Shown piece after piece: positions 1 through 64,000 of a stretch of 64,000 nucleotides of DNA. The DNA is from an uncultured bacterium. GTDB lineage: Bacteria; Planctomycetota; Phycisphaerae; Phycisphaerales; UBA1924. The position numbers were made by a program, and so were the translations under genes. Below the pieces are notes generated by a model that was not told the DNA's origin, searched no databases, and saw only the letters and a list, made by a program, of their open reading frames with translations. Location: positions 1-64,000 of the forward strand of contig CAILKP010000021.1 of NCBI GenBank assembly GCA_903834785.1, read 5' to 3'. Within the stretch, counting starts at the first letter, position 1; each line of letters opens with the position of its first letter.

Positions 1-441
1 GCCGCAGCCAACGCTGCCGCAAGCGAGCCCGCAACGACCGAGCCCGCCACAACTGCCATCAACGCAGCCGCGCCCGTCGCCACCGCGACCACCGCCGCAC
101 CAACCAACACCACCCCCGCGCCCGCCACTGCGCCAGCCGCAGCAGAGCGCGCGCCAACACCCGAACCCGAGCCCGCTCTCCCCGCCGACCCCGAGGCCAC
201 CGCCCGCGAAGCCGCCACCCTGAAAGAGGAATGGGCCACACTCGAGGATCTCCGCTTCGGCATCGGCAACGAACTGGTCGCACTCCAGTGTCGCAAGCGT
301 CACGAGTCCCACACCCCCGCCTGGGCCGCCCAGGCTCAGGACCTCTTCGACCGCTGCGTCCGCGAAAAGCTCGACCCCACCGTCATGCGCCAATACAAAA
401 TCAGCCAGCGCCTCGCCCAACTCGGCCACAAGCTGGAATGA
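1..441 (+). CDS. 3' end of an Ala/Pro/Thr-rich protein (truncated by window edge)
   Basis: Frame 1 is open from the first base to a TGA at 439-441, giving the last 146 residues of a protein whose start lies to the left. Residues 1-75 or so are low-complexity Ala/Pro/Thr (PAPATAPAAAERAPTPEPEP), typical of a flexible linker. The last 70 residues are ordinary in composition and look like a small helical domain (WATLEDLRFGIGNELVALQC, then DLFDRCVREKLD). Codon use fits the neighbouring genes. I do not recognise the family. A linker followed by a short globular tail is seen in many planctomycete membrane or envelope proteins, but no membrane segment is visible in this part. Confidence 0.7.
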   Translation, partial: AAANAAASEPATTEPATTAINAAAPVATATTAAPTNTTPAPATAPAAAERAPTPEPEPALPADPEATAREAATLKEEWATLEDLRFGIGNELVALQCRKRHESHTPAWAAQAQDLFDRCVREKLDPTVMRQYKISQRLAQLGHKLE

Positions 442-771
442 CGAGAGTCCGCCCCGTAAGAGCCCGAGCGGAAGCGAAGGGACAGTGACACCAAGGCCCT
501 CACCCCAAACTCCACACCCGCACGAAGGTCGCTGTGCTCTCAGAGCACAACACCCTCCGTGCCCGCGATCAATTCCACTCACGCCTTACCACTCACCATC
601 CCTTCGCTCCCGCTCGGGCTCCTATTGACGCGTCCCCGCCTTCATCCTGCCCATCATGTCTATCCATGTTTCCCTCTCCTGCCTTCTCCGCGTCTCTGGT
701 GCTCTGCGTGACCTCTTCTTCCGCCTTCCCCTCGCGTCTGGCGACTCTCCTCTCACCCCATCGCTCTCACC
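442..771. other. Intergenic region without a supported gene
   Basis: This stretch lies between the convergent ends of the left-edge gene and the transaldolase. It is pyrimidine-rich on the plus strand and less GC-rich than the coding DNA. Reading frames here have no ribosome binding site and no recognisable product. It probably holds 3' untranslated DNA only. Confidence 0.5.
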
Positions 772-809
772 AAAAACGAACCAAGGCCGTGCACTGGGCA
801 CGGCCTTGG
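772..809 (-). terminator. Rho-independent terminator of the transaldolase gene
   Basis: A perfect 12-bp stem (781-792 with 798-809, core GGCCGTGC/GCACGGCC) with a 5-base loop is followed on the minus strand by TTCGTTTTTGG. It lies about 30 bases past the stop of the leftward gene ending at 840. Confidence 0.85.
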
Positions 810-839
810 GAGAGGGGGGCAATACGGTGTTCAGGCGTC

Positions 840-1487
840 TCAGCCGCCGAAGGCCTTCTTGTAGTCGTCGAGGAACTTCTTGAGGCCGATGTCCGTCAGC
901 GGGTGGTTCAGCAGGCTCTTGATGACGCTCAGGGGGGCGGTGGTGACATCAGCGCCGGCGAGGGCACAGTCGACCATGTGCTTGTTGTGGCGGACGCTGG
1001 CGGCCAGGATCTTGGTGGTAAAGCCGTAGTTGTCGTAGATGGTGCGGATGCGCTGGATCAGGTCCATGCCGTCCTCGCTGATGTCGTCGAGGCGGCCGAT
1101 GAACGGGCTGACCAGGTATGCGCCGGCCTTGGCCACCAGCAGGGCCTGCATGGGCTGGAAGCACAGGGTCATGTTGGTCTTGATGCCCTCATCCGAGAAC
1201 GCCTTGCAGGCCTTGAGGCCGTCGGCGGTGATGGGGAGCTTGACGACGATGTTGGGGGCGATCTTGGCGTGCTCGCGGCCTTCCTTCATCATGCCGGCGT
1301 AGTCGATGGAGATGACCTCAGCGGAGACCGGGCCCTTGACGACCTGGCAGATCTCCTCGAGCCGCTTGGCGTAGGGGACCTTTTCCTTGGCGATCAGCGA
1401 CGGGTTGGTCGTCACACCGTCGAGCACGCCGAGTGCCGCGGCTTCTTTGATTTCTTCGATGTTGGCCGTGTCGATGTACAGCAGCAT
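840..1487 (-). CDS. tal: Short-form transaldolase (TalC/FSA family)
   Basis: 215 residues, the normal length of the small transaldolase/fructose-6-phosphate aldolase family. These cytoplasmic TIM-barrel enzymes transfer a dihydroxyacetone unit through a Schiff-base lysine in the non-oxidative pentose phosphate pathway. The lysine is K83 in NIVVKLPIT, and VTTNPSLIA, the LCFQPMQALL strand and VSPFIGRLDD are all present. The residue matching Gln59 of E. coli FsaA is Glu57 (SAEVIS); family knowledge links Glu here to transaldolase and Gln to FSA activity, so I prefer transaldolase. It is monocistronic, leftward, with its own terminator, and is transcribed divergently from the HD-GYP gene. Confidence 0.93.
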   Translation of the reverse strand: MLLYIDTANIEEIKEAAALGVLDGVTTNPSLIAKEKVPYAKRLEEICQVVKGPVSAEVISIDYAGMMKEGREHAKIAPNIVVKLPITADGLKACKAFSDEGIKTNMTLCFQPMQALLVAKAGAYLVSPFIGRLDDISEDGMDLIQRIRTIYDNYGFTTKILAASVRHNKHMVDCALAGADVTTAPLSVIKSLLNHPLTDIGLKKFLDDYKKAFGG

Positions 1488-1867
1488 TTCGTCGTCTCCT
1501 TGATGGTCCGATAGGAAAGGCGGTCGGTCGGTGTCAGGATAGCTCCATCGGCGTGCGGGCGGGGGATCGTGAGGGTGTTGGATCCGTCAAGTGGTGGTGA
1601 TCACGGGGGTCGGATCGGGGCGCCAGGGCGATGGCCCGGCGGCACTGGGGGGCCCAGACGGGTCACCCGGCACAACCTCACAGCACGGGCCGGAAGGGGT
1701 TTTGCCATGGGGCGCTGCAGGATGCGTGAGATTACAGGGCTCGCGGCAACTCGTACCGGCGGCACCGGCGAGGAGAGTCCGCAGTAACACGATCTTGATG
1801 CCGCGCAACAACTGCCGGGCATGGCGAGGCGGCCGGACGTCGATAGGTTGCCCGACGAGGAGCCCGA
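1488..1867. other. Divergent intergenic region between tal and the HD-GYP gene
   Basis: About 380 bases with no supported gene. It must carry the leftward tal promoter and a rightward promoter for the HD-GYP gene, but I could not pick convincing -35/-10 pairs. A GAGGAG Shine-Dalgarno sequence at 1856-1861 precedes the GTG start at 1868. Confidence 0.5.
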
Positions 1868-3307
1868 GTGATACAGCAGAAGAACAGACAACCACAGGCG
1901 GACAGCGTGCGCGATCGGCGGGCGCGCTGGAACGCGACGGAACTGGCCAGTGCGGCCCGGCGCAAGCTGATCCTCACGACGCTGGCGTTCCAGACCATGA
2001 CCTTCGGGGCGGCGTGGTACGCCACGAGCGTGGGCACGCGCCATCAGGTGGTCTCGGCGGTGGGTGAGAACATCCAGGCCCAGAACGTGCGGATCGCCGA
2101 GACGCTGGGGCGGGTGATCAGTGAACTCAAGCCGGCGGACCTGCTGCCCAGCAGCGAGGGGCTGTTGGCGGTGCAGGCGATGATTGATGCCCTCGCGATG
2201 TCCAAGACCGCGCGGGCGCTGGTGATTGACTCATCGGGAAACCTGATCTGCCGCTCGGGCTCGCAGGCCGAGCCGCTGGAGCTGGACCTCAGCAGCATCC
2301 GTGTGACAGCGCCGACGCAGCCCGGGGCCATGCCGATTGTCAGCGTGCCGACGGGCACTGCGGCCACTGGGCAGGTGACGGCCGAGGGCGGGCAGCTGCA
2401 TCAGATCGCCGTCAAGGACCTGCCGGGCCTTGGGGCCAAGCTGGTGGTGCTGCAGCCGGAGACGGTGATGCTGACCGCCGGCGGCGGGCAGATGCGGAGC
2501 ATTCTGGCGGCGGTGACGCTGCTGGGCCTTGCCGTGCTGGGCGCCACGGCGCTGGCGACGAGCAAGCTCATCCGCCGGCACGACAGCGAGCTCGAGGAGA
2601 TCAACCATGGTCTGGAGGCCGAGGTTTCGGCCCGCGTGCAGCAGTCTTTGCGGACGCGGCACGCGCTGATCACCGGTCTGGCCAAGCTGGCGGATTACCG
2701 CGACACCGACACCGGCGCACACCTGGACCGCATCGCTGCGTACAGCGAACTGCTGGCACGGCGGCTGCAGGGCAGGTGGGCGTGCATCGACGGGCACTGG
2801 ATTGACAATCTCAAGCTGGCCAGCAGCCTGCACGACATCGGCAAGGTGGGCATCTGCGATTCGATCCTGCTCAAGCCGGGCAAGTTCACGGCTGAGGAGC
2901 GGCGGATCATGGAGAAGCACGCGCAGATTGGTGCTGAGACGCTGGCGGAAGTCCGCCGCGGCATGGGCGGGGATGACCTGATGGACATGTGCATTGATGT
3001 GGCCCGGCACCACCATGAGCGGTGGGACGGCAAGGGCTACCCGATGCAGCTGGCCGGCGAGGAGATTCCTGCCGCGGCACGGCTGGTGGCGCTGGCGGAT
3101 GTGTACGACGCGCTGACGAGTCGCCGGGTGTATAAGGATGCGATGCCGCACCGGAAGGTGGTGGAGATCATCACCCAGGGATCGGGCACGCAGTTTGACC
3201 CGGCGGTGGTGGAGGCGTTTGTGGCGCTGGAGGCGGAGTTTGATGCAGTCCGCGAGCGGCTGCAGCCGGCGGAGCTGGAGATCCCCAAGCTGGCGCAGGC
3301 GGCGTGA
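1868..3307 (+). CDS. Membrane sensor protein with HD-GYP phosphodiesterase domain
   Basis: 479 residues. An N-terminal membrane helix (about 33-53) and a second (about 216-236) bracket a periplasmic sensor region of about 160 residues. A short coiled linker then leads to an HD-GYP domain at about 265-450. The HD pair (SLHDIGKVGI, about 320), HHHERWDGKGYP (the GYP signature, about 380-393) and LADVYDALTSRRVYK are intact, so an active metal-dependent cyclic-di-GMP phosphodiesterase is expected. The start is GTG with GAGGAG seven bases upstream. It stands alone, so its signal and output are unknown. A terminator follows at 3326-3365. Confidence 0.9.
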   Translation: MIQQKNRQPQADSVRDRRARWNATELASAARRKLILTTLAFQTMTFGAAWYATSVGTRHQVVSAVGENIQAQNVRIAETLGRVISELKPADLLPSSEGLLAVQAMIDALAMSKTARALVIDSSGNLICRSGSQAEPLELDLSSIRVTAPTQPGAMPIVSVPTGTAATGQVTAEGGQLHQIAVKDLPGLGAKLVVLQPETVMLTAGGGQMRSILAAVTLLGLAVLGATALATSKLIRRHDSELEEINHGLEAEVSARVQQSLRTRHALITGLAKLADYRDTDTGAHLDRIAAYSELLARRLQGRWACIDGHWIDNLKLASSLHDIGKVGICDSILLKPGKFTAEERRIMEKHAQIGAETLAEVRRGMGGDDLMDMCIDVARHHHERWDGKGYPMQLAGEEIPAAARLVALADVYDALTSRRVYKDAMPHRKVVEIITQGSGTQFDPAVVEAFVALEAEFDAVRERLQPAELEIPKLAQAA

Positions 3308-3325
3308 GGCGGGCGGCAGGGACGC

Positions 3326-3365
3326 GAGAATCCCCGGTTTGTGGGCTGAAAACGGGGTTTTTCTC
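3326..3365 (+). terminator. Terminator after the HD-GYP gene
   Basis: CCCCGGTTT (3332-3340) pairs with AAACGGGG (3350-3357) with one bulged base. The stem is followed by TTTTTCTC, and flanking GAGAA/TTCTC can extend it. Confidence 0.6.
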
Positions 3366-3442
3366 GGCAGGACGGGTGGGTTTGGGGCTGTGGCGGGCTT
3401 GATCCAGACGAACTTTCAACTACTATTGAAAGTATCGAAAGG

Positions 3443-4987
3443 ATGGCTCCCATGTCCGGTGCAGGAACAACTGCTGGCTCTGTCCATACCGCTCGTCAGC
3501 CCGTGCTGCTGGCCCCGCCCAGGGAGCACCCGGGGCTTTCGGGCTGCGATGAAGGGCTGCTGACGGCGGTGGTGCGGGGCGAGGCGCGGATGACGCCGGA
3601 GCAGGCGCTGGAGGTGTATCACAACCTGCCGCTGGCGACGCTGGGGCGGTTTGCCGATGCGCGGGCGCGGCACATTCACGGGGATGTGATCCGGACGTAT
3701 GTGATTGACCGGAACATCAACTACACCAACGTGTGCAACGCGCGGTGCACGTTCTGTGCCTTCCGGCGTGATGGTGATGAGCATGACGCGTACACGCTGA
3801 GCCATGAGGAGATTTTGCGGAAGGTCGGCGAGCTGGTGGCCATCGGCGGGACGCAGATTCTGATGCAGGGCGGCATGAACCCCGCGCTGCCGCTGAGCTG
3901 GTATGAGGAGCTGCTGAGCTCGATCAAGCGGGCGTATCCGCAGGTGCACATTCACGCGTTCTCGCCGCCGGAGATGATTGAGTTCGTGCACTTCTTTAAT
4001 CCGCCGGGGGCTGACCTGGCGGCGAAGATCCGCTGGGTGCTGTCGCGGCTGAAGAAGGCGGGGCTGGCCTCGCTGCCGGGTGGCGGCGGTGAGATCTTTG
4101 CCGGGCCGGTGCGGCGGAAGATCGGGCTGGGCAAGTGCGATGCGGCCGCGTGGCTGACGACGATGGCGGTGGCGCACGAGCTGGGGATGTTCACCAGCGG
4201 GACGATGATGTTCGGGCACATTGAGGGGTACGCGGACCGGATTCACCACATGTGGATGGTGCGGCGTGCGCAGGACTGGGCGGTGTTTGGCGATGCGAGC
4301 AACCTGCCGTTCCCGGCATTTGAGCGCGGGGAGGCTGAGGGGCCGCGCGGGCACTATGTGAGCTTTATCGCCTGGCCGTTCCAGCGTGAGAACACGCCGC
4401 TGGGTCGCGTGCCGGACTGGGGTGCGGATGCTGCGGAACTGGAGATGGAGTTCCCCGGTGATGCGGTGGCGCGGGCGTATGACTTTGGCCGTGCCGGCGA
4501 GGTGGACCACAAGGAACTGGACGCGGCGAAGTACCCGACGGCGGGGCTCTTTGGCCGGCGGGTGCGGCAAAGCGGCTCGACGGATTACCTGCGGACGCAG
4601 GCGCTGTCGCGGCTGTTCCTGGACAACGTGTACTCGATCGGCGCATCGTGGGTGACGATGGGGCCGCACATCGGCCAGGTGGCGCTGAACTACGGCGCGA
4701 CGGACATGGGCAGCGTGATGATGGAGGAGAACGTGGTGTCCTCGGCCGGGACGACGTACTGCCTGGATGAGCCGGTGATCTGTCGGCTGGTGCGCGAGGC
4801 GGGCTTTACCCCGGCGCAGCGGGACAACACGTACGACATCCTCAAGCTGCACACGGCGAGCCCGGATGCGCCAGACCTGGCGGTGACGGACTGGAGCAAG
4901 CACCGGGCGCGGAGCATGCACCAGCAGGCGCCGAAGCAGGGTGCGCAGGCGACGACGAACGTGGCGCTGACGGTTGAGAAGAAGTGA
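3443..4987 (+). CDS. mqnC: Cyclic dehypoxanthinyl futalosine synthase (radical SAM, menaquinone synthesis)
   Basis: 514 residues. The radical SAM cysteines are in CNARCTFCAF, followed by GGTQILMQGGMNP, HIHAFSPPE and LPGGGGEIF, all typical of MqnC rather than MqnE. The enzyme cyclises dehypoxanthinyl futalosine in the futalosine route to menaquinone. The C-terminus carries ASWVTMGPHIGQVALNYGA and PAQRDNTYD, also typical. It is much longer than the usual 370 or so residues: about 45 extra residues at the N-terminus, extra sequence at about 285-305, and a roughly 58-residue insertion at about 320-378 between WPFQRENTPLG and DYLRTQ. The start could be the ATG at 3443 or at 3452. The other mqn genes are not in the window. 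Confidence 0.92.
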   Translation: MAPMSGAGTTAGSVHTARQPVLLAPPREHPGLSGCDEGLLTAVVRGEARMTPEQALEVYHNLPLATLGRFADARARHIHGDVIRTYVIDRNINYTNVCNARCTFCAFRRDGDEHDAYTLSHEEILRKVGELVAIGGTQILMQGGMNPALPLSWYEELLSSIKRAYPQVHIHAFSPPEMIEFVHFFNPPGADLAAKIRWVLSRLKKAGLASLPGGGGEIFAGPVRRKIGLGKCDAAAWLTTMAVAHELGMFTSGTMMFGHIEGYADRIHHMWMVRRAQDWAVFGDASNLPFPAFERGEAEGPRGHYVSFIAWPFQRENTPLGRVPDWGADAAELEMEFPGDAVARAYDFGRAGEVDHKELDAAKYPTAGLFGRRVRQSGSTDYLRTQALSRLFLDNVYSIGASWVTMGPHIGQVALNYGATDMGSVMMEENVVSSAGTTYCLDEPVICRLVREAGFTPAQRDNTYDILKLHTASPDAPDLAVTDWSKHRARSMHQQAPKQGAQATTNVALTVEKK

Positions 4988-5025
4988 GGTGGGAGGGGTG
5001 GGGTGTTTTGGTGTGGTGATTTGAG

Positions 5026-6219
5026 GTGATGGCGTGCAACCGCTTGGCGTGCGGCGGGGTATCGCCGTGCATGGATGAGCAAGGCAAGCATGGTGGTGGT
5101 GCGGGTGGGGTTGGCGCGGGTGCTGAGGGCGGTGATGCTGCGGCGGGGAAGAAGGCCAAGCAAAAGGGGCTGATGCGGTTTGTTGTCACGCGGGGTGCGC
5201 TCAAGCGGATTGGTGTGGTGGTGGTGCTGCTGGTGGTGACGGTGGCGGGACTGGCGTGGTACACGGCATCGATGCCGGGGGAGAGCTATCGCGGTGGGCT
5301 GCCGACGGCGACGAGCCAGCAGCAGCAACTGGCTGAGCGGCTGCGCGGGCACGTGATGGCGCTGGCGGGGACGGTGGGGGGGCGGAGCACGTACAACCCG
5401 CGGACGGGTGCGGCGGCGGCGAAGTACCTGCGGGATCACCTGCTGGAGAGCGGGTATGGGGTGGTGAACGAAACGTTTGTGGAACGCGGTTCACGCGTGC
5501 CGAACCTGGAGGTGGTGCTGCATGGGAGCGACCTGTCGTTGCCGTGCTTGGTGGTGGGGGCACACTACGACACGTTCCAGGGCACGCCGGGGGCGGATGA
5601 CAATGCATCGGGGTGTGCGGCGGTGTTGGAGCTGGCGCGGTCGATGATGTTTGACGCGAAGATCAAGGGGCCGACGCACGAGCGGAGCATTCGGTTCGTG
5701 CTGTTCGTTAACGAGGAGCCGCCAGCGTTTCAGACCGAGAACATGGGATCGTGGGTGTACGCCAAGGACCTCAAGGCCCGCGGCGTGCAGGTGCACGCGA
5801 TGCTGAGCATCGAGGCGATCGGCTACTACAGCGATGCGCCGGGCTCGCAGCAGTATCCGCTGAAGGTGCTCGAGCGGCTGTATCCCTCGACGGGTGACTT
5901 CATCGGGTTCATCGGGAATCTGCAGTCGCGGTCGCTCGTGCGGACCAGCATCGGGGCGTTTCGCGAGCGGGCGAAGTTCCCCAGTGAGGGCGCATCACTG
6001 CCGGCGGGGATCGCGGGGGTGGGATGGTCCGACCACTGGGCCTTCTGGCAGGAGGGGTGGCCGGCGATCATGGTGACAGGGACGGCGACGTTCCGCAACC
6101 CGAACTATCACACGACGGGTGACCGGCCGGAGACGCTGGACTACGACCGCATGAGCCGCGTGGTGGAGGGGCTGGGCGCGGTGGTGTGGGAGCTGGCCAG
6201 CGAGAAAAAGTGGCCGTGA
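5026..6219 (+). CDS. Membrane-anchored M28-family zinc aminopeptidase
   Basis: Up to 397 residues. A basic N-terminal segment with a single membrane helix (about 62-80, VVVVLLVVTVAGLAWY) anchors a periplasmic or external M28 peptidase domain. The metal and catalytic residues can be placed: H180 and D182 (GAHYDT), D191/D192 (GADDNASG), E230/E231 (NEEPP) and H362 (NYHTTGD). M28 enzymes cleave N-terminal residues using two zinc ions. The start is uncertain: GTG at 5026 (followed at once by ATG) or ATG at 5071, which would drop a Cys-rich leader of 15 residues. The gene is convergent with the leftward aminotransferase-fold gene at 6262. Confidence 0.87.
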   Translation: MMACNRLACGGVSPCMDEQGKHGGGAGGVGAGAEGGDAAAGKKAKQKGLMRFVVTRGALKRIGVVVVLLVVTVAGLAWYTASMPGESYRGGLPTATSQQQQLAERLRGHVMALAGTVGGRSTYNPRTGAAAAKYLRDHLLESGYGVVNETFVERGSRVPNLEVVLHGSDLSLPCLVVGAHYDTFQGTPGADDNASGCAAVLELARSMMFDAKIKGPTHERSIRFVLFVNEEPPAFQTENMGSWVYAKDLKARGVQVHAMLSIEAIGYYSDAPGSQQYPLKVLERLYPSTGDFIGFIGNLQSRSLVRTSIGAFRERAKFPSEGASLPAGIAGVGWSDHWAFWQEGWPAIMVTGTATFRNPNYHTTGDRPETLDYDRMSRVVEGLGAVVWELASEKKWP

Positions 6220-6261
6220 GTGGTGGGTGCAGATGCGGTTGGTGGCGGTAACGCTGGGGCG

Positions 6262-7521
6262 TTACTGGGCGGCCTGCTCGGCGATGAACGCCAGTGCGGC
6301 ATCGACCTCGGCGGGTGTGTTGTAGTGGACGAGACTGATTCGGATGACGCCATCGTCGGGATCGTGCCCGGGGAGCAGCGTGCTGACCAGGCGGTGCGAG
6401 TAGAAGTGGCCGAAGCGGAGTGCCAGGCCGCGGGCGTTGGCGGCGGTGGCGACCTGCTCTGAGGTGCGCCCGGCGAGGGTGAAGGCGACGGTGGGGACGC
6501 GTGAGGCATCGGTGGCGGTGGGGCCGTGGATGGTGATGCCGCGGATGGACTGCAGGCCGGTGATCAGGCGGTGCTGGAGCGGGAGCTCGAGTGCGGCCAT
6601 GATGCCGAAGGCACGCTCGATGGTGCTGCGGGAGATGAGTTCGTTCGATGCCGGGGTGGCTTCGCCGGCGAGCAGGCGGAGGTAGGGCTGGATGCCGAGC
6701 AGGGCAGCGCAGGCCTCGTGCGAGATGCCGCCGAGCTCGAACTTTTTGGGCCATGCATCGGCGGGCATGAAGAAGTGGTTGGGGCCGGTGACCTCGGCCA
6801 TGGCATCGGGCGTGCCAGCGAGGACGGCGGCGTGGGGGCCGAGGACTTTGTAGGTGCTCCAGGAGTACCAGTCGGCACCGAGGGCGGGCAGGTCGATGGT
6901 GCGGTGGGGTGCGAAGGCGACACCGTCGACCAGAATGCGGGCGCCGGCGTTGTGGGCCAGGTCGGCGATGGCGCGGACGTTGACCACGGAGCCGAGGATG
7001 TTGGAGACGTGCGGGAAGACGACCAGGCGGGTGCGGGCGCTGAGCAGGGGCTTGAGCGAGCTGACGAAGGCATCACCGGCGACGGGGAGATCGTGCCATG
7101 GCGTGATGGCAAAGCCGAGCTTGGCCAGGCGGAGCCAGCAGCCGATGTTGCTCTCGTGACCGTTGAGGTTGACGATGATCTGGTTGCGTGTGGCGGCGGC
7201 GGGGCTGCTGTGCGAGGCGGAGTCGGCGAAGGCATCGGCGAGCATGCGGACGAGTGCAGAGTCCGAAGCGCCGAGGATGGCGTGCTGCCAGCTGGGGAGG
7301 TTGGCGCAGCGGGCCATGAGCTCGTGGGCATCGTGCACGGTGTCGGCGGCGGAGAGCGACTCGGTGTAGCTGCCGCCGGTCTGGGCGTAGGAGGCCAGGA
7401 AGTAGTGGTGGACGGCATCGGCCACGCAGCGGGGGACCTGTGAGCTGCCAGCGTTGTCGAGGTAGACGGTGGGGGAGGCAAGCGAGGGGAACTGAGCGCG
7501 GATGGTGTCGAGCGGGGGCAT
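6262..7521 (-). CDS. Cysteine desulfurase-like class V aminotransferase-fold enzyme
   Basis: 419 residues, PLP-dependent fold type I. YLDNAGSSQVP at the start, the GHESNIGCWL helix, ILVDGVAFAPH (the Asp that contacts the pyridine nitrogen) and the Schiff-base lysine K225 in WSTYKVLGPH are clear. It resembles the cysteine-desulfurase-like subgroup (often called TIGR01976) more than IscS or SufS, and no SUF or ISC partner lies nearby. The substrate is therefore open; selenocysteine, cysteine or a kynureninase-like compound are possible. It is the last gene of a leftward run with the serpin (gap 57 bases). Confidence 0.85.
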   Translation of the reverse strand: MPPLDTIRAQFPSLASPTVYLDNAGSSQVPRCVADAVHHYFLASYAQTGGSYTESLSAADTVHDAHELMARCANLPSWQHAILGASDSALVRMLADAFADSASHSSPAAATRNQIIVNLNGHESNIGCWLRLAKLGFAITPWHDLPVAGDAFVSSLKPLLSARTRLVVFPHVSNILGSVVNVRAIADLAHNAGARILVDGVAFAPHRTIDLPALGADWYSWSTYKVLGPHAAVLAGTPDAMAEVTGPNHFFMPADAWPKKFELGGISHEACAALLGIQPYLRLLAGEATPASNELISRSTIERAFGIMAALELPLQHRLITGLQSIRGITIHGPTATDASRVPTVAFTLAGRTSEQVATAANARGLALRFGHFYSHRLVSTLLPGHDPDDGVIRISLVHYNTPAEVDAALAFIAEQAAQ

Positions 7522-7578
7522 GGGCGAGTTTACCCGCCACGGTGCTGCCGCGGGATTGACTGTGCCGGCTCGATTCGG

Positions 7579-8934
7579 TTACTTGGTGCGCGGGTCGGTG
7601 ATGCGGGCGATGAAGTGGATCTGGCCGAGCTGGTCCTGGACGAGCATGATGTAGGGGCGGTCGACGATCATGGCGATGGGCTGGGGCTTGGGCTTGGGCA
7701 TGGGGGCGGAGGTGACGCCGTAGGTCACGGCGGTTGCGGCGGCGGCTTCGGTCTTCTTTTCGTCGACATCCATGCGGACGGCCTGGATGACATCGGTGAT
7801 CTTGTGAGTCTTGCCGCCGGTCATGCCGGAGAAGTCGGCGTTGTCGGAGAAGGAGGCGGTCATGCCAAGGGACTTGAGCATCTCGCCGACTGAGACGCGG
7901 GTGCTCATGGAGATCTTGGGCAGCTGGAGGCGGACTTCCTGCGTGCTGAGCTGGCTGGTGGCGGCCTGGAGCCATTCGGCGCTGAGCGAGGTGATGGTGC
8001 TGTCGAGCTTGCCGGCTTCGGGGAGGATGATGAGCATGGAGCCGCCGCCGATGTAGGGCATTTGGGCGATCTGCGAGCCGCCGAAGGCTGTGTACTGCAG
8101 ATCGAGCGTCTGGAGCATGCTGGAGGCCTGGACCTTAGTGCCTGAGGCGAGTGTGAAGTCGCGGTTTTGAGTGCCCCACTCGCGGAAGGGCGAGACCCAC
8201 TCGCCCTTGAAGTAGACGGCATTGGTGAGGATCATGCCGGCGGGCTGGACATCCTGCGGGCTGATGAGGACGGGGATGAGGCCGCGGGTCTGCTCCTTGA
8301 CCCAGTTGTTGACGCTGTCGGCGGTTTTGGATCGGTCGCTGAAGTCGGCGCGGCCGGCCTCGGCGGCGAAGGCGGAGGTCAGGGTGCTGCGGTAGGCGTC
8401 GAGGAGGGTGACGGAGTTGTCGATCCAGACGCGGTTGGCGGAGTAGACGCGCATGGCGCGGGCATTGTCGCCGGTTTCCTTGTCCATGGTGGCCATGGCG
8501 GTGCGGAGCTGGGCGTAGCCGGCGAGCACCTGTTCTTGGGAGAGCGTGGCGGGAAAGCGCATGACGCGCTTCATCTCGGCCTCGGTGGCGGCGGCGGAGC
8601 CGGCATAGGCCATGGCCAGTGCGGCCGAGAGGCTGGACGGGGAGATGAGCACGTTGTCGGCTGCCGCGGAGCGGAGGCGGAGGAGATCGAAGGCGAAGTC
8701 TGCCGCGGCGGACTGGACGGCGGCGACGTCGGCGATGGGGGTGGCGGGCACGGGTGCGGGGTTGGCCGGGGGCGTGGCGGGGACTTTCTTGCCGCCGCCG
8801 GGGCCGGGGATGGGCTTGGGGTGCTTGGAGGGGGCTGGCTCGAAGCCGGCACCGGCGGCCAGAACGGCGGCGGTGCCGCAGATGGCCAGGATGGAGGCGA
8901 GGGCGAGGGAGGAGGTGAAGGTGGTTCGGCGCAT
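7579..8934 (-). CDS. Secreted serpin (serine protease inhibitor family)
   Basis: 451 residues: signal peptide (about 1-27), a Pro-rich linker (about 30-65), then a full serpin domain. NVLISPSSLSAALAMAYAGS, ILTNAVYFKGEW, a breach-region VDEKKTEAAAATAV and the closing DRPYIMLVQD are recognisable. The hinge TEAAAAT, with small residues at P12-P9, is that of inhibitory serpins, so loop insertion should be possible. Counting a canonical 17-residue loop puts Thr-Ser (in YGVTSAP) at P1-P1', which would suit a subtilisin- or elastase-like target rather than a trypsin-like one; this is inference. It follows the glucosidase gene leftward, with an inverted repeat between them. Confidence 0.9.
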   Translation of the reverse strand: MRRTTFTSSLALASILAICGTAAVLAAGAGFEPAPSKHPKPIPGPGGGKKVPATPPANPAPVPATPIADVAAVQSAAADFAFDLLRLRSAAADNVLISPSSLSAALAMAYAGSAAATEAEMKRVMRFPATLSQEQVLAGYAQLRTAMATMDKETGDNARAMRVYSANRVWIDNSVTLLDAYRSTLTSAFAAEAGRADFSDRSKTADSVNNWVKEQTRGLIPVLISPQDVQPAGMILTNAVYFKGEWVSPFREWGTQNRDFTLASGTKVQASSMLQTLDLQYTAFGGSQIAQMPYIGGGSMLIILPEAGKLDSTITSLSAEWLQAATSQLSTQEVRLQLPKISMSTRVSVGEMLKSLGMTASFSDNADFSGMTGGKTHKITDVIQAVRMDVDEKKTEAAAATAVTYGVTSAPMPKPKPQPIAMIVDRPYIMLVQDQLGQIHFIARITDPRTK

Positions 8935-8944
8935 GGGGTGGTTC

Positions 8945-8970
8945 CTGAACAGGGGCGGTTTCCTGTTCAG
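8945..8970. repeat. Perfect inverted repeat upstream of the serpin start
   Basis: CTGAACAGG (8945-8953) and CCTGTTCAG (8962-8970) are separated by 8 bases, and the repeat ends 10 bases before the serpin start codon. There is no T-run, so it looks like an operator or a mRNA hairpin over the ribosome-binding region, not a terminator. Confidence 0.55.
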
Positions 8971-9002
8971 TGCGCCGGGGACGGCTTCGGTTCAGCAGGT
9001 TT

Positions 9003-11786
<2,784 letters not shown>

Positions 11787-11860
11787 GGTGTGTTCCCGCG
11801 GGGAGGGGGAAAGCGATGGTACACGGGCCGGGGCGCGTGCTTTGTTCACTCGTTGGCGGC

Positions 11861-11895
11861 AACGAAAAGGACCCCGGCGTGTGCCGGGGTCCTTT
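11861..11895 (-). terminator. Terminator of efp
   Basis: Perfect 13-bp stem, 11866-11878 with 11883-11895 (AAAGGACCCCGGC and its complement), tetraloop GTGT, followed on the minus strand by TTTTCGTT. It lies between the end of efp and the start of the glucosidase gene. Confidence 0.9.
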
Positions 11896-11941
11896 GGAAG
11901 CGGAGCGTGCTGGCCCGGCGCGGTGCCGGGGGAAGCGGGAG

Positions 11942-12505
11942 TTATTCCTTGGAGCGGCTCATGTAAGAGCCGTCGGCGGTGGAGATCTTGATCATCTCGC
12001 CCTCGCGGATGAAGTCGGGCAGGCGGGTCTTCAGGCCCGTCTCCATCACGGCTTCCTTCTGCACGCCGGTGGCCGTGACCTTCTGGGTCATGGGCGGGGT
12101 GGTCTCGGTGACCTTCAGGTCCACCGCGGCGGGGAGCTCGACGGCGATGATGCGGCCGTCGTACATGAGGCAGATGGTCTTGGCGTTCTCACGCAGGTAC
12201 ATGAGCGCATCGCCCAGGACACCCTCGCTGATGGTGTACTGCTCGTAGTTCTCGGTGTCCATGAACGTGCCGCCGGAGCCGTCCTTGAAGAGATACTCCA
12301 TCTCGCGGCGGTCGAGGTCGATGACCTCGACATCGTCGGACGAACCGAGACGCTTCTCGAGGATCTGGCCGGTCAGAACGTTGCGGTACTTGATCTGGAT
12401 GAACGCGCGGAGGTTGCCGGGGGTGCGGTGCTCGAAGTTGGTGATGACAAAGAGCTTGCCATCCATCTTGATGCCGTAGCCGGGACGAAGATCAGTCGCC
12501 TTCAT
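11942..12505 (-). CDS. efp: Translation elongation factor P
   Basis: 187 residues from the ATG at 12505, which has AGAGGT eight bases upstream; the frame stays open far upstream but that part is not EF-P. All three EF-P domains are present (KATDLRPG, RNVLTGQILEKRL, VLDLK-type strand, and the C-terminal IREGEMIKISTADGSYMSR). EF-P relieves ribosome stalling at polyproline. That fits a genome with several very Pro-rich proteins nearby. In the loop that reaches the peptidyl-transfer centre, HRTPGNLRAF has Asn31 where E. coli has the modified Lys34, so neither lysylation nor rhamnosylation can occur there. No modification gene (epmA, epmB, earP, ymfI) lies in the window. Confidence 0.95.
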   Translation of the reverse strand: MKATDLRPGYGIKMDGKLFVITNFEHRTPGNLRAFIQIKYRNVLTGQILEKRLGSSDDVEVIDLDRREMEYLFKDGSGGTFMDTENYEQYTISEGVLGDALMYLRENAKTICLMYDGRIIAVELPAAVDLKVTETTPPMTQKVTATGVQKEAVMETGLKTRLPDFIREGEMIKISTADGSYMSRSKE

Positions 12506-12824
12506 GAGCAGATACCTCTGTATGCAAGTCGTATGCGGACGGGGAGGGGGAAACGGGGTTGGACGGTGCCGACAAACCGGCCCGCGGCGAGGCCACGGGG
12601 ATCTGCAGGGCCGCCATGCTAGCAACACTGCCCGCCGGTGGCAAAAGTGAGGCCTTGCCGCGGGGTTGGGTACGGCCGCCCGGAGGCGGATTTGTGGCCG
12701 TGGCGGGGGCAGGAACGGGGCACAAAGGTCCGCTAATCGGATCGGGCGGCGGGGACTAGGCCGGTGGGGGGGTGAGGCGGGGTGAGGGGTGAGGGGGTGG
12801 GCCGGTCCCGTACCATGCGGGGCT
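12506..12824. other. Divergent promoter region between efp and mnmA
   Basis: About 320 bases without a gene. GTATGC occurs twice 11 bases apart (12520-12525 and 12531-12536), just upstream of the efp ribosome binding site. That spacing is one helical turn and could be a regulator site, but the evidence is thin. The part next to mnmA is G-rich. Confidence 0.4.
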
Positions 12825-14075
12825 GTGAACAAGGCCCGGCCCAAAGTGTTGCTTGCGATGTCCGGCGGCGTTGATTCGTCGGTCGCCGCGGCGTTGTTGC
12901 TGGAGCAGGGGTACGACGTGGTGGGCGTGTTCATGCGGCTGGGCTCGCCGGGCGAGACGCTCGATGAGCTGCAGGAGGTTGGAGGGGGTGGAGCGGGCGA
13001 GGCGGCGGCGTGTGACCCCAGGAAGATCAAGATCGGGCATCAGGGGTGCTGCTCGATCAACGATGCGGCGGATGCGCGGCTGGTGGCATCGCAGCTGGGG
13101 ATCCCGTTTTACGTTGTGAACTTCAAGAAGGACTTCGGGCGGATCATGGATTACTTCGCCGACGAGTACGCGGCGGGGCGCACGCCCAATCCGTGCGTGC
13201 GGTGCAACGACTGGCTGAAGTTCGGCAAGCTGCACGAGTACGCCAAGCAGATTGATGCGGACTTTGTGGCCAGCGGGCACTATGCCCGGGTGCGGCATGC
13301 GGGTGCGGAGGGCGCGGGCGGTGGTGGTGGTGCTGGTGCCGCGCTGCTGCGGGGGATTGATCTGGATAAGGATCAGTCGTATGTGCTGTTTGGTGTGCCG
13401 CGGGAGAAGCTGGCGTGCATGCTGCTGCCGATCGGCGGCTTGCGCAAGCCGGAGGTGCGGGCGATTGCCGAGAAGCACAAGCTGCCGGTGTTCAACAAGC
13501 CGGACAGTCAGGAGATCTGCTTCGTTCCGGACAACGACTACGCGGGGTTTATTGAGCGGCGGCGGCCGGAGATTGCCGCGGCGGGTGAGGGCGGCGCGGT
13601 GCTGGACCCGGCGGGCAAGCAGGTGGGCACGCACGGCGGGCAGCACCGGTTCACGATCGGCCAGCGGCGCGGGGTGGGCGTGGCGCTGGGGTACCCGATT
13701 TACGTGGTGGGCAAGGACCCGGAGGCCAACACGATCACGGTGGGGCCCAAGGAGATGCTGGAGACCTGCGCGTGCACGGCGGGTGAGGCCAACTGGCTGA
13801 TTGATGCCGCCAGCGAGCCCGCGCTGCCGCCGGCTGGGCAGTGGATGAAGTGCACGGCCCAGTACCGCTACAACAGCGACCCGGTGGAGGCCGAGGTGAG
13901 CGTGCTGGCCGAGCCGGCGGCGGCGGGGAGCACACCATCCGGCCGCACGGGCCGGTTTGCGGTGCGGTTCGCCCAGCCGCAGAGCGCGGTGACGCCGGGC
14001 CAGGCGATTGTGCTGTACAGCGGGGAGGTGGTGGTGGGGGGTGGGTGGATTGAAGGAGTGGGGAGGGAGAGGTGA
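12825..14075 (+). CDS. mnmA: tRNA-specific 2-thiouridylase
   Basis: 416 residues from the GTG at 12825; a longer frame from 12789 encodes an unrelated leader. MnmA adds sulfur to U34 of tRNA Lys, Glu and Gln. The PP-loop MSGGVDSSVAA, the catalytic PNPCVRCN (C124) and the second cysteine in SQEICFVPD (about C232) are present, as are DKDQSYVLFG and the TIGQRRGVGVA segment. Two Gly/Ala-rich insertions (about 46-56 and about 162-172) lengthen it compared with the usual 360-380 residues. It is transcribed divergently from efp and lies 85 bases before the dual-OB gene, on the same strand. Confidence 0.95.
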   Translation: MNKARPKVLLAMSGGVDSSVAAALLLEQGYDVVGVFMRLGSPGETLDELQEVGGGGAGEAAACDPRKIKIGHQGCCSINDAADARLVASQLGIPFYVVNFKKDFGRIMDYFADEYAAGRTPNPCVRCNDWLKFGKLHEYAKQIDADFVASGHYARVRHAGAEGAGGGGGAGAALLRGIDLDKDQSYVLFGVPREKLACMLLPIGGLRKPEVRAIAEKHKLPVFNKPDSQEICFVPDNDYAGFIERRRPEIAAAGEGGAVLDPAGKQVGTHGGQHRFTIGQRRGVGVALGYPIYVVGKDPEANTITVGPKEMLETCACTAGEANWLIDAASEPALPPAGQWMKCTAQYRYNSDPVEAEVSVLAEPAAAGSTPSGRTGRFAVRFAQPQSAVTPGQAIVLYSGEVVVGGGWIEGVGRER

Positions 14076-14160
14076 GTGGGGGGTGTGGTCGCGGCCGCGG
14101 AGAGATCGCGGTGCTAGTATCGGCGGGTGTCTGTTCGGGTTTAGGTATAGGAGGTGCACT

Positions 14161-14871
14161 GTGGAACTCAGGCGGTTGCTCGTGCTGGCAAACTCAATAA
14201 AGAAGGGGGGCCGGTGTGTCGCTGGAAGAGTGCTGGAACCTGGACCTGGACCGGGTAGGGCCTTGGAGTGGTTTCGCCCAGTCAGTGAGGTCGGGGAGGG
14301 CGAGTTGCTAATGGCCGACATGCGAGTGGCCGGGAAGGCCAAGCTCCTTCCCTTTGACGTCGTGCATGTGCCTGTATCCAAGCATGCCGGGAACGCGGGT
14401 CATCCTGAAGACTGGATTGTCACTGGTGGGCTATGGCAATACGAGCGCACGGCCGACGTCGCTCGAGTTGGTGCACTTTTGGAGCATCCGCAGGACCTTT
14501 GGCTCGAACCGAACTGCAAATCAGATCGCGTGACACCCTCGTTCGCCCGTTCACTTCCGAAACTCCAATCCTTGTACTTGATTCGACCGGATAATCTCCG
14601 CATTGTTCTCGGCCAAGAGCTTTCGTGGGACAGGAGCAAGACGAAGTGGGTGCGGCGTGCCCGGTTCGGATACCAAGGAGTTCAGTATGATTTCGGGATG
14701 ACGGACCCGGAGTTCACTGACCAGTTGCCAGTGAAGGCGCCTGAGGTCGGGCATCCATTCGTCGAGTTTCCAGCGTCCTTCGGAGATAGGTCCGTGCTTT
14801 GTGTAAGCCTGACGCCCCCGTTCAACGGTTGGCATTACAAGGTTGTCGCGACCGTCCTGGCCTTGCCATGA
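14161..14871 (+). CDS. Dual OB-fold domain protein (first gene of a DUF488 operon)
   Basis: 236 residues from the GTG at 14161, chosen because AGGAGGTG (14149-14156) sits four bases upstream. The order of motifs matches the family I know as dual OB domain-containing (DuOB): LVLANSIKKGGRCVAGRVL at the N-terminus, WFRPVS, LLPFDVVHVPV, EDWIV, an NCKSDRV turn, LYLIRPDNLRIV, KWVRRARFGYQGVQYDFGMT and a final VLCVSLTPPFNGWHYKVVA. The family is thought to bind nucleic acid or a nucleotide; its function is not established. Its stop overlaps the next gene's start (ATGA). Base composition is visibly less GC-rich than mnmA or nagB, suggesting acquisition by transfer. Confidence 0.65.
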   Translation: MELRRLLVLANSIKKGGRCVAGRVLEPGPGPGRALEWFRPVSEVGEGELLMADMRVAGKAKLLPFDVVHVPVSKHAGNAGHPEDWIVTGGLWQYERTADVARVGALLEHPQDLWLEPNCKSDRVTPSFARSLPKLQSLYLIRPDNLRIVLGQELSWDRSKTKWVRRARFGYQGVQYDFGMTDPEFTDQLPVKAPEVGHPFVEFPASFGDRSVLCVSLTPPFNGWHYKVVATVLALP

Positions 14872-15497
14872 ACACGCCAAAAATCGAACATCCTGTGCTC
14901 TTCACGATCGGGCATTCCGACCACGAGATGGCGGTCTTTCAGTCGCTGCTCGCCAGGCATGGTGTGACCGCGGTTGCTGATGTGCGGTCACAGCCATACA
15001 GCAGGTTTCACGGGCAGTTCAATCGTGAGTTGCTCGCCGAGGCGCTTCGAAAGGTCGGGGTGCAGTACGTGTTCATGGGGAATGAACTTGGAGCCCGCCG
15101 CGTCGAGCGTGAGAGTTATCGTGGCAGGCAGGCCAGGTATGACCTGATCGCGAAGCTCCCGGCGTTTCAGGAGGGCCTTACCCGGCTGCGGAAGGGCTCG
15201 CTTACGCACAGGATCGCCTTGATGTGTGCTGAGAAGGACCCGCTGACATGTCATCGGACCATTTTGATTTGCCGGCACCTTCGCGCGAGCGGGCTGGAGA
15301 TCATTCACATCCTTGAAGATGGAACAGCTGAGACACACGCGGAGGCGGAGTCCAGACTGTTGGAGTTGGCCGCGCCGCCCGGTGCACTATTCTGCCCGCG
15401 GGAGCAGTTGATCGAGCAGGCGTACGACGCGCAGGCCGAAGAGATCGCGTTTACCGAGAGCGATGAATCGGCCGGAAACAAAGAGGTGATCCGATGA
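14868..15497 (+). CDS. DUF488 family protein (long copy)
   Basis: 209 residues from the ATG at 14868, which overlaps the dual-OB stop by four bases. The DUF488 pattern is complete: LFTIGHSDHEM, TAVADVRSQPYSRFHGQFN, VQYVFMGNELGAR, and MCAEKDPLTCHRTILI with the paired cysteines and histidine, then EIIHILEDG. A helical C-terminal extension (about 150-209) follows the domain. DUF488 proteins have no agreed biochemical role; the conserved Asp/Arg and Cys-x(8)-Cys-His residues look like an active or metal-binding site. The stop overlaps the next start (ATGA at 15494-15497), so the three genes are translationally coupled. Confidence 0.85.
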   Translation: MNTPKIEHPVLFTIGHSDHEMAVFQSLLARHGVTAVADVRSQPYSRFHGQFNRELLAEALRKVGVQYVFMGNELGARRVERESYRGRQARYDLIAKLPAFQEGLTRLRKGSLTHRIALMCAEKDPLTCHRTILICRHLRASGLEIIHILEDGTAETHAEAESRLLELAAPPGALFCPREQLIEQAYDAQAEEIAFTESDESAGNKEVIR

Positions 15498-15937
15498 GCC
15501 TGCAGGCATTTACAATCGGATTTGCTGAGACCTCTGCCGAACGTTTCTTTTCCCTGCTCAGGGCATCTGGTGCCAAGCGGGTGCTGGACGTGCGGCTGAA
15601 CAACACGTCGCAACTGGCAGGATTCTCGAAGCGTGATGATCTGAAGTACTTCCTGCGTGAGGTGTGTGGTATCGAGTATCTCCACATTCCTGAGCTTGCG
15701 CCGACACAGGAGATGCTTGACGCATTCAAGAAGCATAAGGGAGACTGGTCTGTCTACGAGCAGGAGTTTACCAATCTGATGGTCAAGCGGGCCATCGAGA
15801 AGAGCGTGCCTCGCGACGTGATTGATCAGGGATGCCTGCTGTGCAGTGAAAAGAAGCCGCATCACTGTCATCGGCGGCTGGTGACGGAGTATCTGCAGCG
15901 ACAGTGGGGTGACCTGGATACGAAGCACTTGCTTTGA
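15494..15937 (+). CDS. DUF488 family protein (short copy)
   Basis: 147 residues. This is a second, divergent DUF488 domain in the same operon: TIGFAETSAERFFSLL, RVLDVRLNNTSQLAGFSK, LKYFLREVCGIEYLHIPELAPT and LLCSEKKPHHCHRRLVTEYL. It keeps the CxEKxPxxCHR signature of its neighbour but lacks the C-terminal extension. The two copies share only motifs, so the pair is an old divergence (perhaps two subunits of one complex), not a recent tandem copy. A hairpin at 16003-16032 ends the operon. Confidence 0.85.
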   Translation: MSLQAFTIGFAETSAERFFSLLRASGAKRVLDVRLNNTSQLAGFSKRDDLKYFLREVCGIEYLHIPELAPTQEMLDAFKKHKGDWSVYEQEFTNLMVKRAIEKSVPRDVIDQGCLLCSEKKPHHCHRRLVTEYLQRQWGDLDTKHLL

Positions 15938-15993
15938 CCGGAGCTTGCGCTTTGTGCTGCAGCGTCTGTGGCTGCGGAGGTATCTACGTTCAG

Positions 15994-16032
15994 CGAAGAA
16001 CAACAACAGCCACCCGCGGGGGTGGCTGTTGT
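15994..16032. terminator. Bidirectional terminator between the DUF488 operon and nagB
   Basis: Perfect 13-bp stem (16003-16015 with 16020-16032, ACAACAGCCACCC and complement), loop GCGG. The minus side continues TGTTGTTCTTCG, so it serves the leftward nagB gene best and may also stop the DUF488 operon. Confidence 0.75.
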
Positions 16033-16069
16033 GCTTGGGTGCGTGATTGGGGGTCAGAGTCGCGGCGGC

Positions 16070-18205
16070 TCAGCGCTTCTTGCTGGCGGCCTTGGACTTG
16101 GCCTTGCTCTTGAGGGCGGTGTCGAGGTCTTTCCAGCGGACGAAGCCTTCGACGGCCTGGTACTCGGGGAGGCCGAGCTTGTCGTAGAGCTCGGCGGTGT
16201 TGCGGTTGCGGTCCTCGGCGCGCTGCCAGAACTCGCGGGGGTCGCTGGGGCCGGGGAAGAGCGCGCTGTCCTTCTGGCTTTCGTGCTTGAAGATGGCGAT
16301 GCGCTTGCGGGCGACTTCGTTGGGTGCCAGGGGGACGGCCATTTCGATTTCGTCAACATCCCACTCGGCCCAGGCGCCGCGGTAGAGCCAGACGTCGCAC
16401 TGCTTCATCCACTTGCGGTCGGTCAGGCCGCGGAGGGCGGCGAAGATGGCCGCCAGGCAGACGCGGTGGGTGCCGTGCGGGTCAGACAGGTCGCCGGCGG
16501 CGTAGATCTGGTGGGGCTGGATCTCTTCGAGGAGCTTGGTGATGATGTCGACATCGGCCTGGGAGAGCGGCTTCTTCTTGACGCGGCCGGTCTCGTAGAA
16601 GGGCATGTCCAGGAAGTGGATGCGATCGGGCTTGACGCCGGAGTAGCGGGCGGCAGCGCGGGCCTCGGTGCGGCGGATGAGGCCCTTGATTTTCTGGAGC
16701 TCGGGGGTGTCGACCTCGCCGGGCTCCTTGTCGGTCACGAAGTTGGCCACGTGCTGCTCGATCTTCTTGACGTCCTTGGCGGCGAGCTTGAACTCGCGGC
16801 AGAACTCGCTGACGAAGTCGGCGTGGCGGATGGCGGCCTCGTCCCAGACGGCGATGTTGCCGCTGGTCTGATAGGCGACGTGGACCTCGTGGCCCTGGTC
16901 GCAGAGGCGGATGAAGGTGCCGCCCATGGAGATGACATCGTCATCGGGGTGGGGGGAGAAGACGACGACGCGCTTGGGGAACTGGCCCGCGGCGTGGACA
17001 TCGGTCGTGCGTGAGTGGGCGGTTTCCTTGCTCTTGGGCCTGCCGCCGGGCCAGCCGGTGATGGTGCGGCGGAGGGACTCGAAGACGTCGATGTTGATCT
17101 CGTATGCGCCGCCCTGGCGGGTGGAGACGAGCTGCTGGAGGCCGTGCTCGTTGTAGTCCTCGTTGGTGAGCTTGAGGATGGGCTTGGACAGTGAGCGGGC
17201 GAGCCAGAGGACGGCCTTCTTGGTGGTGCGGGTGTCCCAGGTGAGGCCGAAATCCTCGACGCTGCCGAGCAGCCAGGGGGTTTTGACGCGGGTGAGCTCT
17301 GCCGCGGCGGCGGGGTCGAGCATGAAGCGGGCCGAGGGGTGCTCCTGAAGGAAGCTGGCGGAGACCTGCTGGCTGACGGCGCCTTCGACGGCGCGCTTGA
17401 CGATGTTGGCCTTGTGCTCACCGAAGGCCATGAGCAGGAGCTTGCGGGCCGAGAGGATGGAGCCGACGCCCATGGTGATGGCGCGGCTGGGGACGTTCCA
17501 CTCGCCGAAGAAGTCGCTCGACGCATCCATGCGGGTGACGTGGTCGAGGGTGATCAGGCGGGTGCGGCTGTCGCGCGCCGAGCCGGGCTCGTTGAAGCCG
17601 ACGTGGCCGGTGCGGCCGATGCCCAGGATCTGGATGTCGATGCCGCCGGCGGCTTCGATGGCCTTCTCGTAGCGCTTGCAGTAGTCGTCGACCTCGTTCT
17701 GGGGCACGGTGCCGTCGGGGACGTGGATGTTCTCAGGCTTGATGTTGACCAGGTCGAAGAGGTGCTCGCGCATGAAGCGGCGGTAGCTCTGCAGCGCGCC
17801 GGGCTCCATGGGCCAGTACTCGTCGAGGTTGAAGGTGATGACGTTGGCGAAGGAGAGGCCGTCTTCCTTGTGCAGGCGGACGAGTTCCTCGTAGACGCCC
17901 TGCGGCGTGGAGCCGGTGGCCAGGCCGAGGACGGCCATCTGGCGGCGGGCGGCCTTGGTGCGGATGAGCTCGGCGATTTCGTGGGCGACGGCGCGGCTGG
18001 CGTCGGAACTGGTCTCGAAGATCGTGACGGGGATCTTCTCGATGTGTGCCGCCAGCGGGTGGGGGCCGACGCCGGCGGGGCCGTGCGGCTTACCGGCGGG
18101 CTTGGTGGTGCCGGCGAGCTTGGCAGCGCCGGCGGTGCCGACGTGAAAGCCGTTGCGGCTGGCGGCGGTTTTCGGTGAGGTGCGAGCGGTGGCGGGACGG
18201 GCCAT
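16070..18205 (-). CDS. nagB: Glucosamine-6-phosphate deaminase fused to a PIG-L deacetylase domain
   Basis: 711 residues with two catalytic domains. An Ala/Pro-rich leader (1-50) precedes a NagB domain (about 57-330) with GLATGSTPQGVYEEL, FNLDEYWPM and the catalytic GIGRTGHVGFNEPG. A linker leads to a PIG-L domain (about 405-620) with FSPHPDDDVISMGGT and AAGDLSDPHGTHRVC. NagB converts glucosamine-6-phosphate to fructose-6-phosphate and ammonia; PIG-L enzymes remove acetyl groups from GlcNAc-type sugars, so one chain could carry out deacetylation and deamination. A Lys-rich tail ends it. The fusion is known in Bacteroidetes and planctomycetes. A TTCTAGAA element lies 51 bases upstream of the start. 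Confidence 0.93.
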   Translation of the reverse strand: MARPATARTSPKTAASRNGFHVGTAGAAKLAGTTKPAGKPHGPAGVGPHPLAAHIEKIPVTIFETSSDASRAVAHEIAELIRTKAARRQMAVLGLATGSTPQGVYEELVRLHKEDGLSFANVITFNLDEYWPMEPGALQSYRRFMREHLFDLVNIKPENIHVPDGTVPQNEVDDYCKRYEKAIEAAGGIDIQILGIGRTGHVGFNEPGSARDSRTRLITLDHVTRMDASSDFFGEWNVPSRAITMGVGSILSARKLLLMAFGEHKANIVKRAVEGAVSQQVSASFLQEHPSARFMLDPAAAAELTRVKTPWLLGSVEDFGLTWDTRTTKKAVLWLARSLSKPILKLTNEDYNEHGLQQLVSTRQGGAYEINIDVFESLRRTITGWPGGRPKSKETAHSRTTDVHAAGQFPKRVVVFSPHPDDDVISMGGTFIRLCDQGHEVHVAYQTSGNIAVWDEAAIRHADFVSEFCREFKLAAKDVKKIEQHVANFVTDKEPGEVDTPELQKIKGLIRRTEARAAARYSGVKPDRIHFLDMPFYETGRVKKKPLSQADVDIITKLLEEIQPHQIYAAGDLSDPHGTHRVCLAAIFAALRGLTDRKWMKQCDVWLYRGAWAEWDVDEIEMAVPLAPNEVARKRIAIFKHESQKDSALFPGPSDPREFWQRAEDRNRNTAELYDKLGLPEYQAVEGFVRWKDLDTALKSKAKSKAASKKR

Positions 18206-18256
18206 GAGGACTCCTGCGGGGCGATGAAATCGGCGGGGTCGACGCCGGGAGAGGGG

Positions 18257-18277
18257 CGTGCTGCAAATATTCTAGAA
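18257..18277 (-). promoter_or_regulatory. Candidate operator or promoter element upstream of nagB
   Basis: Read on the minus strand, this site begins TTCTAGAATATTTGCAGC. It agrees with 19561-19581 at 18 of 21 bases and has the same orientation relative to the downstream gene. TTCTAGAA is a palindrome. TAGAAT within it could also act as a -10 box, but no -35 match is seen at a suitable distance. A local amino-sugar repressor site is the simplest reading. Confidence 0.55.
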
Positions 18278-18376
18278 CTATTGCGCGGCCATCGGCCACT
18301 GGGCGGTGGGGGAGATTGTTCGCCTGATTGGAGGGCGGGGGGGCCGGAATTCTCGGCCTTGGGTGGTAAGAGGGGC

Positions 18377-18413
18377 AAAAAGACAGCCGCCTCCCGGAGG
18401 GTGGGAGGCGGCT
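18377..18413 (-). terminator. Terminator of the Gfo/Idh/MocA gene
   Basis: AGCCGCCTCCC (18385-18395) pairs perfectly with 18403-18413 around a 7-base loop; the minus strand continues TGTCTTTTTG. Confidence 0.88.
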
Positions 18414-18447
18414 GGAGGGGGGTTGGATTGGCTTTCGGGTGGGCGGC

Positions 18448-19452
18448 TTACTTGCCCATCTTGGCGGCCTTGTCGCCCAGGGTGGCGGCGGCCAGGCCGT
18501 CGGCGAAGGTGGCCAGGGAGGTCTTGGCCTTGTTCTGGACGGCATCGGCGAAGGCGACGAGCTGCTTGGTGAAGCGGACGCCGTGGGACTCGATGGCGAT
18601 GGTCTCGGCCTTGCCGACGAGGTCCTTGAAGATGATCTCTTCGGGCTTCTCGTAGTCGTAGAAGAGGGTGCCGCCGTCGCCTTCGAGGGTGAGGGTGAAG
18701 CGGCTGGTCTCGGCCCAGCCCGAGAGGATGACGGCGGCGGTGCCGGCGTTGATGTTGGGGCCGTTCTTCTTGGCACCCTTGAGCAGGACGGTGGCGGCGG
18801 TCTCGGTGCGGCCCTTCCACTTGTAGTCGAAGATGGAGCCGGCGACCTTGGACGGGCCGATGAAGAAGCTCAGGAGGTCAAGCGAGTGGCTGCCCATGTC
18901 CAGGAACGCGCCGCCGCCGGCCTTCTTGGGGTCGCTGAACCACTTGTCCTTGTGGCCGGGCAGGTCGCAGGCGAAGGCGTTCTCGATGCGGACGAGGCGG
19001 CCGATGCGGCCCTTGGCCACGTGCTCTTTGAGGGTGACGACGGCGGGGGCGAAGCGGTGGCAGTAGGCCACGAACATCGGCAGCTTCTTGTTCTTGGCGG
19101 CCAGGGAGGCGAGCTTCTTGGCGCCGGCGAGGGTGTGGGCGATGGGCTTTTCCATCAGCACGGGGACCTTGGCCTTGACCAGGGCGGAGACGATGTCGAT
19201 GCGGATGGACGGGGGGGTGGCGACGACGGCACCGTGGAAGGTGACGGTGCCTGCCTTGTGGGCCTTGAGCAGTTCGGCCACGGTGGCGAAGGCCTGGGCA
19301 CCGTGCTCGGCGGCGAGCTTGGCGGCGGCCTCGACGTTGGGGTCAACAACGGCGGTGATGACGACGCGGCCGGCGGAGGCCTTGGCGGCACCGGAGTGGG
19401 CGCCGGAGATACCACCGGCACCGATGATTGCGATCTGGAAGATTTTGGACAT
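18448..19452 (-). CDS. Gfo/Idh/MocA family NAD(P)-dependent sugar oxidoreductase
   Basis: 334 residues, usual length for the family. The Rossmann motif IGAGGISGAH is at the N-terminus, VVATPPS and VLMEKPIAHT follow (EKP is the family's catalytic-site lysine motif), and GGGAFLDMGSHSLDLLSFF matches the second conserved block. There is no Tat or Sec signal, so it is cytoplasmic. The likely substrate is a sugar or sugar acid. Its place between nagB-PIG-L and a secreted glycoside hydrolase suggests amino-sugar or glycan breakdown. It starts about 110 bases from the shared TTCTAGAA element and is divergent from the GHL10 gene. Confidence 0.9.
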   Translation of the reverse strand: MSKIFQIAIIGAGGISGAHSGAAKASAGRVVITAVVDPNVEAAAKLAAEHGAQAFATVAELLKAHKAGTVTFHGAVVATPPSIRIDIVSALVKAKVPVLMEKPIAHTLAGAKKLASLAAKNKKLPMFVAYCHRFAPAVVTLKEHVAKGRIGRLVRIENAFACDLPGHKDKWFSDPKKAGGGAFLDMGSHSLDLLSFFIGPSKVAGSIFDYKWKGRTETAATVLLKGAKKNGPNINAGTAAVILSGWAETSRFTLTLEGDGGTLFYDYEKPEEIIFKDLVGKAETIAIESHGVRFTKQLVAFADAVQNKAKTSLATFADGLAAATLGDKAAKMGK

Positions 19453-19560
19453 GGTCAGATTCCTAGCGATTGTCCGGTCAAGTCGAGTTGGCTGCCGGCG
19501 GTCATCCTCTTGGTCTGAGCGGGGGCCATCCCCGGTCAGCGAGGGGGGAATAGGTTAGAC

Positions 19561-19581
19561 TTCTAGAATCTTTGCGGCAGG
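19561..19581 (+). promoter_or_regulatory. Second copy of the nagB-type operator element
   Basis: The site begins TTCTAGAATCTTTGCGGC, matching the nagB element at 18 of 21 positions. It lies in the divergent region between the oxidoreductase and the GHL10 hydrolase, 93 bases before the latter's ATG. An overlapping inverted repeat, TCTTTGCG (19569-19576) and CGCAAAGA (19593-19600), adds to the case for a regulator-binding region. Confidence 0.6.
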
Positions 19582-19674
19582 TCAATGTCTGACGCAAAGA
19601 AGAGCGGATCGTGACTTGCCCAGATTCCCAGTTCTTTCTGTGAGCACCCCCACCCCGTTTTGAGGAATATTCCA

Positions 19675-21255
19675 ATGAAATCAAAGGTTGCCTTTGCCGC
19701 GTCTGTGATCGGTGTGCTGGCGGTTCTCGCGGGGCAGGCGGCCTGTGCGCAGACGCCGCCGGGCGGGCCGGCCGGGGCCGCGGGCAAGCCGGCTGGGTTT
19801 GTGCCTGCTCCGATCAGCCCGACCAACGAGGTGCGAGGGACCTGGGTGACGACGACGGGCAACGACGCGATTGCCAGCGCGGCCAACACGGCGGTGACGA
19901 TGAAGCGGCTGCGGGACATCGGGCTGAACACGGTGTACGTGGAGGTGTGGAAGAACGGGTACACGCAGTATCCGAGCAAGACGCTGGAGGCGGTGATCGG
20001 CGTGGACCGGCGGCCGAACCTGATGCCGCAGGATCCGAGCGATACGCCGGAGAAGCTCAAGACGCCGGCGCGTGATCTGCTGGCTGAGACGCTGATTGAG
20101 GCGCACCGCAACGGGCTGGTGTACAACGCGTGGTTTGAGTACGGGTTCATGGCGGCGCACAAGAGCACGGACAACCACCTGCGGCGGATGAAGAAGGAGT
20201 GGCTGTCGCTGGACAAGGACGGCAACGAGGTGGCGCCCAACGGGTTTGTGTGGATGAACCCGCTGCACCCTGAGACGCGGAAGTTCCTGCTGGACCTGGT
20301 GTGCGAGGCGGTGGACAAGTACGACCTTGATGGCATTCAGCTCGATGACCGGATTGTGTGGCCGTATGTGACGATGGGGTATGACGCGTACACGAAGAAG
20401 ATCTATGCCCAGGAGCACGGGGGCAAGGAGCCGCCGGCGGACCACAAGGACCCGGCGTGGATGCGGTGGCGTGCCGACAAGGTGACGGAGTACGGCAAGA
20501 TCTTTGTGACGGAGGTGCGCAAGCGCCGGCCGGGGCTGCTGATCTCGCTGTCGCCGGCGGTGTACCCGTGGTGCTATGAGCACTACCTGCTGGAGTGGCC
20601 GAGCTGGGCGAGCTGGAAGACGGATGTGCTGGGCACGACGGCGCGGGGGCCGGCGCCGGCAACGGCGTGGGACGAGTTCATTCCGCAGAACTACCGCTTT
20701 AACTACAAGGCGTTTGAGACGACGTGGAACGAGCAGGTCAAGTACATGAACTCGCAGGGCGGCGGGCGGGTGCGTGACATGCTGGCGGGCATTCGGGTGG
20801 TGGGTGAGGGCCCGGACTCGACGTGGGAAGATCTGCGCAAGTCGATGGAGCTGATCCGCTCGACCGGCGGCGGCGGGAGCGTGCACTGGTTCAGCCGGGG
20901 CGTGCTGGATGTGTTCCCCAAGGAGCTTAAGGAGTTTTACGGCTCCAGCGGCGAGGCGCGGAACCCGCATTTTCCGGCTGATTGGCGGCCGCGGCCGGTG
21001 GTGCTGGGCAAGACGAAGGTGAACGCGGCGACGCCGGAGCTGGCGGCGAAGGCGGCGCGGTGGGTTAATGAGGGACCGGTGGCGGCGGGGCGGTACCGGG
21101 CGATTGCGCGGACGGGCGGCATCTGGCGGTACGTGGATGACACGCTGCTGGAGATCGGCGAGAAGGGCACAGTGGAGCTGGCGCTGCCGCCGGAGGTTGA
21201 GGCGGTGGAACTGCTGGTGGATCGGCGCGGGGATCTGTCGCTGCGGAAGCCGTAA
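19675..21255 (+). CDS. Secreted GHL10-type glycoside hydrolase (DUF187 / family 10 glycosylhydrolase-like)
   Basis: 526 residues from the ATG at 19675, which has TGAGGAA ten bases upstream. A signal peptide ends near ACA-QTPPG (about residue 26). The barrel starts with EVRGTWVTTTGND, typical of the GHL10 group, and continues with LNTVYVEVWKNGYTQYPS, VYNAWFEYGF, WMNPLHPETRKFL, YDLDGIQLDD and LISLSPAVYPWCY. The C-terminal 90 residues form a small domain of beta character. GHL10 members are predicted retaining glycosidases; the substrate is not settled. Its promoter region shares an operator with nagB-PIG-L, which suggests an amino-sugar-containing glycan. A terminator follows at 21281. Confidence 0.87.
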   Translation: MKSKVAFAASVIGVLAVLAGQAACAQTPPGGPAGAAGKPAGFVPAPISPTNEVRGTWVTTTGNDAIASAANTAVTMKRLRDIGLNTVYVEVWKNGYTQYPSKTLEAVIGVDRRPNLMPQDPSDTPEKLKTPARDLLAETLIEAHRNGLVYNAWFEYGFMAAHKSTDNHLRRMKKEWLSLDKDGNEVAPNGFVWMNPLHPETRKFLLDLVCEAVDKYDLDGIQLDDRIVWPYVTMGYDAYTKKIYAQEHGGKEPPADHKDPAWMRWRADKVTEYGKIFVTEVRKRRPGLLISLSPAVYPWCYEHYLLEWPSWASWKTDVLGTTARGPAPATAWDEFIPQNYRFNYKAFETTWNEQVKYMNSQGGGRVRDMLAGIRVVGEGPDSTWEDLRKSMELIRSTGGGGSVHWFSRGVLDVFPKELKEFYGSSGEARNPHFPADWRPRPVVLGKTKVNAATPELAAKAARWVNEGPVAAGRYRAIARTGGIWRYVDDTLLEIGEKGTVELALPPEVEAVELLVDRRGDLSLRKP

Positions 21256-21280
21256 GGCGGATTGCGACTGGGACTTAAGG

Positions 21281-21321
21281 AGCACGCCTGCGGCAATCGT
21301 GCCGCGGGCGTGCTGTGTTTT
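21281..21321 (+). terminator. Terminator of the GHL10 gene
   Basis: A 15-bp stem with a single G:U pair (21281-21295 with 21300-21314), loop ATCG, then GTGTTTTG. Confidence 0.8.
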
Positions 21322-21415
21322 GGGGTTCAGGTGCTCTGGTGCGGGCCGGGATGAACTGCGCCGGCGGGCTCAGCTGCCGGGTTCAGCCCCTGCGGCGGTC
21401 CGAGCCATCGGAGGT

Positions 21416-22429
21416 TCAGCCTTCGCCGGCGGTGGGGTCGTTGCTGACTTCAGCCTTTTTGCCGACGATGCGGCTGGCGGGCAGGAGCCACAGCAGGACG
21501 ATGCCAAGCTCGTAGAGCATGTACATGGGCACCGCGAGGGTGAGCATGGACAGCGGGTCGGGCGTGGGGGTGATGATGGCGGAGGCGATGGCGCAGACGA
21601 CCAGAGCGTGACGCCAGTATTTGCGGAGCCACTTGCCATCGACGATGCCGGCCCAGCCCAGGAGCAGCACGATGACGGGAAGCTGGAAGGCCAGGACGAA
21701 GGCGATGGACAGGCCGTAGAAGAGATCGACGTATTCCTTGACGCGGTACTGCTGGGCGATGACGTTGGGCTGGACGAGGGCGGTGCCGCGGACCTCGATG
21801 CCGGTGCCATCGGCGGTGGCGAAGGCGACGCGGATGGCGTGGAGTTCGGTGTTGATCCACATCTGGCCGAGTTCGGGGCTGGGCGGGTCGGCCGCGAGCA
21901 TGGGCAGGAGTCTGGGCAGGACGGTGCCCTCGGGCAGCGGGGCGGTGGCGACGATCGGGGGTACGAGCGTGGCGCCGAAGTTGACGAGGTACTTCAGAGC
22001 CACCGGGAGCATGATGTAGTAGAGCGTGAGAAGGCCGAGGATCGTCAGGATGGTGCTCAGCGGGGCCAGGATGTAGACGAAGCGGCGTTCGTGGTTGTAG
22101 AGGCCCGGAGCGATGAACTTCCAGAGCTGGTAGATGATCCAGGGGATGCCGACGACGACGGTGACGATGAGAGAGAGCTTGAGGTAAGTGGCAAAGCCCT
22201 CCATGACGCCGGTGTTCTGGAGGTTCTCGGGCTGGCCGAGCTCGCGCAGCGTGCGGAGCAGGGGGGCGAGCATGATGCCGAGGAGTTTGTCGGCGAAGTA
22301 GAGGGCGACGGCAAGCAGGGGGAGCAGGCCGAGCAGGGCGCGGATGAGGCGCGAACGCAGCTCCTCGAGATGCTCGCCCAGGCCCATGACGGCGTCCTTG
22401 TTCCGGCGATCGATCACGGGCTGCAGCAA
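21416..22429 (-). CDS. tatC: Sec-independent translocase component TatC
   Basis: 337 residues. TatC is the multi-spanning core receptor of the twin-arginine export system. The N-terminal LGEHLEELRSRLIRALLGLL and the FYGLSIAFVLAFQLPVIVLLLGW and YWRHALVVCAIASAIITPTPDPLS segments are diagnostic; the last contains the conserved Pro/Asp of the fifth helix region. It is about 85 residues longer than usual, because the periplasmic loop between the third and fourth membrane helices (about 160-235) is expanded. No tatA or tatB is adjacent. It is leftward, between the GHL10 gene and the dockerin protein, apparently alone. Confidence 0.93.
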   Translation of the reverse strand: MLQPVIDRRNKDAVMGLGEHLEELRSRLIRALLGLLPLLAVALYFADKLLGIMLAPLLRTLRELGQPENLQNTGVMEGFATYLKLSLIVTVVVGIPWIIYQLWKFIAPGLYNHERRFVYILAPLSTILTILGLLTLYYIMLPVALKYLVNFGATLVPPIVATAPLPEGTVLPRLLPMLAADPPSPELGQMWINTELHAIRVAFATADGTGIEVRGTALVQPNVIAQQYRVKEYVDLFYGLSIAFVLAFQLPVIVLLLGWAGIVDGKWLRKYWRHALVVCAIASAIITPTPDPLSMLTLAVPMYMLYELGIVLLWLLPASRIVGKKAEVSNDPTAGEG

Positions 22430-22590
22430 CTCAGGAAACTCCGAGGGAAGGTTGGGGCACGGGCGGTGGGTGAGACTTCGAGGCGGTGGGGGCCGGAGAG
22501 GATAGTTGACCGGCCCGGTGCTGGAAGCCGCGGCGGGCGGTGGCGAGGCGGGCCGGTGCGGCGGTGCTGGCCGAATAACGGCGACAACGG

Positions 22591-22626
22591 GAAAAGAAAA
22601 AGCCCCGGGCGGCAGTGCCCGGGGCT
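22591..22626 (-). terminator. Terminator of the PstS-like dockerin gene
   Basis: AGCCCCGGGC (22601-22610) pairs perfectly with 22617-22626 and the minus strand continues TTTTTCTTTTC. The surrounding 22430-22733 gap otherwise holds only the leftward tatC upstream region. Confidence 0.92.
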
Positions 22627-22733
22627 GGGAGGGGAGTAGGTGGCCTTGGTTGTCTGCAGGACGCTGAACCGTTGTGGATGCCCGGACTGCGGGGATTGCT
22701 CACCGGGTCACGGGCGGGACCACGTGGCGGGAA

Positions 22734-25538
22734 TCAGCAGCCGGCGGCGAAGGCGTTGATGAAGGCGATGAAGTCGGAACCGTCGATGGTGCCGTCCGGC
22801 TCATCGCCGTTGGCGCCGCCACCGGCGACATCGGCCGTGGCATCGACTGAGGCATCGCCGATGCCGAAGCTGTTGATGAAGGCGATGAAGTCGGTGCCGT
22901 CGATGGTGCCGTCGGGCAGGTTGCCCAGGTCGCCGCCGCCGGCGACATCGGCGATGCAGACGGGGGCGGGGTTGAGGATGGAGTTGAGGATGTCGCGGTC
23001 GGCCTGGTTGACCAGGCCATCACCGTTGAGGTCGCCGCGGGCCCAGCCGCCGGCGGTGTTGAGGTTGGTGTCGATGATGGCCAGGTCGGCGGCGTTGACG
23101 CTGCCGTCGAGGTTGACGTCACCCATGGAGGTGCCGAGGATGGTCAGCAGTTCGTTGACGTCTGCGATGTCCACGGCGAGGTCGCCGGTCATGTCGGCCG
23201 AGAGGTCGAAGGTGGCGGCCTGATCGATGTTGGACCAGACAACGCGGCCGCTGACGGCGGCGGTGTTGCGGGCGAACTGGGCGAAGACGAAGTCGATGTC
23301 GAAGGCGTTGACCAGGCCGTCGCTGCCGACGGGAGCGAAGCCACGGGCGTTGGCGCCGGACGTACCGGCGACGTCGCCGCGGGCGGCGCCGGCGGTGTAG
23401 GCGGTGCCGGTGGCCAGGACGGTGTTGAAGAAGTTCAGCGGGCCGCCGAGGCTCTGGGAAGCGTTGTCAACTTCGATGAAGCCGGCCTTGCGATCGAGCT
23501 TGCCGGCGCTCGGACCGGTGGTGGCGATGGCCAGGCCGTCGGCGAAGAAGCGGACATCGGTGATATCGAACGAGCCGTTGCCGTCGAAGTCGCCGAGGAT
23601 CTCGATGCAGGCGTCGCCGCCGGAGGCACCGATGATGCCGAAGGTGCCCGAGGGGGCGGCCCAGACCGGGCCGCCGTTGCGGGAGCGGTAGGCCTTGACG
23701 AGCTCGGTGGTGTCACCGATGTTGCGGGCGGCGTTGCCGTCGAAGTCACCGCAGATCTTGTTACGCAGGGAGAGGGCCGAGCCGTAGGTCAGGGCGGTGC
23801 CGTTCTGCTGGATGTAGTTGGCGCCGTTGAGGACACCGTCGGAGTAGACCACACCGGTGGTGCGGGTGGGCACGCGGCCGGCGTGGGAGAAGTCGGGGTT
23901 GGCGAAACGGGCGTTGTTGTAGACGCTGTTGGTCAGGGTGTAGGCCTGCACCGAAGCGCTGAAGGCGGGGTTGGCGATCAGCGTCGTCGCATCGGTGGTG
24001 GACTGAACGAGGCTGAGTGCCGAGGACAGGGTGAACTGGGTCGCGGCGTACTCACCGGGCATGCCGAAGTTGGCCGAGTCGCTCGGGACGCTGACGAAGG
24101 CGGTGATGGAGCGGGTGATGTTGTTGAGGTAGGCGGCGGCGGCGTTGTTGGCCATCCGCGGGGTGGTCAGACCCTGACCGCCCAGGGCGATGGGCTCGGC
24201 CTTGGGATCACCAACGGTGACGAGCACGGCCGGACCACCGATGACCCAGCCGTTGGCGCCGCTGGAGACGATGTTCTGGGTCGTGGGACGGACGAACTGG
24301 GTGCCGCCGTAGATATCGTTGCGGACGCTGGGGATCTCCAGCGGGTTGCCACCGGCGGGGAAGAGCCAGGAGGCGGAGCCGGAACCGGTCACGCCACGCT
24401 CACCACCGAGGTAGCCGACGCCGAGGCGGGCGTTGCGCATCACGGCTTCAACGCCGCCGGTTGCGCCCTTGTTGGTGGGGGTGAACTGCGCGCCGAGGTT
24501 GTTGTTGACGGTGAGGGTGGAGAGGGCACCGACGTTGTCGCCCACGCCCCAGGAGGGGTCCTGGCCGATGCAGTTCTGGAACGCGTTACGGGTGCCCGAG
24601 CCGGTGTCACGGGTCACGATCATGAGGTTTTCGCCAGTCACGGTGCGGCCGGTGGCGAACATGTGCTTGAGATCGGAGGTGGTGACCTGGGTGAGGCCGG
24701 TGCCCTGGTTGACGACCGGGACGATCACCGCGTACGAGAGCGGGTTATCGAAGATGGTGTTGGCGTTGGCGCTGGCGGGCACGCCGGTGTAGAGGTTGCG
24801 GGCGCCCAGCGGGGGGAGCTCGGAGCTTTCGTTGGCGAAGCCGGTGGTCAGACCAGCGCGGCTGACGGAGCGGCGGGGGTTGCGGCCGTAGCCGGCATCT
24901 GACGGCTTGTCATTGGGGTTCGGCGTGCCGACCTTCTGGACGGCCCAGAAGGAGGGGACATCGACCGGGGAGATATCGATGCGGACGGAGCCGGAGGCGG
25001 AGGTGGGGGCGGCGGCCCACTGGGCGGTGGCCAGCGAGGTCAGGTCGTTGCGGTAGGGGGCGCCACCGGGGTTGCCCTGGTTGTAGACGCCGGAGAATGA
25101 CCCGGCGGTGATGTACGCGGTGCGGTTGGCGTAGGCGGTGGTGGCGTTGCCTGCGACACCGGACAGCGGGCGGGCGCCCAGGATGCCGGCGGTGTTGGCA
25201 TCGTTGCCGGTCGCGGCGTTGGGCGAGCCGAAGTTGAACAGCTCAGTGAGACCGTTGACCGAGCCGGTCACGCGGTACTGGACGATCCAGCGGAGGTTGC
25301 CGGGGTAGTTGTTGCCGGTGACGGCGGGGGCGAGCTGATCGACGCCGGTGTTGAGGATGCCGGCAACGCCGTCACCGTCGACATCGATGAAGTCATTGGT
25401 GGAGGCCAGGGAACGGACATAGTTCTCCAGCAGCGAGGCGCCGGAGATGTTGATGACGCTGGGCTGGGCCAGCGCGGTGCTGGCGGCCAGGCCGCAGCAG
25501 GAAACAAGACCGATGATGGACAGGGCGGTGCGGTTCAT
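22734..25538 (-). CDS. Secreted PstS-like substrate-binding protein with GC-type dockerin tail
   Basis: 934 residues from the ATG at 25538 (GGAGA eight bases upstream). A signal peptide ends near ALAQPSV. Residues 30-570 resemble a periplasmic phosphate-type binding protein: VINISGASLLENYVRSLAS, an interrupted DLKHMFATGRTVTGENL strand and TRDTGSGTRNAFQNC, where SGTR matches the PstS phosphate loop. Dockerin-like EF-hand repeats follow (GDFDGNGSFDITDVRFF, GDVNLDGSVNAADLAII, GDLNGDGLVNQADRDIL). The C-terminus carries two GC-type units, each DGTIDGxDFIAFIN, ending FAAGC. It lies downstream of the prepilin gene in the same direction. Whether it binds phosphate is untested. Confidence 0.8.
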   Translation of the reverse strand: MNRTALSIIGLVSCCGLAASTALAQPSVINISGASLLENYVRSLASTNDFIDVDGDGVAGILNTGVDQLAPAVTGNNYPGNLRWIVQYRVTGSVNGLTELFNFGSPNAATGNDANTAGILGARPLSGVAGNATTAYANRTAYITAGSFSGVYNQGNPGGAPYRNDLTSLATAQWAAAPTSASGSVRIDISPVDVPSFWAVQKVGTPNPNDKPSDAGYGRNPRRSVSRAGLTTGFANESSELPPLGARNLYTGVPASANANTIFDNPLSYAVIVPVVNQGTGLTQVTTSDLKHMFATGRTVTGENLMIVTRDTGSGTRNAFQNCIGQDPSWGVGDNVGALSTLTVNNNLGAQFTPTNKGATGGVEAVMRNARLGVGYLGGERGVTGSGSASWLFPAGGNPLEIPSVRNDIYGGTQFVRPTTQNIVSSGANGWVIGGPAVLVTVGDPKAEPIALGGQGLTTPRMANNAAAAYLNNITRSITAFVSVPSDSANFGMPGEYAATQFTLSSALSLVQSTTDATTLIANPAFSASVQAYTLTNSVYNNARFANPDFSHAGRVPTRTTGVVYSDGVLNGANYIQQNGTALTYGSALSLRNKICGDFDGNAARNIGDTTELVKAYRSRNGGPVWAAPSGTFGIIGASGGDACIEILGDFDGNGSFDITDVRFFADGLAIATTGPSAGKLDRKAGFIEVDNASQSLGGPLNFFNTVLATGTAYTAGAARGDVAGTSGANARGFAPVGSDGLVNAFDIDFVFAQFARNTAAVSGRVVWSNIDQAATFDLSADMTGDLAVDIADVNELLTILGTSMGDVNLDGSVNAADLAIIDTNLNTAGGWARGDLNGDGLVNQADRDILNSILNPAPVCIADVAGGGDLGNLPDGTIDGTDFIAFINSFGIGDASVDATADVAGGGANGDEPDGTIDGSDFIAFINAFAAGC

Positions 25539-25714
25539 GGGTATCTCCGTTGCAATCAAGGCCGACCCGGGGTTCGCCGCGGGCGTGTGGCTACTGACGG
25601 GCCACCGCCACGGACCAACCGTGCCGGTGTTTCCCGCGTGTCATTTGTCCGGAGCCGGCGGCGCTCAGCGCCAGCGGCTCAGTCAGGGATGAATGAAGTC
25701 TCTCGTCCGTGAAG

Positions 25715-25745
25715 GCCTTCCCGGAGCTTTCGCCCCGGGAAAGGC
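25715..25745 (-). other. Stem-loop between the prepilin and dockerin genes
   Basis: GCCTTCCCGG (25715-25724) pairs with CCGGGAAAGGC (25735-25745) with one bulge. There is no T-run, so it may be an mRNA-stability or partial-termination hairpin, not a strong terminator. Confidence 0.45.
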
Positions 25746-25817
25746 AAACGTGCTGAATGCAGTCCCTCGCCACCCTGCGTGTGCTGCGACCCGTTGCGGG
25801 GGCGGGCTGCAAGCGGT

Positions 25818-26840
25818 TTACCGCATGTCGACCTTGCTGTCACCGGTGATGCTGTAGAACTTGGCGCCCCACTTCTTGGCCTTGATGGACTCCCAGAGGG
25901 TCATCTGCTCGACGTGGCCGTCGACGAAGGCGAACTGAGCGCCGCCGCCGAACTTGTCCTTGTTGGGCTGCTGACGGCCGACGATGTTGATCGGGGCCGA
26001 AGCGTCCTCGATGACGCCGTCGGGAATCTGGTCCTGGCGGTAGATTTCGTTCTCGGTGGGGTAGCGGAAGCTGAAGAAGTTGCCGGCGTTGGCACGGACC
26101 GGCTCGCTGTAGGGGTCACCACCGGCGGAAACGCCGACGAAGGGGGTGACGGGGCGGTGGCTCTTGATGACGCCTTCGCCGGTCTTGAGGGAGCGCCAGC
26201 CGGAGGTGTAGAGGACCTCCGTGGCCAGGATGGTCTTGGAGGGCGACTCGATCCAGGCATCGCGGACGAGCTGGTTGAGGCGCTGCTGGTTGCCGGTGCG
26301 GAAGAACTTGTTGCGCGGGAAGATGGCGCCGTTGCCGATGAAGGCGATGCGCTTGACCTGACGGTCCTCCGGCGGCGAGCCGGGCGAGGTGCTGCCGGTG
26401 TCGCTGATCTGGCCGGGCTCCCAGTCCTCGGCGTTGCCACCGGGGTTGGTGCGGGGTGCGCCGCCCTTGGTGGGGATGAAGGGGCTGGTGAAGGCGTCCT
26501 CGGGCACGCCACCGAGGCCGAAGAGGGCGTAGGACCAGTGGATGTAACCGTTTGCCGGGGTCGGGTTGGACTCCTGCTGATCGGCGACGCGCCAGTCCAT
26601 GCCGGTGGTCTCACGGGCGTAGACGTAGTGCGGGGGGAACAGGGCCTGGGAGCTGGCGGTATAGGTGCTCACGCCCAGGGCGACCTGACGGGCGTTGTTG
26701 GCCGTCTGCGTGGCGCGGGCGGCGTTGCGGGCTCCGGCCAGCGAGGGCAGGAGGATGCCGACGAGCAGCGCGATGATCGCGATGACGACGAGGAGCTCGA
26801 TGAGGGTGAAGCCGCGGCTGCGGCGAGTCGAACGTTGCAT
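25818..26840 (-). CDS. Prepilin-type protein with N-terminal cleavage/methylation motif
   Basis: 340 residues. [20 protein letters not shown] at about 8-27 is a textbook type IV prepilin/pseudopilin leader: cleavage is after Gly10 and before Phe11, Glu is at +5, and the hydrophobic helix forms the shaft. The rest is a globular domain ending in [15 protein letters not shown], the DG-containing close of the large planctomycete prepilin-like family. Such proteins are processed by PilD and assembled by type II secretion or pilus machinery, none of which is in the window. Only a stem-loop separates it from the downstream dockerin binding protein, so co-transcription is possible. Confidence 0.9.
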
Positions 26841-27165
26841 GGCGTGTTGTCCTTCACAAAATCAGGTCAGGGAAACTCTCCGTCTCCTGCCACCTGCGTG
26901 AAGACTAACCGCCGGAGCTGTGAAGTCGCTCGCCCTTGTTTGAACGTTGCGCAAAGCAAATGATAAATCGCCGTGGCTTTACACGGCGATTGGGTGGATA
27001 CTGAACAGAGTGTTCAGATCATGCCATCGTTCTGTTAAGAAGCCGCTGCGGCCAGCAGTTTGTCCACCACTGTTGACCGCGCTTTGAACGCCCGTGAGGA
27101 GCGATGTGTGCGCCCCGCACGGGTTTCCGACTCAGCGGGAGGCCCGGGGCACCGGCGGCCTGTTG
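26841..27165. other. Intergenic region with two inverted repeats
   Basis: About 325 bases without a gene, less GC-rich than its surroundings. AATCGCCGTG (26966-26975) pairs with CACGGCGATT (26982-26991), loop GCTTTA. Just beyond it, CTGAACA (27001-27007) and TGTTCAG (27011-27017) form a perfect 7-bp palindrome with a 3-base centre, the geometry of a dimeric regulator site. The leftward prepilin promoter should lie here. Confidence 0.5.
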
Positions 27166-27393
27166 CTAGGCGGCGCGGCGCGTCGGCGTGGCGACATCGT
27201 GCGATGAGTTTTCAAAGTGGATCGCTTCGGGTTGCATCTGCGTGTCCTCATCGGCGATGAGGCGCGAAGCAATCGGCGAGTCCGTGCTTCCGGCCGATGC
27301 CGCGGTGCCGAGTTGCTCGCTTTGAGCTTCCCGCATGCGGGAGTTGCTGGCGGCGTAGGCGAACATGGCGGCGAGCTTCTCGAACGATTTCAT
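27166..27393 (-). CDS. Small hypothetical protein
   Basis: 75 residues starting MKSFEKLAAMFAYAASNSRM. I accept it because AAGGAG lies eight bases before the ATG, a far better ribosome binding site than most shadow frames here have, and because it fills an otherwise empty gap on the same strand as its neighbours. The N-terminal 25 residues could form an amphipathic helix; the rest is polar and likely disordered, ending TPTRRAA. There is no signal peptide, membrane segment or cysteine. Function unknown. Confidence 0.45.
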   Translation of the reverse strand: MKSFEKLAAMFAYAASNSRMREAQSEQLGTAASAGSTDSPIASRLIADEDTQMQPEAIHFENSSHDVATPTRRAA

Positions 27394-27617
27394 GTGACTG
27401 CTCCTTGCGTGCCGCGGCGGGGACTCATCCGGAAAGCACCTGCGATTGTGCCGCGGTCTTGCAGAAGTCTCCGATACGCGCGGCGGCGGTGCAAGTGGAT
27501 TCGGCGGGCAAATGACGGATTGCAGCCCCGCGCGTGCTGCGGACGCGGCGTTGCGGGACGCAGGGGTTGCCCAGACGGTACAGCCCGCACAATTTGCGCT
27601 GCGTTCGGGACTGCGTT

Positions 27618-28691
27618 CTAGCGAAGGTAGAGTTCGCCGACCTGCAGCGGGACGACCTTCGGGCGGTCGAGGCCGGGGTGGAGGGAGGTGGCGGGGTCGG
27701 GTGCAGAGGTTTGCGCCGGGGTGTGCGATGAGTGCGATACTGGGGCCGGCGCTGGGGCGGCGGCCTGGCCGACCGCTGCGAGCAGACGCTCGAGCGGCTC
27801 GTGCATCGGTTCATCGCTGAGGCGGAAGGTGGAGTGGTGGACCGGGAGCATGGTGTGCACGCCGGCCCGCGTGGCCATGGCGTAGGCCTGCTCCGGGTTG
27901 GCGTGGGCGTCGATCCATGGCTGGTAGGCGCCGATGCCGAAGATGCCCAGGGCAAAGGGGCCGAGGTTATCAAACGCGTCGGTAGCGCCGGTATCACCGG
28001 CGAAGAGCACCCGCTCCGGGGAGGGTGCCGGGGCGGATGCGGAGCCGGGCGAACTGAGGATGTAGCTGTTAAAGCCGCGGTGGCGGTCCCAGGCGGTGCG
28101 AGCACCCCAGTGGGCGGGGCGGATGGAGTGCAGGTCGACGCCCGAGACGCTCAGGGAGCGGTCCCAGTCCAGTTCGGTGACCGAGCCGTAGCCGCGGGGC
28201 ACGAGTTTTCCGGTGCCGCGGGCGGTGACGAGATGGGTGTTGCGGTCGATGAGCCGGCGGAGGGTGGGACGGTCGAGGTGGTCGAAGTGGGCGTGGGAGA
28301 GCAGGACAAGATCGGCGGTGGGAAGCTCATCGTGTGTCGGCGGCAGGGTGCCCTGGCGAGAGGGGCCGATGGTCAGCGGGCCGAGCTTGACGCCGATGCG
28401 GTGGGAGAAGACGGGGTCGGTCAGCACGGTGGTGGTGCCGACTTTCAGCAGCACGGAACAGTGCCCGAGCCAGGTGACTGCCGAGACGCGGCCGGGCTGG
28501 CCGGGAAGGGCGTTCCAGAGTTCGCGCAGCGGCACAGCGGCGGACTGGCGCGGGGCGTGTGCCGGCAGGCCGGTGCCGCGGACGGAGGCGGCGACATCCT
28601 GCGGGTAGCGTGTGAGCGCACTGCGTGCCGCGGCACCGAGTGTCGTCAGGCGAGCGGTCAGGGTTCGCTGGGTTTGGTGTTTGCGGTCCAT
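27618..28691 (-). CDS. Metallo-beta-lactamase-fold hydrolase (UlaG / NAPE-PLD-like)
   Basis: 357 residues. The metal-binding SHAHFDHLD (HxHxDH) is at about 130, with GHCSVLLKVG and VLTDPVF before it and LFAGDTGAT, PVHHSTFRL after it, in the order seen in the UlaG/NAPE-PLD-like branch. This branch includes phosphodiesterases acting on phospholipids or on sugar lactones. The gene lies 75 bases downstream of cardiolipin synthase, so a phospholipid substrate is attractive but unproven. An Ala/Pro/Ser-rich insertion (about 305-335) precedes a final strand, VVPLQVGELYLR. No signal peptide is present. Confidence 0.85.
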   Translation of the reverse strand: MDRKHQTQRTLTARLTTLGAAARSALTRYPQDVAASVRGTGLPAHAPRQSAAVPLRELWNALPGQPGRVSAVTWLGHCSVLLKVGTTTVLTDPVFSHRIGVKLGPLTIGPSRQGTLPPTHDELPTADLVLLSHAHFDHLDRPTLRRLIDRNTHLVTARGTGKLVPRGYGSVTELDWDRSLSVSGVDLHSIRPAHWGARTAWDRHRGFNSYILSSPGSASAPAPSPERVLFAGDTGATDAFDNLGPFALGIFGIGAYQPWIDAHANPEQAYAMATRAGVHTMLPVHHSTFRLSDEPMHEPLERLLAAVGQAAAPAPAPVSHSSHTPAQTSAPDPATSLHPGLDRPKVVPLQVGELYLR

Positions 28692-28766
28692 TCTGTGCGA
28701 GTGCCTGCCTGTAGTACGAGTGGGGGCGTGTCCGGGTTCAGCGGTGCGGTCGCCCGGCGGGGCGGG

Positions 28767-30245
28767 TTACAAGACTGGTGCTGCCAGGCGTGCGATGCGG
28801 GCACCGATGCGTACGGCCAGACTGCGGCGGCGGAGCGAGCCGAGCGTGACTTCGCGGCTGCTGGCCAGATCAACGGCGAGCATGCGCTCCACCGCCGCGA
28901 CGAAGGGGGCGTCGGCGATCAGCGCGGTAAGCTCGAAGTTGATGCGCATGGATCGGTTGTCGAGGTTCAGCGAGCCGACGGCGGCGGCATCGTCACTGAG
29001 GATGACCTTCTGGTGCATGAATCCGGGCTGATGGTCGAACATGCGGATGCCCGAGGGGAGGATGTCGGGCTCGAAGCTGAGCATGGCCAGCTTGACGAAG
29101 CGGTTGTCGTTGTTCCGGGGCGTGATGATGCGGACATCCACGCCGCGGAGGGCGGCGAGCTGGAGGGCCTCGACGATGGAGGCATCGGGCACGAAGTAGG
29201 GGGTGGCGATCCACAGCCGGCGTGTGGCGGAGGCGATGAGGTGCAGCACCATCAGTGCGCCCGTGGGCAGTTCATCGGCCGGGCCGGTGGGGGCGATGAC
29301 CACGCGGGCATCGGCGGAGCTGCGGCTAGGGTGTCCGGGGGTTGCAGGGGTTGTGCCCGCCGATTCGGGCGCGGCGGGGACAGCGTCCCACTGCAGGGGC
29401 AGCACCTGACCGGTGGAGTGATGCCAGTCCTCGGCGAAGGCGAGCTGGCATTCGACGACGCTGGGACCGCGGAGCAGGACGCCGGTGTCGCGCCAGGGTG
29501 TCAGTTGGCGGTCGAGGTGGTTGTACTCGTCACCGATGTTGAGCCCGCCGATGATGGCCGTGCGGGCATCGGCGACAACGAGTTTGCGGTGGTTGCGGAA
29601 GTTGACCTGCAGGTGGGTGCGCGGGCCGCGGAAGGTGCGGAACTCGGCGACCTGGACGCCACCGTCGCGGAGCGCTTCGACGTAGGAGCGAGGCAGCTTG
29701 GAACTGCCGATGGCGTCGTAGAGCAGGCGAACGTGGACGCCGCGCGCTGAGGCTGCGAGCAGCCGGCTCTGGAACTGGCGGCCGATGGCGTCGTCCTTGA
29801 TGATGTAGAACTGCACGAGCAGGTCGCGACGGGCCGAGTCGATGGCACTCCAGAGTGCGGGGAAGAAGTCCTGCCCGTCGATGAGCAGTTCCGCGGCGTT
29901 GGCCCGGGTGCAGGGGGTGGAGACGAGCCTTTTGATGGCGCGGTCGCCGGGTGAGTGGTGGCGGAACTCGGCCTGGTAGGGCTCGAGCGTGCGTCCGAGT
30001 TCGACGGTGAAGCTGGCGATGCCGCCCCGGCGCTTTCGACGTGCGCGGACGTAGCCCTCAAAGCGGCGGCCGCCGAAGACAAGATAGAGCGGCACGGTCA
30101 GGTACGGAAGCAGGATGAGGCCCAGGGCCCAGGCCAGCGTGCCTTGCGGCGTCTTGCCGTAGAGAATGGCATCGACGGCGAAGATCGCGCCGATGATCTG
30201 GCAGATCAGCAGCAGTCCGCCGAGGATCACCCACAGTTCCGTCAT
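28767..30245 (-). CDS. cls: Cardiolipin synthase (phospholipase D superfamily)
   Basis: 492 residues from the ATG at 30245; a TTG two codons earlier is possible. Two N-terminal membrane helices (about 4-26 and 38-58) precede two PLD half-sites: NHRKLVVADARTAIIGGLN and FMHQKVILSDDAAAVGSLN, both complete HxKxxxxD motifs. The enzyme joins two phosphatidylglycerols, or PG and PE, at the inner membrane. Length and topology match bacterial ClsA. A Ser/Pro-rich insertion of about 30 residues (about 290-320) sits between the half-sites. It is leftward, upstream of the MBL-fold gene and downstream of the Ala/Pro-rich membrane protein. Confidence 0.93.
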   Translation of the reverse strand: MTELWVILGGLLLICQIIGAIFAVDAILYGKTPQGTLAWALGLILLPYLTVPLYLVFGGRRFEGYVRARRKRRGGIASFTVELGRTLEPYQAEFRHHSPGDRAIKRLVSTPCTRANAAELLIDGQDFFPALWSAIDSARRDLLVQFYIIKDDAIGRQFQSRLLAASARGVHVRLLYDAIGSSKLPRSYVEALRDGGVQVAEFRTFRGPRTHLQVNFRNHRKLVVADARTAIIGGLNIGDEYNHLDRQLTPWRDTGVLLRGPSVVECQLAFAEDWHHSTGQVLPLQWDAVPAAPESAGTTPATPGHPSRSSADARVVIAPTGPADELPTGALMVLHLIASATRRLWIATPYFVPDASIVEALQLAALRGVDVRIITPRNNDNRFVKLAMLSFEPDILPSGIRMFDHQPGFMHQKVILSDDAAAVGSLNLDNRSMRINFELTALIADAPFVAAVERMLAVDLASSREVTLGSLRRRSLAVRIGARIARLAAPVL

Positions 30246-30340
30246 GATCAATAGTTGACCGGCCGCAGCGGGTGCGTCGGGAGGGACGGGGGATGATCAT
30301 CAGATCAGGCGAAAATGGTCGCCCGTGAGCCGGCGAGGGA

Positions 30341-31963
30341 TCAGTGGCCGCCGCCGTGGCCGTCGTCCTTCTTGGCGGCCCCACCACCGTGGCCGTCATC
30401 CTTGCCGCCGGAGGCCTTGGCGGCCTCGGCTGCGCTGGCATCGTGGGCTGCCTTCTCGCGGAGGCGCTTGCTTTCGGGGTGTTCCTGCATGCCCTGGAGC
30501 GTGGGCTGGGGCCCCATGGGGACACCGGGGTCGGCCGGGCCCTTGAGCAGGACGTACGACCAGACAACCACTGCGTTAAAGACGGTGATGCCAGCGACCC
30601 AGCCCACGGTCTGGCGCGTCTTGGGATTGGCGATGACCAGCAACTTGGCGACGGGCACGAGCAGCTTGGCCTCGAGCGCGGCGGCCAGGGGCTTAAAGAT
30701 CGGCTTGCGCGGCGGCTTTGGGGCTTTGGGCTTTGGTGCTGCGGCTGCCGGCTGAGGTGCAGGGGTGGGAGCGGGAGCGGGAGCGGGAGCGACCTTGGCG
30801 GCGGGGGCTGGAGCGGCGGGGGCTGCGGCAGCAGGGGCCTGCGCTGCTGCGACGGCGGGTGCGGGCGTGGCGGCCGGTGCCGCAGGTACTGCGGCTGCCG
30901 CAGTGACCGGTGCGGGCGTGGCTGCCGGTGCAGCAGGTGCTGCGGCTGGAACTGCGGCGGCCGGTGCCGGTGCTGGCGCTGGAACTGGCGCGGGAGCTGC
31001 TGCAACTGGCGGGGCGGCTTGGGCAGCGGGTGCCGGTTCTGCCGCAGCTGGGACCGGAGCAGCGGGTGCCGCGGCGAGCGGTGCCGGGGTTGGTGCTGGG
31101 GACGGTGCTGGGGTTGCTGCCGGGGTTAGTGCGGCTGCCTGTGCCTTGCTCGCGGCTTCGGCTTCAGCTGCGGCGAGTGCTGGGGTTGGCTCGGGCGCGG
31201 GCGCACCTAAGACGGAGGAACCGTCATCGAAGTCGGCATCGTTCGCCTCAGCGGCTGCGGCCTTGGCGGCCAGCCTTGCGTCGAGGGCTGTGATGGCTTC
31301 GGTGGAGATGGGCACGTCGTCGCTCGGTGCCCCATTTCCTGCTGCTGCATCCGCTGCCGGGGGAGTCTGAGCGACGGCCGCGGCAGGTGCGGGTGCAGCT
31401 GAAGCGGGTTCAGCCTCGGGCACGGAGGCTTCCGCCGGTTCATCCGTTGTCTCTGCCGCGGCGGGTGCTGCGGCGACCGGCTCGGCAACCGGCTGGGCTG
31501 CAGATTCGGTCGGCTCGGGCTCGGGCTTGGCTGCTTCGGGCTCGGATTGCGTCAAACCCGTAGCGGCGTCGGCCGCCTGAGCGGCCTCGGCAACCAGCGC
31601 GGCGGTTGCATCGGCCAGCGGGTCGGGTGTTGTCTCTGCCGGTGCGGCGTTATCCCCCGCGGGCGTGGCAGCCACATCGACCACGGCTGCGGGCGCATCG
31701 AGCGGCTGAGCGGTGGTGACCGCCTCGGCGTGCGGCTCTGCAGTTGGATCCGCGTCCAGTGCGGGCGCTTCGCTGATCGACCCGACGGTTTCGGTCAGCA
31801 GCGCTTCGGGAGGGATGACCGGTTCCGGCGGCGTCTCGGGATCCGGGGCAAGCCGCTGCTCGGCCTCGGTGCACGCGACATCGATCTGCTTGAGCAGTTG
31901 GTCAACGGCCTGGTCCAAGGCCTGGTCGCTGGTGGGCTTGCTGTCGATGGTTGCCGCTGCCAT
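30341..31963 (-). CDS. Ala/Pro-rich single-pass membrane protein with His-rich tail
   Basis: 540 residues, more than half Ala and Pro. A polar N-terminus of about 45 residues (LDQAVDQLLKQIDVACTEAE, likely a helix) is followed by about 370 residues of low-complexity AP, PAPAPAP and acidic segments. Next come a basic stretch (KPKAPKPPRKPIFK), a helical part and one membrane helix (about 465-485, VGWVAGITVFNAVVVWSYVLL). The last 19 residues hold two DDGHGGG units that could bind Ni, Zn or Cu. PA-rich segments of this kind usually span the periplasm or form extended tethers. The orientation is unknown, and I do not recognise the family. Its translation should depend strongly on EF-P. Confidence 0.75.
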   Translation of the reverse strand: MAAATIDSKPTSDQALDQAVDQLLKQIDVACTEAEQRLAPDPETPPEPVIPPEALLTETVGSISEAPALDADPTAEPHAEAVTTAQPLDAPAAVVDVAATPAGDNAAPAETTPDPLADATAALVAEAAQAADAATGLTQSEPEAAKPEPEPTESAAQPVAEPVAAAPAAAETTDEPAEASVPEAEPASAAPAPAAAVAQTPPAADAAAGNGAPSDDVPISTEAITALDARLAAKAAAAEANDADFDDGSSVLGAPAPEPTPALAAAEAEAASKAQAAALTPAATPAPSPAPTPAPLAAAPAAPVPAAAEPAPAAQAAPPVAAAPAPVPAPAPAPAAAVPAAAPAAPAATPAPVTAAAAVPAAPAATPAPAVAAAQAPAAAAPAAPAPAAKVAPAPAPAPTPAPQPAAAAPKPKAPKPPRKPIFKPLAAALEAKLLVPVAKLLVIANPKTRQTVGWVAGITVFNAVVVWSYVLLKGPADPGVPMGPQPTLQGMQEHPESKRLREKAAHDASAAEAAKASGGKDDGHGGGAAKKDDGHGGGH

Positions 31964-32093
31964 AGCCGTGGTTCACAGAGGCGGAAAGGGACCATCCCTG
32001 ACCGGATCACGGCTACTCGAATCGTCTCGCCGTCGGCGCAACGTTACCGCGTCACTCTCTGGTGCACAGTATAAATGGGAGATACCGTCAGGC

Positions 32094-32846
32094 GTGGCAA
32101 TTCACCGCGTGTTTTCGGACGAGGTTATCACGGACGATGTTCGCACCCTGTCAATCGGCGGCGAGCAGGCGCACCACGCTGCGCGCGTGAAACGAGTCGA
32201 ACGCGGGGACGTGGTGGAAGTCCTTGACGGACAGGGGGTAATCGCTCGGTGCCTGGTTTCGGAGGTGGCGAAGGTGCGCGGCGAGATGGTTTTGACGCTG
32301 TCCGTTGAGCAGTTGCGTCGGTGTCCGCCGCCGTTGCCGCACGTGTCCGTGGCATCGGCCACGCCCAAGGCGGACCGGGCCTCGTGGATGGTTGAGCAAC
32401 TGGCGCAGGTGGGCTGTGCGGCGTGGTCGCCGCTGGAGACGAAGCTGGGCGTGGTGGACCCGCGTGAAGGAAAGATTGACCGGTTCCACCGGGTCGCCGC
32501 TGAGAGCAGCAAGCAGTGCGGTCGTCCGTGGATCATGAACATCGGCGAGAAGGTCTCGCTGGCCAGGTGCCTGCGCGGCGGGGACGACACGCAGGTGGTG
32601 ATGGCCGATGCGTCGGGGCGTGAGATCAGCCAGGTGAGCGATGAGCAGCGCCAGCGGCTTGCCGGCGGGGTGAAGTTTCTGGTGCTCGTCGGGCCGGAGG
32701 GCGGGTGGATGCCCGAGGAACTTGCGGCTGCTGGGGCGGTGGGCGTGCCGGTGCTGCGCGTGGGCGAGCACATCATGCGGATTGAGACCGCGGCGGTGGC
32801 AGCGGTGGTGGCGCTGATGACTGTGGCCCCGCGGGCTGCGAAGTAG
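32094..32846 (+). CDS. rsmE: 16S rRNA m3U1498 methyltransferase
   Basis: 250 residues from the GTG at 32094, which has GGAGAT ten bases upstream; the open frame before it is not RsmE. RsmE is a SPOUT-class enzyme that methylates N3 of U1498 of 16S rRNA. A PUA-like N-terminal domain (GGEQAHHAARVKRVERGD) leads to the knotted domain with KADRASWMVEQLAQVG, ESSKQCGRPW, FLVLVGPEGGW and the SAM-binding VLRVGEHIMRIETAAVAA. It is divergent from the Ala/Pro-rich gene and convergent with the leftward coiled-coil gene. Confidence 0.95.
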   Translation: MAIHRVFSDEVITDDVRTLSIGGEQAHHAARVKRVERGDVVEVLDGQGVIARCLVSEVAKVRGEMVLTLSVEQLRRCPPPLPHVSVASATPKADRASWMVEQLAQVGCAAWSPLETKLGVVDPREGKIDRFHRVAAESSKQCGRPWIMNIGEKVSLARCLRGGDDTQVVMADASGREISQVSDEQRQRLAGGVKFLVLVGPEGGWMPEELAAAGAVGVPVLRVGEHIMRIETAAVAAVVALMTVAPRAAK

Positions 32847-32907
32847 CCGGTGTGGGAGCGTCTGGGGGTGTGGGGGCTTCCGCGGCGGGCTGTGTGCTGA
32901 GTCCGGC

Positions 32908-32942
32908 AAAAACAAACCGCCCCGGCGTGCACCGGGGCGGTT
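32908..32942 (-). terminator. Terminator of the BRCT-like membrane protein gene
   Basis: AACCGCCCCGG (32915-32925) pairs perfectly with 32932-32942; the minus strand continues TTTGTTTTTGCC. Confidence 0.88.
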
Positions 32943-32968
32943 GAGGTTGACGCGGTTGTCAGTTGGCT

Positions 32969-34336
32969 TTAGCGGCCGATCAGCGTGTAGAGGCGGTTCT
33001 CATTGAGGACCGGGATGCTGGTGGCGGCGGCCTGAGCGATGAGGCGGTCATATTCCTCGGCGTTGCGCTTGGCGAGGGTGAAGGACTGGACAACGTTGGC
33101 CGGGGCGCCGGTGGGCGGGGCCGGCGGGATCAGCGGGCGGGCGCCCAGGACGATGAAGTCCACATCACCGCTGAGTGCGGGGGAGATCTTGCCGCCCCAG
33201 CCCTCGACGAGGGTGCGGATGTCGTTCTGGCCGGCGGGGCTCGGGTTGCCGGTGCGCGACGGGTCGAAATCACCGAAGATCAGAAAGGAGTAGGTCTTGG
33301 CGGCGTCGTAGACGGGGTTGGCGATGACGTCACCCTTGGCGACGCTATTGGAGCGGCCCTGGCGGATGACTCGGGCGGTGGCCGAGGAGTCATCGATGCG
33401 GATGACCTCGAGGGTGGCCTTGCCGGGGTTGTACTCGCCGGTGCGATCGTTGACGCGGAGCTGGGTGGGATCGGAGTAGACCTCGAAGGTCATGCCGAGG
33501 ATGAGCTTGTCCTTCTTGCCGCGGCTGATGGTGACCTGACGGGCGTTGATCGGATCGAGGTCGATGACCTCGCCGTCGACCAGGGCGTACTCGTCCTGGG
33601 GCTTGATGGCGTCCTTGCTGCGGGCCTTGGACAGCTCGCGGACCTTGCCCTGAGCGACAAGGAGTTCCTCGCGGGTGCGGGCCAGTTCGCTGTTGAGCTG
33701 GACCTTCTCGCGGTCGGCTTCTTCCTTGACCTTGGTGACCTGAGACTGGACGTTGCCGCGGGCCTTGTCCAGATCGGTGCGGGCGGAGTCAACCTTGGTC
33801 TTGTAGTCGTCAATGGCGGCGCGGAGGGCGTCGGTGTCCTTCTTGCGGGTTTCCTCGCTCTTCTTGAAGCGCTCGGCCTCTTCCTGCTGCTTGGTCTGGG
33901 CGATGGTGCGGGCCGAATCAGCCGACGCGGCCTTGGCGGTTGCCTCGGCCAGGGCCTTGTCGCGATCAGAGAGCATGCCCAGGATGTTGCCGCCACCGTC
34001 ACCGATGCGGCTGCTGACCTTGGCGGTCAGGGAGGCGAGGCTGTCGCCACGACCGCCGGAAACCTTCTCGCCCAGGGTCGCGGTTGCTTCCATGACGTAG
34101 CCGGCCAGCGACTTGTTGGACTTCTTGGCCTCCTCGATCATGAGGCGGACCGGCTCGGTGTTGCGCTCGGAAACCTGGACGATTTCCTGGGTTTCCTTGG
34201 TGTACGTCTCAAGGCGCTTCTTGGCCTCGTCGGCCTGACCGTAGAAGATGATGGTGGAAACAAGGAAGCCGGCCGCGGCGACGCCGCAGAGACCGACTGT
34301 GATTCCCATTCCAACGCTGGTGCCAGTGCGAGCCAT
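32969..34336 (-). CDS. Membrane-anchored coiled-coil protein with a BRCT-like C-terminal domain
   Basis: 455 residues from the ATG at 34336 (GAGGTG just upstream). One N-terminal membrane helix (about 9-33) is followed by heptad-rich coiled coil (about 34-245, Lys/Glu/Ala rich), a small beta domain (about 250-350, with VTISRGKKDKLILGMTFEVY) and a last segment. In that segment YSFLIFGDFD, DIRTLVEGWGGKI, LSGDVDFIVLGARP has the spacing of a BRCT fold, including the GG turn and the D-F-I-V-L-G strand. A short helical tail ends it. BRCT domains usually bind phosphopeptides or DNA ends in soluble proteins, so a membrane tether is odd. It is divergent from murE. Function unknown. Confidence 0.7.
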   Translation of the reverse strand: MARTGTSVGMGITVGLCGVAAAGFLVSTIIFYGQADEAKKRLETYTKETQEIVQVSERNTEPVRLMIEEAKKSNKSLAGYVMEATATLGEKVSGGRGDSLASLTAKVSSRIGDGGGNILGMLSDRDKALAEATAKAASADSARTIAQTKQQEEAERFKKSEETRKKDTDALRAAIDDYKTKVDSARTDLDKARGNVQSQVTKVKEEADREKVQLNSELARTREELLVAQGKVRELSKARSKDAIKPQDEYALVDGEVIDLDPINARQVTISRGKKDKLILGMTFEVYSDPTQLRVNDRTGEYNPGKATLEVIRIDDSSATARVIRQGRSNSVAKGDVIANPVYDAAKTYSFLIFGDFDPSRTGNPSPAGQNDIRTLVEGWGGKISPALSGDVDFIVLGARPLIPPAPPTGAPANVVQSFTLAKRNAEEYDRLIAQAAATSIPVLNENRLYTLIGR

Positions 34337-34885
34337 GATCACCTCGAAACGAGTGCTGTCAGTTCGGAACAAAACTCTGCCGCCCCACACCCCGGACGAG
34401 TGCGTCCGGTACGAGGGCGGTGCGATGGCGGTTGCCTGCCGATCCCGACAAACGCGATTGTGGCGCGTCAGCCGGTCCCGGAGCGGCAATCCGTCAAGGT
34501 GGCAAGTGTCAGCACGCCGGGGCCGGATTTCCACCGCCGGCCCCCGTTGCCGATCAAATAGCCGGGGGGGCGAGTGATCGGGGCAGCCGGGAAGTGCCGG
34601 GGCGGCGTCCCGGGCCACGGGGCAGGTTTGCACCCTGTCCGGTGCTGGCGGCGGCGATGGCATTCGAGAGAATCAACGAGGTTTTGCCCGGGATGTGCGT
34701 CCGAACCGGCTGGCTGCCGGCTTAGGATTCGTTTCGGTTGACGGCACGGATTGCTGTCAACTGTGGTGGGTGAACTGGCGGCGATTCCGACCCGTGGCCG
34801 GGAGTCCTTCCGGCCGGATTCGGGGACGATGCCGGGTTGCCGCGGAATGGCTCTTTTCTTCCCTCCAACCCGCAAGGAAGCGGCG
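34337..34885. other. Divergent regulatory region between the coiled-coil gene and murE
   Basis: About 550 bases without a supported gene, long for this genome. GTTGAC (34737-34742) and GTCAAC (34756-34761) form an inverted repeat; the first arm overlaps a -35-like TTGACG, but no good -10 follows. AAGGAAG at 34874-34880 is the murE ribosome binding site. Open frames running into murE from 34751 lack MurE character before 34886. Confidence 0.45.
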
Positions 34886-36448
34886 ATGGACCTTGGAACA
34901 CTGATCTCAACGCTGCCGGGCGGTCTGCCCATTGTTCCTGCCGCGGGGCCAGCTCCGGCTGGTGTGGCGATTGCATCGATTACGGAAGACTCGCGTCGGG
35001 TGGCGGCGGGAACACTGTTTATTGCGCGGCGGGGCGAGAAGTCTGACGGGCGGGCATTCATCGGAGCGGCGATCGCCGCCGGAGCGGCGGCGGTGGTGAC
35101 TGAGTCCGGGCCGCTGCCGGCGGGGTGTGCGGGCGCTGGTGTGCCGATTCTGACCTGCGACGATGTGCCGCTGGCGACAGCGATTCTGGCCGAGCGGTTC
35201 TACGGCAACCCAAGCCGGCGGCTGACGCTGCTGGCGGCCACGGGCACCAACGGCAAGACGACGACCACGTTTCTGATGCACCAGCTGCTCAATGCTGTGG
35301 GCATCCGCTGCGGGCTGATGGGCACGGTAGCGGTGGATGATGGTGTGAGTGTGACGCCGGCGGCGCTGACGACGGCACCGGCCATTGAGATCTCCCGGAC
35401 GATGGCGCGGATGGTGGAGGCCGGGTGCCTGGCGGCGAGCTTTGAGGCTAGTTCGCACGCGCTGCACCAGCGGCGGGTGGGGGGGCTGGGCATCCGCTGC
35501 GGGGTGTTTACGAACCTGACGCACGATCACCTGGACTATCACCAGACGATGGAGCAGTACGCGTCGGCGAAGGCGATTTTGTTCGGGATGCTGCCGGACG
35601 CCGCTTCGGGCGGTGTGGCGGTGGTGAATGAAGACGACCCGTGGCATGCGCGGATGCTGCAGGAGTGCACGGCCCGGACGGTGCGGTGCAGCATGGCAGC
35701 CCACCGCCCGGCACATCAGCCCCGGCCGGACTGGCACGCGCGGATTGTGGCGATGCGGATAGGCGGGATGGATGTGGAGATTCAGACGCCCTGTGGCAGC
35801 ACGGTGCGGATTGGTCTGCCGCTGATCGGGGCGTTTAATGTGATGAACGCCGTGCAGGCGGCGGCGGCGGTGGCGGCGTGCTTCCCGGAGCGGCTTTCGC
35901 CGCGGGCAGCGGCCGAGGCGCTGGCGACGATCAAGGCCCCGCCGGGCCGGCTTGAGCCGGTGACACCGTTCGATGCTCCGGCGGCGGCGTTTGTGGATTA
36001 CGCCCATACCGATGATGCGCTGGAGCGGGTGATGGTGACGCTGCGCGAGGTGCTGGCCGATGCCGGCGGTGGGCGGCTGCTGTGCGTGTTCGGCTGCGGC
36101 GGTAATCGCGACAACACCAAACGGCCGAAGATGGGGAAGGTGGCCGCGACGCTGGCGGACAGGGCCTTTGCCACCAGTGACAACCCGCGCAGTGAGAATC
36201 CTGAGACCATCCTGGATCAGATCCTGGCCGGCGTGCCGGCGGAACGAGCGGGTGCTGTGACCCGCATCACCGACCGGGCGGCGGCGATTCACCGTGCTGC
36301 GAGCGAACTGCGGCCGGGGGACATCCTGCTGGTTGCCGGCAAGGGGCACGAGAACTATCAGATCGTCAGCGACGGCAAGGGCGGGACCGTGAAGCTGGAC
36401 TTTGATGACCGAATCGAGGTTGCCCGTGCCATGGGCCTCAGCCGCTGA
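34886..36448 (+). CDS. murE: UDP-MurNAc-L-Ala-D-Glu:meso-diaminopimelate ligase
   Basis: 520 residues from the ATG at 34886. The enzyme adds the third residue of the peptidoglycan stem in the cytoplasm. ATGTNGKTTTT is the ATP loop, FEASSHALHQRR and VFTNLTHDHLDYH are Mur signatures, and ASDNPRSENP-like TSDNPRSENP (D432-R435) is the DNPR motif that selects meso-diaminopimelate over lysine. KGHENYQ closes the C-terminal domain. This is direct sequence evidence for DAP-type peptidoglycan. It starts a rightward murE-murF-mraY group; about 100 bases separate it from murF. Confidence 0.95.
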   Translation: MDLGTLISTLPGGLPIVPAAGPAPAGVAIASITEDSRRVAAGTLFIARRGEKSDGRAFIGAAIAAGAAAVVTESGPLPAGCAGAGVPILTCDDVPLATAILAERFYGNPSRRLTLLAATGTNGKTTTTFLMHQLLNAVGIRCGLMGTVAVDDGVSVTPAALTTAPAIEISRTMARMVEAGCLAASFEASSHALHQRRVGGLGIRCGVFTNLTHDHLDYHQTMEQYASAKAILFGMLPDAASGGVAVVNEDDPWHARMLQECTARTVRCSMAAHRPAHQPRPDWHARIVAMRIGGMDVEIQTPCGSTVRIGLPLIGAFNVMNAVQAAAAVAACFPERLSPRAAAEALATIKAPPGRLEPVTPFDAPAAAFVDYAHTDDALERVMVTLREVLADAGGGRLLCVFGCGGNRDNTKRPKMGKVAATLADRAFATSDNPRSENPETILDQILAGVPAERAGAVTRITDRAAAIHRAASELRPGDILLVAGKGHENYQIVSDGKGGTVKLDFDDRIEVARAMGLSR

Positions 36449-36547
36449 CTGCTTGACTGACGATCCTTTGAACTCCTGAGCCGCGAACGAACCCGAACAC
36501 GCAGATACTGAACTCCGGCCGCGACGCCATTGAAAGGTCCCACCACC

Positions 36548-38029
36548 GTGCCCTTCTTCATCATCGAGAATCTCAAGAGCGTGTGCTCCGGCCAGTACCT
36601 CTCACGGGGCGGGCCTGGTGCGCTGGAGCGCGTGGCCGACGGCATCAGCACCGACTCGCGGGCGATCCTGCCCGGGCAGGTGTTTCTGGCCCTGGCGGGC
36701 GACCGCTTCGACGGCCACGAGTTTGCCGCCGAGGTGGCCCGCAGCGGGGCGGCGGCGGTGATCGTGCAGCGTGACATCCCCGGTGCGGCGGAGCTGCCGG
36801 TCCCGGTGATCAAGGTTGAGAGCACCCGCAAGGCGCTGCTGCGGCTGGCCGCGGCGTACCGGCGCACGCTCAAGGAGACCAAGGTCATCGCGGTGTGCGG
36901 CTCCAACGGCAAGTCCACCACGGTGCGGCTGATCGAGGCGGTGCTGTCGCGCAAGCTCCGCGGGACGGCCAGCAAGAAGAGCCACAACAACGACATCGGC
37001 GTGCCGCTGACGATCCTGTCGGCCAAGCCGTCGGATCAGTACCTCATCTGTGAGGTCGGAACGAATCATCCCGGGGAGATTGCCACGTTGGGGTCGGTTG
37101 TGGAGCCCGATCTGGCGATCATCACCTCGATCGGTCGGGAGCACATGGAGTTCTTCGGCGATCTTTCCGGCGTGGCGCGGGAGGAGGCGGCGATTCTGCC
37201 GTGCATTCGTCCGGGCGGGCTGGCGGTGGTGACGGCCGACTCGCCGGAACTGCGGCCGCTGCTCAAGCCCGCACCTTCGGTGTTGACGTTCGGTCTGGCG
37301 GCGGATGCGTCGCTGCGGCTGTCAAGCTTCGGCTATCGGCAGGTTGAGGGCGCGGGTGTTGCCGCGGTGTTCCAGTGCTCCGAACGGCTGGAGATCACCC
37401 TGGGCCTGCCGGGCAAGCACAATGCGTGCAACGCGCTGGCGGCCGTGGCGGTGGCCCGGCGGCTGGCGATTGATGACAAGACCATCGCCGCGGCACTGGC
37501 GACGGCACGCGGGCCGGAGATGCGCTGGCAGGCGGAGACCGTGACGCTGCCGGGTGGTGATGTGGAAGTCATCAACGATGCGTACAACGCGAATCCCGAC
37601 TCGCTGGCGGTGGGGCTGACGACCTTTGGTGAGCTCTACGGCAAGGTGGCCCCGGGCCGCCGCCGGGTGCTGGTGCTCGGTGACATGCTGGAGCTGGGGG
37701 CGACGTCCGATGCCTCCCATGCCGAGGCCGGGCGGCTGATTGCAAGCAGCGGGTGCGTGGATGTACTCATTACCGTGGGCCAGCGAGCCCAGCTTGCGGC
37801 CGATGCCTGTGCCGCGGCGGGTGGGCCGGTGGCCGTGCGGGTGCCGGAAGTGACTGATGCCACGGTTGCGGCGCTCGCCGGGCACGTCCGTCCGGGTGAT
37901 GTGGTGCTGCTCAAGGGCTCGCGCGGGATGCGGCTGGAGCGGGTGCTCAAGGCGATCAAGGGTGGGGCGGTGCCGCCGGTGCCTGCCGCGGCGGTGACGG
38001 TGACGCGGTCGTCCGCGGTGAACCATTAA
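36548..38029 (+). CDS. murF: UDP-MurNAc-tripeptide:D-alanyl-D-alanine ligase
   Basis: 493 residues from the GTG at 36548, preferred to a TTG at 36530 because AAAGG lies at a good distance before the GTG. MurF attaches D-Ala-D-Ala to finish the cytoplasmic precursor. STDSRAILPGQVFLALAG opens the N-terminal domain, VCGSNGKSTTVRLIEAVL is the ATP loop, EVGTNHPGEIATL and NDAYNANPDSLA are conserved Mur blocks, and LVLGDMLELG lies in the third domain. It lies between murE and mraY, with 64 bases to the latter, and is probably co-transcribed. Confidence 0.95.
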   Translation: MPFFIIENLKSVCSGQYLSRGGPGALERVADGISTDSRAILPGQVFLALAGDRFDGHEFAAEVARSGAAAVIVQRDIPGAAELPVPVIKVESTRKALLRLAAAYRRTLKETKVIAVCGSNGKSTTVRLIEAVLSRKLRGTASKKSHNNDIGVPLTILSAKPSDQYLICEVGTNHPGEIATLGSVVEPDLAIITSIGREHMEFFGDLSGVAREEAAILPCIRPGGLAVVTADSPELRPLLKPAPSVLTFGLAADASLRLSSFGYRQVEGAGVAAVFQCSERLEITLGLPGKHNACNALAAVAVARRLAIDDKTIAAALATARGPEMRWQAETVTLPGGDVEVINDAYNANPDSLAVGLTTFGELYGKVAPGRRRVLVLGDMLELGATSDASHAEAGRLIASSGCVDVLITVGQRAQLAADACAAAGGPVAVRVPEVTDATVAALAGHVRPGDVVLLKGSRGMRLERVLKAIKGGAVPPVPAAAVTVTRSSAVNH

Positions 38030-38093
38030 ACGCGCAGGCGGGGCGGGGGCGTTGGTCTTGTGTGTCTGTTTCCGTTAGCCGAAAGCCTCACGC

Positions 38094-39263
38094 ATGTTCT
38101 CGTTCTACGACTCCATCGGCCGTTCCCTCGCTGAGTCCCTGGGCATCGACTCGATCCTGCAGATCCTCGATCAGGTCGTGTTCCGGGCGTTCTTTGCGGT
38201 GGTGCTGTCGTTTCTGTTTGTCATCGTGTGCGGACCGGCGACCATCCGGTTTCTGATCCGCAAGAAGATCGGTGACACGGGCATCACCGATGCCGCCGGT
38301 CTGCAGGATGTGGCCACCAAGAAGAAGAACACGCCGACGATGGGCGGGGCACTGATCGCCGCGGCGATTCTCTTCGGCACCGTGATGATGGCCGACCTGA
38401 CGAACTTCTACATCCTGCTTGGCATCATCGTGATGCTCTGGCTGGCGGCCCTCGGCGGGGTTGATGACTACTTCAAGCTCACCGCGGCCACGCGCCAGGG
38501 CGGCCGGCAGGGGCTGTACGGCTGGGAGAAGCTGGTCTTCCAGTTCGGCCTGGGGCTGCTGGTGTGCTGGTTCTGCTACAACCACGGCGACACGGGTAAG
38601 GGGACCGACATGGCCCACGTGCTGAATGTGCCGATGCAAAAGACGTACAAGACGGTGCTTGGTGATCCATCCGAAGCACTTGTTTACCTGCCGCGGATTG
38701 CGTTTGTGGTCATCGGAATGCTGATGATCACCGGGCTGTCCAACGCGGCGAACATCACCGACGGCATGGATGGGCTGGCCTCGGGTGTCAGCAGCGCGGT
38801 GGCCCTGGGGCTGCTGGTGCTGACGCTGATCGCCGGCAAGGACACATGGGCGTACTACCTGCTGGTGCCGCACGTGCCGGGCTCGGGCGAGCTGGCGGTC
38901 ATCGCCGGGAGTATGGGCGGGGCGTGTCTGGGCTTCCTGTGGTTTAACTGTTCGCCGGCGGACATGTTCATGGGCGATACGGGCTCGCTGGCACTGGGCG
39001 GGCTCATCGGCTACATCGCCACGGTGGTGCGCCAGGAGATCCTGGTCTTGTTTATGTGCGGCGTGTTCCTCATCGAGATCGTCTCGGTGATCATGCAGGT
39101 GGGGTACTTCAAGGCGACCGGCGGCAAGCGCATCTTCAGGTGTGCTCCGTATCACCACCATCTTCATCAGGGCGGCTGGCAGGAGCAGCGGGTGGTGGTG
39201 CGGGCGTGGATCGTGTCGGTGCTGCTGGTGGTGCTGGCGCTGGCGATGATCAAGCTGCGCTGA
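38094..39263 (+). CDS. mraY: Phospho-N-acetylmuramoyl-pentapeptide-transferase
   Basis: 389 residues with about ten membrane helices. MraY moves phospho-MurNAc-pentapeptide to undecaprenyl phosphate, making lipid I. KKKNTPTMGG, GGVDDYFKL (catalytic Asp pair), NITDGMDGLA, MFMGDTGSLALGG and the APYHHHLHQGGW histidine motif are all intact. It is slightly longer than average because of a loop of about 25 residues after helix 4 (NHGDTGKGTDMAHVL...). It is the last gene of the mini cell-wall cluster; murD, ftsW and murG do not follow. Confidence 0.96.
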   Translation: MFSFYDSIGRSLAESLGIDSILQILDQVVFRAFFAVVLSFLFVIVCGPATIRFLIRKKIGDTGITDAAGLQDVATKKKNTPTMGGALIAAAILFGTVMMADLTNFYILLGIIVMLWLAALGGVDDYFKLTAATRQGGRQGLYGWEKLVFQFGLGLLVCWFCYNHGDTGKGTDMAHVLNVPMQKTYKTVLGDPSEALVYLPRIAFVVIGMLMITGLSNAANITDGMDGLASGVSSAVALGLLVLTLIAGKDTWAYYLLVPHVPGSGELAVIAGSMGGACLGFLWFNCSPADMFMGDTGSLALGGLIGYIATVVRQEILVLFMCGVFLIEIVSVIMQVGYFKATGGKRIFRCAPYHHHLHQGGWQEQRVVVRAWIVSVLLVVLALAMIKLR

Positions 39264-39361
39264 TTCTCGCTGCGGGCTGCGATGCGGATGGATTTCCAGG
39301 TGGACGTTGTCGGCATTTTCGGTTGCCTGGGGTAACAACTGGCGAGCCTTCCACCGTGCGG

Positions 39362-39388
39362 CCCGCCGGAGCACAACATCCCGGCGGG
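39362..39388. other. Stem-loop downstream of mraY
   Basis: CCCGCCGG (39362-39369) and CCGGCGGG (39381-39388) are perfect complements around an 11-base loop. There is no T-run, so it is at best a weak or Rho-assisted terminator. Confidence 0.35.
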
Positions 39389-39518
39389 ACGCTGCTGATT
39401 TGAGCCCGCATTCGAATGGCGAAAACGACCCGGAGCGAATCCCAAAGACCAGCAGGCGCCTGGTCGTTCTGAGCGTCAGGCTTTATGCTGTGGTTGTGTA
39501 CTTGCTTCTGGAGAACCC

Positions 39519-41435
39519 ATGTCTGATCAGACTGTTCGTTGTCTCGTGCCCGTGGTAGCCATGGTTGCTGCCGGGCTGGCGATGTCCGTCTCACCCGTGC
39601 TGGCCAAGCCTGCCGCCGCCCCCGCGGCGACCGCCCCCGCCGGGAAGAAGGTCGTGCGCACCGCCGACGACCTGCCGCGGCACACGTACAAGATCGAGGG
39701 CAAGGCGAGTGCGATGTTTGACGATCCCAAGGCGATCGACAAGCTGCTCGTCGAGCTCAAGCGTGACATTGAAGCGGACCTGGCCGGCTATGACATTCAG
39801 GACCGCACGACGCTGCAGGGGTACCTGACGGCCTTGCAGAGCATCGCGCTGCTGCAGGGGCGTGAAGCCGAGGCGCTGGGTTACACCGATCGCATCCGCG
39901 ATCTGGAGACCAAGGAGGGCGAGAAGCTCATGTCCGGGCTGGTGCAGCGTGCTCTGGCTGCCGGCCGGGCTGCCCCCGAGGGACAGGTCAAGGAAGTCAT
40001 CGCCCGGGAACTGGACAAGCAGCTGCGTGTGCTGCCGTTTGACAAGATCCGCGAGATCATCGCGCAGCGCAAATCTCAGATGCAGATGGTCACGCCCGAT
40101 CTGGTCCGCGGCCAGCTCACAGCGCAGCTCGATCCGGTGATTGCCGCCGCCGGCGGCGAGGTCTCCGGCGAGATCGCCCGCCAACTGGTCCGCATGGCTG
40201 TGGCCATGCGTCTTGTTCTGCCGCACCGCGAGGTGCTTGCATCGGTCTACGGCAAGCTGCTTGATGACAACACCGGCGAGGCCAAGGACATCTGGGTTGA
40301 GCGCGACATCACGCTCCCGGCCGACGGCTTGAAGCCTGTGACCATCGCCGTCTGGGACTCGGGTGTGGATACCAAGGTGCTCCCGTCGAATCTCTGGGTC
40401 AACGCCGGCGAGCAGGCCAACGGCAAGGACGACGACGGCAACGGGTTCATCGACGATGTCAACGGCATCGCCTACGACCTGGACGCCAAACCGTCGAGCT
40501 CGCTGCTGTTCCCGATGAACAACCTCAAGACGTCGATCGAGACGCTGCAGAAGCACTCCGCCGGCATCAGTGACATGCAGGCGAACATTGACTCCCCCGA
40601 GGCCAAGGCGGCCCGCGAGTACATCGGCGGGCTCAAGGGTGAGGCCGTGGGGCAGTTCCTTGAGGACATGGGCCAGTGGGGCAACTACATGCACGGCACC
40701 CACGTGGCGGGCATCACCGCGGCGGGCAATCCGGCGGCACGCATTCTTGCCGCGCGGCTGGAGTTTGACTACCGCAACATCCCGCTGCACGCCCCAACGG
40801 TGGAGCGTGCCCGGGCCGAAGCCGCGGCCGCGAAGGCCACCGTCGACTACTTCAAGGCCAAGGGTGTGCGCGTGGTCAACATGTCCTGGGGCGGCTCGCG
40901 TCAGGACATTGAGCGGGCACTGGAGGAAAAGGGTGTGGGCGGCACGCCGGAGGAGCGCGCCAAGCTGGCCCGTGAGATCTTCGGCATCGGCAAGGATGCA
41001 CTGGAGCAGGCGATCCGCTCGGCTCCGGAGATTCTCTTCATCGCCGCCGCCGGCAACTCCAACAACGATGCCCAGTTCAGCGAGATGATCCCCAGCGGGC
41101 TATCGGTACCGAACCTGATCACCATCGGTGCGGTCGACCAGTCCGGCAAGCCGACCGGCTTTACCAGCTTCGGCAGCAACGTGCAGCTCTACGCCAGCGG
41201 GTACCGGGTTGACAGCTTCATCCCCGGTGGCGGGCGTGAGAAGGCCAGCGGCACGAGCATGGCCGCGCCGCAGGTCGCCAACCTGGCCGGCAAGCTGCTG
41301 GCCATCAACCCGGCACTCAAGCCGGCCGACTTGATCGGTCTGATCACCTCCACATCAGACCCGATGCCCGGAAACAACCAGGGCCGGCTGATCATCAACC
41401 CCAAGGCGGCGGTTGCGAAGGCCAGGAACAAGTAA
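39519..41435 (+). CDS. Secreted subtilisin-family (S8) serine protease
   Basis: 638 residues. Signal peptide (cleaved near VLAKPAAA), an Ala/Pro stretch, then a helical prodomain of about 200 residues that is not the usual I9 type. The catalytic domain starts near 275: Asp in IAVWDSGVDT (about 281), His in YMHGTHVAGI (about 392) and Ser in ASGTSMAAPQVANLAG (about 579); LFIAAAGNSNND supplies the oxyanion Asn. An insertion after the Asp (GKDDDGNGFIDDVNG) is rich in Asp and looks like a Ca site. It starts with ATG preceded by GGAGA. It stands alone, with its own terminator, and is the kind of enzyme the nearby serpin might inhibit. Confidence 0.93.
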   Translation: MSDQTVRCLVPVVAMVAAGLAMSVSPVLAKPAAAPAATAPAGKKVVRTADDLPRHTYKIEGKASAMFDDPKAIDKLLVELKRDIEADLAGYDIQDRTTLQGYLTALQSIALLQGREAEALGYTDRIRDLETKEGEKLMSGLVQRALAAGRAAPEGQVKEVIARELDKQLRVLPFDKIREIIAQRKSQMQMVTPDLVRGQLTAQLDPVIAAAGGEVSGEIARQLVRMAVAMRLVLPHREVLASVYGKLLDDNTGEAKDIWVERDITLPADGLKPVTIAVWDSGVDTKVLPSNLWVNAGEQANGKDDDGNGFIDDVNGIAYDLDAKPSSSLLFPMNNLKTSIETLQKHSAGISDMQANIDSPEAKAAREYIGGLKGEAVGQFLEDMGQWGNYMHGTHVAGITAAGNPAARILAARLEFDYRNIPLHAPTVERARAEAAAAKATVDYFKAKGVRVVNMSWGGSRQDIERALEEKGVGGTPEERAKLAREIFGIGKDALEQAIRSAPEILFIAAAGNSNNDAQFSEMIPSGLSVPNLITIGAVDQSGKPTGFTSFGSNVQLYASGYRVDSFIPGGGREKASGTSMAAPQVANLAGKLLAINPALKPADLIGLITSTSDPMPGNNQGRLIINPKAAVAKARNK

Positions 41436-41455
41436 GTCGAGGTCGCTGAACGAAC

Positions 41456-41487
41456 AAGGGGCCCGCCGGTAAGGCGGGCCCCTTTTC
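41456..41487 (+). terminator. Terminator of the S8 protease gene
   Basis: AAGGGGCCCGCC (41456-41467) pairs with GGCGGGCCCCTT (41473-41484) around GGTAA, followed by TTC. Confidence 0.88.
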
Positions 41488-41522
41488 AATTTGATACGGT
41501 CCGGAGGACTTGCGTACTCAAG

Positions 41523-42383
41523 TTACCGCCGGGCGGTCGGCATCGCCGCAGCGCCGCCCGCATCACGCAGGGCCATCGGCGGGCCGAAGATCTCGGCAGC
41601 GACGAACGCGGCACGCCACTGGGCAGCGGTGCTGGGCACCACGCGGCCCGCTGACACCTGCTCTTCATAGCGGCGTGCGACGTCCGCCGCGACCTCGGCT
41701 TCATCGGCCGCCGTCACGCGCCTGGCGGCCACCGCGGCGGCGGACTTCTTGGCCGAGCTGGCGGCCTCGCGCCGGGCGGCGGTGTCGTTGCTCGGCCGCT
41801 GGGTGCTGGCACGCACCGGCTGGGGCTGGCGGTTGGGCTGCATCGGAGCCGGGCGCGGCGCGGGCCGGGCCACGGGGCGTGGTGCCGGGGCCGGACGCGG
41901 GGTTGCCGCGGGACGGGGCTGCTGCGGCAGTGACGCGGGTCGGGCTGCCGGCCGCGGTGTCTGCGGGCCCTGGCCCGACTGGTTGACGACCACGACGGGG
42001 CCGCCGGGCCACAGTTCCACACCGGCGGGCTGGGGCTGCTGGCTCGTCTGCTGGGGCTGGCGCGGTGCCGACGCCGTCGTCGGCTGGCCCTGCTGGCGGG
42101 CGATGTTCTCCCGGAGCTGGCGCAGCTTCTCCATCTGCTGGGCCTTGATTTCCTCCTGCTCGCGCTGGCGCCGCTGCTGGGCCTCATCAATCGCCGTCGC
42201 CATCGTCGGTGCGGCGGGCTGCGTGCCGCCGCGGCCGGTGCGCATGGCTTCTTCCTCCGCGGCACGACGACGCATCTCGATCTCGCGCAGGGCCCGCTTT
42301 TCCTGGATCTTCTTAAACAGCGCCGAAGCACCGGAGAACAGGAACAGGGCGACGACAACCCAGAGCTGGATGTTGTTGAGCAT
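41523..42383 (-). CDS. Membrane-anchored Arg/Pro/Gln-rich hypothetical protein
   Basis: 286 residues from the ATG at 42383; a GTG at 42404 is an alternative. One N-terminal membrane helix (about 4-24, IQLWVVVALFLFSGASALF) is followed by a charged coiled coil (about 25-105, KRALREIEMRRRAAEEE and QRRQREQEEIKAQQMEKL). A basic RPAP/PQQP low-complexity region runs to about 220. The last 65 residues are more ordered: DEAEVAADVARRYEEQV and WRAAFVAAEIFGPPMALR. No family is recognised. It is the third leftward gene after the FlgI-like and ABC genes, but a 180-base gap makes co-transcription uncertain. Confidence 0.7.
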   Translation of the reverse strand: MLNNIQLWVVVALFLFSGASALFKKIQEKRALREIEMRRRAAEEEAMRTGRGGTQPAAPTMATAIDEAQQRRQREQEEIKAQQMEKLRQLRENIARQQGQPTTASAPRQPQQTSQQPQPAGVELWPGGPVVVVNQSGQGPQTPRPAARPASLPQQPRPAATPRPAPAPRPVARPAPRPAPMQPNRQPQPVRASTQRPSNDTAARREAASSAKKSAAAVAARRVTAADEAEVAADVARRYEEQVSAGRVVPSTAAQWRAAFVAAEIFGPPMALRDAGGAAAMPTARR

Positions 42384-42564
42384 GTGCAGATCCGTCAGCG
42401 ACACAGTCCCGGCGGGGCCTCGAGGCAGGACCCCGAAGCAGGCCCTTCAACCAATACCTCGATTCAGGGAAGGGTATCGTCCTTCGCCGCTTCAGACTCA
42501 AACGGGTGTTTGATTCGGGCGGTTCGGAGGGGCCGGGCCGGCGTCTCGGCTTGCCCGGGCACGC

Positions 42565-43482
42565 TCAGTGCACCGGAAGCACCAACGTGCGGCCGTCGGG
42601 GCGATGGACCGTCTCGAAGGCGACGCCATAGACGGCCTGAAGGATCTCGGGCCGCAGCACGGTGGCGCACGGGCCGTGGGCTGCCGCGGTGCCGTCGGGG
42701 CCAAGCACCAAGGTGGCATCGGCGTGGCTGGCCAGCGTCAGGTCGTGGGTGGCCATGATGACGGCGCAGCCGCGGCTTGTCAGCTCGCGCAGCAGCGTCA
42801 GCACCTTGCCGATGTGGCGGGGATCCATCGCGGAGGTCGGCTCATCGAGCAGCAGCACGCGGCCGTCGAGCGACGGTGGTGGGGTGGTTGGGTCAGGTGA
42901 GTCCTGCGGGTCGATCTGCACCAGCACGCGGGCCAGGGTGGCCAGTTGCTGCAGGCCGGTCGAGAGCACGCCGAGCGGATCGGTGGCGCGATCGGTCAGG
43001 CCGACGCGCGCCAGTGCCCGGCCCACAGCGCGGCAGGCGGCTTCGGGTGAACGCGGCGGCCACACGGCGGCGGCACCAAGTGCGGCGTACTGGCCCACGC
43101 TCAGCCCCGCGGCCCCGGAGAGGCCCGTGCTGCCGCTGCCGGTGCTGGAAGCTGCGAAGGCGAGCATGGCGGCCCGCCGCGGCGGGGGCAGGTCAAACAG
43201 ATCCTCGCTTGCGGCGGAGGCACCAGAAGCGATGCGGACCGTTCCGGTCTGCGGCATCAGCAGTCCGGCAAGCACGCGAAGCAGCGTGCTCTTGCCAGCA
43301 CCGTTGGGGCCGATGATCGTGAGCAACTCGCCCGCGTGTGCCGAGGCGGAGACGTTCGTGAGCACGGCGCGCGTGCCGAAGTGCACGGTGACCTGTGCGC
43401 ACGAGAGCGCAGCGGCCGGCACACTGCTCGGCGGCGCATCGGCAGGGCTGGTGCCCGGTGCTGTTGCCGCGGTGCTGGCCAC
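42565..43482 (-). CDS. ABC transporter ATP-binding protein (FecE/BtuD-like), orphan
   Basis: 305 residues from a GTG. IIGPNGAGKSTLLRVLAGLL is the Walker A, VLLLDEPTSAMDP the Walker B and IMATHDL the H-loop; the layout matches ATPases of iron-siderophore, haem or B12 importers. The signature region reads LSTGLQQLATLARVL instead of the usual LSGGQ, so Gly-Gly is replaced by Thr-Gly and Gln is shifted. ATP hydrolysis may still occur but is in doubt. No permease or binding protein is adjacent. It follows the FlgI-like lipoprotein gene by six bases and must be co-transcribed with it. Confidence 0.85.
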   Translation of the reverse strand: MASTAATAPGTSPADAPPSSVPAAALSCAQVTVHFGTRAVLTNVSASAHAGELLTIIGPNGAGKSTLLRVLAGLLMPQTGTVRIASGASAASEDLFDLPPPRRAAMLAFAASSTGSGSTGLSGAAGLSVGQYAALGAAAVWPPRSPEAACRAVGRALARVGLTDRATDPLGVLSTGLQQLATLARVLVQIDPQDSPDPTTPPPSLDGRVLLLDEPTSAMDPRHIGKVLTLLRELTSRGCAVIMATHDLTLASHADATLVLGPDGTAAAHGPCATVLRPEILQAVYGVAFETVHRPDGRTLVLPVH

Positions 43483-43488
43483 TGGCGG

Positions 43489-45447
43489 TCAGTCCTTCTT
43501 GGGCTTGGGGACGATGGGGACGAACCGTGGCTCGGTCGGCTCGCTGCCGGGTGCGGCCGCGGGCGTGCCGGGTGCGGGCACGGTCTGGTTCTTGGCCATC
43601 GCGTCGCGTTCTTTCTCGATGCGCTCGCGGTCGGCCTCGCTCTCAGGCCGCGGCTCGACGTAGTTCTTGGTGCTGGCGACGGTGATGCTCGCGGCCAGGC
43701 GGTCTTCCTCGGTTGAGAAGCCGGCGGCGATGGAACGCTGGTTCTGCAACTGATACAGCACGCCGACGACTTCGGAGTACGTCAGGCCCAGGCCCGGCTC
43801 GGGATTCTCCGGTGTGGGCTTCTGGGCCAGGAAGCGGATGAAGTCGCGCACGCTCGCCTCGGCCCGGCCCTGCGTGGCACGGTCGCTCCGCCAGTCGCGG
43901 TACATGAGGCGCACGGGCTTGCGGGACGGCTCGCTGCTGTTGACATCCACCGCCCGGTCGGCGGCGACCAGCAGGCGGCCGTTCCAGACCTCGGACTGTG
44001 AGCCCGGCACGAGCGTCAGATCGTTGCCGAAGATCACGATGCGAGGCCGATCGCTCTGGATGGCGTACAGCAGGGGCTCGGTGGCGGGCACCACATCGAT
44101 GGCAAAGCGGTTGTTGCCCGTGCCGGCGATGATCCGCTGGATCGACGGGTCGCCGCGCTCGGCCATGGCCTCATACGCCGCGGCACGAACTTCAAGCTGG
44201 CCCTTGCTGGCCAGCTCGCGGGCGATCAGGCCAAGGCGGGCATCGGCGGGGATTCGGCCGAGCATCTGTGCGGCCTCGGCCCGCATGCTCACCGGCTCGC
44301 CGCCCTCGCCCTTGGCGATGGAGATCAGGTGCGGGCTCACCGCCGGATCGGCGATGGCCGCACCAACGCGCACGGCGGCCCAGCGCGGGATCAGCTCGGC
44401 GGAGTCGTACAGGCCGCGCACAAACGGGGCGGCGGGCTTGCCGATGGCGCGAAGGCACCAGTGGAGCTCCTCGGCCAGGACCGGCTGCTTGCTGAGCTCC
44501 TCGGCGTAGCGCTTGGCAAACTCCTCAGGGAACGCGCTGTCGATGCGGATGTTCTCCAGCAGCTTGAGGAACTCGCCGGGCTTCTCGACCCACGCTCTGG
44601 GCACACGCACGGTGACGGCATTGGCCGATCTGGCGCGGGCCGTCTGCCCGTCATCGCCGGGGCCGGCGGGGAAGCGGGAGTTGATGGCCATCTGAATCGA
44701 CGCTGCCCGCGGGTGCGAGGGGTTGTCCAGCGTGATTTCCAGCGGCATCGCGTCGGTGACCACGCCGCCGGAAAGCACGCGGGCCAGGTCCTTGCGGCCG
44801 CCGTCGGTGGAGCCAGGGGCGGAGAACGGGTTGATGAACAGCGGACCCTTGGCCTCACCAAGCTTGCGGGTGCGCATGGAGCCGAACGGCGTCACCGGGC
44901 CCAGCCGCAGTTCGGTGGTCCAGAGTGTTCCGCCTTCAAGACTGGTTGCCGCCGAGCCGGGCAGCGAGCGAACGCGGACATCGAACCGAGCTTCCTTCGG
45001 TGCACCGGCGGAGACAACACCCTCGACGATGACGACGGCCACGTTGGGGTCGGCCAGCACCTGGCGCGGGGACTTGCCGGCCAGCGGGCCCTCTGTCAGC
45101 ACGCCGCCGCGGCCGATGCCGCCGCGGGAGAGCTCACGCTCCATGGTTGAGGCGATGGCCTCGGGGTACGGGCCGCCGCCGGTGCCGTTGAGGCCAACGA
45201 CCACGCCGTAGCCAGCGACGAGAATGGGTTCGATGCCGCGGAGGGAAGTCTCCGAGCCGATGGTGCCCCGCAGCACAGCGGGGATGTCGCGCACGATCGG
45301 GTCAACGGCCCGCGGCTTGGCCGGGGCGGAGTCCGAGCAGCCCGGCAGCATGCCTGCCGCGGCGGCCAGAAGCAGGGCGGCGGGCGCGATGGCGCGGGCG
45401 GTCAGCGTGAGCGGGCGGCGGGCATTGGGCTGGGACGCATCGACCAC
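43489..45447 (-). CDS. FlgI-like lipoprotein with HEAT-like repeats
   Basis: 652 residues from the GTG at 45447 (CGGAG upstream). A lipoprotein signal ends at LLAAAAGMLPGC. Residues 60-260 resemble the flagellar P-ring protein FlgI: ILVAGYGVVVGLNGTGGG, VAVVIVEGVVSAGAPKEARFDV and LEGGTLWTTELRLGP. The central part (about 300-440) has alpha-hairpins such as SPHLISIAKGEGGEPVSMRAEAAQMLG that look like HEAT repeats. A beta-rich region and a Pro-rich tail follow. FlgI itself is not a lipoprotein and carries no HEAT repeats, and no other flagellar gene is nearby. A non-flagellar envelope ring or scaffold is a reasonable guess. The ABC gene follows after six bases. Confidence 0.75.
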   Translation of the reverse strand: MVDASQPNARRPLTLTARAIAPAALLLAAAAGMLPGCSDSAPAKPRAVDPIVRDIPAVLRGTIGSETSLRGIEPILVAGYGVVVGLNGTGGGPYPEAIASTMERELSRGGIGRGGVLTEGPLAGKSPRQVLADPNVAVVIVEGVVSAGAPKEARFDVRVRSLPGSAATSLEGGTLWTTELRLGPVTPFGSMRTRKLGEAKGPLFINPFSAPGSTDGGRKDLARVLSGGVVTDAMPLEITLDNPSHPRAASIQMAINSRFPAGPGDDGQTARARSANAVTVRVPRAWVEKPGEFLKLLENIRIDSAFPEEFAKRYAEELSKQPVLAEELHWCLRAIGKPAAPFVRGLYDSAELIPRWAAVRVGAAIADPAVSPHLISIAKGEGGEPVSMRAEAAQMLGRIPADARLGLIARELASKGQLEVRAAAYEAMAERGDPSIQRIIAGTGNNRFAIDVVPATEPLLYAIQSDRPRIVIFGNDLTLVPGSQSEVWNGRLLVAADRAVDVNSSEPSRKPVRLMYRDWRSDRATQGRAEASVRDFIRFLAQKPTPENPEPGLGLTYSEVVGVLYQLQNQRSIAAGFSTEEDRLAASITVASTKNYVEPRPESEADRERIEKERDAMAKNQTVPAPGTPAAAPGSEPTEPRFVPIVPKPKKD

Positions 45448-45604
45448 GCGGGAAACTCCGGACGGACAGAAAAGGGGGAACCGGGACCAGTCAGGAGTCA
45501 AGGATACGAACGGCGGCAGGCAGGGGATGCGAACGGGGGCATTTTGGCACCGCCAACTGGCCCGCCAGAGCGTGGAAATCGAGGTGGAACCTCGGTTATT
45601 GAGC

Positions 45605-45628
45605 GGCGGAGGGGCGGAGGGGCGGAGG
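45605..45628. repeat. Short tandem repeat (3 x GGCGGAGG)
   Basis: Three exact 8-base copies lie in the intergenic DNA just past the stop of the leftward aminotransferase gene. The array is prone to slippage; no function is evident. Confidence 0.7.
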
Positions 45629-45639
45629 GGTGCAGGGGC

Positions 45640-46563
45640 TCAGTGGTCCCGATGCTCCGCAATCGCCCGGCACAGCACCGTGTGCAGGTGCCGGGCCACG
45701 GGGCCGGGGGTCTGGGCAACCTGGCGGCCGTCGAGGTGGGTCACCGTGGTGACCATGGTCGTGGTGCCCACCAGCAGGACCTCGCTGGCGGAGAGGACTT
45801 CATCGCGGGTGATGTCCGCCTTGACCAGCCGGGGCTCCAGGTCCAGGAGCAAGTCGCGGGTCACACCGGCCAGGATCGAGACGCTCGCGTCACTGGGCGT
45901 CAGCCAGCGTGCCGAGTCTCCGGTGCCCAGGACGACGACGGCGTTTGTGTACGAGCCCTCGGTCAGCAGGTGCTGCTCGGTGCCGGAGGCGGTCCGCAGT
46001 GTGCGGATGAACAGCGCCTCATCGGCCTGGTGGTTGCGGGCACCGTTGATGGCGGCGATGACGTTGCCGAGTAGTGAGATGCTCTTGATGTGCCCCTGGT
46101 GCCAGCGCAGGTCGGGCTCCAGCGAGGCCCGCTTGAGGGCGGGCACGCCGCCGGTGAGGTTGAGCGCGGGCATGGGTGAGCAGTAGCCGAAAACGGTCGG
46201 CGGCAGTGGGGCGGCCGCACTGTTGATGTGCTTGGGCACGCGTGAGCGGGTGGGCCCGGCCGAGAGGTCCGGCGTGCCGCGGGTGACCTGCCAGTAGACG
46301 AACGCATCGGCGAGGTTGTTGGCGTCAAGCAACTGCCGCGTCAGTGCGGCCATCTGGGCGGTATCCCAGTTGATGCCGCAGGCGGCCAGACCGAGGTTGA
46401 ACCGGCGGGTGTGGCGATCCTGGCCGATGATCCGCGTCTGGCCGTTGTGGGAGAACGCCCGGAGGCCCTCGTACACGCCATCGCCGAACAGAAAGCCGTG
46501 GTCAAACGGCGAGATGGCGGCCTGATCGTGCGGAACGAGTTTTCCGTTAAGGTGGACGAGCAC
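45640..46563 (-). CDS. Class IV aminotransferase (D-amino acid / branched-chain type)
   Basis: 307 residues from a GTG at 46563, where VHLNGKLVPHDQAAISPFDHG begins the fold; the frame remains open upstream but loses family character. FLFGDGVYEGLRAF, the Schiff-base lysine in QGHIKSISLLGNVIA, EGSYTNAVVVLG and the phosphate-binding GTTTMVTTVTHLDGR are all as in the D-alanine aminotransferase/IlvE/PabC superfamily. Members transaminate D- or branched-chain amino acids or eliminate pyruvate from aminodeoxychorismate. Which of these applies cannot be told here. No strong ribosome binding site is seen. It is divergent from the metalloprotease gene. Confidence 0.87.
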   Translation of the reverse strand: MLVHLNGKLVPHDQAAISPFDHGFLFGDGVYEGLRAFSHNGQTRIIGQDRHTRRFNLGLAACGINWDTAQMAALTRQLLDANNLADAFVYWQVTRGTPDLSAGPTRSRVPKHINSAAAPLPPTVFGYCSPMPALNLTGGVPALKRASLEPDLRWHQGHIKSISLLGNVIAAINGARNHQADEALFIRTLRTASGTEQHLLTEGSYTNAVVVLGTGDSARWLTPSDASVSILAGVTRDLLLDLEPRLVKADITRDEVLSASEVLLVGTTTMVTTVTHLDGRQVAQTPGPVARHLHTVLCRAIAEHRDH

Positions 46564-46642
46564 GGTGCAGGGTACTGGCCGGGGCTGGGTGACGCCAACC
46601 CGGCCCGGCGGAAACGGGCAGCGGAATTGTCGGGGCTCGGGA

Positions 46643-46670
46643 TGGCACTTGGGCTGAAAGGTGGTATCTT
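46643..46670 (+). promoter_or_regulatory. Candidate promoter of the metalloprotease gene
   Basis: TATCTT (46665-46670) follows TGGCAC (46643-46648) by 16 bases, about 100 bases before the start. The -35 match is weak; I list it because two other dockerin genes have the same TATCTT at a similar place. Confidence 0.35.
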
Positions 46671-46767
46671 GTTTGGGTGCCCGTGGTTCGGCCATGGGCT
46701 CGGCGGGGAGTGGTCGGGCCGCTGTGGCGGCATGTGTTTCCCGGCAGCAGCAAGAAAGAGCAGTTCC

Positions 46768-49074
46768 ATGGCCCAGTACCGCACTCAAGCCCTCATCGCA
46801 GTCACCCTTGTTCTGGCCGGCGCATGTGCCGCGGCGGCACAGGTACGCATCGGTCAGGCGTTCACCGTCCTTGCGCCGGGGCAGATGCCCGCACCGGCGG
46901 CGTTTGCCGGCGCCGTCGAGGGGCCGCGGCCGACCAAGGGTGCCGTTGTTGCTGTGGATGTCGCGACGCTTGGGCGTGAGTTGGCTGGTGCACCGATGGA
47001 GCGTCTGGATCAGCCGCTGAGTGCCTACGGCCTGGTGCTGTCGCTGCCCGGGCCCACGGGTGCACCGGTGGAGTGCGTGGTGGCCGAGTCACCGGTCATG
47101 GAACCGGCACTGGCGGCGCGTTTCCCGTCCGTCCGCACGTTTGTGGTTCGAAGTGTTGATGGTCGGTCCCATGGACGGCTTGAGCTGACCGGACGCGGGC
47201 TGACGGGGATGTTCCGCGTCGCCGGCGGGTGCAAGGACGAATCCGCCTGCTCCGCCCGTCACGGCGGTGCGTGGATGATCGACCTCTGGCAGTCGGCCGA
47301 TGCCGGGCACATCGTCAGCTACTGGCTGGCCGATCTGCCGGGCAGCGGCGACATCGGTTGCATGGTCAAGGCCGACGGCCAACTCGGTGCGCACGATGAC
47401 GCCCACGAGCCGCTGGTGCCCGAGGGTGTTCCGGTGCCGGTGGCAAGCCGCCGCACCGTACGGCTGGCCATGGCCTGCACGGGTGAGTACGGCCTGCGGC
47501 AGAGTCAGGTGCAGGGCAACCCGGCCAACGTGACCGACGCCATCAACGCCATCGTGACGGTGGTCGGACGCACCAACGTGGTCTTCGAGACCGATCTGGG
47601 TGTGCACTTTGATCTCATCGCCGGCAACGACCAACTGGTGTTCATCGACCCGGCGACCGACCCGTACTCGACAACATGCGACGGGGTGGCCGGTGCCGAC
47701 TGCTCGGGGCAGTACCTCTCGCAGAACATCACGCAGTTAAGCCAGCGTGTGGGCAACGCGAACTTTGATGTCGGCCATCTGATGACGCGAGTGTTCGGCG
47801 GTGTGGCCTATCTCCGCAGCGTGTGCACCAACAACAAGGCCGGCGGCATCTCGGGTGTTCCGCGCGGTGGTGATCTCGATCCGCTCACCGCTCTGGTGGC
47901 AATTCACGAACTCGGCCACCAGTTCGGGGCCAACCACACCTTCAGCGGTTCCCGCGGGCGATGCCAGAACAACGTGAACCTGTCGACGGCATGGGAGGCT
48001 GGTTCCGGATCCTCACCGATGGCCTATGCCGGGGGCTGCCCCGTTGGTGATGCGCCGCCCAGCGACAATATCGTGCAGTTCGCCGAACCGTGGTTCCACC
48101 ACGGCAGCCTGCTGGAGATGAGCACGTTCCTGAACACGGCCGCCTGCCCGGTGCTCACGCCGACGACGAATCCGCTGCCGCAGATTGTGGGTGTTCCGGC
48201 CAACGCGTCGATCCCGCCCGGCACGCCGTTCGTCCTGACGGCCAACGTGATCGATGCTGGCAGCGATGTGCTGACCTACTCCTGGGAGCAGTTCGATTCG
48301 GGTGCCGCCCGCCCGCTCAGCGGCACGGGCTCGACTGACAACGGCGCCGGTGCGCTCTTCCGCATCTTCCCGCCCGTGCTCTCGCCTTCGCGCACGTTCC
48401 CGAAGATGGCCGATGTGCTCTCGGGTGTGCCGATGCCCGGTGAACAACTGCCGACGTTCACCGGTGTGGATCGCCGCTTCCGCGTGCTGGTGCGTGACAA
48501 CAACGCCCAGGGTGGCGGCGTTGCCATCTCATCGTTCGTGACACTGACGATCGCGCCGGGAACCACGCCCTTCGCCGTGCAGTCGCCCGGTGTGGGTGCC
48601 AGTGCCCGCGTGCGGGCCGGCCGCGTGAATCTGGCCTGGAGCGTGGGCAACACCAACGCGGCGCCGGTCAACTGCTCCCGCGTGACGGTGCGGCTCTCGG
48701 CCGATGGCGGCGCGACCTTCCCGACCGTGCTGGGCAGCGTGCCCAACACCGGTTCTGCGGTCATCACCCTGCCGGATCTGGGTAGTTTGGCCTCCGGCCA
48801 GCACCGGCTGCGGCTGGATGCCGAGGGCAACGTCTTCTTCGCGGTCTCCCGCCCGCTGACACTGCTGCGGACGTGCACCTCGGATGCCGACGGCGACGGC
48901 ACCGTTGATGGCACCGACTTCATCGCCTTCATCAACGCCTTTAGTCTCGGTGATGCCGCGATCGATGCCGCCGCGGACCTCGTCGGCACCGGCCCCGATG
49001 GCAACCAGCCCGACGGCACCATCGATGGTGCCGACTTCATCGCGTTTATCAACGCGTTCGCCGCGGGGTGCTGA
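46768..49074 (+). CDS. Secreted metzincin metallopeptidase with GC-type dockerin tail
   Basis: 768 residues from the ATG at 46768. Signal peptide ending near AAAAQ; a propeptide-like region of about 180 residues; then a reprolysin-like domain (about 225-460) with the zinc site AIHELGHQFGANH (about 378-390) and the Met-turn SPMAYAGGC. Beta domains follow (about 470-700: an Ig-like PPGTPFVLTANVIDAGSDVL and a VNLAWSVGNTNAAPVNCSRV segment). The C-terminus has two GC-type dockerin units (DGTVDGTDFIAFIN and DGTIDGADFIAFIN) ending FAAGC. An extracellular or cell-surface protease is expected. It is divergent from the aminotransferase. Confidence 0.92.
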   Translation: MAQYRTQALIAVTLVLAGACAAAAQVRIGQAFTVLAPGQMPAPAAFAGAVEGPRPTKGAVVAVDVATLGRELAGAPMERLDQPLSAYGLVLSLPGPTGAPVECVVAESPVMEPALAARFPSVRTFVVRSVDGRSHGRLELTGRGLTGMFRVAGGCKDESACSARHGGAWMIDLWQSADAGHIVSYWLADLPGSGDIGCMVKADGQLGAHDDAHEPLVPEGVPVPVASRRTVRLAMACTGEYGLRQSQVQGNPANVTDAINAIVTVVGRTNVVFETDLGVHFDLIAGNDQLVFIDPATDPYSTTCDGVAGADCSGQYLSQNITQLSQRVGNANFDVGHLMTRVFGGVAYLRSVCTNNKAGGISGVPRGGDLDPLTALVAIHELGHQFGANHTFSGSRGRCQNNVNLSTAWEAGSGSSPMAYAGGCPVGDAPPSDNIVQFAEPWFHHGSLLEMSTFLNTAACPVLTPTTNPLPQIVGVPANASIPPGTPFVLTANVIDAGSDVLTYSWEQFDSGAARPLSGTGSTDNGAGALFRIFPPVLSPSRTFPKMADVLSGVPMPGEQLPTFTGVDRRFRVLVRDNNAQGGGVAISSFVTLTIAPGTTPFAVQSPGVGASARVRAGRVNLAWSVGNTNAAPVNCSRVTVRLSADGGATFPTVLGSVPNTGSAVITLPDLGSLASGQHRLRLDAEGNVFFAVSRPLTLLRTCTSDADGDGTVDGTDFIAFINAFSLGDAAIDAAADLVGTGPDGNQPDGTIDGADFIAFINAFAAGC

Positions 49075-49108
49075 ACCGTGCGGCCTTGGAAACTCGTCGG
49101 CCTGGGGC

Positions 49109-49145
49109 GATCACTTCCGCGTGATCACTTCCGCGTGATCACTTC
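49109..49145. repeat. 14-bp tandem repeat overlapping the fabF stop
   Basis: GATCACTTCCGCGT occurs twice exactly (49109-49122, 49123-49136) with a third partial copy to 49145. The partial copy holds the stop codon of the leftward fabF-like gene, between two convergent genes. Each junction makes the palindrome GTGATCAC. Confidence 0.75.
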
Positions 49146-50479
49146 ACCGCGCCGCTGACCAGCAGCGCATCGTTCTGGCCGCCGAAGCCGTAGCTGTTGC
49201 ACAGACACGCCTGCACGCCGCCGGTTGCGGCGGTGTTGCGGGGCGTGTTGGGCACATAGTCCAGGTCCAGCCCGCCATCGGGTGTCGTGTAGTTCATCGT
49301 CGGCGGGATCATGCCCGTCTGCATGACCTTGATGGCCGTGATCACGTTGCTCACGCCTGCCGCGGCGATGAGGTGGCCCATCATGCTCTTGATGCTCGAC
49401 AGCGGGATCTTGTACGCCAGGTCGCCGAAAACCTGCTTGATGGCGTGCGTCTCAATCTTGTCGTTTTCCTTGGTTCCCGTGCCGTGGGCGGCGATGTACT
49501 GCACCGCCGGGCGGCCGCCGGCAAGGGCCTCCGCCGGGTTGATGCCCGCCTGACGCAACGCGCCGTGCATGGCCGCCGCGGGGCCGCGGCCTTCGGGCTG
49601 AATGTCCGTGATGCGGTAGGCATCGGCCGAGGAGCCGTAGCCCGAGATCTCCGCCAGCACGGTGGCGCCGCGGGCGCGGGCGTGCTCCAGCGTCTCCATA
49701 ACCAGCATGCCCGCACCCTCGCCCATCACAAAGCCGTCGCGGGTCTGGTCAAACGGCCGCGCCGCGTGCGTCGGGTCGTCGCTGCGGGTACTCATCGCCG
49801 TCAGCCGGATGAACCCGGTCACACCCAGCGGGTGAATCATGGTGTGCGCACCACCGGCGAACATGATGTCCGCATCGCCGCGGCGGAGAATCTCAAACGC
49901 TTCGCCGATCGCCTGGATGCTCGCGGCACAGGCGGTCAGACAGTTATTCGCCGGTCCGCGGCAGCCGAACTCCCAGGCCACGTGACTGATCGTCATGTTG
50001 GCCTCCTGCTCGGTCTCGCGGACTGGCACCATGCGCTTGTAGGCCTCGGCGGCCCAGCGCTTGCCATCGACGCGCTTGTTGGCATCATCCCAGCCGGCCA
50101 CGTGCGTGCCCGCGTAGTTGGGGAAGTCCAGCGTTCCCTCGCCCGAGCCCAGATACAGGCCGAAGCGGCGCGGGTTGAGCTTCACGCGGTCGAGCCCGGC
50201 CTGGGTGAAGGCCTGCTTGGCTGCCGCCAGAGCGAACTGGGCGTTAAGCCCCGCATCCTGATGGGCATCGGCCGTGGCCAGGTGGTCGGCGAGCCGGAAG
50301 TTCTTGACCTCCGCAGCGAAGTTCGTCTTGAACGTGGCCGCATCGAAGCGGGTGATCGGGCCCATGCCGGACTTGCCGGCAAGCAGGGCGGCCCAGGTGG
50401 CCTCCACGCTGTGAGCCAGCGGGTTCACCCAGCCGGTGCCGGTGATGACAATGCGACGATCGCGAGCGGAAGCGGTCAT
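49139..50479 (-). CDS. fabF: Beta-ketoacyl-ACP synthase II-type condensing enzyme
   Basis: 446 residues from the ATG at 50479. The thiolase-fold active site is complete: Cys in NNCLTACAASIQAIGEA, His in AAHGTGTKEND, the conserved Lys and second His in SIKSMMGHLIAAAG, and the closing NSYGFGGQNDALL. RIVITGTGWVNPLAHSVEATW opens the protein. It elongates acyl-ACP in fatty acid synthesis. It is about 30 residues longer than E. coli FabF, owing to an insertion around 115-165 (GTLDFPNYAGTHVAGWDDAN), so a specialised condensing enzyme cannot be excluded. No acpP or fabG is next to it. Confidence 0.9.
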   Translation of the reverse strand: MTASARDRRIVITGTGWVNPLAHSVEATWAALLAGKSGMGPITRFDAATFKTNFAAEVKNFRLADHLATADAHQDAGLNAQFALAAAKQAFTQAGLDRVKLNPRRFGLYLGSGEGTLDFPNYAGTHVAGWDDANKRVDGKRWAAEAYKRMVPVRETEQEANMTISHVAWEFGCRGPANNCLTACAASIQAIGEAFEILRRGDADIMFAGGAHTMIHPLGVTGFIRLTAMSTRSDDPTHAARPFDQTRDGFVMGEGAGMLVMETLEHARARGATVLAEISGYGSSADAYRITDIQPEGRGPAAAMHGALRQAGINPAEALAGGRPAVQYIAAHGTGTKENDKIETHAIKQVFGDLAYKIPLSSIKSMMGHLIAAAGVSNVITAIKVMQTGMIPPTMNYTTPDGGLDLDYVPNTPRNTAATGGVQACLCNSYGFGGQNDALLVSGAVK

Positions 50480-50558
50480 GGGCGAGGATAGCCAAAACCG
50501 GCCCGGCCGGGGAGGCAAGAAACGCCCGCGACCGCCAAGGCCTGCCCCCAAAGTGCAA

Positions 50559-50590
50559 TGAAAACGCCCCGCACGAGGTGTGCGGGGCGT
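50559..50590 (-). terminator. Terminator of the GxxExxY gene
   Basis: ACGCCCCGCAC (50564-50574) pairs perfectly with 50580-50590 around GAGGT; the minus strand continues TTTTCATT. Confidence 0.88.
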
Positions 50591-50634
50591 GGGTGTTCTG
50601 ATGCAACCTGTTTGAGGCGAATCCTGCCGGCCGA

Positions 50635-51243
50635 TCAGCGGCCGGCGGCGTCGGGATCAAAGGCCTCATCAACCACGGCCTCAACCGGCTCGCCGTGCTG
50701 GTTCTTGAGGTACGCGATCTTGTCGGGGTTCAGCACCCGCACCAGGCCGTCCTTGAGCAGGCGACCGGCGAAGTTGATGATCAGGCCGAGTTCAAGATCG
50801 CCCGACCGCAGCACGGATCGCAGCTGGGCACGCTCGCCCGAGCCGATCTCGCCGGAAACCGCGGCCACCGTGACCACAAAGCGGTCAGCGATGAACAGGT
50901 CCGCCGTGGCGTGGCCCACGGGCTGGCCCTTGTAGTGCACGGTGAAGGGGTGGTTGGTCTTGAAGGTGATGCCCTGGGCGGTCATCTCCTGCTTCAGGGC
51001 CTCCCGGTAGACAGCCGGCTCGTAGCCAGGCCCAAGGGACATGTGCACATCGCGCGCACAGCCGATGACCTTGTGGCTGATCCCGGTCAGATTCGGATCC
51101 AGTTCAGACAGCGGAACGCCGCGGCGGTCGCTCCGTTCCCCCCGGTCGGCGCGGTCCCCGCGCTGACCGGAGTGGCTGTCTCTGCCACGGCTCGGATAGG
51201 AAGATCCGCTGCTCGGTCCGCGACGCTCGTAATCGTTGTGCAT
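50635..51243 (-). CDS. GxxExxY-family protein with basic, disordered N-terminal tail
   Basis: 202 residues from the ATG at 51243 (GGAG upstream). Residues 1-55 are Arg/Ser/Asp/Gly-rich (YPSRGRDSHSGQRGDRADRG) and likely disordered. The rest follows the GxxExxY family closely: VIGCARDVHMSLGPGYEPAVYREAL holds the naming motif, then FTVHYKGQPVG, LGLIINFAGRLLKDGLVRVLN. The family fold is thought to be PD-(D/E)XK-like, but where relatives have an E-L-K strand this copy reads FVVTVAAV, so the presumed catalytic Glu and Lys are missing. It may be a binding protein and not a nuclease. It stands alone with its own terminator. Confidence 0.85.
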   Translation of the reverse strand: MHNDYERRGPSSGSSYPSRGRDSHSGQRGDRADRGERSDRRGVPLSELDPNLTGISHKVIGCARDVHMSLGPGYEPAVYREALKQEMTAQGITFKTNHPFTVHYKGQPVGHATADLFIADRFVVTVAAVSGEIGSGERAQLRSVLRSGDLELGLIINFAGRLLKDGLVRVLNPDKIAYLKNQHGEPVEAVVDEAFDPDAAGR

Positions 51244-51866
51244 GACGCTGCTAGCTCCGGTAGAAAATACCAGTGGTAAACACGGCCGCCCCGCCACAGC
51301 GGCGGGAACGGCAAAAACCAACTCGGCGCGATGCTAGCCCGGGTGATCAAGTTAGACGAGGTGGTCCGAACAGCCGGCGCGGTTGTGTTGCACAGCACCC
51401 GATCTCGTGCACGGGCAGTTCAAGGAGCCGTCGCGGCGTTGCTCCGCACCGCGTGTGCCGCCACCATGGTGCAACGGCGATCTGTGAGGTCCGTACTCAG
51501 CCGCGGCTACCGGAGCAAGCGTGCGGACGTTCCGACTGGTTCCACGGGACTTGGTTCGTCTGACGGCGGTATGCCATGGTCGGCATATCAGGTCGGTGTC
51601 ACGACGCGTTGTCCTCGCGGCCCCGCAGTCGCTCCACCGCCGCCGGAGCGGAAAAGTCCGCCATTGACCCGGGCCGGTGGCGGTGGCCGGCGAGTTGCTT
51701 CAACCGGTCGAGATACGGGGCGACGAGCACTCCCTCGGGCGGGCAGCCAAGAGCCAAGATTCTCGGCAAACAGACCCCGTTGAAACGGGTTTCATGTTTT
51801 TCTAGAGTTTCTGAGAATAACTGTGTTTTCGGACCTTCGCCAGCCCCTTCCGGCCGCACGGATTCA
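51244..51866. other. Long intergenic region upstream of a dockerin protein gene
   Basis: About 620 bases (740 to the next start) with no gene I can support, the longest gap in the window. Base composition drops towards the right end. A frame on the minus strand at 51599-51859 (86 codons) has a GTG start but no ribosome binding site. CCCGTTGAAACGGG near 51777 is a tight palindrome. The region may hold an unannotated small RNA or a decayed gene. Confidence 0.45.
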
Positions 51867-51894
51867 TGGAAACTTACCAGTCGTGGGCTATCTT
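51867..51894 (+). promoter_or_regulatory. Candidate promoter of the first tandem dockerin gene
   Basis: TGGAAA (51867-51872), 16 bases, TATCTT (51889-51894), about 95 bases before the ATG at 51988. Four of six bases match the sigma-70 -35 consensus. Confidence 0.45.
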
Positions 51895-51987
51895 ATACAA
51901 AGTTATGCAGCGCAAAGCTCCCGCCTCGTCAGGCGGATTCGTGGACTGAGCGGCCCTGCGGTTTTGGAAGAAGAAAGGGACTCTCCT

Positions 51988-54072
51988 ATGCGTCTGAACT
52001 CTCTGTATGTGGCGATGATCGCGACCTGCGCGGGCACGGCCTTCGCTGTGCCGAACCCCGAGGTCGAGCCGAACGACACCAAGGCCGCGGCAACGCCGGC
52101 GAACTCCGGTGGTGCGGGCATGGCTGCTGGCGACACCATCGAAGGTGCCACGACCGGTACGGCAACCACCAATCTCAGCCTCCTCACCTCAGCCGACTAC
52201 TACCGCGTCAAGACCGCCGCGGCCCCGCTGGGCATTTACCGCCACCGCCTCTCGCTGACCAACACCCAAGGCGTGAACGCCTACGCCGCCACCATTCGCG
52301 GCCTGAGCCAGACCGGCACGGCTGCGGCTGGCGGTACTGCGGGCACGACGGATGCCACCTTCCAGACCGCTCAGTCCTCGACGACCACTCCGGCCCGCTT
52401 TGTGCAGTGGTACGGCTTCGGCAAGCAGGAGGAGATCTATTACCGCGTCACCGGCGGCACCACCACGACCGGTACGTACACCGCCACCCTGATCGACGAC
52501 GCGGTCACGCCGATCGTCGTCGCCCAGCCCATTCAGCCCGGTCTCGTCACGCTCGGCAACGCCACCACGAACACGACGGACACGTCGTGGGTCCTGTACG
52601 ATGCCAACTTCAACGCCATCACCAACGCCGAGGACTCCGGCCTGACCGGCCAGACGCTCGCGGCCACCCGCGCCGTCACGCTGACCCCGGGCACGTACAC
52701 CGTTGCGTACAGCAACTACCGGACCACCAGCAATCAGGTCACGCCCGCGGGCCCCGGTGAGACGTTCTGGGGTGGCGGCCTGCTGGACTTCCCCAACGCG
52801 GTGGCCAATAGCAGCACCACGGTGCTGGCGACGCTCAACTTCCGCATCACGGATGCAGCAGGCACGACCGCCGTCGCGGCTCCCAAGCCCGGCGCGTTCG
52901 ATGTCCAGTTCATCCAGTTCACGGTTGCCGCGGTGCAGACCAACCCGGCCGGCACCGTCACTGTTGCGCCCGGCACCGTCATCAACGACGGCACCGGTTC
53001 TGCTGTGGTCACTGCCGCGGTCAATCCCGGCCAGAACCCGACGAGCACCGGCCTGACTGTTTCGCTCGACGCCTCCTTGGTCGGCGGCGGAACCGTCGCG
53101 CTGCTCGACGACGGTGTTGCCCCCGACGCCGCCGCTGGTGACAACATCTTCACTGGCCGCGTCACGGTTGCCAGCGGCACTGCCGTCGGCTCCTTCACGC
53201 TCCCGGTGACGATCACCGATGCTGAGGCCCGTACGGGTACCACGACTGCCACGCTGGCCACACGCGAACCCATCGGCGCCTGCTGCGTCGGTAGCACCGC
53301 CTCCGTGCTCACGCTCTCGGCCTGCACCAGCGCTGGCGGCACCTTCCGCGGCGACGGCAGCTCGCCCATCGGTAGCGGCACGCTCTACACCAGCACGGAC
53401 GCCTTCCCGATCGCCATCCCGGACTACGTCGGTACCACGCCGGGTTCGGCCAGCAGCACGGTCACCATCAGCAGCCCGGCCACCATCAGCTCGCTGTCGG
53501 TCCGCATCGGGCTGACGCACACCTTCGTTGGTGACCTTATCGGCACGCTCAGCAACGGCACCACCAGCGTGATCCTCTTCACTCGCACCGGCGCCGGAAC
53601 CGATCTTGCCGGCGTCTACAACTTCAACGATCTCGCCGCCAACGCCTTTGGCTCCGGTGTGGTCACTCCGCTCCCCGCAGGCGACTACAAGACCGCCGGC
53701 ACCGGCGCTGGCCTGCTCTCGGCCTTCGCTGGTTCGCCCGCCGCGGGCACCTGGACCTTGACTGTCACGGACAACGCCGGGATCGACACTGGCAGCATTA
53801 CCGCCTTCGCCGTCGACGTCAACCCGACGCCGTGCCCGTCGGCCCCGGCCTGCCTGGCCGATATCTCCGGTGGCGGTCCCAACGGCGACGAGCCCGACGG
53901 CACCGTTGACGGCAGCGACTTCATCGCCTTCATCAACAGCTTCGGTCTCGGTGACGCCACGGTTGATGCCAAGGCCGACATCGTCGATGGCGGCGGCGTG
54001 CCCCCGGGCGACGGCACCATCGACGGCTCCGACTTCATCGCGTTCATCAACGCGTTCGGCGCCGGCTGCTAA
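51988..54072 (+). CDS. Secreted PPC-like / P-domain protein with GC-type dockerin tail
   Basis: 694 residues from the ATG at 51988 (GAAAGGGA upstream). After the signal peptide (ending AFAVPNP), EVEPNDTKAAATP and SADYYRVK resemble a PPC (pre-peptidase C-terminal) domain. VALLDDGVAPDAAAGDNIF at about 370 is a choice-of-anchor-X-type repeat. Residues 490-610 (ISSLSVRIGLTHTFVGDLIG to AGTWTLTVTDNAG) match the proprotein-convertase P-domain, usually found at protease C-termini, but no protease domain is present. Two GC-type dockerin units close the protein (FGAGC). It is paralogous with the next gene over its first 250 residues and is probably a surface or matrix protein. Confidence 0.88.
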   Translation: MRLNSLYVAMIATCAGTAFAVPNPEVEPNDTKAAATPANSGGAGMAAGDTIEGATTGTATTNLSLLTSADYYRVKTAAAPLGIYRHRLSLTNTQGVNAYAATIRGLSQTGTAAAGGTAGTTDATFQTAQSSTTTPARFVQWYGFGKQEEIYYRVTGGTTTTGTYTATLIDDAVTPIVVAQPIQPGLVTLGNATTNTTDTSWVLYDANFNAITNAEDSGLTGQTLAATRAVTLTPGTYTVAYSNYRTTSNQVTPAGPGETFWGGGLLDFPNAVANSSTTVLATLNFRITDAAGTTAVAAPKPGAFDVQFIQFTVAAVQTNPAGTVTVAPGTVINDGTGSAVVTAAVNPGQNPTSTGLTVSLDASLVGGGTVALLDDGVAPDAAAGDNIFTGRVTVASGTAVGSFTLPVTITDAEARTGTTTATLATREPIGACCVGSTASVLTLSACTSAGGTFRGDGSSPIGSGTLYTSTDAFPIAIPDYVGTTPGSASSTVTISSPATISSLSVRIGLTHTFVGDLIGTLSNGTTSVILFTRTGAGTDLAGVYNFNDLAANAFGSGVVTPLPAGDYKTAGTGAGLLSAFAGSPAAGTWTLTVTDNAGIDTGSITAFAVDVNPTPCPSAPACLADISGGGPNGDEPDGTVDGSDFIAFINSFGLGDATVDAKADIVDGGGVPPGDGTIDGSDFIAFINAFGAGC

Positions 54073-54091
54073 GCGAACTGATCGGTTCGCT
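54072..54091. other. Hairpin overlapping the stop of the first tandem dockerin gene
   Basis: AGCGAAC (54072-54078) and GTTCGCT (54085-54091) are perfect complements around TGATCG; the left arm shares the last base of the TAA stop. It precedes the strong terminator by 20 bases and may protect the transcript's 3' end. Confidence 0.4.
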
Positions 54092-54109
54092 CAACTTCGT
54101 GTTCTGTGA

Positions 54110-54147
54110 CACCGGCCCCCGAGCACTCGGGGGCCGGTGCGTTTTTG
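54110..54147 (+). terminator. Terminator between the tandem dockerin genes
   Basis: A 13-bp GC-rich stem (54110-54122 with 54127-54139) is followed by CGTTTTTG. The rest of the 54148-54395 gap holds the next gene's promoter region, in which I see no clear boxes. Confidence 0.9.
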
Positions 54148-54395
54148 TACTCTTGGGATGTGCCTCCTGGTGCTGAGGGGCCGCTGGTTATGGGTTGCTC
54201 TGGATTCGGATGCTCGCACCAGCGGCCCTGACCAAAGTTGCCCAGCTTCACAAGCAGTCTGATTTCCCTTCGACCCCCGCGCGACTGACAGCTTGCGTGT
54301 TACATTTCCCCCGCTGCGGCACGAGTTGCTGCCGATCGGTGCGGCATGCAGGCCGCACCATCAGGTACGGCAGGATCTGTTTTGCGGGAGCAAGA

Positions 54396-57158
54396 ATGAC
54401 TTTCTATCACACGGCTCTGGTCGCGGTTCTGCTCGCAGTCGGCGGCAGTGCATCGGCGTTCGTCCCCAACCCCGAGCTTGAGCCAAACGAGTCCAAGGCC
54501 ACCGCCACCATCGCCGCGTCCGGCGGCAGCGGCATGGCCCACGGCGACACGATCACCGGCACCACCACAGGCACCGCAACCAGCACGCCTGGCATTGGCT
54601 CCGCGGATTACTTCCGCGTCCGCACCGCGCCGCAGCCCGCCGGAATCTACCGCCACCGCCTGACCCTGACGACCACCGGCACCGCCGGCCACACCGGCCA
54701 CATCCGCGGGCTGACGCAGAACACCTCCGGCGCGATTGTGCCAGGCACCGACCTTCTTCTGCAGGCAAGCACCACATCCACCACGCCGGCACGCTTTAAC
54801 CAGTGGTACGGCTTTGGCCGTCAAGAGGAGCTGTACTACCGCGTCCAGGGCGCCGCCGCGACAACCCAGCCCTACGCCGCCGAACTGACCACCGAGCCGG
54901 TCACGCCGCTGAACATCTCAGGCACACTTCAGAGCGGCGTGATCACCATCACCACGCCGCCGTCCAACCCGTCGGCCAACACCGCGCTGTGGGTCTATGA
55001 CGCTGCCCTCGAGCCGATTCCCGGCTTTTCAAGCGAGGATCCTGCCGCACCCTCGACCAGCAGCATCGCAAGCCTCACCCGCGTCTTCGTTCCCGGCACC
55101 TACTACCTGGCGTTCTCAACGCGATTCCTCTCCAACAACCTTGTCTCAGCACAGGATGACCGCTTCCGCAGCACGCCGCTGATGGACTTTCCCGGCTCTA
55201 TCGCAAACTCGTCGGCCGCGGTGGATGGCGGGGCTTCCAACAACTTCCCGATCTCCTTGACCCACGCCGGCGGCACGCTCACCGTGACCGGTACGCGCCG
55301 GGCCTACGACATCGTCTGGGTCCGCTTCCAGGTGGCCAGCCCAGTTCAGCCGACACCGATCGTCGTAACACCCCGGCCCTCAAACGCCGTGCGGCAGGCA
55401 AGCCCGCTCTCGACCCCGCCGTTCATCGGCACACTCGCCGCATTCGTCGCCCCGGGCGATACGCCTGTCTCGACCGGCCTGCTGGTCCGGGCGAACCTCT
55501 CCGCCTTCGGCGGTCCCGCGGCGGCCGTCATGGCCGATGATGGCATTTCGCCCGATCCGATCGCCGGTGACGGCGTGTACACCGCGGCGGTCGATGTCAC
55601 CACCGCCGCGGCGGCGACGTACGAGATACCGGTCACGGCGACCGATGCCCAGGGCCGCAGCACCACCGCGCCCGTGCCGCTGCGCGTGCGCGATGGCGTG
55701 ATCCCGCTGGGCACGCTTTCTTCGGGCGGCACGCTCGTCGGTACTGGTGAGATCGAGCCTCGCGGCATCCAGTGGTTCTCCTTCACGCCGGCGTTCGATG
55801 CAGTCTCCCCCCGCGGCTGGATCGACATGTTCACCGAGATCGTTCCCGGCTCAAACGTGAACTTTCCCGTGCTGGGGATCTTTGATGCGGGTGGTAATCT
55901 GCTTGCCCAGGATGAGATCGACGGGCTTGGCAGCACCGCCGCTCTCTCCTTTGGTCAGGTCAACCCGGCTCGGCCCGGCAGCGGTGATGGTGAGCCCTTC
56001 AACGGCCGCGACGGCTCGCTGGTCGCCGGTCAGACGTACTACTTGGCCGTCACGCAGTACCGGCAGGCCTTTACATCCCCGTTCGGTGCCACCAGTGCCG
56101 GCAACGTCGCCGGTGCGGTGCGAGTTTTCATATCTGGTCAGGCCAACACTTCTCTGGCGGCATCACCCGAAATGGTGCCGCCGCTCGTGGCCGTCGGCGG
56201 GCCATTAAGCCCCGAGTCGCTGCTGAAGGTGACTGTCGCCGGTGCCGTGGCTCCGGCATCTACGGGCATCACAGTGACGGCGAACCTCTCCACCATCGGC
56301 GGCGGCTCGGCGGTCCCCGTGCTGGATAACGGAGAGGATGACGATGCCGTCGCGGGTGATGGCATCTACACGCTCCGCGTCAGTGCCGCCGGGCAGAGCG
56401 CGGGACTCAAGATGCTCCCGGTGACCACCAGTGATGCCCAGGGTCGCGCTGTCACCACGCAGGTGACGCTGAACGTCCGAGGTGACACGCTTGTGGACCT
56501 CAGCCCGATCATCATGGATGGTGTGCAGCGTCAGTTCACCCGCCAGGTCACCGGTCAGGGTGCCGACTGGTACCGCATCGAGCTTCCGGCAATCAACGCG
56601 GACAGTTGGCTCGATGTCTTCAGCACGGCCACCGCCAACGTCACGACGAACACGTCCATCGCCCTGTTCCGCGAGAACGGCACCGTTCGATACTGGACCT
56701 TCGGCTTTCAAGGTGCCGCTGCCGCGACAATGAGCTTCGGCCAGACGTCGCCAGCCCGTGTGTATCCGCCACTCCCGCCGCTGGCCGGCGAGCAGGGCGA
56801 CTTGCCCGCAGGCGTGTACTACCTCGTGTATCTGCCGTTTACCGGAACGTCCTATCCAACCGTTTCCGACGGCTTTGGCGTCGAGCTGGGCAATGACACG
56901 CCAGCCGCCGTGATCACCTTGTTCATCGCCGGTTTCGCGCCAGTCCGCTGCCTGGCCGACGTCGCCGCCGATGGCACCATCGACGGCTCGGACTTCATCG
57001 CCTTCATCAACGCCTTCGGCATCGGCGATGCTGCCGTGGATCCGGTCGCCGATGTCGGCGGCGGTAGCGATCCGTCACGAGATGCCGGCGGCCCCGATGG
57101 CACCATCGACGGCACCGACTTCATCGCCTTCATCAACGCGTTCGCCGCCGGCTGCTGA
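54396..57158 (+). CDS. Secreted PPC-like protein with repeated domains and GC-type dockerin tail
   Basis: 920 residues from the ATG at 54396 (GGGAG upstream). Signal peptide ending SASAFVPNP; the next 250 residues parallel the upstream gene (ELEPNESKATATI, SADYFRVRTAPQPAGIYRHRL, RFNQWYGFGRQEELYYRV), so the two arose by tandem duplication. Two choice-of-anchor-X-type repeats follow (VMADDGISPDPIAGDGVYT near 385 and VLDNGEDDDAVAGDGIYTL near 650). PPC-like beta segments lie between and after them. In place of the P-domain there are further repeats. Two GC-type dockerin units (DGTIDGSDFIAFIN, DGTIDGTDFIAFIN) end in FAAGC. A surface adhesin or matrix role is likely; no catalytic site is seen. Confidence 0.88.
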   Translation: MTFYHTALVAVLLAVGGSASAFVPNPELEPNESKATATIAASGGSGMAHGDTITGTTTGTATSTPGIGSADYFRVRTAPQPAGIYRHRLTLTTTGTAGHTGHIRGLTQNTSGAIVPGTDLLLQASTTSTTPARFNQWYGFGRQEELYYRVQGAAATTQPYAAELTTEPVTPLNISGTLQSGVITITTPPSNPSANTALWVYDAALEPIPGFSSEDPAAPSTSSIASLTRVFVPGTYYLAFSTRFLSNNLVSAQDDRFRSTPLMDFPGSIANSSAAVDGGASNNFPISLTHAGGTLTVTGTRRAYDIVWVRFQVASPVQPTPIVVTPRPSNAVRQASPLSTPPFIGTLAAFVAPGDTPVSTGLLVRANLSAFGGPAAAVMADDGISPDPIAGDGVYTAAVDVTTAAAATYEIPVTATDAQGRSTTAPVPLRVRDGVIPLGTLSSGGTLVGTGEIEPRGIQWFSFTPAFDAVSPRGWIDMFTEIVPGSNVNFPVLGIFDAGGNLLAQDEIDGLGSTAALSFGQVNPARPGSGDGEPFNGRDGSLVAGQTYYLAVTQYRQAFTSPFGATSAGNVAGAVRVFISGQANTSLAASPEMVPPLVAVGGPLSPESLLKVTVAGAVAPASTGITVTANLSTIGGGSAVPVLDNGEDDDAVAGDGIYTLRVSAAGQSAGLKMLPVTTSDAQGRAVTTQVTLNVRGDTLVDLSPIIMDGVQRQFTRQVTGQGADWYRIELPAINADSWLDVFSTATANVTTNTSIALFRENGTVRYWTFGFQGAAAATMSFGQTSPARVYPPLPPLAGEQGDLPAGVYYLVYLPFTGTSYPTVSDGFGVELGNDTPAAVITLFIAGFAPVRCLADVAADGTIDGSDFIAFINAFGIGDAAVDPVADVGGGSDPSRDAGGPDGTIDGTDFIAFINAFAAGC

Positions 57159-57182
57159 CGCCGCATTCCGACCCGACCGCGC

Positions 57183-58004
57183 TCACGCCAGGTTGCCAAG
57201 CCCGGTCAGGCCGATCGGCTCATCGCTGTAAAACGCCTCCGCCGCGGCCGTGCCGATCCGCGATCCCATGTACGCGTCCATCGCCGCCAGCCGGTCCGGC
57301 AGCCCGCGGTTGTTCGGGTTCATCTCAAACTGCGAGCGATACGCATCAATCGCCGCCCGCTTCTGGCCGGTAAACGCCGAGGTGTCCATCATGAACCCCG
57401 GCTGCGGCACAATCCGAAGGTGCGTTGCAAAGTAGTAGATCAGCCACTTGGGATACAGCGGCGGCATCCCGCCGTCGCCGGGCATGCTCACCTTCGTCAG
57501 CTTCGCATCAAACCGGGCATCAACCACAATCCGCGTCACCGCCAGGTGGTCGGGGTGCGCATCGGTGGGGTGTGGCACAAAGATCATCCCGATCTGGTAC
57601 TTGCGGATCACCCCGGCCACCAGATGCCGCGCCTCGAGCGTGTGCTGCACGCTGCGATTCGGCAGCCCCGCGGGCAGGCCGTTGACCGGTGGCAGGATGC
57701 CATCGCCCAGCATGATCCGCGTGACTGATCCCCCACGATGGGAGTGGGCTGCGGTGGGTGCCAGTGCCGCGGCAGCAGCGGCCGCCTCCTTGGCCCGCGT
57801 CGCCGGGTCGCCATACGGCGTCGGCTCGCCGCTGGTCATGTCGAGAATGACAACGCGGTGACCTTCTGCCGCCAGCATGGCGATCGTGCCGCCCATCCCC
57901 AGTTCCTGATCATCCGGGTGCGGTCCCACCACCAGAATGTTCCGTTGGGTGCCGATGCTCAGCGGGGGTGTTGTTGTCATGTGTTCTGTCGCGTCGGTGC
58001 TCAT
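57183..58004 (-). CDS. PIG-L family (BshB-like) zinc N-deacetylase
   Basis: 273 residues from the ATG at 58004, which overlaps the upstream gene's TGA (ATGA); an ATG at 57980 is an alternative. ILVVGPHPDDQELGMGGTIAML holds the zinc and catalytic HPDD, ILDMTSGEPTPYGDPATRAKEA is typical, and VPHPTDAHPDHLAV supplies the third ligand. Such enzymes deacetylate GlcNAc-malate (bacillithiol), GlcNAc-inositol (mycothiol) or other GlcNAc glycosides. No other low-molecular-thiol gene is near. Coupling to a C39-like lipoprotein is unusual and hints at an envelope-related substrate. This is the second PIG-L domain in the window. Confidence 0.9.
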   Translation of the reverse strand: MSTDATEHMTTTPPLSIGTQRNILVVGPHPDDQELGMGGTIAMLAAEGHRVVILDMTSGEPTPYGDPATRAKEAAAAAAALAPTAAHSHRGGSVTRIMLGDGILPPVNGLPAGLPNRSVQHTLEARHLVAGVIRKYQIGMIFVPHPTDAHPDHLAVTRIVVDARFDAKLTKVSMPGDGGMPPLYPKWLIYYFATHLRIVPQPGFMMDTSAFTGQKRAAIDAYRSQFEMNPNNRGLPDRLAAMDAYMGSRIGTAAAEAFYSDEPIGLTGLGNLA

Positions 58005-59299
58005 GGCTGGATGGGCCGCTGCAGCACGTACGCCGTGCCCAGGGTCCGCTTCAGCCACACCGCCGTCATGTCGTCGCGGTAGTACGTCAGTGCGGCTTTC
58101 TCCGGTTCGCTCGCCGCCGGATCATTGACCAGGATGTTCCCGGCCGCATCGATCCCGCGGATCACGATCAGGTGTCCGTCGGTCTCTTTGTACGGCGCCC
58201 CGCGCAGCTCGCCAGGCTTGGTCTGTATCGAGATGATCACCGGCCAGCCCAGATTCAGCAGGTCCTCTACCTCGCGCCAGCTCGTCAGCCGCGTCAGGTA
58301 CCCCGGCACGCCGCGGCTGTAGGCCGTTTGCACGTTCCGTGGCCAGTTGCCGTACAGGTCATGCCGCGCATCAAAGGCCGCTTCGGCGATCTCCAGCACC
58401 GGCCGGTCGATGCCGTACGCACCCAGCACCATCGCCACGCTCGTCGGGCTGCAGATGCGCCCGGCAATCTCCGGCCGCTCCGTCTTCTGGCTCCGCAGTG
58501 GCACCGCGAGTTCAACCCGCGCCGGCTCGGCGGCTCTGGCAGGTGCCGCCGAACGGTCCGTCCCGACCGGCACGCCCTGACGCGGCGTGGCCACACGCAG
58601 CGCGTCCTGCCTGGCCCAATGCGCATCAGCGGCGGAGGTATCCATCAGGCACACAGTCATGCGAGCAATGCTCACCGGGCTTGCATCCGCAGCCGTGGCT
58701 GCCGAGAATACCAGCACGCGGTACTGCAGTTGCCCGAAGGTCTTTCCCTTGGCCGCGACGAAGTAGTCCACATCAATCTTGCCGCCGGCGGACTTCACGA
58801 CCGGGCTGGTGATGGTCGTCATGCCGCCGGCACCAGGGCGGGTGCCCGTCCAGTCGCCCACGAACATCCACGGTGACCACGCCGCACCTTTGCCCGCCTC
58901 GGCCACCCGGATCTCCACCGCGGCCGCCGCGCCCGATGGTACGGAAAGGTTCCACGACACCAGCGCCTCATCAAACCGCAGGCCTGCCTCCAGCACCTGG
59001 CTCTGGTAGCAGTGTGTCAGCGGGCCGCTACCGGCCGGCAGCACGGGCCAGTCGGCGGCAGTCGGCGCCACCCAGCCATCATCAGCGTGCCCAAAGTGCT
59101 CGGGGCTCTGGTGCATCACCACATGCCGGAAGGTGGACGCGACCGTGGATTCCGGTGCGAAGCTGCGGCTTCCGGCCGAACACCCCGGCAGTGTGCCGAC
59201 TGCGCCCGTGGCAAGCACCGCAGCCAGCACGGCCAGGCCGGCACGCCAGCCACCACTCCGCCCGGCTGCCCGCGAACCCGATTTGAAGGCGTGCACCAT
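58001..59299 (-). CDS. Lipoprotein with C39-like cysteine peptidase domain
   Basis: 432 residues. A lipoprotein signal ends at GTLPGCSAG (Cys about 40). A beta-rich N-terminal domain (about 60-240; LVSWNLSVPSGAAAAVEIRVAE) binds or positions something. The C-terminal half is a C39-like papain fold: catalytic Cys in GRICSPTSVAMVLGAYG, His in ETDGHLIVIRGID and Asn/Asp in ILVNDPAA. C39-type domains cleave double-glycine leaders or act as amidases or transglutaminase-like enzymes; no ABC partner is present, so a leader-peptidase role is unlikely. It is translationally coupled to the PIG-L gene downstream and divergent from the PfkB kinase. Confidence 0.85.
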   Translation of the reverse strand: MVHAFKSGSRAAGRSGGWRAGLAVLAAVLATGAVGTLPGCSAGSRSFAPESTVASTFRHVVMHQSPEHFGHADDGWVAPTAADWPVLPAGSGPLTHCYQSQVLEAGLRFDEALVSWNLSVPSGAAAAVEIRVAEAGKGAAWSPWMFVGDWTGTRPGAGGMTTITSPVVKSAGGKIDVDYFVAAKGKTFGQLQYRVLVFSAATAADASPVSIARMTVCLMDTSAADAHWARQDALRVATPRQGVPVGTDRSAAPARAAEPARVELAVPLRSQKTERPEIAGRICSPTSVAMVLGAYGIDRPVLEIAEAAFDARHDLYGNWPRNVQTAYSRGVPGYLTRLTSWREVEDLLNLGWPVIISIQTKPGELRGAPYKETDGHLIVIRGIDAAGNILVNDPAASEPEKAALTYYRDDMTAVWLKRTLGTAYVLQRPIQP

Positions 59300-59396
59300 G
59301 ACCGACGGTAGCGTTCACGCCCGAGAACGGGTGCGGCAGCCCGCATTTTGCCCCGTCGGGCACCGTGCCGCGGGCCGGGGTGCAACCATTGCCCCC

Positions 59397-60578
59397 ATGC
59401 CCGACACCACCCGTCAAGCCATCGCCGCCGCCGCGGCAGCCGCCGTCTCCGCCTCCGCTGCCCGCCTGAGCGCCACGCCGATCGTCGTCGGCTGCGACGG
59501 TTTCATTGATGCCATCATCCACATCGTCGACCAGCGCCGCTCCATGGCCGATGATGACTGCACCTACATAGACACCATCGAGGCCTTCGGCCGCCGCGTC
59601 TCCGCGGCCGCCGGAAAGAGCACGAACATGGAGATGGTCGTCCGCGAGGAACGCTTCGGCGGCAACGGCCCGCTGCTGGCCGGCGGCCTTGCTCAGTTCG
59701 GTGCCCCGGTCCGCTATATCGGCTGCGTGGGCAGTGATGACGATGCCCGCCGCCCCCACGTTGTGTTCGCTCCCTTCGTCGAGCGGCTGACCAAGGCCGG
59801 CGGCAGCGTGACGCCGCTGGCGCCACCCGCCCGCACCGATGCGCTGGAGTTCTCCGACGGCAAGCTGATGATGGGCAAGCCGGCGAACCTTGACTCCGTC
59901 ACGTGGGATCGGCTCAAGGAGGACTTCGGCCTTCCCGCGCTGAAACAGGCCTTCGGAAACGCAGAGCTGATCGGTCTGGTCAACTGGGTGATGATGCGCG
60001 GTGCACAGGGCATCTGGCAGGGGCTGGTTGACGATGTCCTTTCGGCGATCCCCGCCGGCAGCCCTCGGCCGCGCGTGTTCATCGACCTGTGCGACCCGGC
60101 CAAGCGAACCGATGCTGATGTTGCCAGCGCCATGGCACTGCTGGGTGTCATGGCCCGCCACGTCCCCGTGACGCTCGGACTCAACCTCTCCGAAGCCCAG
60201 CGCATCGACCAGGTTGTCGGCACCAAGGCCATCGGTGAGAAGCCCACCGACGATCAGCTTCGCCAGGCCTGCGTGGCGATCCGCGCCAAGCTGGGCATCG
60301 ACTGCGTTGTCATTCACCCCCGCCACGGTGCGGCAGGCGCCTTCGCCGATGGTCAGTCCGCGTGGTTCACCGGGCCGCTCGTCCGCCATCCCAAGCTCTC
60401 AACCGGCGCGGGTGATCACTTCAACGCCGGGTTCTGCCTGGGCCAGTTGCTCGGCCTTCCGGTTGAGCAGGCCTTGGCCGTGGGTACCGCCACCAGCGGG
60501 GCTTATGTCCGTGACGCGATGAGTCCGACGCTCGACCGTCTGGCCGCCATGCTGCGCGACATGCCCGCGCCGGAGTGA
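59397..60578 (+). CDS. PfkB-family carbohydrate kinase
   Basis: 393 residues from the ATG at 59397; the frame is open further upstream, into the divergent lipoprotein gene, without family character. FGGNGPLLAGGLAQFGAPVRYIGCVG is the N-terminal ribokinase motif and LSTGAGDHFNAGFCLGQLL the C-terminal motif with the catalytic Asp (about 338). Family members phosphorylate ribose, fructose, fructose-1-phosphate, nucleosides or similar sugars. An insertion around 40-75 (VDQRRSMADDDCTYIDTIEA) may form the lid. The substrate is not evident from the neighbours. A dockerin gene with its own promoter follows. Confidence 0.88.
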   Translation: MPDTTRQAIAAAAAAAVSASAARLSATPIVVGCDGFIDAIIHIVDQRRSMADDDCTYIDTIEAFGRRVSAAAGKSTNMEMVVREERFGGNGPLLAGGLAQFGAPVRYIGCVGSDDDARRPHVVFAPFVERLTKAGGSVTPLAPPARTDALEFSDGKLMMGKPANLDSVTWDRLKEDFGLPALKQAFGNAELIGLVNWVMMRGAQGIWQGLVDDVLSAIPAGSPRPRVFIDLCDPAKRTDADVASAMALLGVMARHVPVTLGLNLSEAQRIDQVVGTKAIGEKPTDDQLRQACVAIRAKLGIDCVVIHPRHGAAGAFADGQSAWFTGPLVRHPKLSTGAGDHFNAGFCLGQLLGLPVEQALAVGTATSGAYVRDAMSPTLDRLAAMLRDMPAPE

Positions 60579-60684
60579 GCCGGTTAAGGGTGAGCGGGCA
60601 GAGTCTGTTTGGGGCATGGTTGGATCCTCTGCGCACCCCGGATCGATCGCCAGAACCATCAGGCGAAATGCGGCGGCATCGGCC

Positions 60685-60712
60685 TTGACAACCGGTGGCG
60701 ATGTCGTATCTT
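60685..60712 (+). promoter_or_regulatory. Sigma-70-type promoter of the small dockerin gene
   Basis: TTGACA (60685-60690, exact consensus), a 16-base spacer and TATCTT (60707-60712), 48 bases before the ATG at 60761. This is the clearest housekeeping-type promoter in the window. Confidence 0.75.
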
Positions 60713-60760
60713 GTGCTTCTCCCCGTCTCTGCAAACAAGGCTTCACCCCAAGAGGATCCG

Positions 60761-61633
60761 ATGTCCGCCACGCTCCGCACCCGTTCGCTTCTGACCGCGG
60801 CCCTTGCTGCTTGCCTCGTTTCCGCCTCGGCCGCCACCACCGCACAGGCCGACATCGTTCGCGTGGTCATCACCGGGTTTGTCGAGAGCAACGGCTACCG
60901 CGCGGGGACGACGTTCTTTGGTGTGCCTTCCAACACGCCCGTCACGGTCGCGTTCGATCTGAACTCAGCGAACTTCATCGCCAGCCCGACGCCGTCGCTG
61001 GTCAACCGTGTCCGTGGGTACCCCGTGATTCCGGGCTCGTTCTCGCTGCAGGTGGGGACGGTCACAGTCGGTGTGGCCGGCACACCGGCGTTTAACTTCG
61101 TCATCCGCAACGATGATCCGCGGGTCGACGGCTTCTTCATTTCAGCCGGCACCGATCTGCCCACGTTCATCCGGCTGGCGATGACGCCGGCCAACCACGG
61201 GCTCGAGTTCAGCCGCACGTTCAATAACCCGCTGCCCCCGCCGGCACTGGACCCCACGCTGCCGTCGCTGAACATCCTCGATGCCGTCGGCTCGTGGGGC
61301 TTTGAGAACCTCTCGGTGTATTCGTTTAACGTCGGCCTCAACGAGAACATCACGCCGCTGGTGCTGGGCTACTCCCGGATCACCATCAGCAACATCACGC
61401 CCCGCTGCCTGGCCGATGTCGCCGGCGGCAGCCCCTCCGGCGGTGACGGCACGGTGGATGGTGCTGACTTCATCGCCTTCGTGAACTCCTTTGCCATCGG
61501 CAGCGCGGCGATCGATGCCACGGCCGATGTTGCCGGTGGGACGAGCAGCACACTCCCGGCCGGTGGCCCGGACGGCACCATCGACGGGACCGACTTCATC
61601 GAGTTCATCAACGCGTTCGCGGCCGGCTGCTGA
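60761..61633 (+). CDS. Small secreted protein with GC-type dockerin tail
   Basis: 290 residues from the ATG at 60761 (AGAGGA upstream). Signal peptide ending near TAQADIV. A single beta-sandwich-like domain (about 28-210; VVITGFVESNGYRAGTTF, VTVAFDLNSANF, FNFVIRNDDPRVDGFFIS) resembles domains of proteins with C-terminal sorting signals, but I cannot name it. Two GC-type dockerin units (DGTVDGADFIAFVN and DGTIDGTDFIEFIN) end FAAGC. It has a strong promoter and is convergent with a small lipoprotein gene. Exported; role unknown. Confidence 0.85.
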   Translation: MSATLRTRSLLTAALAACLVSASAATTAQADIVRVVITGFVESNGYRAGTTFFGVPSNTPVTVAFDLNSANFIASPTPSLVNRVRGYPVIPGSFSLQVGTVTVGVAGTPAFNFVIRNDDPRVDGFFISAGTDLPTFIRLAMTPANHGLEFSRTFNNPLPPPALDPTLPSLNILDAVGSWGFENLSVYSFNVGLNENITPLVLGYSRITISNITPRCLADVAGGSPSGGDGTVDGADFIAFVNSFAIGSAAIDATADVAGGTSSTLPAGGPDGTIDGTDFIEFINAFAAGC

Positions 61634-61678
61634 TTGCAGACTGTTGAGCGAGCGTCCGGCTCCATCCGCCAGAACGCA

Positions 61679-62185
61679 TCACCGTACCGGCGTGAGGTCG
61701 GGGTACGGCATCGCCTGATCCCGCAGCGTCCGCTGCAGAAGATCCAGCCGCCGACGCAGTTCAGTCAGCCACGGTGTCGGGCCGCTGTCGTACCGCTTGG
61801 CAAAGGTCCGCTCGGGTGTCCGCAGCGTCACCTTGTACGCGGGCAGGGCCGCATCGGTGTCCACCGGTTCGGCCTCCAGTGTCTCGGCCCGACGGAGCAG
61901 TTCCATGACCGGGGCCAGCTGGGCCTCGGTCAGCTTGGTCGTCCACACCGGATACGCCGCGGGGTCATCGACGGACAGGATGTTCCGGCCCGCGTTGTAC
62001 ACCAGCTCGCCGCTGGGTCGCAGGCCGTAGTACACCGCCAGGTTGGTGTCACCTTGCATCACCCGCATGTCCAGCGAGTAGCCACCCGTCGGTGAGTTGC
62101 TCGCCGCAGCGGTGCAGCCGCCCAGCAGCAGGCCGAAGCATGCCAGAACCATCACAAGCGCAGCGGCCATTGCACGGGGGATCAT
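61679..62185 (-). CDS. Small hypothetical lipoprotein
   Basis: 168 residues from the ATG at 62185. A lipoprotein signal (MVLACFGLLLGGC, lipobox LGGC at about 21-24) is followed by a domain of about 140 residues: YSLDMRVMQGDTNLAVYYGL, GELVYNAGRNILSVD, LTEAQLAPVMELLRRAETL and TFAKRYDSGPTPWLTELRRR. The mix of strands followed by helices is like small planctomycete lipoproteins of unknown function. It starts 32 bases after the helicase stop on the same strand, so co-transcription is likely. Confidence 0.75.
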   Translation of the reverse strand: MIPRAMAAALVMVLACFGLLLGGCTAAASNSPTGGYSLDMRVMQGDTNLAVYYGLRPSGELVYNAGRNILSVDDPAAYPVWTTKLTEAQLAPVMELLRRAETLEAEPVDTDAALPAYKVTLRTPERTFAKRYDSGPTPWLTELRRRLDLLQRTLRDQAMPYPDLTPVR

Positions 62186-62217
62186 GCAGAACCGTAGTGA
62201 CCGCCGCAACGCCGGGC

Positions 62218-64000
62218 TCAGCCAAGCTCCCCGGCGGCCTTGAGCCACTGGGCATCCAGCCGCTTGGCCGAGACAGTCAGCTTGGTGCCGAGTTCCTGAG
62301 CGAAGGTCTGCACGCGGAGTTCCTCAAGCATCCAGCGGTACGTCACCAGAGCGGGCGGCACTTCCAGCATTCCACGCTGCCGCAGGTCGCGGACGGCCAG
62401 CAGGTACGCCTCGTGCCGGGGCCGGATCTCCAGCATTGCCTGCTCGTCACGGTCGGGTCCGCCCATGCCGGTGGCCTTGCGGATGCGCGACTGTGCCGCC
62501 GCCAGATACCGCGGGTACTCCGTCACCCACTGCCACGGGGCCGAGCCGAGGAACCCCGGCTCCAGCAGCAGGTCCAGCTGCTCGCGCAGGTCCAGCAGCA
62601 CGGGCTGGTGCAGCGGGGTATTGAGTTTCTCCATCTGCAGCAGCGTGGCCTGGGTCAGGGTCAGGATGCTTGCGAGTACCGCGCCAACCTGCTGGGCGGC
62701 AGCGGGTGCGCCAGCAACCCCGCTCCGCAGCCGTCGCTCGAAGTCCTCGCGCGTGCGCACATCGGCATCGTCGGCCAGGAAGCAGACCTCAGCGATGCGC
62801 ATCATCAGCGAGGTGTGCAGCTGCTTGGCCGTGCCGATCGTCGCGTGCAGCATCCGCAGCCCGTCGAGCGAGGGCATCTGGCGGATGGCCCGCTCCATCT
62901 CGTCCTTGGCCGCCAGTGAGAACAGCCGGCGCAGGCCGGGCCGGTGGCTGGCCCGAGCCATGGCCGCGGTGGAGCGCACGCACAGGCCGACCCGCCCGTC
63001 GTGCACGCGCAGTGCCGGATATGCCCGCAGCGTGACGCCGCGGCTGGAGAGCGTGATCGTCTGCGGCAGATAGCCAAAGTCCCAGGTCGTCAGCCCGTCG
63101 CGTGCGTACTCCGGCGGTGCCAGCGACTCGATGATCGAGGCCACCCGCTCGGCCAGTTGCCGCCGCAGCGAGGCCAGATCGCGACCCGTGGCCAGCGATG
63201 TCCCGCCGGAGTCTGTGACCCGGTAGTTCATCACCAGGTGCTGCGGCATCTCCGCGGGGTCAAAGTCCCGCAGGGTGACTTCCACCTCCGACAGGGCGGT
63301 CAGCGCCTTGGCCGTGGCGGCTTCCAGTGTCCAGCCCTCGGCGGCAGTCAGCCCGGCCCGCCGGATCTCCTCTGCCGCGGTGTTGGCCCAGAACGGTGCG
63401 GGCACAAACGTGGTGCGCTTCTGCCTGGGCATGGAGCGGATCAGCGTGCCGATCTTGTCAGTCAGCAGCCCCGGAACCAGCCACGTGCCGTACTGCTCCT
63501 GGACTTCCTGCAGTGCCTCGATCGGGAATGTCGCGGTGATGCCGTCTTCCGGGTTCGACGGATCGTTGATGTAGTGCAGCGAGGCACTCACGCCGCCCAG
63601 GTCCAGCGTGTCGGGGAAGTCAGCCTCGGTCAGGCCGCGAGCCGCATCGGTAAAGACTTCGCGGTCGGAGAAGTGCAGGAGCGTGGGGTGGCTCTTCTCG
63701 GCCTTGATGCGCCAGAGTTCAAAGTCGTGCCCGGTGTAGACATCGGCCGGGACATGGCGGTCAAAGAAGGCGTAGCGCACCGTGTCATCGGCCAGCAGGT
63801 CGCTGCGGCGAAGGCGGGTCTGCAGCATCCGGGCCTTGTCCAGCATCGCGCCATTGAGGCGGGCGAACTCGCCGCGGGCGTGCATCAGGCCCTCAACCAA
63901 GCCGTGCTTGATGAACAAGTCGCGTGCCAGCCCCGGGTCCTGCGGGCCAAAGTGCACCCGCCGGCGCGTGTAGATCTCCAGGCCGAAGAGCGTGGCCTTC
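62218..64000 (-). CDS. hrpA: C-terminal part of HrpA-type ATP-dependent RNA helicase (truncated by window edge)
   Basis: The frame is open to the right edge; the last 593 residues are visible. KATLFGLEIYTRRRVHFGP, then DPGLARDLFIKHGLVEGLMH and the long DUF3418 region (DRHVPADVYTGHDFELWRIK, FPDTLDLGG, DGITATFPIEAL, GTWLVPGLLTDKIGTLIRSMP) are characteristic of the HrpA C-terminus; the DEAH motor lies outside the window. HrpA acts on ribosome collisions and structured RNA. The end, LTVSAKRLDAQWLKAAGELG, matches family C-termini. Confidence 0.92.
   Translation of the reverse strand, partial: KATLFGLEIYTRRRVHFGPQDPGLARDLFIKHGLVEGLMHARGEFARLNGAMLDKARMLQTRLRRSDLLADDTVRYAFFDRHVPADVYTGHDFELWRIKAEKSHPTLLHFSDREVFTDAARGLTEADFPDTLDLGGVSASLHYINDPSNPEDGITATFPIEALQEVQEQYGTWLVPGLLTDKIGTLIRSMPRQKRTTFVPAPFWANTAAEEIRRAGLTAAEGWTLEAATAKALTALSEVEVTLRDFDPAEMPQHLVMNYRVTDSGGTSLATGRDLASLRRQLAERVASIIESLAPPEYARDGLTTWDFGYLPQTITLSSRGVTLRAYPALRVHDGRVGLCVRSTAAMARASHRPGLRRLFSLAAKDEMERAIRQMPSLDGLRMLHATIGTAKQLHTSLMMRIAEVCFLADDADVRTREDFERRLRSGVAGAPAAAQQVGAVLASILTLTQATLLQMEKLNTPLHQPVLLDLREQLDLLLEPGFLGSAPWQWVTEYPRYLAAAQSRIRKATGMGGPDRDEQAMLEIRPRHEAYLLAVRDLRQRGMLEVPPALVTYRWMLEELRVQTFAQELGTKLTVSAKRLDAQWLKAAGELG

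Follow-up and report, generated by a model that had tools for sequence, protein, structure and literature searches.

A horizontally acquired DuOB-DUF488 gene cassette matching the catalogued defence candidate PDC-M45

Introduction

The described system that comes closest to the locus analysed here is PDC-M45 of PADLOC-DB 2.0.0, a trio of a dual-OB (DuOB) protein, A, and two DUF488 proteins, B and C. PDCs are candidates that were recognized through guilt-by-embedding in known systems, and validation is pending for most of them (PMC12988326). Some relatives of the cassette lie beside genes of a second system, Hma (helicase-methylase-ATPase; DUF499 BREX-related systems; PMC12839542). Our literature search found no description of PDC-M45, experimental ones included.

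DUF488 genes are widespread. Searches of the literature for a function of DUF488 did not find one, nor did they show anything pertinent that connects DUF488 to formaldehyde or uvrA. Burroughs and Aravind reportedly predicted, in 2023, that some members of the DUF488 clade process DNA ends in conflict systems. DUF4326 has been assigned to the rhodanese-phosphatase superfamily, in which the phosphatases transfer a terminal phosphate onto a cysteine of their own (PMC9503650). This superfamily chemistry and the DNA-end prediction together guide our inference that the substrate of the cassette's enzymes may be a DNA end.

Results

The window (the whole stretch of 64,000 nucleotides that was analysed, from an uncultured bacterium) contains three plus-strand genes between positions 14161 and 15937, chained by ATGA overlaps that are 4 bases long at both the A/B and the B/C junction (Table 1). 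The mnmA gene precedes the cassette by 85 bases in the same orientation, and a nagB-like gene converges on C from the other side; the strong hairpin between C and the nagB-like gene is possibly a terminator shared by the two. In a search of the source genome, DuOB was found once, and the only DUF488 genes were B and C. An earlier, sequence-only reading of this DNA had described three ATGA-coupled genes for a dual-OB and two DUF488 proteins, and both the coordinates and the matches to Pfam PF22557 and PF04343 confirm that description.

Table 1. Positions of the cassette genes and associated signals in the window
Feature	Position	Strand	Evidence
Shine-Dalgarno-like AGGAGG (ribosome site, close 5' of A) and GTG start, gene A	14148..14163	+	sequence
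Gene A, DuOB (dual OB), PDC-M45A, 236 aa; GTG 14161 to TGA 14871	14161..14871	+	PF22557 E 8e-43; PDC-M45A E 6e-39
ATGA overlap, A stop/B start	14868..14871	+	sequence
Gene B, DUF488, PDC-M45B, 209 aa, ATG start	14868..15497	+	PF04343 E 3e-24; PDC-M45B E 1e-72
ATGA overlap, B stop/C start	15494..15497	+	sequence
Gene C, DUF488, PDC-M45C, 147 aa, ATG start	15494..15937	+	PF04343 E 5e-25; PDC-M45C E 5e-71
Strong hairpin between C and convergent nagB-like gene	16003..16032	.	terminator scan; fold z-score -5.4

Each of the three proteins has its own PDC-M45 model (A, B or C) as its best match, A over nearly its full length, and all three are encoded in one operon. Because all three components match PDC-M45, the system is already catalogued; judged by its sequence, the window cassette is a good example of PDC-M45 and not the discovery of a new system. 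An NCBIfam search of the cassette proteins gave nothing useful.

The DuOB profile covers the product of gene A over its full length, and the DUF488 domain scored above cut-off in both B and C. The motif CxEKxPxxCHR, which the two DUF488 proteins had been said to keep, is present in both, as C120-A-E-K-D-P-L-T-C-H-R in B and as C117-S-E-K-K-P-H-H-C-H-R in C. Its Cys, Glu, Cys, His and Arg residues (CxE...CHR) are invariant across 81 B and 89 C sequences, as are further positions, and the motif cysteine is presumably catalytic in both proteins. AlphaFold models were confident for A (pLDDT 95, mostly beta) and for B (pLDDT 94). In Foldseek, the top matches of A were the tandem-OB DNA binders HIN-200, RPA and CST (weak, TM 0.3-0.4), and those of B included PTP-type phosphatases, led by an archaeal PTP (probability 0.99, E 4.5e-3, TM 0.39-0.49); overall, the matches of both proteins were weak, with TM 0.3-0.5 and every E at least 1e-3. 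The full-length DuOB profile and a mostly-beta model with weak tandem-OB top matches point to two OB folds in A, and on this modelled structure A may bind DNA. Searching the PDB by sequence with each of the three proteins, and by profile with B and C, returned zero relatives.

The cassette differs from its surroundings in base composition. GC is 0.584 in A, 0.595 in B and 0.545 in C, compared with 0.681 in mnmA and 0.675 in nagB. GC3 is 0.646, 0.719 and 0.669, respectively, compared with 0.859±0.045 (minimum 0.78) in the 36 other window genes, and the codon-adaptation index of A, B and C is in each case lower than that of all 36. The earlier impression that this region is less GC-rich than mnmA and nagB is therefore borne out by GC, GC3 and codon-adaptation index alike: in GC and codon use, the cassette does not equal its neighbours. 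This composition is foreign to the window, and we regard the cassette as horizontally acquired.

Among sampled genomes DuOB is sporadic, occurring in 13 of 294 from the bacterium's phylum and 8 of 163 from its family. Both DUF488 genes adjoin DuOB in 11 of the 13 phylum matches and 7 of the 8 family matches, the rest being partial or near contig ends. A contig scan with the alignment of C gave 555 relatives; the best 80 of these, which come from many phyla, comprise 65 A-B-C loci, one B-C-A, four other arrangements, seven with B and C and no detected A (several at a contig end) and three with C alone. Since likeness to C decided which 80 were kept, adjacency is more fairly judged from the samples found through DuOB. 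Order varies by lineage (A-B-C or B-C-A) and adjacency persists. A 4-base overlap fits 29 of 55 A/B junctions and 25 of 50 B/C junctions, counting the nearest possible start, and the recurrence of the same order and overlap in dozens of genomes implies that the gene arrangement is not due to chance. Sequence distances of A, B and C also co-vary (r 0.58-0.71; 0 of 2000 permutations as high), as expected for co-inherited genes, with shared genome history adding to the signal. The genome search thus found a conserved A/B/C neighbourhood, not single copies scattered through core genomes.

One congener was searched (G358, 89% complete); the cassette was absent from it, and mnmA and nagB were present on different contigs. 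The closest cassette in the family (G445) has the operon alone in common with the window, and its flanks differ. We rejected a link of the cassette to mnmA or nagB, since that linkage is missing at the other loci searched. At one further locus (L039:7714-9384) the DuOB open frame carries an N-terminal extension of about 300 residues.

The sequence-only reading had suggested looking for homologues near known defence genes, and relatives are indeed sited in Hma and type III CRISPR loci, on plasmids and in prophages. At five loci (L036, L037, L051, L061 and L089) there is an HmaB-like methylase upstream of the cassette, an HmaC-like ATPase downstream, or both; the Hma family assignment was made on L051 and extended to the other four by similarity. 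On plasmid pAt1 of Allochromatium tepidum (L247:3130-16444), A-B-C lies between cas1/csx16 and csm6/cmr in a type III CRISPR-Cas locus. Elsewhere a BrxHI-like helicase adjoins the cassette downstream (L055), DinG follows B-C (L077), and SLFN_AlbA_2-type genes stand upstream of A at seven loci. At L092:6446-9358, a RecQ helicase (DEAD-RQC-HRDC) encoded directly upstream of B and C carries DuOB fused to its C terminus. Some cassettes adjoin ordinary housekeeping genes, such as those for methionyl-tRNA synthetase and formate-THF ligase. When 131 immediate neighbours and 131 distant genes from the same cassette loci were compared with PADLOC models, defence genes turned up near and far alike; because genes were called crudely and a single protein may be hit by more than one model, this near/far comparison supports no claim of enrichment.

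Ten neighbours of the cassette in the window were scanned for defence matches, with none found except a weak match to a cysteine desulfurase. The gene concerned (6265-7521, minus strand) is cysteine-desulfurase-like, weakly matches SspA/DndA and is probably an ordinary desulfurase. None of these ten neighbours matched hmaA, hmaB or hmaC, and membership of the window cassette in Hma was rejected. The cassette looks like cargo rather than part of Hma.

Several variants of the cassette occur. Where A and C are found without B in contigs of the viral collection or on plasmids, a DUF4326 protein adjoins in nearly all cases (28 matches overall), with a motif like GCFCKPxxCHGDV. These A-C-DUF4326 loci comprise viral contigs (L174, L178-L203) and plasmids (L017, L245, L246), one of them a 4.2-kb plasmid; terminase, portal or other head genes lie beside the trio in three of the four viral contigs checked. 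PADLOC models matched none of three DUF4326 proteins. Annotated phage records searched with C gave no matches; IMG/VR contigs did give C matches. Phage- and plasmid-borne versions have apparently exchanged B for DUF4326, and this version is missing from PADLOC. A third and more divergent arrangement, B-C'-A', was found in the window's own family (L141-L144) and at L009; the A' proteins tested went unmatched in PADLOC, although the Pfam DuOB profile finds them.

A final variant bears on the principal alternative to immunity. In enterobacteria and Aeromonas, conjugative plasmids carry a solo C-type DUF488 gene, 56% identical to window C, that adjoins uvrA or uvrB, frmR and formaldehyde-detoxification genes, with A and B absent (L016:9158-12432 and L018:10001-12784, the two plasmids inspected). 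Matches to C occur in 139 plasmid records, many at 56% identity, with gene context read on those two. These settings suggest a repair role for the solo subfamily, and they raise the possibility that the whole cassette is a mobile module for tolerance or repair of DNA damage (crosslinks, adducts or blocked ends), in which DuOB would bind the damage and the DUF488 enzymes would clean the ends. The RecQ fusion and the helicase neighbours speak for the same explanation, to which we give roughly one chance in four; against it, the solo C genes come without A and B, the three-gene cassette sits within Hma and type III CRISPR loci, and its variant is carried by phages.

Compact overlapping genes and relatives on small plasmids would also suit a toxin-antitoxin or addiction module with targets in the host itself. 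We consider this improbable: the components number three, the two homologous ones each carry a complete active-site-like motif, no antitoxin-like protein or DNA-binding regulator is present, and toxin-antitoxin models were unmatched. A sulfur relay for the neighbouring MnmA tRNA thiolase, proposed because DUF488 is rhodanese-like and encouraged by the close, same-strand mnmA gene, is very improbable indeed, given that mnmA is near none of the other cassette loci searched, is present in 61 of 61 family genomes searched, with the cassette in few, and occurs in the congener without the cassette.

Discussion

Overall, we favour, with moderate confidence, the reading that the genes form a nucleic-acid-acting immune cassette, a horizontally acquired copy of PDC-M45 that provides accessory immunity. 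The sequence-only reading had proposed a mobile accessory system, and the foreign composition, sporadic presence and plasmid and prophage relatives uphold this; its suggestion of a role in defence probably fits too, but it missed the existing PDC-M45 listing, and the stoichiometric complex and RNA repair that it also raised are conjectural.

How such a cassette might work can be sketched as follows. The two OB barrels of A would bind the DNA of an invader, probably as single-stranded DNA or as ends exposed by a helicase, and would then position the DUF488 enzymes B and C on the invader nucleic acid. There, a rhodanese/PTP-like active site would use its conserved cysteine to attach, transfer or strip off a phosphate or sugar at a terminus, leaving a modified invader beyond repair, replication or packaging. 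In this scheme we infer DNA as the substrate, end chemistry, formation of a complex and an antiphage effect. The chemistry assigned to B and C, modification of ends, is put forward tentatively and may well prove wrong. A broader proposal, which we also regard as doubtful, is that DuOB and DUF488-C form the core of nucleic-acid-end-modifying immune complexes in which the second cysteine enzyme is interchangeable, being DUF488-B in chromosomal versions and DUF4326 in prophages and on small plasmids. To our knowledge, the immunity chemistry of such end-modifying complexes is undemonstrated in bacteria.

With two complete active-site-like motifs and a partner that resembles DNA-binding proteins, the cassette is a compact system open to experiment, and comparing it with the phage versions, in which DUF4326 replaces B, is a natural route to the substrate. 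The copy in the window is itself just one more example of the catalogued candidate.

Set against known systems, the cassette has partial counterparts at several levels. B and C, as DUF488 proteins with an invariant Cys motif, are putative members of the RapZ-C/DUF488/DUF4326 clade of the rhodanese-phosphatase superfamily, and it is a member of this clade, DUF4326, that takes the place of B in related loci; among the rhodanese/PTP-type Rossmannoid folds, the predicted model of B gave weak matches to the PTP fold. The DNA-binding domains of HIN-200 and RPA70 share with A the use of tandem OB barrels, which in their case bind DNA, and are its best structural matches; A differs from them in that the likeness is confined to TM 0.3-0.4 without sequence relation, and in being bacterial and operon-linked to enzymes. 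Some homologous cassettes adjoin hmaB-like and hmaC-like genes or sit between them. The cassette in the window is identical to PDC-M45 in component set, but this copy, judged by the ten neighbours scanned, stands by itself among housekeeping-type genes and not in a defence locus.
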